Below are positions 1 to 31,271 of a DNA stretch of 31,271 nt, one piece after another. Both the position numbers and the translations under genes were made by a program. Below the pieces are notes generated by a model. It was not told where the DNA came from. It searched no databases and saw only the letters and a list, made by a program, of their open reading frames with translations. Source of the DNA: Klebsiella pneumoniae (GTDB lineage Bacteria > Bacteroidota > Bacteroidia > Flavobacteriales > Flavobacteriaceae); contig CALPPA020000001.1 in the NCBI GenBank assembly GCA_943325355.2, positions 1-31,271 on the forward strand. The letters are read 5' to 3'. Numbering within the stretch: position 1 is the first letter of the stretch; each line of letters opens with the position of its first letter.

Positions 1-363
1 AAAATCTTATGGGAACCTTCTCTTATGTTTCAATTGGTTGATCAAACAGGTGAAAAAGCAATTGATTTTAATATGAAAGCCTATAAGAGTTTTGATTTTG
101 GTAGACTATGGGCTGCTTTATCCTATCGAAGAAGTTTTGATGGAGCTGATTACTTAAGCGGAAGCGGAGTTTCATCTCAAAAATTACAGTACATCACGCC
201 AATTGTAGGAGTAAATTTTAATAAATTTATGTTCGCTTATACGTATTCGTATCTTTCAGGCCCAGTGAATTTTGATACAGGAGGTTTTCATCAAATTACT
301 TTGGGAATCGATTTGTTCTGCAAAAAAGAGAAATACGAATGTGCCTGTCCTGCTATAAATTAG
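1..363 (+). CDS. PorP/SprF family T9SS outer-membrane protein, C-terminal part
   Basis: The frame is open to the first base of the window, so the gene starts outside it and only about the last 120 residues are seen. The visible part has alternating aromatic and polar stretches typical of outer-membrane beta strands (for example FDFGRLWAALSYRR and NKFMFAYTYSYLSGP) and the GGFHQITLGIDLF segment that usually precedes the Cys-rich end of PorP/SprF proteins; here the tail is CKKEKYECACPAIN. Family members are outer-membrane barrels that work with the type IX secretion system, often beside a dedicated secreted adhesin, which would lie upstream of this window. The internal ATG at 25 is not taken as the start because the upstream codons continue in frame. 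The family is fairly sure, the exact paralogue is not. Confidence 0.8.
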   Translation, partial: KILWEPSLMFQLVDQTGEKAIDFNMKAYKSFDFGRLWAALSYRRSFDGADYLSGSGVSSQKLQYITPIVGVNFNKFMFAYTYSYLSGPVNFDTGGFHQITLGIDLFCKKEKYECACPAIN

Positions 364-385
364 TTTTGAAACCAAATCCCTCAAA

Positions 386-904
386 ATGTTACTAAAATCT
401 GTAAACGGAAAAACTCCTTCTATTCCCGATGATTGTTACGTAGCCGAGAATGCAACTATTATTGGAGATGTTACTTTTGGTGCGTTATGTAGTGTTTGGT
501 TTAATGCTGTAGTGAGAGGTGATGTCAATTTTATTACCATTGGCAACAAAGTAAATATTCAAGATGGTGCGATTATTCATTGTACCTATCTAAAACATCC
601 CACAATTATAGGCAATAATGTTTCTATAGGGCATAACGCAATAGTACATGGTTGTACGATTCACGATAATGTCCTTGTAGGAATGGGAGCTATTGTAATG
701 GATAACTGTATTGTAGAAAGTAATTCTATTATTGCTGCTGGGGCTGTGATTACTCAAAACACAGTTGTTGAATCTGGAAGTATTTATGCTGGAATTCCTG
801 CTAAAAAAGTTAAGGAAATTAATCAGTCTGATTTTGCTGGAGAAGTATCTCGTATTGCAAATAATTATGTGATGTATTCAGGATGGTATAAAGAAGAGGA
901 ATAA
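386..904 (+). CDS. Gamma-carbonic-anhydrase-like hexapeptide-repeat protein
   Basis: 172 residues, the usual length for the YrdA/PaaY-type gamma class. It is a left-handed beta-helix protein made of [LIV]-G-x4 hexapeptides. The signature RGDVNFITIGNKVNIQDG lies at about 44-61, and the three histidines expected to bind the metal between subunits of the trimer are at His65, His83 and His88 (GHNAIVHGC). The last 30 residues form the amphipathic C-terminal helix. The family is predicted to hydrate carbon dioxide, but several members show weak or no activity, so the true substrate is open. It starts 22 bases after the PorP/SprF gene and may be cotranscribed with it. It converges on murI with only 10 bases between stop codons and no terminator that I can see. 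Confidence 0.88.
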   Translation: MLLKSVNGKTPSIPDDCYVAENATIIGDVTFGALCSVWFNAVVRGDVNFITIGNKVNIQDGAIIHCTYLKHPTIIGNNVSIGHNAIVHGCTIHDNVLVGMGAIVMDNCIVESNSIIAAGAVITQNTVVESGSIYAGIPAKKVKEINQSDFAGEVSRIANNYVMYSGWYKEEE

Positions 905-914
905 TTTAAATTCT

Positions 915-1691
915 TCAGAAATCTTTTTCAATTATTTTATATTTATTTTCTAGAATTTCAGAAAGCACTTTTGGATTTGAGTTTGTGTAAAATATTGGCT
1001 CATTTTTTTCAATAGTCGAAAACCCTACTTTTTCTCTCAAGACATTTTTAACTTGCCTAGCCACTGCTTCACCTGAATCAATAATTTCAATGTGAGATGG
1101 AAGTATTTTTTTTATCTGTGGGATTAAATAAGGATAATGGCTGCAACCCAAAACTAGGTAATCGATATTTTCTTCAATCATTGGATTCAGATAGGAGTTC
1201 AATAATTGAGTCATTTCGGGAGAATTGATATTTCCGTTTTCTATGAGTTGAACTATACCGTGACCTACTTGTTCTATTATTTTTGTATCCTGATACATTT
1301 CTGCAGTTTTGTTGAAAAGGGCACTGTTGAGTGTTCCTTGAGTAGCCAAAATCCCGATAGTTTGTGTCTTCGAATTCGTTGCAGCCGGTTTTATGGCGGG
1401 TTCTATGCCAATAAAAGGAACATCGTATTTTGCTCTCAATTCTTGAATAGCATTTGTTGTAGCCGTGTTGCAAGCAACCACAATCAATTTGCAATTCATT
1501 TTAAGCAAAAATTCTGTGTTTTTTATGCATAAAGCAATTATATCGGCTTTAGATTTCTGACCATAAGGAGCGTTTTTACTATCGGCTAAATAGATGGTTT
1601 TTTCGTTGGGCAGTAATTGATGAATGGCCGACCAAATGGATGTTCCTCCAATACCTGAGTCAAAAATTCCAATAGGTCGATCGTTATCCAT
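915..1691 (-). CDS. murI: Glutamate racemase
   Basis: Converts L-glutamate to D-glutamate for peptidoglycan stem peptides in the cytoplasm. 258 residues, normal for the family. The N-terminal motif IGIFDSGIGG (Asp11, Ser12) and the two catalytic cysteines are present: Cys74 in VACNTAT and Cys183 in LGCSHYPYL, with His185 next to the second. ADSKNAPYG at 36-44 is also family-typical. It lies downstream of the bamA/ompH block on the same strand, but the strong terminator at 1741-1780 separates them, so it probably has its own promoter. A near-consensus -10 (TTAATTTG on the minus strand, plus-strand bases 1712-1719) is a candidate. All key residues are intact. Confidence 0.96.
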   Translation of the reverse strand: MDNDRPIGIFDSGIGGTSIWSAIHQLLPNEKTIYLADSKNAPYGQKSKADIIALCIKNTEFLLKMNCKLIVVACNTATTNAIQELRAKYDVPFIGIEPAIKPAATNSKTQTIGILATQGTLNSALFNKTAEMYQDTKIIEQVGHGIVQLIENGNINSPEMTQLLNSYLNPMIEENIDYLVLGCSHYPYLIPQIKKILPSHIEIIDSGEAVARQVKNVLREKVGFSTIEKNEPIFYTNSNPKVLSEILENKYKIIEKDF

Positions 1692-1740
1692 AGAAACAAA
1701 GTTAAGTGCTGCAAATTAAATATCCTAAAAATTCATAGTA

Positions 1741-1780
1741 TAAAAAAAACGCTCAATCCAATTTTTGGATTGAGCGTTTA
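1741..1780 (-). terminator. Strong intrinsic terminator after the ompH genes
   Basis: A 14-bp perfect inverted repeat, AAACGCTCAATCCA at 1747-1760 and its complement at 1766-1779. Read on the minus strand it is followed by a run of eight T. It lies 20 bases after the stop of the short ompH gene and ends the porG-uppS-bamA-ompH-ompH transcript before murI. Confidence 0.9.
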
Positions 1781-1799
1781 TATTTAATTTGAATGGTTT

Positions 1800-2300
1800 T
1801 TAGAATCCTAAATCTTTTTTCACGTCAGCAGTTAAGTTAGGGCCGTCAGCAAGTAAAAGAGTTGATCCATCAAGAACATATTGAAACCCTTTAGCTTTAC
1901 CCACTTTTTGAATAGAAGCTCTTACTTTTTCGTAAATAGGCTTTGTGATATCTTCTTGCTTTTGTTGCAATTCTTTTTGGGCATTTTGACCAAAATCTTG
2001 AATTCTTTTTTGCATATCTTGAACCTCTTTTTGACGTTCAGCATTTATAGCATCAGTAACAGTTGCAGCTTCAGTATCATACTTTTTCAATTTAGCTTGA
2101 AATTCATCTGCCATTTTTTTGTAATCTGCATCATAAGTTTTGCTTAGTGTTTCAAGTTGCTTTTGAGCATCAAGCATTGCAGGCATTTTTGTCATAATAT
2201 CACTTACATCAACATGAGCTGTTTTTGCTTGTGCGTTCATAGTTTGGCTGGCTCCTAAAATTAGTATTGCAGCAATTAGTAAAGTTTTGATTTGTTTCAT
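1800..2300 (-). CDS. OmpH/Skp family periplasmic chaperone (short form)
   Basis: 166 residues with a signal peptide of about 23 residues ending MNAQ. The mature part begins AKTAHVDVSDIM, the beta strand of the OmpH body. It continues through a long Lys/Gln/Glu/Ala helical stretch (about 45-130), the two tentacle-like coiled-coil helices, and returns to the body with KGFQYVLDGSTLLLADG. Skp-like proteins hold unfolded outer-membrane proteins in the periplasm and pass them to the Bam complex, which fits the position behind bamA. It starts 16 bases after the stop of the longer ompH gene and is followed by a strong terminator. The skp symbol is avoided because there are two family members here. 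Confidence 0.92.
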   Translation of the reverse strand: MKQIKTLLIAAILILGASQTMNAQAKTAHVDVSDIMTKMPAMLDAQKQLETLSKTYDADYKKMADEFQAKLKKYDTEAATVTDAINAERQKEVQDMQKRIQDFGQNAQKELQQKQEDITKPIYEKVRASIQKVGKAKGFQYVLDGSTLLLADGPNLTADVKKDLGF

Positions 2301-2316
2301 TGTTTTAAAATATTAA

Positions 2317-3816
2317 TTAATTATTGTTTGTATTCTCTTTTGTTGTTTTTAATTTTTCTTCTTGTGCTTTTTTGGCAGCTTCTCTATCTTCTAGTATTTT
2401 TTTTCTTTTTTCTTCTAAAGCTTTTTTGCGTTCTTCAATTACTTTATTTCGTTCTTCAAGCGATTTTGCTCTGGCATCAGCTTGTTTTTGTTTAGCTTCT
2501 TCTGCAGCCGTTTTTGTTGTTGGTTCTTTGGCAGTGTCAGTTTCATTTGCTGATTTAGCCGTTTGAGTGTCAGTTGTTGGCGCTTTTGCTTCTTCTTTTA
2601 TTGTGCTTTCAGAAACCGTGCCAGTTTTTTTTGTCTCTTTTGCTTCTATGGTTTGCTTTCTTTTTTCTTCCTGTGCTTTTTTATTGTCTTCTGCTGCTTT
2701 TTTGCGATCTTCGAGCGTTTTTGCTCTAGCATCCGCTTGTCTTTGTTTTGCTTCTGCAGCAGACGCGGCTGCAGCGGTTTTCGCGGATTCTTTTTCTACT
2801 CCATTTTCAGGAGAAACTTCCGTACTTGAAGCAGCAGGAACAGCACCTGTTTTTTTAGCTTCTCTATCTGCTAAAATTTGTAACCTTCTTTCTTCTGCAG
2901 CTTTTTTCTTGTCTTCAACTGCTTGTTTTCTAATTTCAAGGGTTTTTGCTCTTTCATCAGCTTGCAATTGTTTTGCTTCAGCAGCAGCAGTAAATGCTGC
3001 TTCTTTTTCAACATTTTTATCGGTTGTTGTTGCAGTTTTTGCAGTTGTTGGAGCTGTGCCATTTTTTTTAGCTTCTCTATCCGCTATGATTTGCATTCTT
3101 TTGTCTTCGGCTTCTTGTTTTCTTTGTTCTTGTTCTGCTAATCGACCAGCAATAACTGCATCTCGCGCTGCTTTTTTTGTATCCAACGATTTTTGTCTGG
3201 CAGATAAAGCTGGATTATCATTTATTGCCTCTTCTTTTGCTTGTCTAGCTTCTTCTTCCTTTAGCTGTTTTTTTGTAAGTTGTTCTCTTTTCTCAGTTCG
3301 ATTTAAAACACGAATAATTTGGTCGCTAATATCGAATCTTTTAGCAGCAAAAAGCATTGTTAAATCTGATGTTTTGTCAAATATGAAGTCGTATTTTTGG
3401 GCTTCGGCAATATCCTGCACGGCTGAAAAAACTTGATCTTGTATCGGTTTTGTCAATCCCGCTTTTTGGGTCATTAAATCCCCATTTGGTCCAAACCTTT
3501 TTTGTTGGAACTCCAAATTTTCGTTTTCAAGAAATGCGATTTCTGCAATTCTTTCTTCTATAAGACCTTTTGTCAGTAAAGCTTTTTCAGTTTTAAGAGC
3601 TTCTTTAAGTTTGTTTATTTCAATTTTTTTCGCTTCAACTTCTTGTTTCCATTTTTGGGCTTTTTGTTCTAATTGATTTTGCGCCTCGGTATAATCTGGA
3701 ACATTTTGTAAAATGTATTCCATATCAATATAGCCCACTTTTGTCCCCCTTGTTTGTGCCTGAAATGTATACGATACAATCAGTGAAATAAATAAAAATA
3801 AAAATTGTTTTCTCAT
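2317..3816 (-). CDS. OmpH/Skp family protein with long repeat-rich C-terminal extension
   Basis: 499 residues, about three times the usual OmpH length. Residues 1-21 are a signal peptide (ending FQA-Q). About 25-172 is a complete OmpH domain: strand TKVGYIDMEYIL, two long charged helices, then KYDFIFDKTSDLTMLF. From about 178 to the end the protein is almost entirely Lys/Glu/Ala/Arg/Gln, predicted to be helical or coiled coil, with a recurring block. ADREAKK-like motifs occur at about 245, 317, 392 (degenerate) and 476; AEAKQ-QADxRAK-LE motifs at about 279, 354 and 439. Blocks are linked by Thr/Pro/Ala/Ser-rich segments. It lies between bamA (34 bases upstream) and the short ompH gene (16 bases downstream), so it is expected to act in periplasmic outer-membrane protein assembly. 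The role of the tail is unknown. Confidence 0.85.
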   Translation of the reverse strand: MRKQFLFLFISLIVSYTFQAQTRGTKVGYIDMEYILQNVPDYTEAQNQLEQKAQKWKQEVEAKKIEINKLKEALKTEKALLTKGLIEERIAEIAFLENENLEFQQKRFGPNGDLMTQKAGLTKPIQDQVFSAVQDIAEAQKYDFIFDKTSDLTMLFAAKRFDISDQIIRVLNRTEKREQLTKKQLKEEEARQAKEEAINDNPALSARQKSLDTKKAARDAVIAGRLAEQEQRKQEAEDKRMQIIADREAKKNGTAPTTAKTATTTDKNVEKEAAFTAAAEAKQLQADERAKTLEIRKQAVEDKKKAAEERRLQILADREAKKTGAVPAASSTEVSPENGVEKESAKTAAAASAAEAKQRQADARAKTLEDRKKAAEDNKKAQEEKRKQTIEAKETKKTGTVSESTIKEEAKAPTTDTQTAKSANETDTAKEPTTKTAAEEAKQKQADARAKSLEERNKVIEERKKALEEKRKKILEDREAAKKAQEEKLKTTKENTNNN

Positions 3817-3850
3817 AACTTTGCTTTATTAGAAAAATTTATATTATTTT

Positions 3851-6547
3851 TTAAAATTGTTGTCCAATGATAAAATGGGTTTCCCACCCATTTGCTTTTG
3901 GTGCTTGCAACCCGTTAGGTAATGGCAATCCATCAAATCCGTATCCAAAATCAATTCCCAATAATCCAAAAGCAGGCATAAATACCCTTAATCCAACTCC
4001 TGCCGAACGGTTTAAAGAAAATGGATTGTAATTTTTGAATGTATCAAATGACGAACCCGCCTCTAAAAACGTTAATGCATAAATAGATGCTGATGGTTTA
4101 AGTGTAATTGGGTATCGTAATTCTAATGAAAATTTATTGTAAATAGTTGCGCCATTTGATTCTTGAGCTACTCCGCTAACGGGTGTTAATGAGCCATTTG
4201 GATAGCCTCTCAATGCTATTACTTCTCTACCGTCCATAGCGAAGTTTTGCATACCATCACCTCCTAAAAAGAACCTTTCAAAGGGAATAATTCCTCTTTC
4301 CTGATTGTATGCTCCTAAGAATCCGAACTCAACTAGCGATCGCAGTACCAAAGGACTTTTATTAGTTCCCAAAACTTTTGTATACCAATCTGCTTTAAAC
4401 TTTAATTTATAATATTCCAGCCAGTTGTATTTTTGCTGGTCAACTTTTGCTGGATCAGCGGCAGCGTCCTGATAATTTGATACGCTATTTGGTCTAGTAT
4501 TTGTTGCGTTGGGAATTTCCTCTAAGTAATCTCCATTGTTAACTATTACTCCATTATTTCCTTCGTAAGATGGTCCAGAATAAGTGTATTTATATTCCTT
4601 CTGATCACCCAATGTTGCATAATCGATTCCGTTAAACAAGGAGTAAGGGAGTGTGAATTTACCAGTTATACTGAACTCTGCTCCATAAATTGGAAATATT
4701 GGGTTAATCCCTTTATTACTTCTTGAAAGGCCTATGGTGTAAGCTAAGTTTCTAGAAGCGCCATCACCAAAAGTAAATAATCCTGTATTGTAATTATTTA
4801 GATCATAATGTTGATAACTAACGGTCTGTGATAATCCAAAGTAATCATCCGGTACGCTAAGTCTTTTATAAATACCTGCGGACATAGTTAAGATATTGAA
4901 ACTTTTAGTTCTATCGACAGTCTGAGTCTGAAAATTGTTTAAAAACTGCTGTGTATAGGATATTGAAGTGTTTAACTGTACTGGTTTTCTTTTTCCAAAC
5001 CACGGTTCTGAGAACGAAAGACTGTAGGTTCTAAAGAAAGAACTTGCTTGTAATCGTAAGGATACTTTTTGACCGTCACCCATTGGGAGTGGTTTGTAAG
5101 CTTCTTTATTAAATAAATTTCTGGCGGAAAAATTATTAAATGACAATCCTAAAGTTCCTATGAAACCACCGCCGCCATAACCTCCTTGAAGTTCAATCTG
5201 GCTGGCTCCTTTTTCGGTCAAAGGATATTCAATATCCACCGTTCCAGCAGCTGCATCTACGTTTTTGAATTTAGGTTCAATAGTTTCTGGGTCAAAAAAT
5301 CCTAATTGTCCAATTTCACGAATAGTTCTGATAAGTAGTTCTTTGTTGTATTTTTCTCCAGGTTTAGTTCTAAGTTCTCTATAAATTACGTGGTCATTCG
5401 TTTTGTCGTTTCCTGTAACAGTAATTTTGTTGAAATAAGCTATTGGGCCTTCTGTAATTCGAATTTCAAAATCAATCGAGTCGTTGGCAGTTTTTGTTTC
5501 TACTGCATTAATATTGGAAAACAAATATCCATTGTTTTGATATAAATTGGTGATATCATCCCCGTCTGGTTTTGTCTTATCTGCAATTCTTTTTTCAAGA
5601 AGCACACCATTATAGGTATCTCCTTTTTTGATGCCTATCATACCTAGAAGTCCTTCATCTGAATAGACTGTATTTCCTAAGAATTTGATGTTTCCAAAAC
5701 GGTATTTATTCCCTTCCTCCACTTTTATTTTAATCATTAAAGCCTTTAAATCGGCGTTGTATGCCACAGAATCCGAAATTATTCGTGCATCTCTATATCC
5801 CTTTTCTTTATAAGCATCAATAACTTTCACTAAATCAGCATCATATTTTTCTTTTATAAATTTTGATGCTTTTAAAGAAATTAAGGTTTTTCGTTTGGTA
5901 TCTTTCATAGCGGCTCGCAAGGTCTCATCTTTAATTTCCTTGTTCCCGACGAATTCGATATCTTTAATTTTAACTTTAGAACCTTTGTCAATTTTCACCA
6001 CCATATTAACTTGGTTAACTTGCGCAGTGTCTATAACGGTATTTATGGTTACCTTGGTATTGAAGAAACCGTCTTTTTTGTATTTATTTTCAATATAATT
6101 TTTTGTAGTAGTAATTAAATTTTCATTAACCACTTTGCCTTTTGTAAGTCCGTTGTCTTTTATCAGGCCTTCAATTTTGCTTTTATTAACGCCTACAAGT
6201 TTTACATCATTTAATTTTGGAAGTTCTTCTACGTGTAAATCAAGGTAAATACTGTCCATCTCAATCTTATTTATATAAAATGAAATTTCGTCGAAAAGGC
6301 CTAATTTGCCTAACTTTTTAATAGCGTTACTTATTTCTTCACCAGGAACTGTAATTTCCTGCCCTTTTTCAAGGCCAGCAAAGGTTACAACGGTGTTTGA
6401 GTTAAAGCTTATTTTGCCAACAACGTCAACTTTGGCTAGAATATATTTTTTTCCTTGGTCAAATGGGACTCTATCTTGGGCTTTAATTTGAGAAAAAATT
6501 CCAAAAAGTAAAAGGCTAAGGACTATTTTTATGCTTTTTTGTAACAC
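3851..6547 (-). CDS. bamA: Outer-membrane protein assembly factor BamA (Omp85)
   Basis: Essential insertase for beta-barrel proteins in the outer membrane. From the chosen GTG start (plus-strand bases 6545-6547) it is 898 residues: signal peptide of 24 residues ending IKAQ, five POTRA domains over about 30-450 (recurrent pieces such as YILAKVDVVGKISFN, VKIKDIEFVGN, YRFGNIKFLGN, AYFNKITVTGND), then a 16-strand barrel ending in the terminal phenylalanine of HFIIGQQF. The start needs judgement. The frame runs open far upstream into uppS with no ATG close to the signal peptide. An ATG at 6622 would overlap uppS by 68 bases and put 24 poorly fitting residues before the signal peptide; a second GTG at 6571 is possible. 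Translation is probably coupled to uppS, whose stop is about 8 bases upstream of the chosen GTG. Confidence 0.93.
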   Translation of the reverse strand: MLQKSIKIVLSLLLFGIFSQIKAQDRVPFDQGKKYILAKVDVVGKISFNSNTVVTFAGLEKGQEITVPGEEISNAIKKLGKLGLFDEISFYINKIEMDSIYLDLHVEELPKLNDVKLVGVNKSKIEGLIKDNGLTKGKVVNENLITTTKNYIENKYKKDGFFNTKVTINTVIDTAQVNQVNMVVKIDKGSKVKIKDIEFVGNKEIKDETLRAAMKDTKRKTLISLKASKFIKEKYDADLVKVIDAYKEKGYRDARIISDSVAYNADLKALMIKIKVEEGNKYRFGNIKFLGNTVYSDEGLLGMIGIKKGDTYNGVLLEKRIADKTKPDGDDITNLYQNNGYLFSNINAVETKTANDSIDFEIRITEGPIAYFNKITVTGNDKTNDHVIYRELRTKPGEKYNKELLIRTIREIGQLGFFDPETIEPKFKNVDAAAGTVDIEYPLTEKGASQIELQGGYGGGGFIGTLGLSFNNFSARNLFNKEAYKPLPMGDGQKVSLRLQASSFFRTYSLSFSEPWFGKRKPVQLNTSISYTQQFLNNFQTQTVDRTKSFNILTMSAGIYKRLSVPDDYFGLSQTVSYQHYDLNNYNTGLFTFGDGASRNLAYTIGLSRSNKGINPIFPIYGAEFSITGKFTLPYSLFNGIDYATLGDQKEYKYTYSGPSYEGNNGVIVNNGDYLEEIPNATNTRPNSVSNYQDAAADPAKVDQQKYNWLEYYKLKFKADWYTKVLGTNKSPLVLRSLVEFGFLGAYNQERGIIPFERFFLGGDGMQNFAMDGREVIALRGYPNGSLTPVSGVAQESNGATIYNKFSLELRYPITLKPSASIYALTFLEAGSSFDTFKNYNPFSLNRSAGVGLRVFMPAFGLLGIDFGYGFDGLPLPNGLQAPKANGWETHFIIGQQF

Positions 6548-6554
6548 TAAAAAA

Positions 6555-7295
6555 TTATTTAATTTGTTCACTTGTTTTTCCAAATCTACGCTCTCTTTTT
6601 TGATAACTAATAATAGCCTCATATAAATTTTGTTCTTTAAAGTCTGGCCATAATATATCAGTAAAATACAATTCTGCGTAGGCAATTTGCCATAACAAAA
6701 AATTACTTATTCTATGTTCTCCACTAGTTCTTATCAATAAATCTACCTCTGGTAAATTTCGCGTGTAAAGATGCTCATTTATAATTGAATCGTCAATAGA
6801 CTCTATTGAAATTATATTATTTTTAACTTTATCGCTTATGTTTCTTACAGCATTTACAAGTTCCTCTCTTGAACCATAACTTAAAGCTAAGGTTAGTGTC
6901 ATTCTATTATTATCTTTGGTTTTATTGATAACATCAAGTAGTTCGTTTTGGGCTGATTTTGGTAATTTTTCTAAATTACCAATAGCGTTTAATTTGATGT
7001 TATTGTCTTGCAATGTCTTAAGTTCTTTCTTTAATGAGCGTATTAATATTTTCATTAAAGTGTCTATTTCCAGTTTTGGTCTGTTCCAATTTTCGGTAGA
7101 AAATGCATAAAGTGTAAGGTATTCTATGCCTAACCTTGCGCAAGCCTTTATGTTCTCTTTTACAGATTTTGTACCACTCTCGTGACCTAAAGCTCTCAAA
7201 AGCCCTTTTTGTTTAGCCCATCGACCATTGCCGTCCATAATAATGGCTAAATGTTTGGGTAAATTTGTTGTGTCTATTTTCTCTAGTAAATTCAT
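6555..7295 (-). CDS. uppS: Isoprenyl transferase (undecaprenyl diphosphate synthase)
   Basis: Cis-prenyltransferase that extends farnesyl diphosphate with isopentenyl diphosphate to make the C55 lipid carrier for cell-wall and surface polysaccharide synthesis. 246 residues, normal length. The catalytic Asp21 lies in AIIMDGNGRWAKQ. LTLYAFSTENWNRP is the substrate-tunnel motif, and the C-terminal signature IRTSGEHRISNFLLWQIAYAE (in two adjacent parts) is complete, including the Arg and Ser that bind the diphosphate. It sits 3 bases after the PorG-like gene and just before bamA on the same strand, so the three are almost certainly one transcript. The order PorG-like, uppS, bamA, ompH is what I recall from other Bacteroidota. 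Confidence 0.97.
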   Translation of the reverse strand: MNLLEKIDTTNLPKHLAIIMDGNGRWAKQKGLLRALGHESGTKSVKENIKACARLGIEYLTLYAFSTENWNRPKLEIDTLMKILIRSLKKELKTLQDNNIKLNAIGNLEKLPKSAQNELLDVINKTKDNNRMTLTLALSYGSREELVNAVRNISDKVKNNIISIESIDDSIINEHLYTRNLPEVDLLIRTSGEHRISNFLLWQIAYAELYFTDILWPDFKEQNLYEAIISYQKRERRFGKTSEQIK

Positions 7296-7298
7296 TTT

Positions 7299-7973
7299 TT
7301 ATTCTGCACAATAGCAAGGCTTATTTCCAAAGGTATACGTTAGAGTTAACCCTGAAAAGACATACCAGTCATTATTATTTATATTTCCAAATTTTTGCAA
7401 ACTTTCATCCTTTGGATTGCTTCCGTCTAAATTATCCGTAAACGTATATCTCGTTCCAATCTCCAAACCTAATACAAAGCGTGGGGTTATATTTGATTTT
7501 ATCCCTAAAGCCATCGGGATTGCCAAGGCTCCAATATCCTTATCCATTATAACTATGTTTGATGCTGAATAGGCATCATTGGATCTGAAATAGCTTATTC
7601 CAGAATACACATAAGGAGTAATTTTTGTTTTACTGTCGTGCAAATTAAAGTCAAAAAAATTGAATTCAAGGCCTAAAGATACTTCTTTTATACTGTTATT
7701 AAAACGATATCCTCTTTGATTTCTGCCAGGTTCATTTGAATCAAGGTCATTTGCAGAAAGATAAGCGCCATTTAATGAAAATCGATACGAATGTCTTGGG
7801 CTTTTATTCCATTTATATAGGATTCCAAATGCTGGTTCATTTGGCGAAATATAGGTTGTAAGACCAACATCTCCAACATAGTTGCTTCCGCCTACAAATA
7901 TCCCTACCTCGTGAATTTGGGCATTCATTGTAAAAAACAACAAAAACAGGGAGAGATGGAATAGTTTATACAT
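7299..7973 (-). CDS. DUF6089 / PorG-like outer-membrane protein
   Basis: 224 residues from the ATG at 7973. Signal peptide of about 19 residues (MYKLFHLSLFLLFFTMNAQ), then an eight-strand-like barrel beginning IHEVGIFVGGSNYVGDVG and ending LTLTYTFGNKPCYCAE. In Porphyromonas gingivalis the PorG component of the type IX secretion system is encoded at the same place, beside uppS and bamA, so a T9SS role is likely here. The start was chosen over a longer frame beginning with TTG at 7994: that TTG is the last three bases of a perfect TATATTTG -10 box (plus-strand 7992-7999) and cannot be in the transcript. The Cys-x-Cys near the end also occurs in PorP/SprF proteins. The function is inferred from neighbours and barrel pattern, not tested. 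Confidence 0.82.
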   Translation of the reverse strand: MYKLFHLSLFLLFFTMNAQIHEVGIFVGGSNYVGDVGLTTYISPNEPAFGILYKWNKSPRHSYRFSLNGAYLSANDLDSNEPGRNQRGYRFNNSIKEVSLGLEFNFFDFNLHDSKTKITPYVYSGISYFRSNDAYSASNIVIMDKDIGALAIPMALGIKSNITPRFVLGLEIGTRYTFTDNLDGSNPKDESLQKFGNINNNDWYVFSGLTLTYTFGNKPCYCAE

Positions 7974-7991
7974 TAAATTAAAAATTGCGTG

Positions 7992-8020
7992 CAAATATAA
8001 GAATTATCAATTTGAATCAA
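7992..8020 (-). promoter_or_regulatory. Bacteroidota-type promoter of the porG-uppS-bamA-ompH block
   Basis: Read on the minus strand: TTG (plus 8018-8020), an 18-base gap, then TATATTTG (7992-7999), matching the TTG-N17-23-TAnnTTTG consensus exactly. The predicted transcript starts near 7985, leaving a leader of only about 12 bases before the ATG at 7973. Confidence 0.7.
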
Positions 8021-8142
8021 TACGCAATAATATAAATGTGCATTTTAATATAAAATTGCCGCAAATAGAAATAGCTTTTATTGATACGATACAACCAAAA
8101 CGATAAAAATAAGGGTATTCGTATATTGGCTAGTAGAAATGA

Positions 8143-9027
8143 TTAATTTCTTCTGTCTTCTCCCCAAAATAATTTGGTTCTAAGTGTTTTCAAAAAGGTT
8201 TCTTTGGGGATTTCGACCATATTTATTTGAAAAGGGGTTTTTTTAATACTCAAAATGGTTTCGTTTTTTACTGAGGTAATCCTAGAATCTAGTGAAACTA
8301 AATAATTTTCCTCCCTTCCTGACACTTTCAGTCTAATTTCAGTGTCGTCTGGAACGACAAGCGGACGGGCATTTAGGTTATGCGGAGCAATTGGTGTAAT
8401 CACAAAACTACTTACATCGGGAGTTAATATTGGTCCGCCACAACTCATAGAGTATCCAGTAGATCCTGTGGGTGTTGAAATAATAAGGCCATCTGCCCAA
8501 TAGGAATTTAAAAACTCGTTGTTTAAGTAGGTATCAATGGTTATCATTGAAGTGGTATCTTTTCTGCTAACGGTTACTTCATTCATAGCAAAATTGATTT
8601 CTTCAATTGCTTCATTTTTTGGACTACACGAAAGGCTCAATAAAGTTCTTTTAGAAATGGTATATTTTTTATCAATGATAAATTGCATAAACTCAGCGAT
8701 ATTCTCCTTTTGGACTGTTGCCAAGAAACCTAATCTTCCTGCATTTATCCCTAAGATGGGAACACTTGAATTTCTCACGAGTGCGGCAGCTCTTAAAATG
8801 GTTCCATCTCCGCCAATACTAATTAACATATCGAAACTGCTGTCTAACTCTGTATGCGAAGTAAAAGTCTTGTATTCTTTTTTGATTAATTCTTTTTCAT
8901 ACAACATCATTAAGAAATCATATTCAATGACCATTTCTACCTTATTGGTGTTAAAAAAAACAAAAATGTCTTTTATAATGGGCTCCGTGCTGTTTAGATA
9001 GTACTTTCCGTAAATGGCTACTTTCAT
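8143..9027 (-). CDS. nadK: NAD kinase
   Basis: Phosphorylates NAD to NADP in the cytoplasm using ATP or polyphosphate. 294 residues, normal for bacterial enzymes. The GGDG motif that positions the phosphate donor is at 72-75 (LISIGGDGTILRAA), followed by GINAGRLGFLA. The NE of FAMNEVTVSR, the glycine-rich TPTGSTGYSMSCGGP and PIAPHNLNARPLVVPD are all present, giving a complete active site. The gene starts 6 bases after the stop of the CBS-domain gene on the same strand, so the two form an operon read from the region that also drives pdxJ in the opposite direction. No clear terminator was found between its stop and the porG promoter. Confidence 0.97.
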   Translation of the reverse strand: MKVAIYGKYYLNSTEPIIKDIFVFFNTNKVEMVIEYDFLMMLYEKELIKKEYKTFTSHTELDSSFDMLISIGGDGTILRAAALVRNSSVPILGINAGRLGFLATVQKENIAEFMQFIIDKKYTISKRTLLSLSCSPKNEAIEEINFAMNEVTVSRKDTTSMITIDTYLNNEFLNSYWADGLIISTPTGSTGYSMSCGGPILTPDVSSFVITPIAPHNLNARPLVVPDDTEIRLKVSGREENYLVSLDSRITSVKNETILSIKKTPFQINMVEIPKETFLKTLRTKLFWGEDRRN

Positions 9028-9033
9028 TCTACG

Positions 9034-9693
9034 TTAGATGTTAAGGTATTTGTCTAAATAATCAGAACGTTCCTTTAAAGTGTTAATGTAATTATCTTCA
9101 AAGTGTTCTGATACTATTTCATAATTATACCTTCTAAAAGTTTGAATGATTTCGTTCATTACTCCTAAACTTATTTTGATGGTAACTTGAATATTTTCGG
9201 AATCAGTTTCAGAAACAAATAGTCCTAATAGTTTGCCATTATTACTTTCTACAATTTGGGCTATTTGACCCATAGAATATTCTGAAGTTCTTTTTTTAAC
9301 AATAATAATTCCACCAGACTCTTGTAAAAAAGGAGTTTCGTGAAAAAATTTCATAATATCGGTAATTTCATAATAACCAACATATTTGTTTTTTTCGTCT
9401 AAAACAGGAACTAAATTGGTATTATTTTTAGCAAAAACCTCTAAAACATCTAACCAAATCATAGTGCTTCTAGCAAAAAATCCTTCAAGCGAATACCTGT
9501 AATCAGTCACTTTTTTATTAGCTTCAAAAGTTTCGATATCATCGGATGCAATACTTCCAATGTACATTTCCTTTTCAACCACCGGAAAATGCGAAAAATT
9601 CAAATCATCAAAAAACTCTTGAACAACCGCGATACTTTCTTGGCTGTCAATAGCTTTATAATCATTGGTAATATAGTTTGTAATTTCAGTCAT
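9034..9693 (-). CDS. CBS-domain protein with ACT-like C-terminal region
   Basis: 219 residues. A CBS pair occupies about residues 1-135: ESIAVVQEFFDDLNFSHFPVV is the first repeat and AKNNTNLVPVLDEKNKYVGYYE the second. From about 136 (GGIIIVKKRTSEYSMGQIA and onwards to about 205) the sequence has the beta-alpha-beta pattern of an ACT-like small-molecule domain (IIIVKK, helix, LLGLFVSE, VTIKIS, helix, YEIVSEH). CBS pairs usually sense adenine nucleotides such as AMP, ATP or NAD(H), and ACT domains often bind amino acids. There is no catalytic domain, so a regulatory or sensor role is inferred. It is 6 bases upstream of nadK and divergent from pdxJ; a link to cofactor status is tempting but unproven. 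Confidence 0.85.
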   Translation of the reverse strand: MTEITNYITNDYKAIDSQESIAVVQEFFDDLNFSHFPVVEKEMYIGSIASDDIETFEANKKVTDYRYSLEGFFARSTMIWLDVLEVFAKNNTNLVPVLDEKNKYVGYYEITDIMKFFHETPFLQESGGIIIVKKRTSEYSMGQIAQIVESNNGKLLGLFVSETDSENIQVTIKISLGVMNEIIQTFRRYNYEIVSEHFEDNYINTLKERSDYLDKYLNI

Positions 9694-9724
9694 AATTAAC
9701 CCAAAATATTTGATGCAAAATAAT

Positions 9725-9732
9725 CAAAATTA
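9725..9732 (-). promoter_or_regulatory. -10 element for the CBS-nadK operon
   Basis: TAATTTTG on the minus strand, an exact TAnnTTTG match 32 bases upstream of the CBS-gene ATG. No good TTG is seen at the usual -33 spacing, so only half of the promoter is supported. Confidence 0.45.
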
Positions 9733-9758
9733 TGCAATAACAGCTAGTTTTTACTTTG

Positions 9759-9766
9759 TATTTTTG
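9759..9766 (+). promoter_or_regulatory. -10 element for pdxJ
   Basis: TATTTTTG, an exact TAnnTTTG match, 60 bases upstream of the pdxJ ATG. A clear -33 TTG is not seen. The resulting leader would carry the small inverted repeat at 9798-9817. Confidence 0.5.
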
Positions 9767-9790
9767 CAGACTTATAAATAGAGTTGAAGA

Positions 9791-9826
9791 CAATGAGATT
9801 GCTTCGCGCCTCGCAATGACAAAACA
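9791..9826 (+). repeat. Small GC-rich inverted repeat in the pdxJ leader
   Basis: ATTGC (9798-9802) and GCAAT (9813-9817) flank TTCGCGCCTC, and the flanks continue as CAATGAG and GACAAAACA. It resembles, from memory, a dispersed ATTGCTTCG...CGCAATGAC element common in flavobacterial and other genomes. The second arm runs to within 9 bases of the pdxJ ATG. Confidence 0.45.
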
Positions 9827-10543
9827 ATGACAAAGTTAAGTGTAAATATTAACAAAATAGCAACTTTGCGTAACGCTCGTGGTGGAAATGTCCCAGATTT
9901 ACTAAAAGTTGCTTCCGATATTCAAAAATTTGGAGCTCAAGGCATCACGATTCATCCGCGTCCAGATGAGCGCCACATAAAATATCAAGACGCCCGAGAT
10001 TTAAAATCAGTTGTTTATACTGAATATAATATTGAAGGAAATCCTTTAGAAGGGTCATTTATAGATTTAGTGTTAGAAACAAAACCAACACAAGTAACTT
10101 TGGTTCCAGATGCAAATGATAATTTAACCTCAAATGCGGGTTGGGATACAATAAAGCACAACCAATTTCTAACCGAAATTGTTCAGGAATTTCAACGAAA
10201 TGGAATTAGGACTTCTATTTTTGTCGATCCAGTCCTCGAAATGATTGAAGGAGCAAAAATTATTGGAACAGAAAGAATCGAGCTTTATACTGAAGCTTTT
10301 GCGCACGAATACAGTTTGGGAAACAAAAACGGAATTGATCCTTATGTAAAATCGGCAATCTTGGCGAATGAAATTGGACTAGGAATCAACGCCGGGCACG
10401 ATTTGAGTCTAGACAATATCCAGTTTTTTAATCAAAACATTCCAGGTTTGCTCGAAGTTTCCATTGGTCACGCGCTCATTTCTGAAGCTATTTATCTTGG
10501 ATTGGATAATGTGGTGAATATGTATTTACAAAAACTGAAATAA
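9827..10543 (+). CDS. pdxJ: Pyridoxine 5'-phosphate synthase
   Basis: Last step of de novo vitamin B6 synthesis by the deoxyxylulose-5-phosphate route: condenses 1-deoxy-D-xylulose 5-phosphate with 3-amino-2-oxopropyl phosphate to pyridoxine 5'-phosphate. 238 residues forming a TIM barrel. The family signatures are clear: LSVNINKIATLRNARGG, GITIHPRPDERHI (with the catalytic-site His and Arg), VTLVPDAND, IGLGINAGHDL and LLEVSIGHALISEAI near the C-terminus. The ATG is at 9827; an out-of-frame ATG at 9815 opens a four-codon frame (ATG ACA AAA CAA) whose TGA overlaps this ATG. The alpha/beta-hydrolase gene follows 90 bases downstream on the same strand. Confidence 0.97.
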   Translation: MTKLSVNINKIATLRNARGGNVPDLLKVASDIQKFGAQGITIHPRPDERHIKYQDARDLKSVVYTEYNIEGNPLEGSFIDLVLETKPTQVTLVPDANDNLTSNAGWDTIKHNQFLTEIVQEFQRNGIRTSIFVDPVLEMIEGAKIIGTERIELYTEAFAHEYSLGNKNGIDPYVKSAILANEIGLGINAGHDLSLDNIQFFNQNIPGLLEVSIGHALISEAIYLGLDNVVNMYLQKLK

Positions 10544-10633
10544 TTTCAGATTGAAGATTAACGAATGATGATTTTTGATTTTAATGTCAAATCTAATTTT
10601 TTCTAAAATCAGCACTCTAAACTCTAAAATTAA

Positions 10634-11425
10634 ATGTTATATTCAAAAATAGAAGGCGAAGGCACTCGAGCCGACGGCGAATCGTGCGAAGCAAAACCAC
10701 TTATAATTCTTCACGGATTTCTGGGAATGTCTGATAATTGGAAAACAATCGGAACACAATTTGCCACCGCTGGATTTCAGGTTCATTTACTCGATCTGCG
10801 CAACCACGGCAAGAGTTTTCATTCTGATGAATTCAGTTACGAAATAATGGCTCAAGATGTTTATGACTATTGCAAAGCCAACAATCTCGAAAAAGTCAAT
10901 ATCATAGGACATTCTATGGGCGGAAAAACGGCAATGCTTTTTGCAACAATACATCCCGAAATGGTCGAAAAATTAATTGTTGCTGATATTGGTCCAAAAT
11001 TTTATCCGCAACATCATCAAACTATTTTGGCGGGACTGAATGCGGTCGACTTCTCCAGAAAACCCAGTCGCAGCGAGGTCGAAGAAATAGTATCACACTA
11101 CATAACTGATTTTGGAACCAGACAATTCTTACTCAAAAGCCTGTATTGGATTGAACCAGGACAATTAGCATTCCGATTTAATTTGGCTGTTTTTAATAAA
11201 AAAATTGAGGAAATTGGAAAGCCACTTCCCGAAAATTCGGTTTTTATAAAACCTACACTATTCATTCGTGGCGGAAATTCGAATTATATTTTGGATGAAG
11301 ATTTCGAAAATATTAAAAATCATTTTCCAAATTTAAGAATCGAAACTATCCCGAATGTTGGACATTGGCTTCACGCCGAAAACCCGCAACTATTTTATGA
11401 AATTTCAACTTCGTTTTTAAAATAA
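10634..11425 (+). CDS. Alpha/beta hydrolase, YbfF-like esterase
   Basis: 263 residues. LIILHGFLGMSDNW is the oxyanion-hole region, and LLDLRNHGKS, the nucleophile elbow GHSMGG (Ser94) and NVGHWLHAENP (His244) complete a normal catalytic set. VADIGPKFYPQHH is typical of the YbfF subgroup, which cleaves short acyl esters including acyl-CoA analogues in vitro; the natural substrate is unknown. Residues 11-20 (TRADGESCEA, bases 10664-10693) look like an insertion between the first strand and KPLIILHGF: 19 of 30 bases are G or C against a very AT-rich surrounding. The gene follows pdxJ and ends at a bidirectional terminator. Confidence 0.9.
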   Translation: MLYSKIEGEGTRADGESCEAKPLIILHGFLGMSDNWKTIGTQFATAGFQVHLLDLRNHGKSFHSDEFSYEIMAQDVYDYCKANNLEKVNIIGHSMGGKTAMLFATIHPEMVEKLIVADIGPKFYPQHHQTILAGLNAVDFSRKPSRSEVEEIVSHYITDFGTRQFLLKSLYWIEPGQLAFRFNLAVFNKKIEEIGKPLPENSVFIKPTLFIRGGNSNYILDEDFENIKNHFPNLRIETIPNVGHWLHAENPQLFYEISTSFLK

Positions 11426-11435
11426 AAACATCAAA

Positions 11436-11475
11436 AAAGCCCTTTTCAAATTTTATTAAAAAGGGCTTTATCTTA
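11436..11475. terminator. Bidirectional intrinsic terminator
   Basis: An 11-bp perfect inverted repeat, AAAGCCCTTTT at 11436-11446 and its complement at 11459-11469, lies between the convergent hydrolase and T9SS genes. The minus-strand reading ends in six T (strong); the plus-strand reading ends TTTATCTTA (weaker). Confidence 0.8.
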
Positions 11476-11488
11476 TAAAAACTAAAAT

Positions 11489-12817
11489 TTAGTTTTTCAT
11501 AATTTTTATCGTTTCTGTTTGTCCAGAATCAGAAGTTACTTTCAATAAATAGGCGCCAGTTTGTAACGATTTTAAATCTAAGTTCACATTATTTAACGCT
11601 GCAAAATTAGATTTATAAACTTGTTTACCTAGTAAATCAAAAACGGAAGCTTCTTTTATTAGAGATGTTTCAGAGTTTAGATATACTATTCCATTAGTTG
11701 GATTCGGGTAGGCTGATATTTGGTTTTTTAAATCAAAACTAGGGTTTTTTAGTGGTGGTATTCCAGTAAATTTATAAATTCCCCCAACAGTTGCCGAAGT
11801 ATTCATTCCTGCAGAAAACCCAAAAGTAGTATTCAAGAAAACTGCTGTTCCATGATATAAGGCATCAATGGTGTTCCATGTAAGTCCATCATTAGTACTG
11901 TAAGAAGAACCAAAAGGATTTGCCTCAGCACCTGCAACTACAGTCGAAGTACCAGGAATATAGGCAATTTCAGTTTTATAAAAATCAGGGGTGGTAATTG
12001 GGTTCCAAGTTGCGCCACCATCAGCAGTGCTATAAATTTTCAAAGTATTATGAATCATCAAAATTCCCTTTGTTGCACTTGAAAAGGTAAATCTATCTAA
12101 TCCGAAATCAGAACTGTAAACAGAATCATATGCCGTCCAGTTCAAACCTTTATTAGAAGATCTGAATATTCTTCCTCTGTCAGTTCCAAACCAAATAGTG
12201 TCTCCTGAAACTGTATACAAATTAAAATAACCAAATTCACCAGCTGCATCAAGTATTGGGTTTGGAATATTTGCGGCAGGAACTCGAATCCAAGTTTCTC
12301 CTCCATCTGTTGTGGTATAAATTTCGAATTCACCGTTTTCTGGATCTCCTTGTGCAATTCCATCAGTTGCATTCCAAAAATGAACAAAATTAGGATATGA
12401 ATCTCCATAATTAAATAGGGCGGTTGGTTGTTTTGTCCAATTTATTCCTCCATCAATAGTTTTCCAAATCCCTCCAGTATTTATAGCTCCTGGCGATACT
12501 GAAATCCACGCAGTTGACGCTGAAACAGCACTAATTGATGAAGAGCCCATATCTATAGAATTCGCACCTAAATTAATTGTTCCAGAAGTCCAAGTATTTC
12601 CTCCATCTGTACTTCGAGTGAATTGCTTAATTGTGAAATCTTGGTTATTAGGGTCGGAATTATCAAAGGCATTCGCCCAAATTACATTTGTATCTACTAA
12701 TGAAATACTGTTTAAACTTCTTGATGAAGTAGTAAATCCAGTCGCTTTTGGTGACCAAAACTGCGCATTTACCACAAATGAAGTGGTCAGTAAAATAAGG
12801 AGTAAAATTTTTTTCAT
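11489..12817 (-). CDS. Secreted Asp-box/beta-propeller protein with T9SS type A sorting domain
   Basis: 442 residues. Signal peptide MKKILLLILLTTSFVVNAQ. Residues about 20-355 form a Ycf48/BNR-like propeller with Asp-box-type turns (STDGGNTW, KTIDGGINW, TTDGGETW, SSNKGLNW, STADGGATW, STNDGLTW), each followed by a short strand. After the linker LKNPSFDLKNQ the C-terminal 75 residues are a type A sorting domain: ISAYPNPTNGIVYLNS, the DLLGKQVY motif, LDLKSLQTGAYLLKV and a basic end. The type IX system would export it and cleave or anchor the tail. No enzyme active site is visible, so its target or ligand is unknown. A modest -10 candidate lies at 12846-12853. The downstream end is the shared terminator at 11436-11475. 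Confidence 0.88.
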   Translation of the reverse strand: MKKILLLILLTTSFVVNAQFWSPKATGFTTSSRSLNSISLVDTNVIWANAFDNSDPNNQDFTIKQFTRSTDGGNTWTSGTINLGANSIDMGSSSISAVSASTAWISVSPGAINTGGIWKTIDGGINWTKQPTALFNYGDSYPNFVHFWNATDGIAQGDPENGEFEIYTTTDGGETWIRVPAANIPNPILDAAGEFGYFNLYTVSGDTIWFGTDRGRIFRSSNKGLNWTAYDSVYSSDFGLDRFTFSSATKGILMIHNTLKIYSTADGGATWNPITTPDFYKTEIAYIPGTSTVVAGAEANPFGSSYSTNDGLTWNTIDALYHGTAVFLNTTFGFSAGMNTSATVGGIYKFTGIPPLKNPSFDLKNQISAYPNPTNGIVYLNSETSLIKEASVFDLLGKQVYKSNFAALNNVNLDLKSLQTGAYLLKVTSDSGQTETIKIMKN

Positions 12818-12845
12818 AACGTGGATGGTTTGAGTTTATCAAAGA

Positions 12846-12853
12846 CGAAGGTA
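12846..12853 (-). promoter_or_regulatory. Possible -10 for the T9SS type A gene
   Basis: TACCTTCG on the minus strand, one mismatch from TAnnTTTG, 28 bases upstream of the ATG. No convincing -33 TTG. The rest of the 200-base gap 12818-13017 is plain AT-rich sequence in which I see nothing else. Confidence 0.35.
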
Positions 12854-13017
12854 CAAAAAATCCTTGTTTTTAAAATAATTATTATACATTTGAAATAAAT
12901 ACATTTGATATATCTATTTTATAATTAGGAATCAAGACTAATAAAAACGTTGGTAATCAATATTTTGATAATATAAGAGCAATTATATATTTATTTTTAA
13001 TCTAATAACAACTACTT

Positions 13018-13362
13018 ATGAAACTACTTTTTAGAATTCTTATCACTGCAGGTTTGGTTTTGCTTATTTCTCACTTTATGACAACTGTCAGTGTTGCTGA
13101 TTTTACAACAGCCTTAATTGTTGCAGTAGTTTTGGGATTGCTCAACATATTTGTTAAACCAATTTTGGTACTATTAACTTTACCCGTTACCATAGTCACA
13201 TTGGGATTGTTTTTGTTTGCCATAAATGCATTTATTATATTATTGTGTTCAAGACTTGTAGATGGATTTAGAATAAATTCTTTTTGGACTGCTTTGGTAT
13301 TTAGTGTAATTCTCTCCATTAGTCAATCTATTGTATATAAAATTATTGGAGACGATAAATAA
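13018..13362 (+). CDS. Small membrane protein of the phage-holin-4_2 (YvlD-like) family
   Basis: 114 residues with four hydrophobic segments (about 4-21, 27-47, 50-77, 88-107) and the family-typical LNIFVKPILVLLTLPVTIVTLGLF at about 42-65, read in two parts around the Lys-Pro. The Pfam name recalls mycobacteriophage holins, but the family is widespread on chromosomes as ordinary inner-membrane proteins of unknown function. Nothing around it is phage-like: there is no endolysin, integrase or structural gene, and it is followed by tig. It probably has its own short transcript. A perfect hairpin 72 bases after the stop may end it but also overlaps the tig promoter. Family assignment is good, role unknown. 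Confidence 0.8.
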   Translation: MKLLFRILITAGLVLLISHFMTTVSVADFTTALIVAVVLGLLNIFVKPILVLLTLPVTIVTLGLFLFAINAFIILLCSRLVDGFRINSFWTALVFSVILSISQSIVYKIIGDDK

Positions 13363-13428
13363 AAACGTAATTTATTTATAGTTAAATAATGGTCAGAAAA
13401 GCAATCCCGAAGGTTAGGGGTTAAAAAC

Positions 13429-13459
13429 TTGTTTGGGTTGCAAAAATTTTATAATTTTG
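13429..13459 (+). promoter_or_regulatory. tig promoter
   Basis: TTG at 13429-13431, a 20-base gap, then TAATTTTG at 13452-13459, an exact match to the Bacteroidota consensus. The -10 box lies partly in the loop and partly in the right arm of a perfect 12-bp inverted repeat (13434-13466). Confidence 0.65.
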
Positions 13460-13466
13460 CAACCCA
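13434..13466. repeat. Perfect 12-bp inverted repeat over the tig promoter
   Basis: TGGGTTGCAAAA at 13434-13445 and its exact complement TTTTGCAACCCA at 13455-13466, with a 9-base AT loop. It could be an operator, or a weak terminator for the upstream membrane-protein gene (only AATTTTATT follows). Confidence 0.7.
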
Positions 13467-13493
13467 ATTTTATTATGTAAATTAAAGACAGAA

Positions 13494-14819
13494 ATGGATA
13501 TTAAAAGAGTAGCATTAGACGCAGTAAATGAAACAATAGTAATGGCCGTTGTTCCTATGGATTACAAAGGTCAAGTAGCAAAAAGAATAAATGAAAAAAT
13601 GCCTTTGGCCACCGTAAAAGGTTTTAGAAAAGGGGCTGTGCCAAAAGATCTAGTTGAAAAGCAATACGGTAAAACAATAAAACAAGAAGAAGTTAAGAAA
13701 GTGGTTGATTTGGCGTTGGAACGTTACATTCAATCAGAAAGATTGAATCTTTTGGGAACTCCTCTAGCAAAAGTGAACGAACATTTCAACTGGGATGCTG
13801 AAGAATTGGTTTTTGAATATGAAATTGGTTTGGTTCCAGCTTTCGAATTGGATTTAGAAGCAAAAAATAACATCATTAAGTATATTGTTACTGCCGATGA
13901 TAAATTGATTGAAGGTCAAGTAGCTAGAATTCAAAAACAATTTGGCACTCCTATTCCTCAAGAAGTTGTTGAAGCTGGTTCAGATATTACAGGAACTTTC
14001 TCTAATCCAGCAAACGGAATTAGTAACTCAACGACAATTACTTTGTCTATTTTCAAAGATAAAGCGACTGCCGATAAATTCATTGGAAAAAAAGTGGGGG
14101 ATGTAGTTACTGTGAATACTAAAGGTTTATTCGAAGACGATCATCAATTGATGGATTATCTAAAAGTAGGTCACGATAATGTGCATGGTTTAGAAGTTGA
14201 TGTAGAGTTCTCAATCGAAGCTATTAATGTGGCTGAATTAGCTGAATTGAATCAAGAATTGTTCGATAAACTTTTCGGACCAGGAAATGTTGCGTCGTTA
14301 GAAGACTTGAAAGCAAAAATCAAAGAAGATGCGGAATCTCAGTTTGCACAACAAGCAGACCAAAAATTATTAGGTGATGTGACTGAGTTTTTAATTGATA
14401 ATACAAAATTCGATTTGCCATCTGAGTTTCTTAAAAAGTGGTTGCAAACTGTAGGAGAAAAAAAATTATCGTCAGCTGAAGCTGAAGTAGAATATGCAAG
14501 ATCTGAAAAAGGATTGCGTTTTCAATTGATTGAAGGTAGAGCAATGGCCCAAAGTGATATCAAAATTACTTTCGAGGATTTGAAAACGTTTACAACAAAA
14601 AACATACGTCAGCAAATGGCACAATTCGGACAAACTAATCCTACTGACGAAGAAGTTCAAGGAATAGTGGCAAGAGTATTGTCTAACCAAGAAGAAGTGA
14701 AAAGGCTTTCTGATCAAGTTGTTGCTGAAAAATTATTGGAATTGTTCAAAGAAAAAGCAAATCCAAAAACTAAAGAAGTTACCTACGAGCAATTTATTGC
14801 TGCTTCTTATGGAGAATAA
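13494..14819 (+). CDS. tig: Trigger factor
   Basis: Ribosome-bound chaperone for nascent chains. 441 residues. The N-terminal ribosome-docking domain (about 1-110) has the signature GFRKGAVP, equivalent to the GFRxGxxP loop that contacts the ribosomal protein at the exit tunnel. The middle region (about 145-245) is where the FKBP-type PPIase domain should be, but it is poorly matched: EAGSDITGTFSNPANG starts it, and the usual GxGxxIPGFE active-site stretch is replaced by a divergent FEDDHQLMDYLKVGHDNV. The C-terminal helical arms run about 250-441. This divergence is common in Bacteroidota as far as I recall. It is followed by a likely terminator, then clpP and clpX, the usual grouping of tig with the Clp protease. 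Confidence 0.95.
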   Translation: MDIKRVALDAVNETIVMAVVPMDYKGQVAKRINEKMPLATVKGFRKGAVPKDLVEKQYGKTIKQEEVKKVVDLALERYIQSERLNLLGTPLAKVNEHFNWDAEELVFEYEIGLVPAFELDLEAKNNIIKYIVTADDKLIEGQVARIQKQFGTPIPQEVVEAGSDITGTFSNPANGISNSTTITLSIFKDKATADKFIGKKVGDVVTVNTKGLFEDDHQLMDYLKVGHDNVHGLEVDVEFSIEAINVAELAELNQELFDKLFGPGNVASLEDLKAKIKEDAESQFAQQADQKLLGDVTEFLIDNTKFDLPSEFLKKWLQTVGEKKLSSAEAEVEYARSEKGLRFQLIEGRAMAQSDIKITFEDLKTFTTKNIRQQMAQFGQTNPTDEEVQGIVARVLSNQEEVKRLSDQVVAEKLLELFKEKANPKTKEVTYEQFIAASYGE

Positions 14820-14840
14820 ATTTTAAAAAATAGTATCTTT

Positions 14841-14878
14841 GAGACTCAAAGAGTATATTTTTTTTGATTCTCTTTTTT
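14841..14878 (+). terminator. Probable terminator of tig
   Basis: GAGACTCAAA (14841-14850) pairs with TTTGATTCTC (14863-14872) with one mismatch, followed by six T (14873-14878). It lies 21 bases after the tig stop. A smaller overlapping hairpin (CTTTGAGACTCAAAG, 14837-14851) could compete. Confidence 0.55.
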
Positions 14879-14937
14879 AAAGTTTCCAGGCTTCAAAATT
14901 TTGGCAGCTTTAATCTAAATTTTAAACTAAAAAAAAC

Positions 14938-15609
14938 ATGAATTACGGTACCGAATTTAAAAAATTTGCCACAAAACATCAAGGTGTAAATGCAATGTAC
15001 TACGACAAAATCGTAGCGGCAATGAACCCAACAAATATGACTCCATATATTATTGAAGAACGTCAGCTGAATATTTCGCAATTAGACGTTTTTTCAAGAT
15101 TGATGATGGACCGAATTATTTTCTTGGGTACAGGGATTGATGATCAAATTGCAAATATAGTTCAAGCACAATTGCTTTTTCTTGAAAGTGCTGATGCTTC
15201 AAAAGACATTCAAATTTATTTGAATTCTCCTGGCGGTAGCGTTTATGCAGGTTTAGGAATTTACGATACAATGCAATACATCAAACCAGATGTGGCGACT
15301 ATTTGTACCGGAATGGCTGCTTCAATGGGAGCCGTTTTATTGTGTGCAGGAGCAGCAGGAAAACGGTCGGCATTGCCACATTCAAGAGTTATGATTCACC
15401 AACCATCTGGCGGAGCACAAGGTGTTGCAACAGATATGGAAATCAACTTACGTGAAATGTTGAAACTAAAAGACGAATTATATCAAATCATTTCTCAACA
15501 TTCAGGACAAACTTTCGATAAAGTGCACAAAGACAGTGAGCGCGATTATTGGATGATTGCTGATGAAGCTAAAGAATACGGAATGATTGATGAAGTGTTA
15601 AGAAGATAA
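14938..15609 (+). CDS. clpP: ATP-dependent Clp protease proteolytic subunit
   Basis: Serine peptidase that forms the two-ring proteolytic barrel used by ClpX. 223 residues, including an N-terminal segment of about 30 residues likely removed on maturation. The catalytic triad is complete: Ser129 in CTGMAASMGA, His154 in RVMIHQPSGGAQG and Asp203 in ERDYWMIADEAKEYG. LNSPGGSVYAGLGIYD is the oxyanion/substrate strand region. The ATG at 14938 gives MNYGTEFKKFATKH, as I recall for other flavobacteria. clpX starts 73 bases downstream and the pair is expected to be cotranscribed; the spacer carries an imperfect TCAG-rich inverted repeat. A weak -10 candidate (AAATTTTG near 14897) is one mismatch from consensus. 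Confidence 0.97.
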   Translation: MNYGTEFKKFATKHQGVNAMYYDKIVAAMNPTNMTPYIIEERQLNISQLDVFSRLMMDRIIFLGTGIDDQIANIVQAQLLFLESADASKDIQIYLNSPGGSVYAGLGIYDTMQYIKPDVATICTGMAASMGAVLLCAGAAGKRSALPHSRVMIHQPSGGAQGVATDMEINLREMLKLKDELYQIISQHSGQTFDKVHKDSERDYWMIADEAKEYGMIDEVLRR

Positions 15610-15614
15610 ATTCA

Positions 15615-15672
15615 GTGTTCAGTATTTAGTGTCCAGTTTCAATCTGCTCACTGACCCCTGACCCCTGACCAC
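15615..15672 (+). repeat. TCAG-rich imperfect inverted repeat between clpP and clpX
   Basis: Two 23-base arms (15615-15637 and 15650-15672) are partly complementary: three TCAG-like steps at 7-base spacing on the left pair with three CTGA steps (ACTGACCCCTGACCCCTGAC) on the right, with G:U pairs in RNA. The loop is 12 bases. The right arm ends 10 bases before the clpX ATG. Confidence 0.55.
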
Positions 15673-15682
15673 TAAAAAAGAT

Positions 15683-16915
15683 ATGGCAAAACCAATATTA
15701 GAATGCTCGTTTTGTGGTAGAAAAAAACCGGAAACCAATTTGCTGATTGCTGGAATCGATGCGCACATTTGCGATAAATGTATCGAACAAGCTCACGGAA
15801 TTGTATTGGAAGAATTAAAATCAAGCAGTAAGTTAAAGTTGCCTACTGATTTGATGTTGAAAAAACCAAAAGAAATCAGGGCTTTTCTGGATCAATATGT
15901 TATTGGTCAAGACCAAACCAAAAAAGTGATGGCTGTTGCAGTTTATAATCACTACAAACGTTTAATGCAACAAGAATTGCACGATGATGTAGAGATTGAA
16001 AAAAGTAACATTATAATGGTGGGTCAAACCGGTACAGGAAAAACTTTGGTTGCCAAAACTATCGCCAGAATGCTCGACGTTCCTTTGGCAATTGTAGATG
16101 CTACCGTATTGACAGAAGCAGGTTATGTGGGCGAAGATGTCGAAAGTATTTTGACTCGTCTTTTACAAGCCGCCGATTATGATGTAGCCAAAGCTGAACG
16201 CGGAATCGTTTTTATTGACGAAATTGACAAAATAGCCCGAAAAAGCGACAATCCATCCATTACTCGTGATGTTTCTGGTGAAGGTGTTCAACAAGCTTTG
16301 TTGAAATTATTGGAAGGAACTGTGGTCAATGTTCCACCAAAAGGAGGAAGAAAACATCCAGACCAGAAATTCGTTGAGGTTAATACCCAAAATATTTTGT
16401 TTATAGCCGGTGGAGCTTTCGATGGAGTTGAAAAAATTATTTCTAAAAGATTGAATCGCCAAGCAGTTGGTTACAGTACTTCCAGAAATGTCGATAATAT
16501 TGACAAAGACAATTTGTTGCAATATATTATCCCAAAAGACATCAAAGATTTTGGATTAATTCCCGAAATCATTGGACGTTTGCCAGTATTGACACATATG
16601 GATCCTTTAGATAGAGAAACTTTGAGAGCTATTTTGACCCAGCCTAAAAATGCCTTAATAAAGCAATATCAAAAATTATTTTTGATGGATGAGGTTGAAT
16701 TTAGTATCACGGATGAAGCTTTAGATTTTATTGTGGACAAAGCCTTGGAATACAAACTCGGGGCTCGTGGATTGCGTTCGTTATGCGAAGCAATCCTAAC
16801 TGATGCAATGTATGAATTGCCAAGTTCTGATGATAAAATTTTGGCAATCGACGTGGATTATGCCAAAGAAACCTTGAATAGAAATTTATTGAAACGATTG
16901 GAAATTGCTTCATAA
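15683..16915 (+). CDS. clpX: ATP-dependent Clp protease ATP-binding subunit ClpX
   Basis: AAA+ unfoldase that feeds proteins to ClpP. 410 residues. The N-terminal zinc-binding domain has Cys8, Cys11, Cys30 and Cys33. Walker A is GQTGTGKT at about 114-121 and Walker B VFIDEIDK about 60 residues later; sensor-2 [10 protein letters not shown] lies near the C-terminus. The conserved [20 protein letters not shown] stretch (read around the Pro-Pro) carries the pore-proximal region. The loop that docks on ClpP, IGF in E. coli, reads VGY here ([10 protein letters not shown]). It follows clpP in the same direction and ends at a strong hairpin. Confidence 0.97.
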
Positions 16916-16937
16916 ATTTATTATTTTATAAAATTTT

Positions 16938-16978
16938 AACCCGACAAATTATAATAATTTGTCGGGTTTTCTTTTTTT
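16938..16978 (+). terminator. Intrinsic terminator of clpX
   Basis: A 13-bp perfect stem, AACCCGACAAATT at 16938-16950 and its complement at 16956-16968, with a 5-base loop and a T-rich tail (TTTTCTTTTTTT counted across the stem end). Confidence 0.9.
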
Positions 16979-17061
16979 GCTTTCCCAAAAAAACCTCCAA
17001 TATTCTTTTTTATAACCAATAGATTGTCGATTTTTGCCCATCGTAAATTAATACAATAAAA

Positions 17062-18297
17062 ATGGCAGCAGTAGATAAAGAAATTATTTTATTAAAAGTT
17101 TCTGGTCAAGACAAACCTGGGGTAACGGCTGGTTTAACCGCCATATTGGCTACTTATGGGGCTATTATTTTAGATATTGGTCAAGCCGATATCCACGATA
17201 CGCTATCCTTAGGGATTTTATTTGAAGTAAAAGCAGGTTCCGGTTCAGGCAGTGTATTAAAAGATTTATTATTTAAGGGGTATGAATTGGGAATTAAGGT
17301 AAAATTTATTCCTATTTCAATTCCTGACTACGAAATTTGGGTAAAAGGACAAAGCAAGCAACGCTACATCATCAACGTTTTGGGCGAAACTTTAACAGCA
17401 GCACAATTAGCAGCCGTAACGAAAATAATGTCAGATCAGAATCTGAATATTGATTCTATCATTAGATTGACTGGGAGAACATCAGTAGTAGATATAGAAG
17501 AATATCCTCGTTCTTGTGTGCAATTATCGGTTACAGGAACCATAGTAAACAAAGCAGCGATGACCGCTCGTTTTATGGAAGTTTCTGGTGAATTGAATGT
17601 TGATATTTCTTTTCAAGAAGACAATATGTACCGCAGGAATCGCCGTTTGGTTTGTTTTGATATGGATTCAACTTTAATTCAAACCGAAGTAATTGATGAA
17701 TTAGCTGAGTTGAATGGTGTAGGTGAGCAAGTGAGAGCCATTACCGAATCGGCGATGAATGGTGAAATTGATTTTAGCGAAAGTTTCAAAAAACGTATGG
17801 CTTTGCTAGAAGGTTTGAGCGAAGACGTTTTGCATAATGTGGCCATAAATTTACCAATAACCAAAGGCGCTCATCGCTTGATGAAAGCCTTGAAATATTA
17901 CGGATATAAAACAGCTATCTTATCGGGAGGGTTCACTTATTTTGGAGATTATTTGCAAAAAGAATTAGGAATAGATTACGTTTATGCCAATCAATTGGAG
18001 ATAAAAGATGGTAAACTAACTGGAAAATATTTAGGCGAAATTGTCGATGGTGCCAAGAAAGCTGAATATCTAAAAGCTATCGCCGAAAAAGAAGGCATTC
18101 ACATTAATCAAACCATAGCAGTTGGTGATGGAGCCAATGATTTACCAATGTTGAATTTGGCTGGTTTAGGAATTGCTTTTCACGCCAAACCAAAAGTAAA
18201 AGAAAGTGCCACAACGTCTATTTCTAGTTTGGGTCTTGATGGTGTTTTATATTTATTAGGCTACCACGATAGACATATTGATATGATGCAGGAATAG
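17062..18297 (+). CDS. serB: Phosphoserine phosphatase with N-terminal ACT regions
   Basis: Last step of serine synthesis: removes phosphate from L-phosphoserine in the cytoplasm. 411 residues, longer than the E. coli enzyme because of two ACT-type regions. The first is at about 7-85 (ILLKVSGQDKPGVTAGLTA), the second at about 100-180 (YIINVLGETLTAAQLAAV). The HAD phosphatase domain follows: motif I FDMDSTL with nucleophile Asp200 and Asp202, motif II SGGFTYFG, and motif III VGDGANDLPML. ACT domains suggest feedback by serine or another amino acid, as in the mycobacterial enzyme, but this is inference. It stands alone between two terminators. Confidence 0.95.
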   Translation: MAAVDKEIILLKVSGQDKPGVTAGLTAILATYGAIILDIGQADIHDTLSLGILFEVKAGSGSGSVLKDLLFKGYELGIKVKFIPISIPDYEIWVKGQSKQRYIINVLGETLTAAQLAAVTKIMSDQNLNIDSIIRLTGRTSVVDIEEYPRSCVQLSVTGTIVNKAAMTARFMEVSGELNVDISFQEDNMYRRNRRLVCFDMDSTLIQTEVIDELAELNGVGEQVRAITESAMNGEIDFSESFKKRMALLEGLSEDVLHNVAINLPITKGAHRLMKALKYYGYKTAILSGGFTYFGDYLQKELGIDYVYANQLEIKDGKLTGKYLGEIVDGAKKAEYLKAIAEKEGIHINQTIAVGDGANDLPMLNLAGLGIAFHAKPKVKESATTSISSLGLDGVLYLLGYHDRHIDMMQE

Positions 18298-18321
18298 TAA
18301 ATTCTTCAATTATAAATTTGT

Positions 18322-18358
18322 AAAAAGCCTTAGTTTTTATTGGAGCTAAGGCTTTTTT
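18322..18358. terminator. Bidirectional terminator between serB and the GH3 gene
   Basis: A 12-bp perfect stem, AAAAAGCCTTAG at 18322-18333 and its complement at 18346-18357, with a 12-base loop. Six T close the plus-strand reading (18353-18358) and five T the minus-strand one. Confidence 0.88.
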
Positions 18359-18376
18359 ATGATATTAATTTGGTTC

Positions 18377-19903
18377 TTATTGATGCACAATTACCTGCAT
18401 ATTTTTCAATTGTTCCAAATAATCTCTTTCGTTTGACAATCTGGGGATTTTGTGTTGTCCCCCCAGTTTGTCTTTTTCTTTTAGCCAATCGTAAAATAAA
18501 TTAGGTCTTGCGATATTTATGATTAATGGATTCAATGTCATATTATTAAAACGCTTTGCCTCATAATCAGAATTCAATGATTGCAAAGTTTGGTCCAAAA
18601 CTTTTTGGAAAAGAACAATATCAGCAGGTTTTTTCTTGAATTCTATCATCCATTCGTGTGCTCCTTTTTCTTTGTCTTTCATAAAAACGGGAGCAACTGT
18701 ATAATCAACAATTTCTGCTCGAGTAATTTGACACGTTTTGGCAATGGCTAAATCGGTATTTTCAACCATTAATTCCTCGCCAAAAACGTTGATGTGATGT
18801 TTCGTTCTTCCAGTAACCCGAATTTTATATGGATTCAATGAAGTGAAACGCACCGTGTCGCCTATTAAATAACGCCACAAACCAGAATTCGTGGTAATTA
18901 CAATAGCATAATTTTTGAAAAGCTCTACGTCTGATAACCGAATTGTTTTTTGATTCGTTGTTCCAAAAGTATCCATTGGAATAAATTCATAGAAAATTCC
19001 ATAATCCAACATTAGTAATAAATCATTGGAATCATTCAAATCCTGAATGGCGAAGAATCCTTCGGAGGCATTGTATATTTCGTAATATTTGAAATCTTTT
19101 TTCGGCAAAATCTTTTGATATTGTTCACGATACGGTTCAAAACTCACACCTCCGTGAAAATACACTTCAAGATTTGGCCATAATTCCAGCAAATTTCCTT
19201 TGCCTGTTTCTTCGAGTAATTTGTTCATTAAAACCAGTATCCACGAAGGAACACCCGCAAAACTAGTTACATTTTCGTTTTTGACTTCATTGATTATAGC
19301 GGGAATTTTTGTTTCCCAATCGCTCATCAAGGAGATTTTGTTGTTTGGGGTGCTGCTAAATTCAGCCCAAAGCGGCATATTTTCGATTAAAATGGCTGAC
19401 AAATCACCAAAAAAAGTATTATTGTCCTCATAAATTTGGGAACTTCCACCAAGTCGAAGACTTTTCCCTAAAAACATATCAGAATTTTCGTTATTGTTCA
19501 AATACATACACAACAAATCCTTGCCTGCTTTGTAGTGGCAATCTTCCAATGCTTCTGGACTAACAGGTATAAATTTGCTTTTGGCATTTGTAGTTCCGCT
19601 GGATTTAGCAAACCATTTTATGGGGGTTTCCCAAAGAACATTTTGTTCGCCTTTTCGGGTGCGTTCAATTAATGGATGTAATTCTTCGTAGGTTGAAACG
19701 GGAACTCTTTCGGCGAAAGTGGCATAAGAATTTATGGAATCGTAGTCGTATAGTTGGCCTATAACCGTGTTTTCAGAGGCTCGAACCAAGTTCATCAGTA
19801 ATTCTTCCTGAACTTCGTTTGGGTATTTCAAAAAAAGTTCAATTTGATGAATCCTTTGTTTAAGCATCCAAGAAGCAAATGAATTGATTACAGCTAATGG
19901 CAT
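18377..19903 (-). CDS. GH3 family acyl-adenylate-forming protein
   Basis: 508 residues matching the GH3 (auxin-responsive promoter) family along the whole length, in the ANL adenylating-enzyme superfamily. The phosphate-binding motif SSGTTNAKSKFIPVS starts at about 102. The adenine-binding region YNASEGFFAIQD, the VITTNSGLWRYLIGDTVRF segment and the hinge RVTGRTKHHINVFGEEL follow in family order. Plant GH3 enzymes join amino acids to jasmonate, auxin or salicylate; bacterial members are largely uncharacterised, so the acid and acceptor are unknown. The gene is isolated, with no pathway partners nearby. The upstream region contains TATTTTTG at 19978-19985 (minus), a possible -10 with a long leader, and two tandem TTTCTGA words just before the ATG. 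Confidence 0.9.
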   Translation of the reverse strand: MPLAVINSFASWMLKQRIHQIELFLKYPNEVQEELLMNLVRASENTVIGQLYDYDSINSYATFAERVPVSTYEELHPLIERTRKGEQNVLWETPIKWFAKSSGTTNAKSKFIPVSPEALEDCHYKAGKDLLCMYLNNNENSDMFLGKSLRLGGSSQIYEDNNTFFGDLSAILIENMPLWAEFSSTPNNKISLMSDWETKIPAIINEVKNENVTSFAGVPSWILVLMNKLLEETGKGNLLELWPNLEVYFHGGVSFEPYREQYQKILPKKDFKYYEIYNASEGFFAIQDLNDSNDLLLMLDYGIFYEFIPMDTFGTTNQKTIRLSDVELFKNYAIVITTNSGLWRYLIGDTVRFTSLNPYKIRVTGRTKHHINVFGEELMVENTDLAIAKTCQITRAEIVDYTVAPVFMKDKEKGAHEWMIEFKKKPADIVLFQKVLDQTLQSLNSDYEAKRFNNMTLNPLIINIARPNLFYDWLKEKDKLGGQHKIPRLSNERDYLEQLKNMQVIVHQ

Positions 19904-20074
19904 TTCTGATTTCTGATTTTAGAATTAAGATTTACGATTTGATTATCGATGAACAAATGTTAACTTTACAACTTTATCAAAAATAGTAAAAAAAATCAGA
20001 ATACTATTAACCAATTTCTAAATTGTCTCCCTGAGGATATCTGAAGGGAATAAATCTCAAATTCTAAATTCCAA

Positions 20075-20869
20075 ATGACTTACGAAGGAGTACTTACTAA
20101 AATGCAAACCGAATTTGGAACACCAATTCAATATTATTTGGTTTTTGAAAACAGTTTTTTAAATGTGAATCAATTACTAAACAAAAATCTAGAAATTAAT
20201 TTTGAGGGTTACCAATGTTTGAATTGCGGCAAAAAGAAAAAAATATTTCGACAAGGATTTTGTTACGATTGTTTTTATTCCAGTCCAGCGGTTGGCGATT
20301 GGATTATGAAACCTGAATTAAGTACGGCGCATCTTGGTATTCAAGACCGAGATTTGGTTTATGAAGAAAAAGTACAATTACAACCTCACATTGTGTATTT
20401 AGCCTTGTCGAGCGAGGTAAAAGTAGGAGTGACGAGAAAAACACAAATGCCTACAAGATGGATTGATCAAGGCGCATCCCAAGCGATTTCTATTGTAGAA
20501 GTTCCGAATCGGTATCTTGCCGGAATTACCGAAGTCGCCTTAAAAAACCATTATGCTGATAAAACCAATTGGCGTAAAATGCTCCAAAACGATGTCGAAC
20601 CAGTAGATTTAATCGCCGAAAGATTGAAAGTCGAAAACCTGATTCCCTCCGAAGTCCAAGAATATTTCTACTCCCAAAAAAATGATTTATACGAAATGCA
20701 CTTTCCAGTTCTGGAATATCCAAAAAAAATAAATAGTTTGAGTTTGGATAAAACACCCAATTTTCAAGGGAAACTGACTGGAATAAAAGGACAATATTTA
20801 ATTTTTGAGGATGGTACCGTTTTTAATGTCCGCAGTTCCGAAGGATATGTGGTGCGAATTGAAATATAA
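20075..20869 (+). CDS. DUF2797 protein, zinc-ribbon plus GIY-YIG-like region
   Basis: 264 residues. Cys48, Cys51, Cys63 and Cys66 (CLNCG and CYDC) make a likely zinc ribbon at about 46-68. From about 105, HIVYLALSSEVKVGVTRKTQ followed by MPTRW and DQGA resembles the beta-strand/YIG-strand/Arg pattern of GIY-YIG-type domains, with Glu153 (ITEVAL) where such domains carry the metal-binding Glu. That resemblance is my reading, not a database result. The C-terminal 60 residues form a small beta domain (FQGKLTGIKGQYLIFEDGTVFNV). The family is conserved in Bacteroidota and Actinobacteria, with no function known to me. It is convergent with sppA. DNA or RNA binding is a reasonable guess. Confidence 0.82.
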   Translation: MTYEGVLTKMQTEFGTPIQYYLVFENSFLNVNQLLNKNLEINFEGYQCLNCGKKKKIFRQGFCYDCFYSSPAVGDWIMKPELSTAHLGIQDRDLVYEEKVQLQPHIVYLALSSEVKVGVTRKTQMPTRWIDQGASQAISIVEVPNRYLAGITEVALKNHYADKTNWRKMLQNDVEPVDLIAERLKVENLIPSEVQEYFYSQKNDLYEMHFPVLEYPKKINSLSLDKTPNFQGKLTGIKGQYLIFEDGTVFNVRSSEGYVVRIEI

Positions 20870-20870
20870 A

Positions 20871-20910
20871 ATAAAACCCTTTCAATCCTAATGGCATAGT
20901 ACTAAAAGGG
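20871..20910 (-). terminator. Probable terminator of sppA
   Basis: CCCTTT (20877-20882) and AAAGGG (20905-20910) form a 6-bp stem with a 22-base loop. Read on the minus strand it is followed by TTTTATTTT. The stem is short, so this is a moderate call. Confidence 0.45.
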
Positions 20911-20926
20911 CAAACTATTAAAAAAA

Positions 20927-22687
20927 CTATTGAATATTTATTTCAAAAGGCATCATTGCCTGAATTCCTTTTCGAGATTGAACTTTTTTGATTTGTTCCA
21001 TCAAACGATAGGTTTCTTCGCCTAATTCTTCTTTTATAAAGGATTCTTTAGATTTTGCAAATGGAAAGTTTTCTAAAATATCGTTGATGTCTTTTTCAAA
21101 TTCAGGAAAGTTTTGAGTGCTGTATTTTTTTGTTTTTGACAAAGAAGCGGCTTCTTTTATAGCGTCGTCTAAACCTCCAATTCTATCCACAAGTCCAATT
21201 TTTAATGCTTGTGAACCTGACCAAACTCGACCTTGGCCAATAGAATCAACTTGGGCAACAGTCATTTTTCGGCCTGCTGCAACGTGTGATACAAATGTTT
21301 TGTAAACATGCTCTACACTTTCTTGGGTAACCGCTTTAAACTTTTCATCCATTGTTACAAAAGGGCTATATTCGGCTGCGTTTTCATTGGTTTTTACTTG
21401 TTCTGTGTAAATTCCAACTTTGGTTGCTAATTGGGTCATATTAGGCAAAACTCCAAAAACGCCTATTGATCCTGTAATGGTATTATTTTCTGCAAATATT
21501 TTATTGGCATTACAAGCAATATAATAACCACCAGAGGCTGCATAATTGCCCATAGAAACTACTACTGGTTTCACTTTTTTGGTTAATTCAATTTCTCTCC
21601 AAATCAAATCTGATGTTAAAGCACTTCCTCCCGGACTATCAATTCGCAGTACGATAGCTTTTACATTTTTATCTTTTCTGGCTTCAATCAAGGAGCGATT
21701 CATCGAACCTTCGCCAATGGTATGGACATCTCCTTCGCCACTCATAATTTCTCCTTGAGCATAAATCACGGCAATTTTATCTGAAGAAGTGTTGCTTTCA
21801 GAAGTTGTGGCTACTTTTTGAGCATAGTCAACTATACTTATTTTGTTGTAATCCTCGTCTTTATCGACTTTTAATTTTTTTCTAATGGCATTGTGATATT
21901 CATCTTCATAAGCGATTACATCGACTAGTTTTTCTGCTTTTGCCATTTCAGGTGTTCGGGCAAGAAGTCCGTTGGCAATCTCGTTTAATTTGGCTACTGA
22001 TAGTGTTCTACTTTTCGAAATGTCAAAAAGAATAGAACTCCAAACCGAATTTAATAAGGACATTGTTTGTTCTCTATTGGCATCGCTCATTTTATTGTCT
22101 AGGAATGGTTCGACTGCACTTTTATATTTTCCGTGTCTTATGACTTCCATTTTTATTCCTGATTTTTCTTGTAGGTCTTTGAAGAACATTAATTCTGCAG
22201 ATAAACCTTTGAAATCAAATTCACCCACTGGATTGATATAAATAGTATTGGCAACGGAATTCAAATAATATTCTTTTTGCGAATAGGAATTGGCATAAGC
22301 GACAACAAATTTTCCTGATTTCTTAAAGCTTTCCAATGCATCTCGCAAGGCTTTATATTGGGCAATTCCTAATTCTGAATTGTCATTCAAAATCGAAATT
22401 CCTTTGATGTCATTGTCTGTTTTGGCGCTTTCAATAGCATTTATTATATCAGAAACACCAACATTTTCTCCATCTGATAAAATTTCCATCCAAGGATCTT
22501 TGTATTTTCCAGCATAATCATTTTTGATATTTTGTAAGTTTAACTCAATAACCGAATCGTTTTTCACGCTTATTTCTTCAGAATCTCCTCCAAAAAGGGC
22601 TCCAATTAGGATTATTCCAAAAAAGAATAGCATAAAAAACACAAATAAACCAATAATGGTTGCCAAAACATTCCCTAAAAATCTCAT
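20927..22687 (-). CDS. sppA: Signal peptide peptidase SppA, long form
   Basis: Membrane-anchored serine protease that degrades cleaved signal peptides. 586 residues, the long two-domain (67K) type. One N-terminal membrane segment (about 8-33) is followed by two ClpP-like domains. The dyad is present: Lys189 in GKYKSAVEPF of the first domain and Ser385 in GNYAASGGYY of the second, matching the E. coli arrangement in which the two halves supply one residue each. RIDSPGGSALTSDLI and NTITGSIGVFG flank the active site. It is divergent from the folK fusion, and the spacer holds concentric inverted repeats that would lie in its mRNA leader. A perfect -10 is at 22776-22783. Confidence 0.95.
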   Translation of the reverse strand: MRFLGNVLATIIGLFVFFMLFFFGIILIGALFGGDSEEISVKNDSVIELNLQNIKNDYAGKYKDPWMEILSDGENVGVSDIINAIESAKTDNDIKGISILNDNSELGIAQYKALRDALESFKKSGKFVVAYANSYSQKEYYLNSVANTIYINPVGEFDFKGLSAELMFFKDLQEKSGIKMEVIRHGKYKSAVEPFLDNKMSDANREQTMSLLNSVWSSILFDISKSRTLSVAKLNEIANGLLARTPEMAKAEKLVDVIAYEDEYHNAIRKKLKVDKDEDYNKISIVDYAQKVATTSESNTSSDKIAVIYAQGEIMSGEGDVHTIGEGSMNRSLIEARKDKNVKAIVLRIDSPGGSALTSDLIWREIELTKKVKPVVVSMGNYAASGGYYIACNANKIFAENNTITGSIGVFGVLPNMTQLATKVGIYTEQVKTNENAAEYSPFVTMDEKFKAVTQESVEHVYKTFVSHVAAGRKMTVAQVDSIGQGRVWSGSQALKIGLVDRIGGLDDAIKEAASLSKTKKYSTQNFPEFEKDINDILENFPFAKSKESFIKEELGEETYRLMEQIKKVQSRKGIQAMMPFEINIQ

Positions 22688-22716
22688 AATTATATTTTTT
22701 TGATAAGTAGTAAAAA

Positions 22717-22770
22717 GTGTTGATTTGTTACAAATTAAAGTTTATAAACTCTAAAAATAGTTATCAACAC
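22717..22770 (-). promoter_or_regulatory. Candidate structured mRNA leader of sppA
   Basis: On the minus strand, right after the -10 box, GTGTTGAT (plus 22763-22770) pairs with ATCAACAC (22717-22724), which is followed by five T. Inside, almost concentric with the outer arms, lies the perfect palindrome AGTTTATAAACT (22739-22750). This could be a leader hairpin or attenuator, or a DNA operator. Confidence 0.45.
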
Positions 22771-22775
22771 GCATG

Positions 22776-22783
22776 CAAATATA
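22776..22783 (-). promoter_or_regulatory. -10 element of sppA
   Basis: TATATTTG on the minus strand, an exact TAnnTTTG match 88 bases upstream of the sppA ATG. No TTG at the usual -33 distance. The transcript would start at about 22769. Confidence 0.5.
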
Positions 22784-22822
22784 GTTCTATTCTAAAATTG
22801 TTTTAGTTAATTTGTGGTTAAT

Positions 22823-23959
22823 ATGAAATCACAACATCTAGTCGTTTTATCTCTAGGAACTAATCAAGGGAATCGTCTTTTGAATATTGAAAATTGCATC
22901 CAATTGATTCACCAAGAATTGGGAACGGTGATCAAAATTTCGAAGTTATACGAAACGCCATCTTGGGGTTTTGACAGCGATGCGTTTTATAATTGTGCTC
23001 TGGTTTTGCATACTTTTAAGTCGGCAAATAAAATTTTGTCAACAATCTTGAAAATTGAAAAACAATTGGGTCGTATTCGGGGTGATGCTGCAGAATACCA
23101 ATCCCGAATTATTGATATTGATTTGATTGCTTTCAATGAGGAAATTATTGATGCCAAAAACCTTCAAGTGCCACATCCGTTGATGCAAAATAGGAATTTT
23201 GTTTTGTTGCCAATGCTAGATTTAAATTTAGACTGGAAACACCCCGTTTTTAATAAAAAAATCACCGAATTACTCGAAATTTCAACAGACGAAAGTGTTT
23301 GTTCAATAGTTCAGAAATTAGATAATCCATTAGATAAGATTCCTTTAGAACAATTTAATTACATTGCTTTTGAAGGTAATATTGGGGCAGGAAAAACGAC
23401 TTTGGCAACGAAAATTGCGGAAGATTTTAATGCCAAAACTGTTTTGGAACGCTTTGCTGACAATCCTTTTCTACCCAAATTTTATGAAGATCAAAACCGC
23501 TATGCTTTTCCGCTAGAAATGTCATTTCTTGCCGATAGGTACAAACAATTGTCTGATGATTTGGCGCAATTTGACTTGTTTAAAGATTTTATCGTAGCCG
23601 ATTATCATATTTTTAAATCTTTAATTTTTGCCAAAATAACATTGGCAGAAGATGAATATCGCTTGTATCGAACCTTGTTTGACATTGTTTACAGAGAAAT
23701 GCCAAAACCAGATTTATATGTTTATTTATATCAAAACTCCGAAAGATTATTGCAGAATATCAAAAAAAGAGGCAGAAGCTACGAGCAAAAAATACCGGCT
23801 TCTTATTTGGATAAAATAAACAACGGTTATTTGGATTTCATTAAATCACAAACAGATTTGAATGTTTTAATTATTGATGTTTCGGATAGGGATTTCGTAA
23901 AAAATCAAGAGGATTATCTTTATATTTTAGAAGAAATTCAACAGAAAATTAGCCGCTAA
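22823..23959 (+). CDS. folK: HPPK (FolK)-deoxynucleoside kinase fusion protein
   Basis: 378 residues in two enzymes. Residues 1-165 are 2-amino-4-hydroxy-6-hydroxymethyldihydropteridine diphosphokinase (folate synthesis): LSLGTNQGNR, YETPSWGFDSDAFYN, and the signature RIIDIDLIAF with VPHPLM. Residues 178-378 are a deoxynucleoside kinase of the dGK/dCK type: P-loop EGNIGAGKTT at about 184-193, ERFADNPFL, SFLADRYKQL and the RGRSYEQ lid. The second half would salvage deoxynucleosides. A short linker joins them and the frame is unbroken. Start chosen at the fourth codon (ATG 22823) because MKSQH then leads straight into the first strand; ATG 22814 is also possible. I recall the same fusion from other Bacteroidota. 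Confidence 0.92.
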   Translation: MKSQHLVVLSLGTNQGNRLLNIENCIQLIHQELGTVIKISKLYETPSWGFDSDAFYNCALVLHTFKSANKILSTILKIEKQLGRIRGDAAEYQSRIIDIDLIAFNEEIIDAKNLQVPHPLMQNRNFVLLPMLDLNLDWKHPVFNKKITELLEISTDESVCSIVQKLDNPLDKIPLEQFNYIAFEGNIGAGKTTLATKIAEDFNAKTVLERFADNPFLPKFYEDQNRYAFPLEMSFLADRYKQLSDDLAQFDLFKDFIVADYHIFKSLIFAKITLAEDEYRLYRTLFDIVYREMPKPDLYVYLYQNSERLLQNIKKRGRSYEQKIPASYLDKINNGYLDFIKSQTDLNVLIIDVSDRDFVKNQEDYLYILEEIQQKISR

Positions 23960-23973
23960 ATTTACTTTTGAGT

Positions 23974-26799
23974 TTACCTTTTTAACGAAAAATGACCGCT
24001 TTTTTTAGGTTTAGTATCGTCAATTCTTAATTCATACCAATAATCATCCGAAGGCAAAGGATTTTTATTAAACATTCCATCCCAAGTAGGTTTTGTAGCA
24101 TTTAAAACGGAAATTAATTTTCCATATCGGTCAAAAATAGATACTTCGGCTTGAGGATAATTATTTAATCCCTTTACTTCCCAGAAATCATTATAGGTGT
24201 CGCCGTTTGGAGTAAAAAACTTGGGAGCAATTAAAACGATAAAAGGTTGGCTCACATTGCTACATAAATTTATTTCTCTGACATAAGCAGCTTGCAAACC
24301 ACTTTGTACATTAAAAAACACATTCGAACTTTGATAATTGATACCATCAATGGAGTATTCAAAATAAGGTTCTTCTTTTTTTAAATAAATAACAACAGTA
24401 GTTTCGTTGACATCAATTCGATCTATTTCAGGAATATTATATTCTAAAACGGTAATTTTCTTTGTGCTGGAACAATTTTCGGGCGCTGGACTAGTAACGA
24501 CAACAGAATAAATCCCAGCATTTTTTACTGTAATTTTTTGGGTTTTCTCGCCTGTTGACCATTCATAAAACATTCCTGGAAGTGATGCGTCAAGTTCTAC
24601 ACCTGACGACTTACATTTAGTTACTTCTTCATCTGAAACTACTGGAGGAGTGTATACAAATACATCAACGGGAACCCGATTTCCGTTACTGCAGCCATTA
24701 TTAAAGGCTTCAGCATAATAAGTAGTACTTGCCGCTATATTTGGGATTGTAAAACTGGTTCCTGTTCCTTCAATAATTGTTCCCGTTGCAGTGGCATACC
24801 AATTTATAATGCCGATAGTCGAATTCACTTGAAGCGTTACAGTTCCAGAACTGCATCTGGAAACTGGAGTATTTGTACTCGTAATACTTGGAATAGTATT
24901 TACAGTTGCTATAATTGGAATTCTGTTTGCACATCCATAATCAACATAATACGTTGTGGTACTATTTATTGAAGGATTGACATAACTATTCCCTGTTCCC
25001 AATAAATTTCCTCCGCTTGCTGCATCATACCAATTTATTGTTCCTGTTGAATTTGCTTGCAGCGTAACTATTCCTGAATCGCAAATCGGAGCGGGAGTTG
25101 TAACACTAATTTGGGCTATTGTCATTGACGTACTTGCCGAAATTTGTATAGCATCAACATCGCCTGCAACCATCCCTCCATATTCAACGATGAAGCCTTT
25201 GGGTTGATAATCTCCGGATGGGTCACCAGTAATTGTTAAATCATTCCAAGAGCCATTTTTTCCGATTCCAGGAGCGGTAACGTGAGCATAATCTTCATTT
25301 GCTCCATTAAATTGATTGGGTTCATTGGTATTCCAATTTGCGTAATTTGGAGATGATCCATTTGCTAGACCATTCCAAAAAATAGTACCTGTTTCTGGTC
25401 CAGTAACCCATTTCCAAACACCTTCTGTTTCTTGATCACTTCCTCCAATCCAACCTGCTCCAGGTGCTTGTGCTCCGGCTAATTGGGCTTCATCTGCTGC
25501 TGTTAAAGTAGCTAAATAACCTTGTAAGCCATAATAAGTCCTTGCTTCTGCAGCTATTTTTGCATCAGCCCAAGTAATTCCTACATTGGCAACATATTCA
25601 TAAAAATGTTTGTTTCTAGGCAAATAACTTAATTGGCCTGATCCCAAACTAATCGAAAAAGTTCTGGTTCCAGTAGGCGAAGGGGAGGAATTACTGAATT
25701 TAACATCTGCAATGGCCGCTTCAAAATCAGTATATGGAATATCGACACCAGTTGAAGAGAATAATTTTAGTTTTCCTTCAGATGGAACCCAATCGAATGA
25801 AACAGTTGGATGAGATCCGGTGAGAGTTAATAGATCTTGACCAAAAACATATCCTGATGAGATTTGAATAGATACTGCATCGGTATTGGGGTCAGTAGGA
25901 TCGAATGCAATGTTGACTGTTTCAACAATATTTAAAGAGGTCTGTGGGCAATAGGTTTGATTTCCTGTTGCAGTGATTTTTAGGGGAGTAGGAGTAGCCG
26001 TTTTACTACAGTCCTCAGAATAAAAGGCTGTAGCATCTTTGCGTATCCATATATTATCAGAATAGGCTTTGTTATCAACTTCTATGCATTTTAGATTTGG
26101 ATTAGATAATAGATTTATAAAAATAAGTCCTTGGGGGTTACCACATTTCAAATTTAATTCTAATAGATTGTTATTGTTGCAAACAAAATTACTCAATAGA
26201 GGATTTTTAGAGATATCTAATTTTTTTAATTGATTGTTGTCGCAAAGTAAGACTACGAGCGCTGTATTTACAGAAACATCTAATTCTTTCAATTGATTAG
26301 TGCCACAAACTAAAGTTCCTAGTGCTGTATTTTTAGAAATATTCAATTCTAACAGTTTGTTATTGGAACAATATAAAATTCTTAAAGAATTATTTTTAGA
26401 AACATCTAATGTTGTCAATAAATTTTGTTGGCAACGTAAATTCCATAGCTCAGTGTTTTTAGAAACATCTAAAGTCGCAAGCATATTAAAACTGCAGTCC
26501 AATTGTTGTAATATAATATTTCTCGTAACATCTAAAACGGTTATTTGGTTATAGCTGCAATTTAACTGGACTAATGCCACAAAATCCTGAATACCGGTTA
26601 AATCAGTAATGTATTCGTTTGAAATGGTCAAAGTTGTTAATTTATTCACGCTAGACGTAAGCACCTTGCCATCAATTGCACCAACATCGATACCTCTATC
26701 TAATAAAGCCTGTTCAAAATTCACATCTGGAATTAATGTATATTGTGAATAGCCCAAAAAATTAGAAAGTACTAAAAAGATAAAGAGTAATTTTTTCAT
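23974..26799 (-). CDS. Large secreted LRR and C-type-lectin-like protein, T9SS type B sorting domain
   Basis: 941 residues from the ATG at 26799; a longer frame would overlap the methyltransferase gene and lack a signal peptide at its start. Signal peptide MKKLLFIFLVLSNFLGYSQ. About 55-245: leucine-rich repeats of 21 residues with the LDVSKNTxLxxLxCxxN pattern. About 265-400: a beta-rich cadherin-like segment. About 400-540: a C-type-lectin-like domain (KHFYEYVANVGITWADAK, GWIGGSDQETEGVWKWVTG, NWNTNEPNQFNG, SWNDL). About 565-720: two Ig-like repeats (CDSGIVTLQANSTGTINWYD and a related copy), then a PKD-like stretch (about 735-790). Last 85 residues: type B sorting domain FFTPNGDTYNDFWEVKG, FDRYGKLI, WDGMFN. 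A surface adhesin or glycan-binding role is inferred. It starts 44 bases after the RNA methyltransferase stop. Confidence 0.9.
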   Translation of the reverse strand: MKKLLFIFLVLSNFLGYSQYTLIPDVNFEQALLDRGIDVGAIDGKVLTSSVNKLTTLTISNEYITDLTGIQDFVALVQLNCSYNQITVLDVTRNIILQQLDCSFNMLATLDVSKNTELWNLRCQQNLLTTLDVSKNNSLRILYCSNNKLLELNISKNTALGTLVCGTNQLKELDVSVNTALVVLLCDNNQLKKLDISKNPLLSNFVCNNNNLLELNLKCGNPQGLIFINLLSNPNLKCIEVDNKAYSDNIWIRKDATAFYSEDCSKTATPTPLKITATGNQTYCPQTSLNIVETVNIAFDPTDPNTDAVSIQISSGYVFGQDLLTLTGSHPTVSFDWVPSEGKLKLFSSTGVDIPYTDFEAAIADVKFSNSSPSPTGTRTFSISLGSGQLSYLPRNKHFYEYVANVGITWADAKIAAEARTYYGLQGYLATLTAADEAQLAGAQAPGAGWIGGSDQETEGVWKWVTGPETGTIFWNGLANGSSPNYANWNTNEPNQFNGANEDYAHVTAPGIGKNGSWNDLTITGDPSGDYQPKGFIVEYGGMVAGDVDAIQISASTSMTIAQISVTTPAPICDSGIVTLQANSTGTINWYDAASGGNLLGTGNSYVNPSINSTTTYYVDYGCANRIPIIATVNTIPSITSTNTPVSRCSSGTVTLQVNSTIGIINWYATATGTIIEGTGTSFTIPNIAASTTYYAEAFNNGCSNGNRVPVDVFVYTPPVVSDEEVTKCKSSGVELDASLPGMFYEWSTGEKTQKITVKNAGIYSVVVTSPAPENCSSTKKITVLEYNIPEIDRIDVNETTVVIYLKKEEPYFEYSIDGINYQSSNVFFNVQSGLQAAYVREINLCSNVSQPFIVLIAPKFFTPNGDTYNDFWEVKGLNNYPQAEVSIFDRYGKLISVLNATKPTWDGMFNKNPLPSDDYWYELRIDDTKPKKSGHFSLKR

Positions 26800-26843
26800 A
26801 AAACAATCAAGAAAAAATAGGAAGAATTCAATTTTTAACAAAT

Positions 26844-27380
26844 CTACAATTTCCATTTCATTTTTTGGAACAAATCCCAAACGACTATTCCAGCACTTAC
26901 TGAAATATTTAAAGAATGTTTAGTCCCCAATTGCGGAATTTCGATAGAGCCATCGCACATAGCAACAGCTTCTTGCGATACACCAAATACTTCGTTACCA
27001 AAAACTAAAGCATACTTTTTGTCCTTTTCGATAGTGAAATCTTGAAGAAAAATGGCGCTTTCTACTTGTTCAATGGCTAATACGGTAACACTGTTGTCTT
27101 TTAAATTTTGAATCACTTCAAGAACATCATTACAATGTTCCCAAACTACAGTTTCGGTCGCTCCTAAAGCTGTTTTGTGGATTTCTTTGTTGGGTGGAGT
27201 CGCTGTTATGCCGCATAAATATATTTTTTCAATCAAAAAAGCATCTGCGGTTCTAAATACGGAGCCGATATTATGTAAACTGCGGATATCATCCAAAACA
27301 ATGATGATTGGAGTTTTTTCGGATTGTTTAAAATCTTCAATAGATTTTCGATCGAGTTCGCTGTTTTCTAGCTTTCGCAT
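26844..27380 (-). CDS. TrmH/SpoU family RNA methyltransferase
   Basis: 178 residues, a compact SPOUT enzyme that transfers a methyl group from SAM to a ribose 2'-OH of tRNA or rRNA. The three SpoU motifs are present: motif 1 LDDIRSLHNIGSVFRTADAF at 29-48, with the Asn and Arg of the catalytic site; motif 2 ALVFGNEVFGV at about 128-138; and motif 3 EIPQLGTKHSLNISVSAGI. The chain forms the trefoil knot only, with no extra RNA-binding domain. The target nucleotide cannot be read from the sequence; similarity to TrmH (tRNA Gm18) is possible. Its -10 box lies in the loop of the terminator that ends the DUF1573 gene. The large T9SS gene follows 44 bases downstream. Confidence 0.92.
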   Translation of the reverse strand: MRKLENSELDRKSIEDFKQSEKTPIIIVLDDIRSLHNIGSVFRTADAFLIEKIYLCGITATPPNKEIHKTALGATETVVWEHCNDVLEVIQNLKDNSVTVLAIEQVESAIFLQDFTIEKDKKYALVFGNEVFGVSQEAVAMCDGSIEIPQLGTKHSLNISVSAGIVVWDLFQKMKWKL

Positions 27381-27403
27381 AGTTTTGGACTTGTGTTTAA
27401 ATA

Positions 27404-27435
27404 AAAAAAGCTTCCAAAATTAAGGAAGCTTTTTT
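27404..27435 (-). terminator. Terminator of the DUF1573 gene
   Basis: A 12-bp perfect stem, AAAAAAGCTTCC (27404-27415) and its complement (27424-27435), with an 8-base loop and a T-run on the minus strand. It lies 19 bases after the DUF1573 stop. Confidence 0.8.
27415..27422 (-). promoter_or_regulatory. -10 element of the RNA methyltransferase gene, inside a terminator loop
   Basis: TAATTTTG on the minus strand, an exact TAnnTTTG match 35 bases before the methyltransferase ATG. It occupies the loop of the hairpin at 27404-27435. The nearest TTG upstream is at an unusual 26-base distance. Confidence 0.4.
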
Positions 27436-27453
27436 ATAATAGTTATATCAAAT

Positions 27454-27927
27454 TTAGCTTTTTGGAGCATCAGCAGCAAGTACAGTTCCTTTTATGGTAA
27501 GTACTTTTGAGGGGCTTCCCGCTGCATTTGAAGTGATGGTTACCGTTTTTGTAAAAGGACCAACTCTAGAAGCAGAAGTGTCATATTTTACTCCAATAAC
27601 CGCTTTCGCACCCGGTAAAATAGGCTCTTTTGGAAAAGTTGGAACGGTACATCCACAAGATCCTGCTGCATTTGTTATAATTAATGGCTTGTTACCATTA
27701 TTAGTAAATTCGAATTTACGATTACCGTCAGAGTTTATCGCTACGCTCCCGTAATCGATAGTTTCAGTTACATAAACCATTCCTGCACCATCTACTTTAG
27801 GTAAGGCAGGTGTGGTAGTTTTTGCAGTAGCTTTTTTAATAGCTTTGCTAGGTTTTGAAGTTTCTTGTGCGTTAGAAAAAGCAAACGCTAAAAGAGCTAT
27901 TGAAAGTGTAATAATCTTTTTCATCAT
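27454..27927 (-). CDS. DUF1573 secreted/periplasmic protein
   Basis: 157 residues. Signal peptide of about 21 residues (MMKKIITLSIALLAFAFSNAQ), a Lys/Thr/Pro linker, then one DUF1573 beta-sandwich (about 47-152). The family hallmarks are present: YVTETIDYGSVAINSDG, FEFTNNGNKPLIITNA, the GSCGCTVP cysteine pair and the TITSNAAGSPSKVLTIKG end. These domains resemble MSPD/Ig-like folds and are abundant in Bacteroidota, but no molecular function is established that I know of; the CxC pair may bind metal or form a disulfide. Single gene with its own exact -10 at 27949-27956 and its own terminator. An ATG one codon later (27924) is an equal start. Confidence 0.9.
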   Translation of the reverse strand: MMKKIITLSIALLAFAFSNAQETSKPSKAIKKATAKTTTPALPKVDGAGMVYVTETIDYGSVAINSDGNRKFEFTNNGNKPLIITNAAGSCGCTVPTFPKEPILPGAKAVIGVKYDTSASRVGPFTKTVTITSNAAGSPSKVLTIKGTVLAADAPKS

Positions 27928-27948
27928 TATTTATTTTAAATTAAAAGA

Positions 27949-27956
27949 CAAATTTA
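27949..27956 (-). promoter_or_regulatory. -10 element of the DUF1573 gene
   Basis: TAAATTTG on the minus strand, an exact TAnnTTTG match 21 bases upstream of the ATG. No clear -33 TTG. Confidence 0.45.
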
Positions 27957-28039
27957 TATAAAATATCTAAAATCCTGCTTAAAAATTACTTAAAAAAATT
28001 TTAAATTTAAGGTCTGTTCATTTTTCGTTATAAAATCTA

Positions 28040-28047
28040 TAAATTCG
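28040..28047 (+). promoter_or_regulatory. Possible -10 element of mutS
   Basis: TAAATTCG, one mismatch from TAnnTTTG, 26 bases before the TTG start. Weak call; no good -33. Confidence 0.25.
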
Positions 28048-28073
28048 CTACCTATAAATTTAAAGAATATATT

Positions 28074-30680
28074 TTGTCATCTAAGGAAAAAATCATCAAG
28101 GAAACCCCGTTAATGAAACAATACAACGAGATAAAAAGGAAGTATCCTGATGCTTGTTTGTTGTTTAGAGTGGGTGACTTTTATGAAACATTTGGTGAAG
28201 ATGCGGTTCGAGCTTCTAAAATTTTGGGTATAACGTTGACCAAAAGAGGTGCAGGATCCGAAACCGAAACAGCTTTGGCAGGTTTTCCGCATCATTCTAT
28301 TAATACCTATTTACCCAAATTAGTCAAAGCGGGGCTTCGTGTTGCCATTTGTGATCAACTTGAAGATCCAAAAATGACTAAAACTATAGTGAAACGCGGT
28401 GTTACAGAACTTGTGACTCCCGGTGTTTCAATGAATGATGAGGTTTTGCAGTCGAAGACCAATAATTTTTTGGCAGCCATTTATTTTGCCAATAAATCAA
28501 TCGGGATTTCATTTCTTGATGTTTCCACAGGCGAATTTTTGACTTCGCAAGGCAATGCAGAATATATCGATAAGTTGTTGCAGAATTTCAATCCCAGTGA
28601 GATTTTGATTCCCAAAAACAATAAAAATGATTTCCGAGAAACTTTCGGTGATGATTACCACAGTTTTTATTTGGAAGACTGGATTTATAAAGAAGATTAC
28701 GCTTTCGAAATCTTGACAAAGCATTTTCAAACCATTTCTTTGAAAGGTTTTGGAATCGAAGAATTGAAAGAGGGAATTATTGCTTCGGGAGCTATTTTGT
28801 ATTATTTGTCCGAAACGCAACACAATAAAGTACAGCATATAACCGCGATTCAACGTATTGCCGAAGACGCTTATGTCTGGATGGATCGATTTACGATTCG
28901 GAATCTCGAATTGTACCACAGTTATAACCCCAATGCGGTCACACTTTTAGACGTTATAGACAAAACGCTTTCGCCAATGGGTGGTCGTTTGCTTAAACGT
29001 TGGTTGGCTTTGCCTTTGAAAGATGCTAATAAAATACGAAGCCGTCATCAAGTGGTTTCCTATTTGAAAGAGAATCAAAATGTATTAAAAAATATCCAAA
29101 AGCAAATCAAACAAATTTCGGATTTAGAAAGACTGATTTCTAAAATTGCCACCGGAAAAGTATCACCTCGTGAAGTGGTGTACCTGAAAGAATCTTTGGA
29201 TGCTATCATTCCAATAAAAACCTTGGCTTTACAAAGTCCACAAGAAGCGGTGAAAGTCATTGGTGATAGTTTGCACAGTTGTGATTTATTGCGCGAAAAG
29301 ATAAAAACAGTCTTGAATCAAGATGCTCCTGTGGCTGTTGCCAAAGGGAATGCTATTGCCAACGGAATCAATGCCGAATTAGATGAGTTGCGAGCAATAT
29401 CGACTTCCGGAAAAGAATTTCTGGAAGGAATCGAAAAAAGAGAATCCGAAAGAACGGGAATTTCGTCTTTGAAAATTTCCTTCAACAATGTTTTTGGGTA
29501 TTACATTGAAGTTCGAAACACGCATAAAGATAAGGTTCCTGAAGAATGGATTCGGAAACAAACCTTGGTGAGTGCCGAACGTTATATTACCGAGGAACTA
29601 AAAGAATATGAAACCAAAATTCTAGGTGCCGAAGAAAAAATCCACAAAATCGAAGCCGAATTATTCGAGCAATTAGTTTCTTGGATTGCAACTTATATCA
29701 AACCGGTTCAAATGAATGCCAATTTGGTAGCGCAATTGGATTGTTTGTGTTCGTTTACGCAATTGGCTATCGAAAATAAATATGTTTGTCCAGAGCTAGA
29801 CGAAACATTCGAGTTGGATATCAAAAATGGTAGACATCCTGTTATCGAAAAACAATTGCCTGTCGGTATGCCTTATATTGCCAATGATGTTTTCTTGGAT
29901 AGAGAAACACAACAGTTGATAATGATTACCGGACCCAATATGTCTGGAAAATCCGCTATTTTGCGTCAAACTGCTTTAATTGTACTCTTGGCTCAAATGG
30001 GAAGTTTTGTTCCAGCAGAAAGTGTAAGAATGGGCGTAACAGATAAAATATTTACTAGAGTAGGAGCTTCGGATAATATTTCGATGGGAGAATCTACTTT
30101 TATGGTCGAAATGAATGAAACCGCTTCTATTTTGAATAATATCTCCGACAGAAGTTTAGTGTTGTTGGATGAAATCGGAAGAGGAACCAGTACGTATGAT
30201 GGAATCTCTATCGCTTGGGCCATTGCCGAATTTTTACACGAACATCCATCTAAGCCAAAAACCTTATTTGCGACCCATTATCACGAGTTGAATGAAATGA
30301 GTGAATCCTTACCAAGAATTCAGAATTATAATGTTTCAGTCAAAGAGTTAAAAGACACCGTGCTTTTTATCCGAAAACTGATAAAAGGAGGAAGTGCTCA
30401 CAGTTTTGGAATTCACGTGGCAAAAATGGCTGGAATGCCTCAAATCGTAATTTTGAAAGCACAAAAACTGTTGAAGAAATTGGAGAAAGACCATTCTAGC
30501 GAAGTCTTGAGTGGCATTAAATCAGGGAAGGACGATATGCAAATGAGTTTCTTTAATCTAGACGATCCTTTGTTAGAAGAAATAAAAGAGGAAATTTTAA
30601 GCTTGGACATCAACACAATTACACCAATGGAAGCCTTGATGAAACTCAATGAAATCAAGAGAATGTTGACTAAAAATTAG
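28074..30680 (+). CDS. mutS: DNA mismatch repair protein MutS (TTG start)
   Basis: Recognises mismatches and small loops and recruits MutL. 868 residues. The N-terminal mismatch-binding domain has the wedge motif [14 protein letters not shown], with the Phe-x-Glu pair that inserts at the mismatch. The connector, lever and clamp domains follow (about 130-560). The ABC-type ATPase has Walker [11 protein letters not shown], the signature region [13 protein letters not shown], Walker [17 protein letters not shown] and the FATHYHEL loop. Start: the TTG at 28074 keeps [16 protein letters not shown], which resembles the N-terminus I recall for flavobacterial MutS; the first in-frame ATG is at 28113 and would remove 13 residues. 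Alone in its transcript, followed by the tRNA pair. Confidence 0.97.
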
Positions 30681-30748
30681 TTTAATTGTCATAAGGGTTA
30701 GGTTATCAGAAGCTTAACTTTTGCCTATTTATTTTTTATAAAAAACGC

Positions 30749-30778
30749 TTGTGTAATTGAATTAATGTATTAAATTTG
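30749..30778 (+). promoter_or_regulatory. Promoter of the tRNA-Gly (and possibly tRNA-Leu) transcript
   Basis: TTG at 30749-30751, a 19-base gap, then TAAATTTG at 30771-30778, matching the Bacteroidota consensus. The tRNA-Gly begins 46 bases downstream of the -10. No terminator is apparent between the two tRNA genes. Confidence 0.65.
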
Positions 30779-30824
30779 CATCCGCAATACGGTTAAGTAT
30801 TTAGTTCCTTTTTATAATGAAAAT

Positions 30825-30897
30825 GCGAAAATAGCTCAGTTGGTAGAGCGCGACCTTGCCAAGGTCGAGGTCGCGGGTTCGAGCCCCGTTTTTCGCT
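30825..30897 (+). tRNA. tRNA-Gly (anticodon GCC)
   Basis: 73-base cloverleaf. Acceptor GCGAAAA pairs with TTTTCGC at 30890-30896. The anticodon arm is CGACC-TTGCCAA-GGTCG with GCC at 30858-30860, and the T loop is TTCGAGC. No encoded CCA. Confidence 0.97.
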
Positions 30898-30907
30898 CAA
30901 ACCATAC

Positions 30908-31164
30908 GCTTAGTAGGTATTGAATTTAATTGATTTTTTAATTAAATTTAAAATCAAAAAGCAAAACGCTCTGATGTGATTGTGTTTAATTTATTTTTTC
31001 TAAAAATTAGATATAATCTCAAAAAAGCAAAACGCTCGGATGGTGCTGTATTTAATTAATTTTTTCTAAAAATTAGATATAACATTAAAAAGGCAAAATG
31101 CTCGGATGGTGCTGTATTTAATTAATTTTTTCTAAAAATTAGATATAAACTCAAAAAGCAAAAC
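30908..31164 (+). repeat. Tandem ~66-bp repeats, each beginning with the 5' end of tRNA-Leu
   Basis: Units: about 30908-30967 (degraded), 30968-31033, 31034-31099 and 31100-31164, leading straight into the tRNA-Leu at 31165. The last two units each begin with GCTCGGATGGTG, identical to tRNA-Leu bases 1-12, and then diverge to CTGTATTTAATTAA. The next unit upstream begins GCTCTGATGTG and the outermost GCTTAGTAGGT. Every unit ends in GCAAAAC or GCAAAAT. The two clean units also contain TAATTTTT-TCT-AAAAATTA, an 8-bp hairpin. This array fills the space between the two tRNAs; no gene is seen in it. Confidence 0.9.
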
Positions 31165-31250
31165 GCTCGGATGGTGAAATTGGTAGACACGCTGGACTTA
31201 AAATCCAGTGAACAGCAATGTTCGTGCGGGTTCAAGTCCCGCTCTGAGTA
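31165..31250 (+). tRNA. tRNA-Leu (anticodon TAA)
   Basis: 86-base class II tRNA with a long variable arm (GAACAGCAATGTTC region). Acceptor GCTCGGA pairs with TCTGAGT at 31243-31249, including two G:U pairs. The anticodon arm is CTGGA-CTTAAAA-TCCAG with TAA at 31199-31201. Discriminator A, no encoded CCA. Its first 12 bases are repeated twice exactly and at least once imperfectly upstream. Confidence 0.97.
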
Positions 31251-31271
31251 CTATTGAAAACCGTAAAGACT

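What the first reader, a model, noticed from the sequence alone, without database searches (positions are those of the whole stretch)
30968..31176. Tandem array that repeats the first 12 bases of tRNA-Leu with its upstream sequence
Start points of the tRNA-like words are at 30968, 31034, 31100 and 31165, a period of 66, 66 and 65 bases. Two copies are exact to tRNA base 12 (GCTCGGATGGTG) and then switch to non-tRNA sequence. Integrating elements normally duplicate the 3' end of a tRNA, so a repeated 5' end does not fit an att site. The array may have arisen by tandem duplication across the tRNA start, or be a remnant of several tRNA-Leu genes that lost their bodies. If transcribed with tRNA-Gly, it would give RNA with several decoy tRNA 5' ends in front of the true one, which could affect 5' processing by RNase P or yield small RNAs.
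Basis: seen in the sequence. Interest (0 to 1): 0.75.

Follow-up and report, generated by a model that had tools for sequence, protein, structure and literature searches.

The report
Repeated tRNA ends around a palindrome
Next to a leucine tRNA gene of a Flavobacterium-like bacterium, the first 12 bases of the gene are copied several times around a short palindrome, and the same palindrome sits beside copied ends of other tRNA genes in related bacteria, which hints at a small, apparently undescribed DNA process that duplicates gene ends.

Summary
The array is real: units at 30968, 31034 and 31100 precede tRNA-Leu(TAA) at 31165, and a fourth, degraded unit starts at 30908. It recurs: 30660-31271 is 87-88% identical in two sister genomes, and 20 of 398 genus genomes have strict decoy pairs. 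Units carry a 25-bp palindromic motif, S (TAATTTTTNNRAAAAATTANNTAAA), exact in 154 of 383 genus genomes. Of 197 distinct (not independent) S contexts fetched, 184 have tRNA-Cys or Ser(GGA) (3' side) or Leu(TAA)/Leu(CAA) (5' side) within 1.5 kb, 5 look like such arrays cut short, 2 belong to an array of a trxB-like gene end, and 6 lie elsewhere. A copied gene end starts 4-7 nt after S at 161 of 183 tRNA-linked sites. The common cause is probably at DNA level: S-linked duplication of gene ends, then gain and loss between repeats. The enzyme is unknown. The RNase-P-decoy idea is untested and unlikely to be general, as Cys arrays follow a terminator-like hairpin. 'No 5' att site' is too strong: 159 of 3919 Islander islands have 5' fragments.

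The parts
28074..30680 (+). mutS-like gene, syntenic anchor upstream of tRNA-Gly (name recalled from the translated sequence; not run through a family search)
   Evidence: used as query
30749..30778 (+). Bacteroidota-type promoter match (TTG-N19-TAAATTTG) for the Gly-Leu transcript; the consensus is recalled
   Evidence: TAnnTTTG within 80 bp upstream of tRNA-Gly in 69 of the 71 distinct Gly-Leu loci of that call
30825..30898 (+). tRNA-Gly(gcc)
   Evidence: z 5.7, 0 of 500 shuffles
30968..31033 (+). unit 2: decoy GCTCTGATGTGA (4 mismatches), S with 1 mismatch at 30985-31009 (- strand)
31034..31099 (+). unit 3: exact decoy of tRNA-Leu bases 1-12 at 31034-31045, leader AAAAAGGCAAAAT
31100..31164 (+). 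unit 4: exact decoy at 31100-31111, leader AAAAAGCAAAAC
31051..31075 (-). S motif TAATTTTTAGAAAAAATTAATTAAA
31117..31141 (-). S motif TAATTTTTAGAAAAAATTAATTAAA
31165..31251 (+). intact tRNA-Leu(taa)

Best explanation
The array is one member of a family of gene-end tandem repeats in this genus (Flavobacterium, inferred from the named mutS relatives) and, at tRNA-Cys, in four other genera of the family. A unit is a copy of the end of the adjoining gene plus its flank plus a 25-bp palindromic motif S, and the copied gene end mostly starts 4-7 nt beyond S. Most likely S marks, and helps to make, a DNA-level duplication or insertion at the gene end that leaves the gene intact (here the tRNA 5' end is regenerated). 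Copies then multiply, are partly homogenised and are lost by recombination between the direct repeats. Here the array is probably co-transcribed passively between tRNA-Gly and tRNA-Leu. SHOWN: anatomy, stepwise copy number, shared S, narrow S-to-fragment distance, presence/absence in relatives. INFERRED: that an enzyme acts on S, the order of events, that losses go through the repeats, and that transcription is passive.
For: S without mismatch occurs in 154 of 383 genus genomes; I noticed the reversed-pattern control hit in one. Of 197 distinct S contexts in the loci fetched, 184 have tRNA-Cys (144), Leu-taa (28), Leu-caa (8) or Ser-gga (4, one genome) within 1.5 kb on the expected side; 5 more look like such arrays cut by a contig end or an insert; 2 are the trxB-like array; 6 are elsewhere. 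The copied end starts 4-7 nt after S at 26 of 28 Leu-taa, 8 of 8 Leu-caa, 4 of 4 Ser and 123 of 143 Cys sites, and at gene base 11-13, 10-12, 67-68 and, for 111 of 143 Cys sites, 49-52; 4 nt at the trxB-like gene. Gly-Leu spacers are bimodal: 41 of 71 at 8-30 bp, 30 of 71 at 73-279 bp, none between. Filled and empty sites share the AAAACCATACT junction (G169 against G146, G002, G044, G062). The decoy follows the host tRNA: GCTTGGGTGGTG in G026, GCTCGAGTGGTG in G177, GCCCGGATGGC at Leu-caa. The presence label needs 10 changes on a mutS tree. Units within a genome are 89% identical on average (7 genomes) against 81% between genomes. Arrays occur in one-contig genomes (G010, G358, G269).
Against: No enzyme was identified, and no autonomous element carrying S was met: of three viral-contig scans, two had no hit and the third hit one coding stretch. 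Copy-number change alone needs no special enzyme. 13 of 143 Cys and 2 of 28 Leu-taa sites gave no fragment start, and 7 Cys starts lie 3, 8, 11 or 12 nt after S. Three Cys loci carry an imperfect S without a copied end (L273, L277, L280; by eye). The start point within tRNA-Cys differs between genera (bases 31-35 in the four other genera). Homogenisation is modest: in G272 units are only 78% alike, below the between-genome mean. Contexts from one array or clade are not independent.
Confidence: 0.6

Rival explanations
1. Ordinary slippage or unequal crossing-over: an AT-rich palindrome is a replication hot spot, the gene end was duplicated by chance, and the array grows and shrinks by recombination. 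S has no dedicated enzyme.
For: Units within a genome tend to resemble each other; decoys tend to be more degraded away from the tRNA (mean mismatches 0.56, 0.89, 1.5, 2.0 for ranks 1-4, n = 27, 9, 4, 2, decoys over 4 mismatches not counted); precise loss between 12-bp repeats would explain identical empty sites. G045, without a Cys array, has AAAGTTATGGTT after the half site, which shares GGTT with the T-loop (by eye), so microhomology could have made the Cys junction.
Against: The same 25-bp S at four tRNA genes and one protein gene, with narrow spacing to the copied gene end, is not expected of independent slippage events.
Confidence: 0.25
2. Attachment-site scars: an integrase that targets tRNA loops inserted islands and each unit is a collapsed island; S is part of the old attP.
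For: Intact tRNA plus displaced end fragment on the correct side and in the correct orientation is the Islander signature (passages). Fragment starts lie at the D-arm, anticodon region or T-arm. 5' fragments are rare but known (159 of 3919).
Against: Units measured here are about 60-140 bp, too short for an integrase gene; no full-size island with S was met among the loci fetched; one array duplicates a protein-gene end.
Confidence: 0.1
3. RNA-level function: decoy 5' ends or hairpins in the Gly-Leu precursor steer RNase P or other processing, or give small RNAs.
For: A Bacteroidota-type promoter match before tRNA-Gly and none in the array; units can fold (z -3.7 for 30909-30967, -4.4, -2.4 and -1.8 for the next three); 88.6% of hairpin cells stay paired in 20 genomes, and sliding the partners by 1-3 columns lowers this to 32-55% and the covariation score from 0.142 to 0.066 or less (the structure came from one unit of the window, which favours it).
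Against: Covariation score reached by 25 and paired cells by 51 of 500 shuffles, only one pair with double changes; RNAalifold finds no consensus structure; no Rfam match other than tRNA reaches its gathering score; 378 of 398 genus genomes lack a strict decoy pair; Cys arrays follow a terminator-like hairpin (by eye).
Confidence: 0.04
4. Assembly artefact of the MAG.
For: The window is a contig end of a fragmented MAG.
Against: The stretch 30660-31271 is 88% identical in G272 and 87% in one-contig G269, arrays included.
Confidence: 0.01

Closest known systems
Escherichia coli tyrT locus repeats (rtT RNA); recalled, not read here
   Same: Tandem units downstream of a tRNA gene that each repeat the end of that tRNA, as in the tRNA-Cys and tRNA-Ser arrays here
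   Different: The window's array repeats the 5' end upstream, carries the S palindrome, and the family spans four tRNA genes and a protein gene
tRNA-targeting integrative islands (Islander definition, PMC4383910, passages seen)
   Same: Intact tRNA plus displaced end fragment, correct side and orientation, tandem arrays possible; 5' fragments in 159 of 3919
   Different: Unit of about 66 bp, no integrase, same motif also beside a protein gene
REP/MITE palindromic repeats (recalled)
   Same: Short palindrome without genes, present in many genomes
   Different: S is not dispersed: 184 of 197 distinct contexts beside four tRNA genes, 5 more judged so
Concerted tandem duplication of tRNA gene clusters (recalled)
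   Same: Direct repeats with partly homogenised units
   Different: Only bases 1-12 are repeated; tRNA bodies are absent

Membership tests
tRNA-targeted genomic island (Islander) | Displaced tDNA end fragment on the correct side and in the same orientation | tested here: met
   Decoys upstream, same strand as tRNA-Leu
tRNA-targeted genomic island (Islander) | Integrase gene between tDNA and fragment; length 2-200 kb | tested here: not met
   65-66 bp units without room for a gene
E. coli tyrT-type repeats | Tandem units downstream of a tRNA repeating its 3' end (definition recalled) | tested here: not met
   The window has 5' ends upstream; sister arrays at tRNA-Cys/Ser do meet it
Dispersed REP/MITE family | Many copies at unrelated sites in a genome | tested here: not met
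   Own genome (64% complete): beyond the array only hits with E >= 0.0025 over at most 51 query bases; S contexts nearly all at tRNAs
Remnant tRNA-Leu gene cluster | Traces of tRNA bodies after base 12 | tested here: not met
   Palindrome and leader instead; only two tRNAs found by ARAGORN and by Rfam above the gathering score
Structured regulatory RNA | Covarying helix | tested here: inconclusive
   88.6% of cells paired, better than slid versions, but covariation not clearly above shuffles; RNAalifold none
HUH/RAYT or other palindrome-cutting element | Enzyme that cuts at a fixed distance from the palindrome | not tested
   Only the narrow 4-7 nt spacing was measured

The most novel reading that the evidence does not exclude
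S is the recognition site of an undescribed site-specific system in Flavobacteriaceae that repeatedly duplicates the ends of neighbouring genes (tRNA 5' or 3' ends, once a protein gene end), leaving the gene intact: a minimal, gene-less element of about 60-140 bp moved in trans.
Probability: 0.3. Interest if true: 0.8.

Novelty: new variant of a known kind. Interest (0 to 1): 0.6.

Why it matters
Repeats of tRNA ends are easily read as island scars or local accidents. A single 25-bp motif tied to copied ends of several genes, at a narrow distance and exact in 154 of 383 genus genomes, makes a definite, testable mechanism likely. It would also explain variable spacers at tRNA loci and could give false tDNA-fragment calls in island searches.

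Tried and rejected
Rejected: assembly artefact (arrays conserved in relatives and in one-contig genomes). Phage origin of S: three viral-contig scans gave no relevant hit (the one hit lies in a coding stretch). Known RNA family: none at its gathering score except tRNA in 30600-31271. RNA hairpin under selection: covariation weak. The 20 rows of that alignment were chosen from 32 collected units. Left out were the five Leu-caa units, six Leu-taa units with degraded or imperfect decoys (G292, G142, G147, G295, G025, G150) and G169, which nearly repeats G227; G113, G297 and G378 were not collected. So the conservation of the 12-mer in it is partly by choice. The generic sigma-70/terminator scan of 30600-31271 gave one promoter-like site (minus strand, 31022-30993, in the array; shuffles 2.2) and one terminator-like site inside tRNA-Gly (30873-30889; shuffles 0.5). 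Papers: ten searches were answered; I saw only listings and starts of abstracts except passages of PMC4383910 and PMC8371274. No listed paper appeared to describe these arrays; the library lacks most subscription journals. In G269, 30 of 40 tRNA matches were scanned (TRF, period 20 or more, within 400 bp of a tRNA): arrays only at Leu-taa, plus a 24-bp repeat downstream of the same tRNA; its Cys array was met apart.

The 75 Gly-Leu loci were chosen by similarity to the window and by pattern hits, so they are enriched for arrays; the figure not chosen that way is 20 of 398, with strict 12-mers. Four of the 75 did not resolve (G361, G247 and G043 at contig ends, and G234). In the tree G382 was dropped for too short a sequence. 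The 43 of 52 genomes were hand-picked, and some of its one-mismatch hits (such as TAAATTTTACGAAAAATTACCTAAA in several genomes) were not followed and may be unrelated. The match list was cut; of the places listed I followed the loci given and 40 stretches, so the contexts of the unlisted genomes were not seen. S contexts were counted with T or A at the first base.

Full report
WHAT IS THERE. The window ends at a contig end of a MAG that is 64% complete; its closest named mutS relatives are Flavobacterium. A mutS-like gene (28074-30680; name recalled) is followed by tRNA-Gly(gcc), the array and tRNA-Leu(taa). A fourth, degraded unit lies at 30908-30967 (z 5.7, 0 of 500 shuffles). Each unit reads: tRNA-Leu bases 1-12, then an AT-rich palindrome, then a short leader. 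A Bacteroidota-type promoter match (consensus recalled) lies before tRNA-Gly and none in the array; TAnnTTTG lies within 80 bp upstream of tRNA-Gly in 69 of 71 distinct loci, and one long spacer (G025) has it inside. The generic sigma-70 scan found one match in the array on the minus strand, fewer than in shuffles. Co-transcription of Gly, array and Leu is therefore likely, not shown.

RELATIVES AT THE SAME LOCUS. The stretch 30660-31271 is 88% identical in G272 and 87% in G269, whose spacers hold arrays of the same make-up. A strict decoy pair occurs in 20 of 398 genus genomes (14 of 333 good ones). In 71 resolved Gly-Leu loci (75 examined, a sample enriched for arrays) the spacer is 8-30 bp in 41 and 73-279 bp in 30, with none between: 14 at 73-82, 10 at 111-167, 2 at 192-231, 4 at 265-279. 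The nearest decoy was found within 4 mismatches in 27 of 30 long spacers and is exact in 20 of these 27; decoys further from the tRNA tend to be more degraded (0.56, 0.89, 1.5, 2.0 mean mismatches for ranks 1-4, n = 27, 9, 4, 2). In G169 the unit sits between the same AAAACCATACT spacer and the tRNA that abut directly in G146, G002, G044 and G062. On a tree of 46 rows built from the DNA upstream of tRNA-Gly (mostly mutS), the long-spacer label (22 rows) needs 10 changes, 9-11 in bootstraps, at least 4 forced by well-supported branches; this fits repeated loss between direct repeats, repeated gain, or both. Where the tRNA has another 5' end the decoy follows it: GCTTGGGTGGTG in G026, GCTCGAGTGGTG in G177. 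Units within a genome are on average 89% identical (7 genomes with two or more units; 78-95%) against 81% between last units of different genomes (351 pairs, up to 98%), a modest sign of homogenisation. A different genus (G485, probably the same contig as L098) has one GCTGAAGTGGTG decoy with a G+C-rich palindrome instead, in 1 of 397 family genomes by that pattern.

THE SHARED MOTIF. Searching 40 chosen genomes for the palindrome core (up to 3 mismatches) gave matches in 28, several of them in other tandem arrays. These lie downstream of tRNA-Cys (TRF periods 88-102, 2.3-6.9 copies) and of tRNA-Ser(gga) (period 71, 4.9 copies, G197), and there each unit repeats the tRNA 3' end from the T-arm on and, at tRNA-Cys, a terminator-like hairpin. 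G200 has 12 S copies at tRNA-Cys. Read as S = TAATTTTTNNRAAAAATTANNTAAA, the motif is present without mismatch in 154 of 383 genomes drawn from the genus and in 7 of 299 drawn from the family, the own genome included. Of the 6 other-genus genomes, 4 have it behind tRNA-Cys, with a copied fragment that starts at bases 31-35, in the anticodon region, rather than at bases 49-52; the other two (L295, L296) show no copied tRNA end that I could see. Further arrays or single units stand upstream of tRNA-Leu(caa) in 5 genomes. One array (G152) duplicates the 3' end of a gene whose translation reads like thioredoxin reductase (my reading), so the process is not limited to tRNA genes.

COUNTS. Over the loci fetched (named mutS loci left out), 197 distinct 120-bp S contexts were seen. 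184 have one of the four tRNA genes within 1.5 kb on the side expected from S's orientation (144 Cys, 28 Leu-taa, 8 Leu-caa, 4 Ser). Of the other 13, 5 look like such arrays cut by a contig end (L014, L016 twice, L357) or separated by an insert (L223), 2 are the trxB-like array, and 6 are elsewhere (L272 on a viral contig, L295, L296, and one locus in three genomes, L307, L349, L350). Contexts of one array are not independent, and loci fetched because of Gly-Leu similarity inflate the Leu-taa share; the S-based searches were blind to tRNAs. The copied gene end starts 4-7 nt after the last A of S at 26 of 28 Leu-taa, 8 of 8 Leu-caa, 4 of 4 Ser and 123 of 143 Cys sites; of the rest, 2 and 13 gave no start and 7 Cys sites lie at 3, 8, 11 or 12 nt. 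At the trxB-like gene it is 4 nt.

READING. Formally the arrays run: gene end, flank, S, about 5 nt, copied gene end, flank, S, and so on, in one orientation of S. For 3'-side genes this runs downstream, for the Leu genes upstream on the other strand. The same rule at unrelated genes argues for a DNA-level process tied to S. What acts on S is unknown. An integrase scar, a palindrome-cutting (HUH-type) enzyme and replication slippage at a palindrome are all open; the narrow distance favours a directed cut, while the copy-number changes need only recombination. In one genome without the Cys array, G045, the sequence after the half site shares GGTT with the T-loop, so microhomology could have made the first Cys junction (by eye).

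RNA. Units can fold, and 88.6% of hairpin cells stay paired, more than in slid versions (32-55%), but the covariation score is reached by 25 of 500 shuffles and RNAalifold finds no consensus. The Cys arrays follow a terminator-like hairpin with a T run (by eye). I therefore rate the decoy function low, though it has not been tested.

KNOWN THINGS. The Islander paper (passages only) gives 3760 islands with 3' and 159 with 5' tDNA fragments of 3919, and its filters require an integrase and 2-200 kb, so these arrays are not islands by that definition. The archaeal integrase review (passages) extrapolates cleavage sites at borders of tRNA loops, the D and T loops for one integrase, which is suggestive for the fragment starts here. 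The E. coli tyrT repeats are the nearest recalled parallel. The paper searches listed nothing that appeared to describe these arrays.

Noticed in passing
L264 (G234:C33), after tRNA-Gly: tRNA-Leu(taa) seems to lack about its first 22-24 bases (by eye), and GCTCGGATGGTG is absent from the 6.2 kb fetched; a real deletion or an assembly fault.
   Followed up: partly
L230, L238, L241, L279, L285, L315, L319, L320, L339, L354: A G+C-rich palindrome (CCCGA..TCGGG) sits inside what looks like the displaced tRNA-Cys fragment: 10 of 90 distinct Cys loci within 800 bp downstream, 0 of 90 upstream.
   Followed up: partly
L329 and L358 (G152:C4 end, C16 start): A run of 68-bp units that repeat the end of a trxB-like gene (five exact S on C4, one on C16), at contig ends; the gene itself stays open.
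   Followed up: partly
L223 (G269): An IS-like insertion, judged by reading the sequence only, lies within the tRNA-Cys array and separates one S from the rest.
   Followed up: no
L307, L349, L350 (G075, G114, G245): One homologous non-tRNA locus with a single S-like sequence and no copied gene end that I could see.
   Followed up: no
window 26215-26350: 63-bp tandem repeat (2.2 copies) inside a large minus-strand ORF with leucine-rich-like repeats.
   Followed up: no
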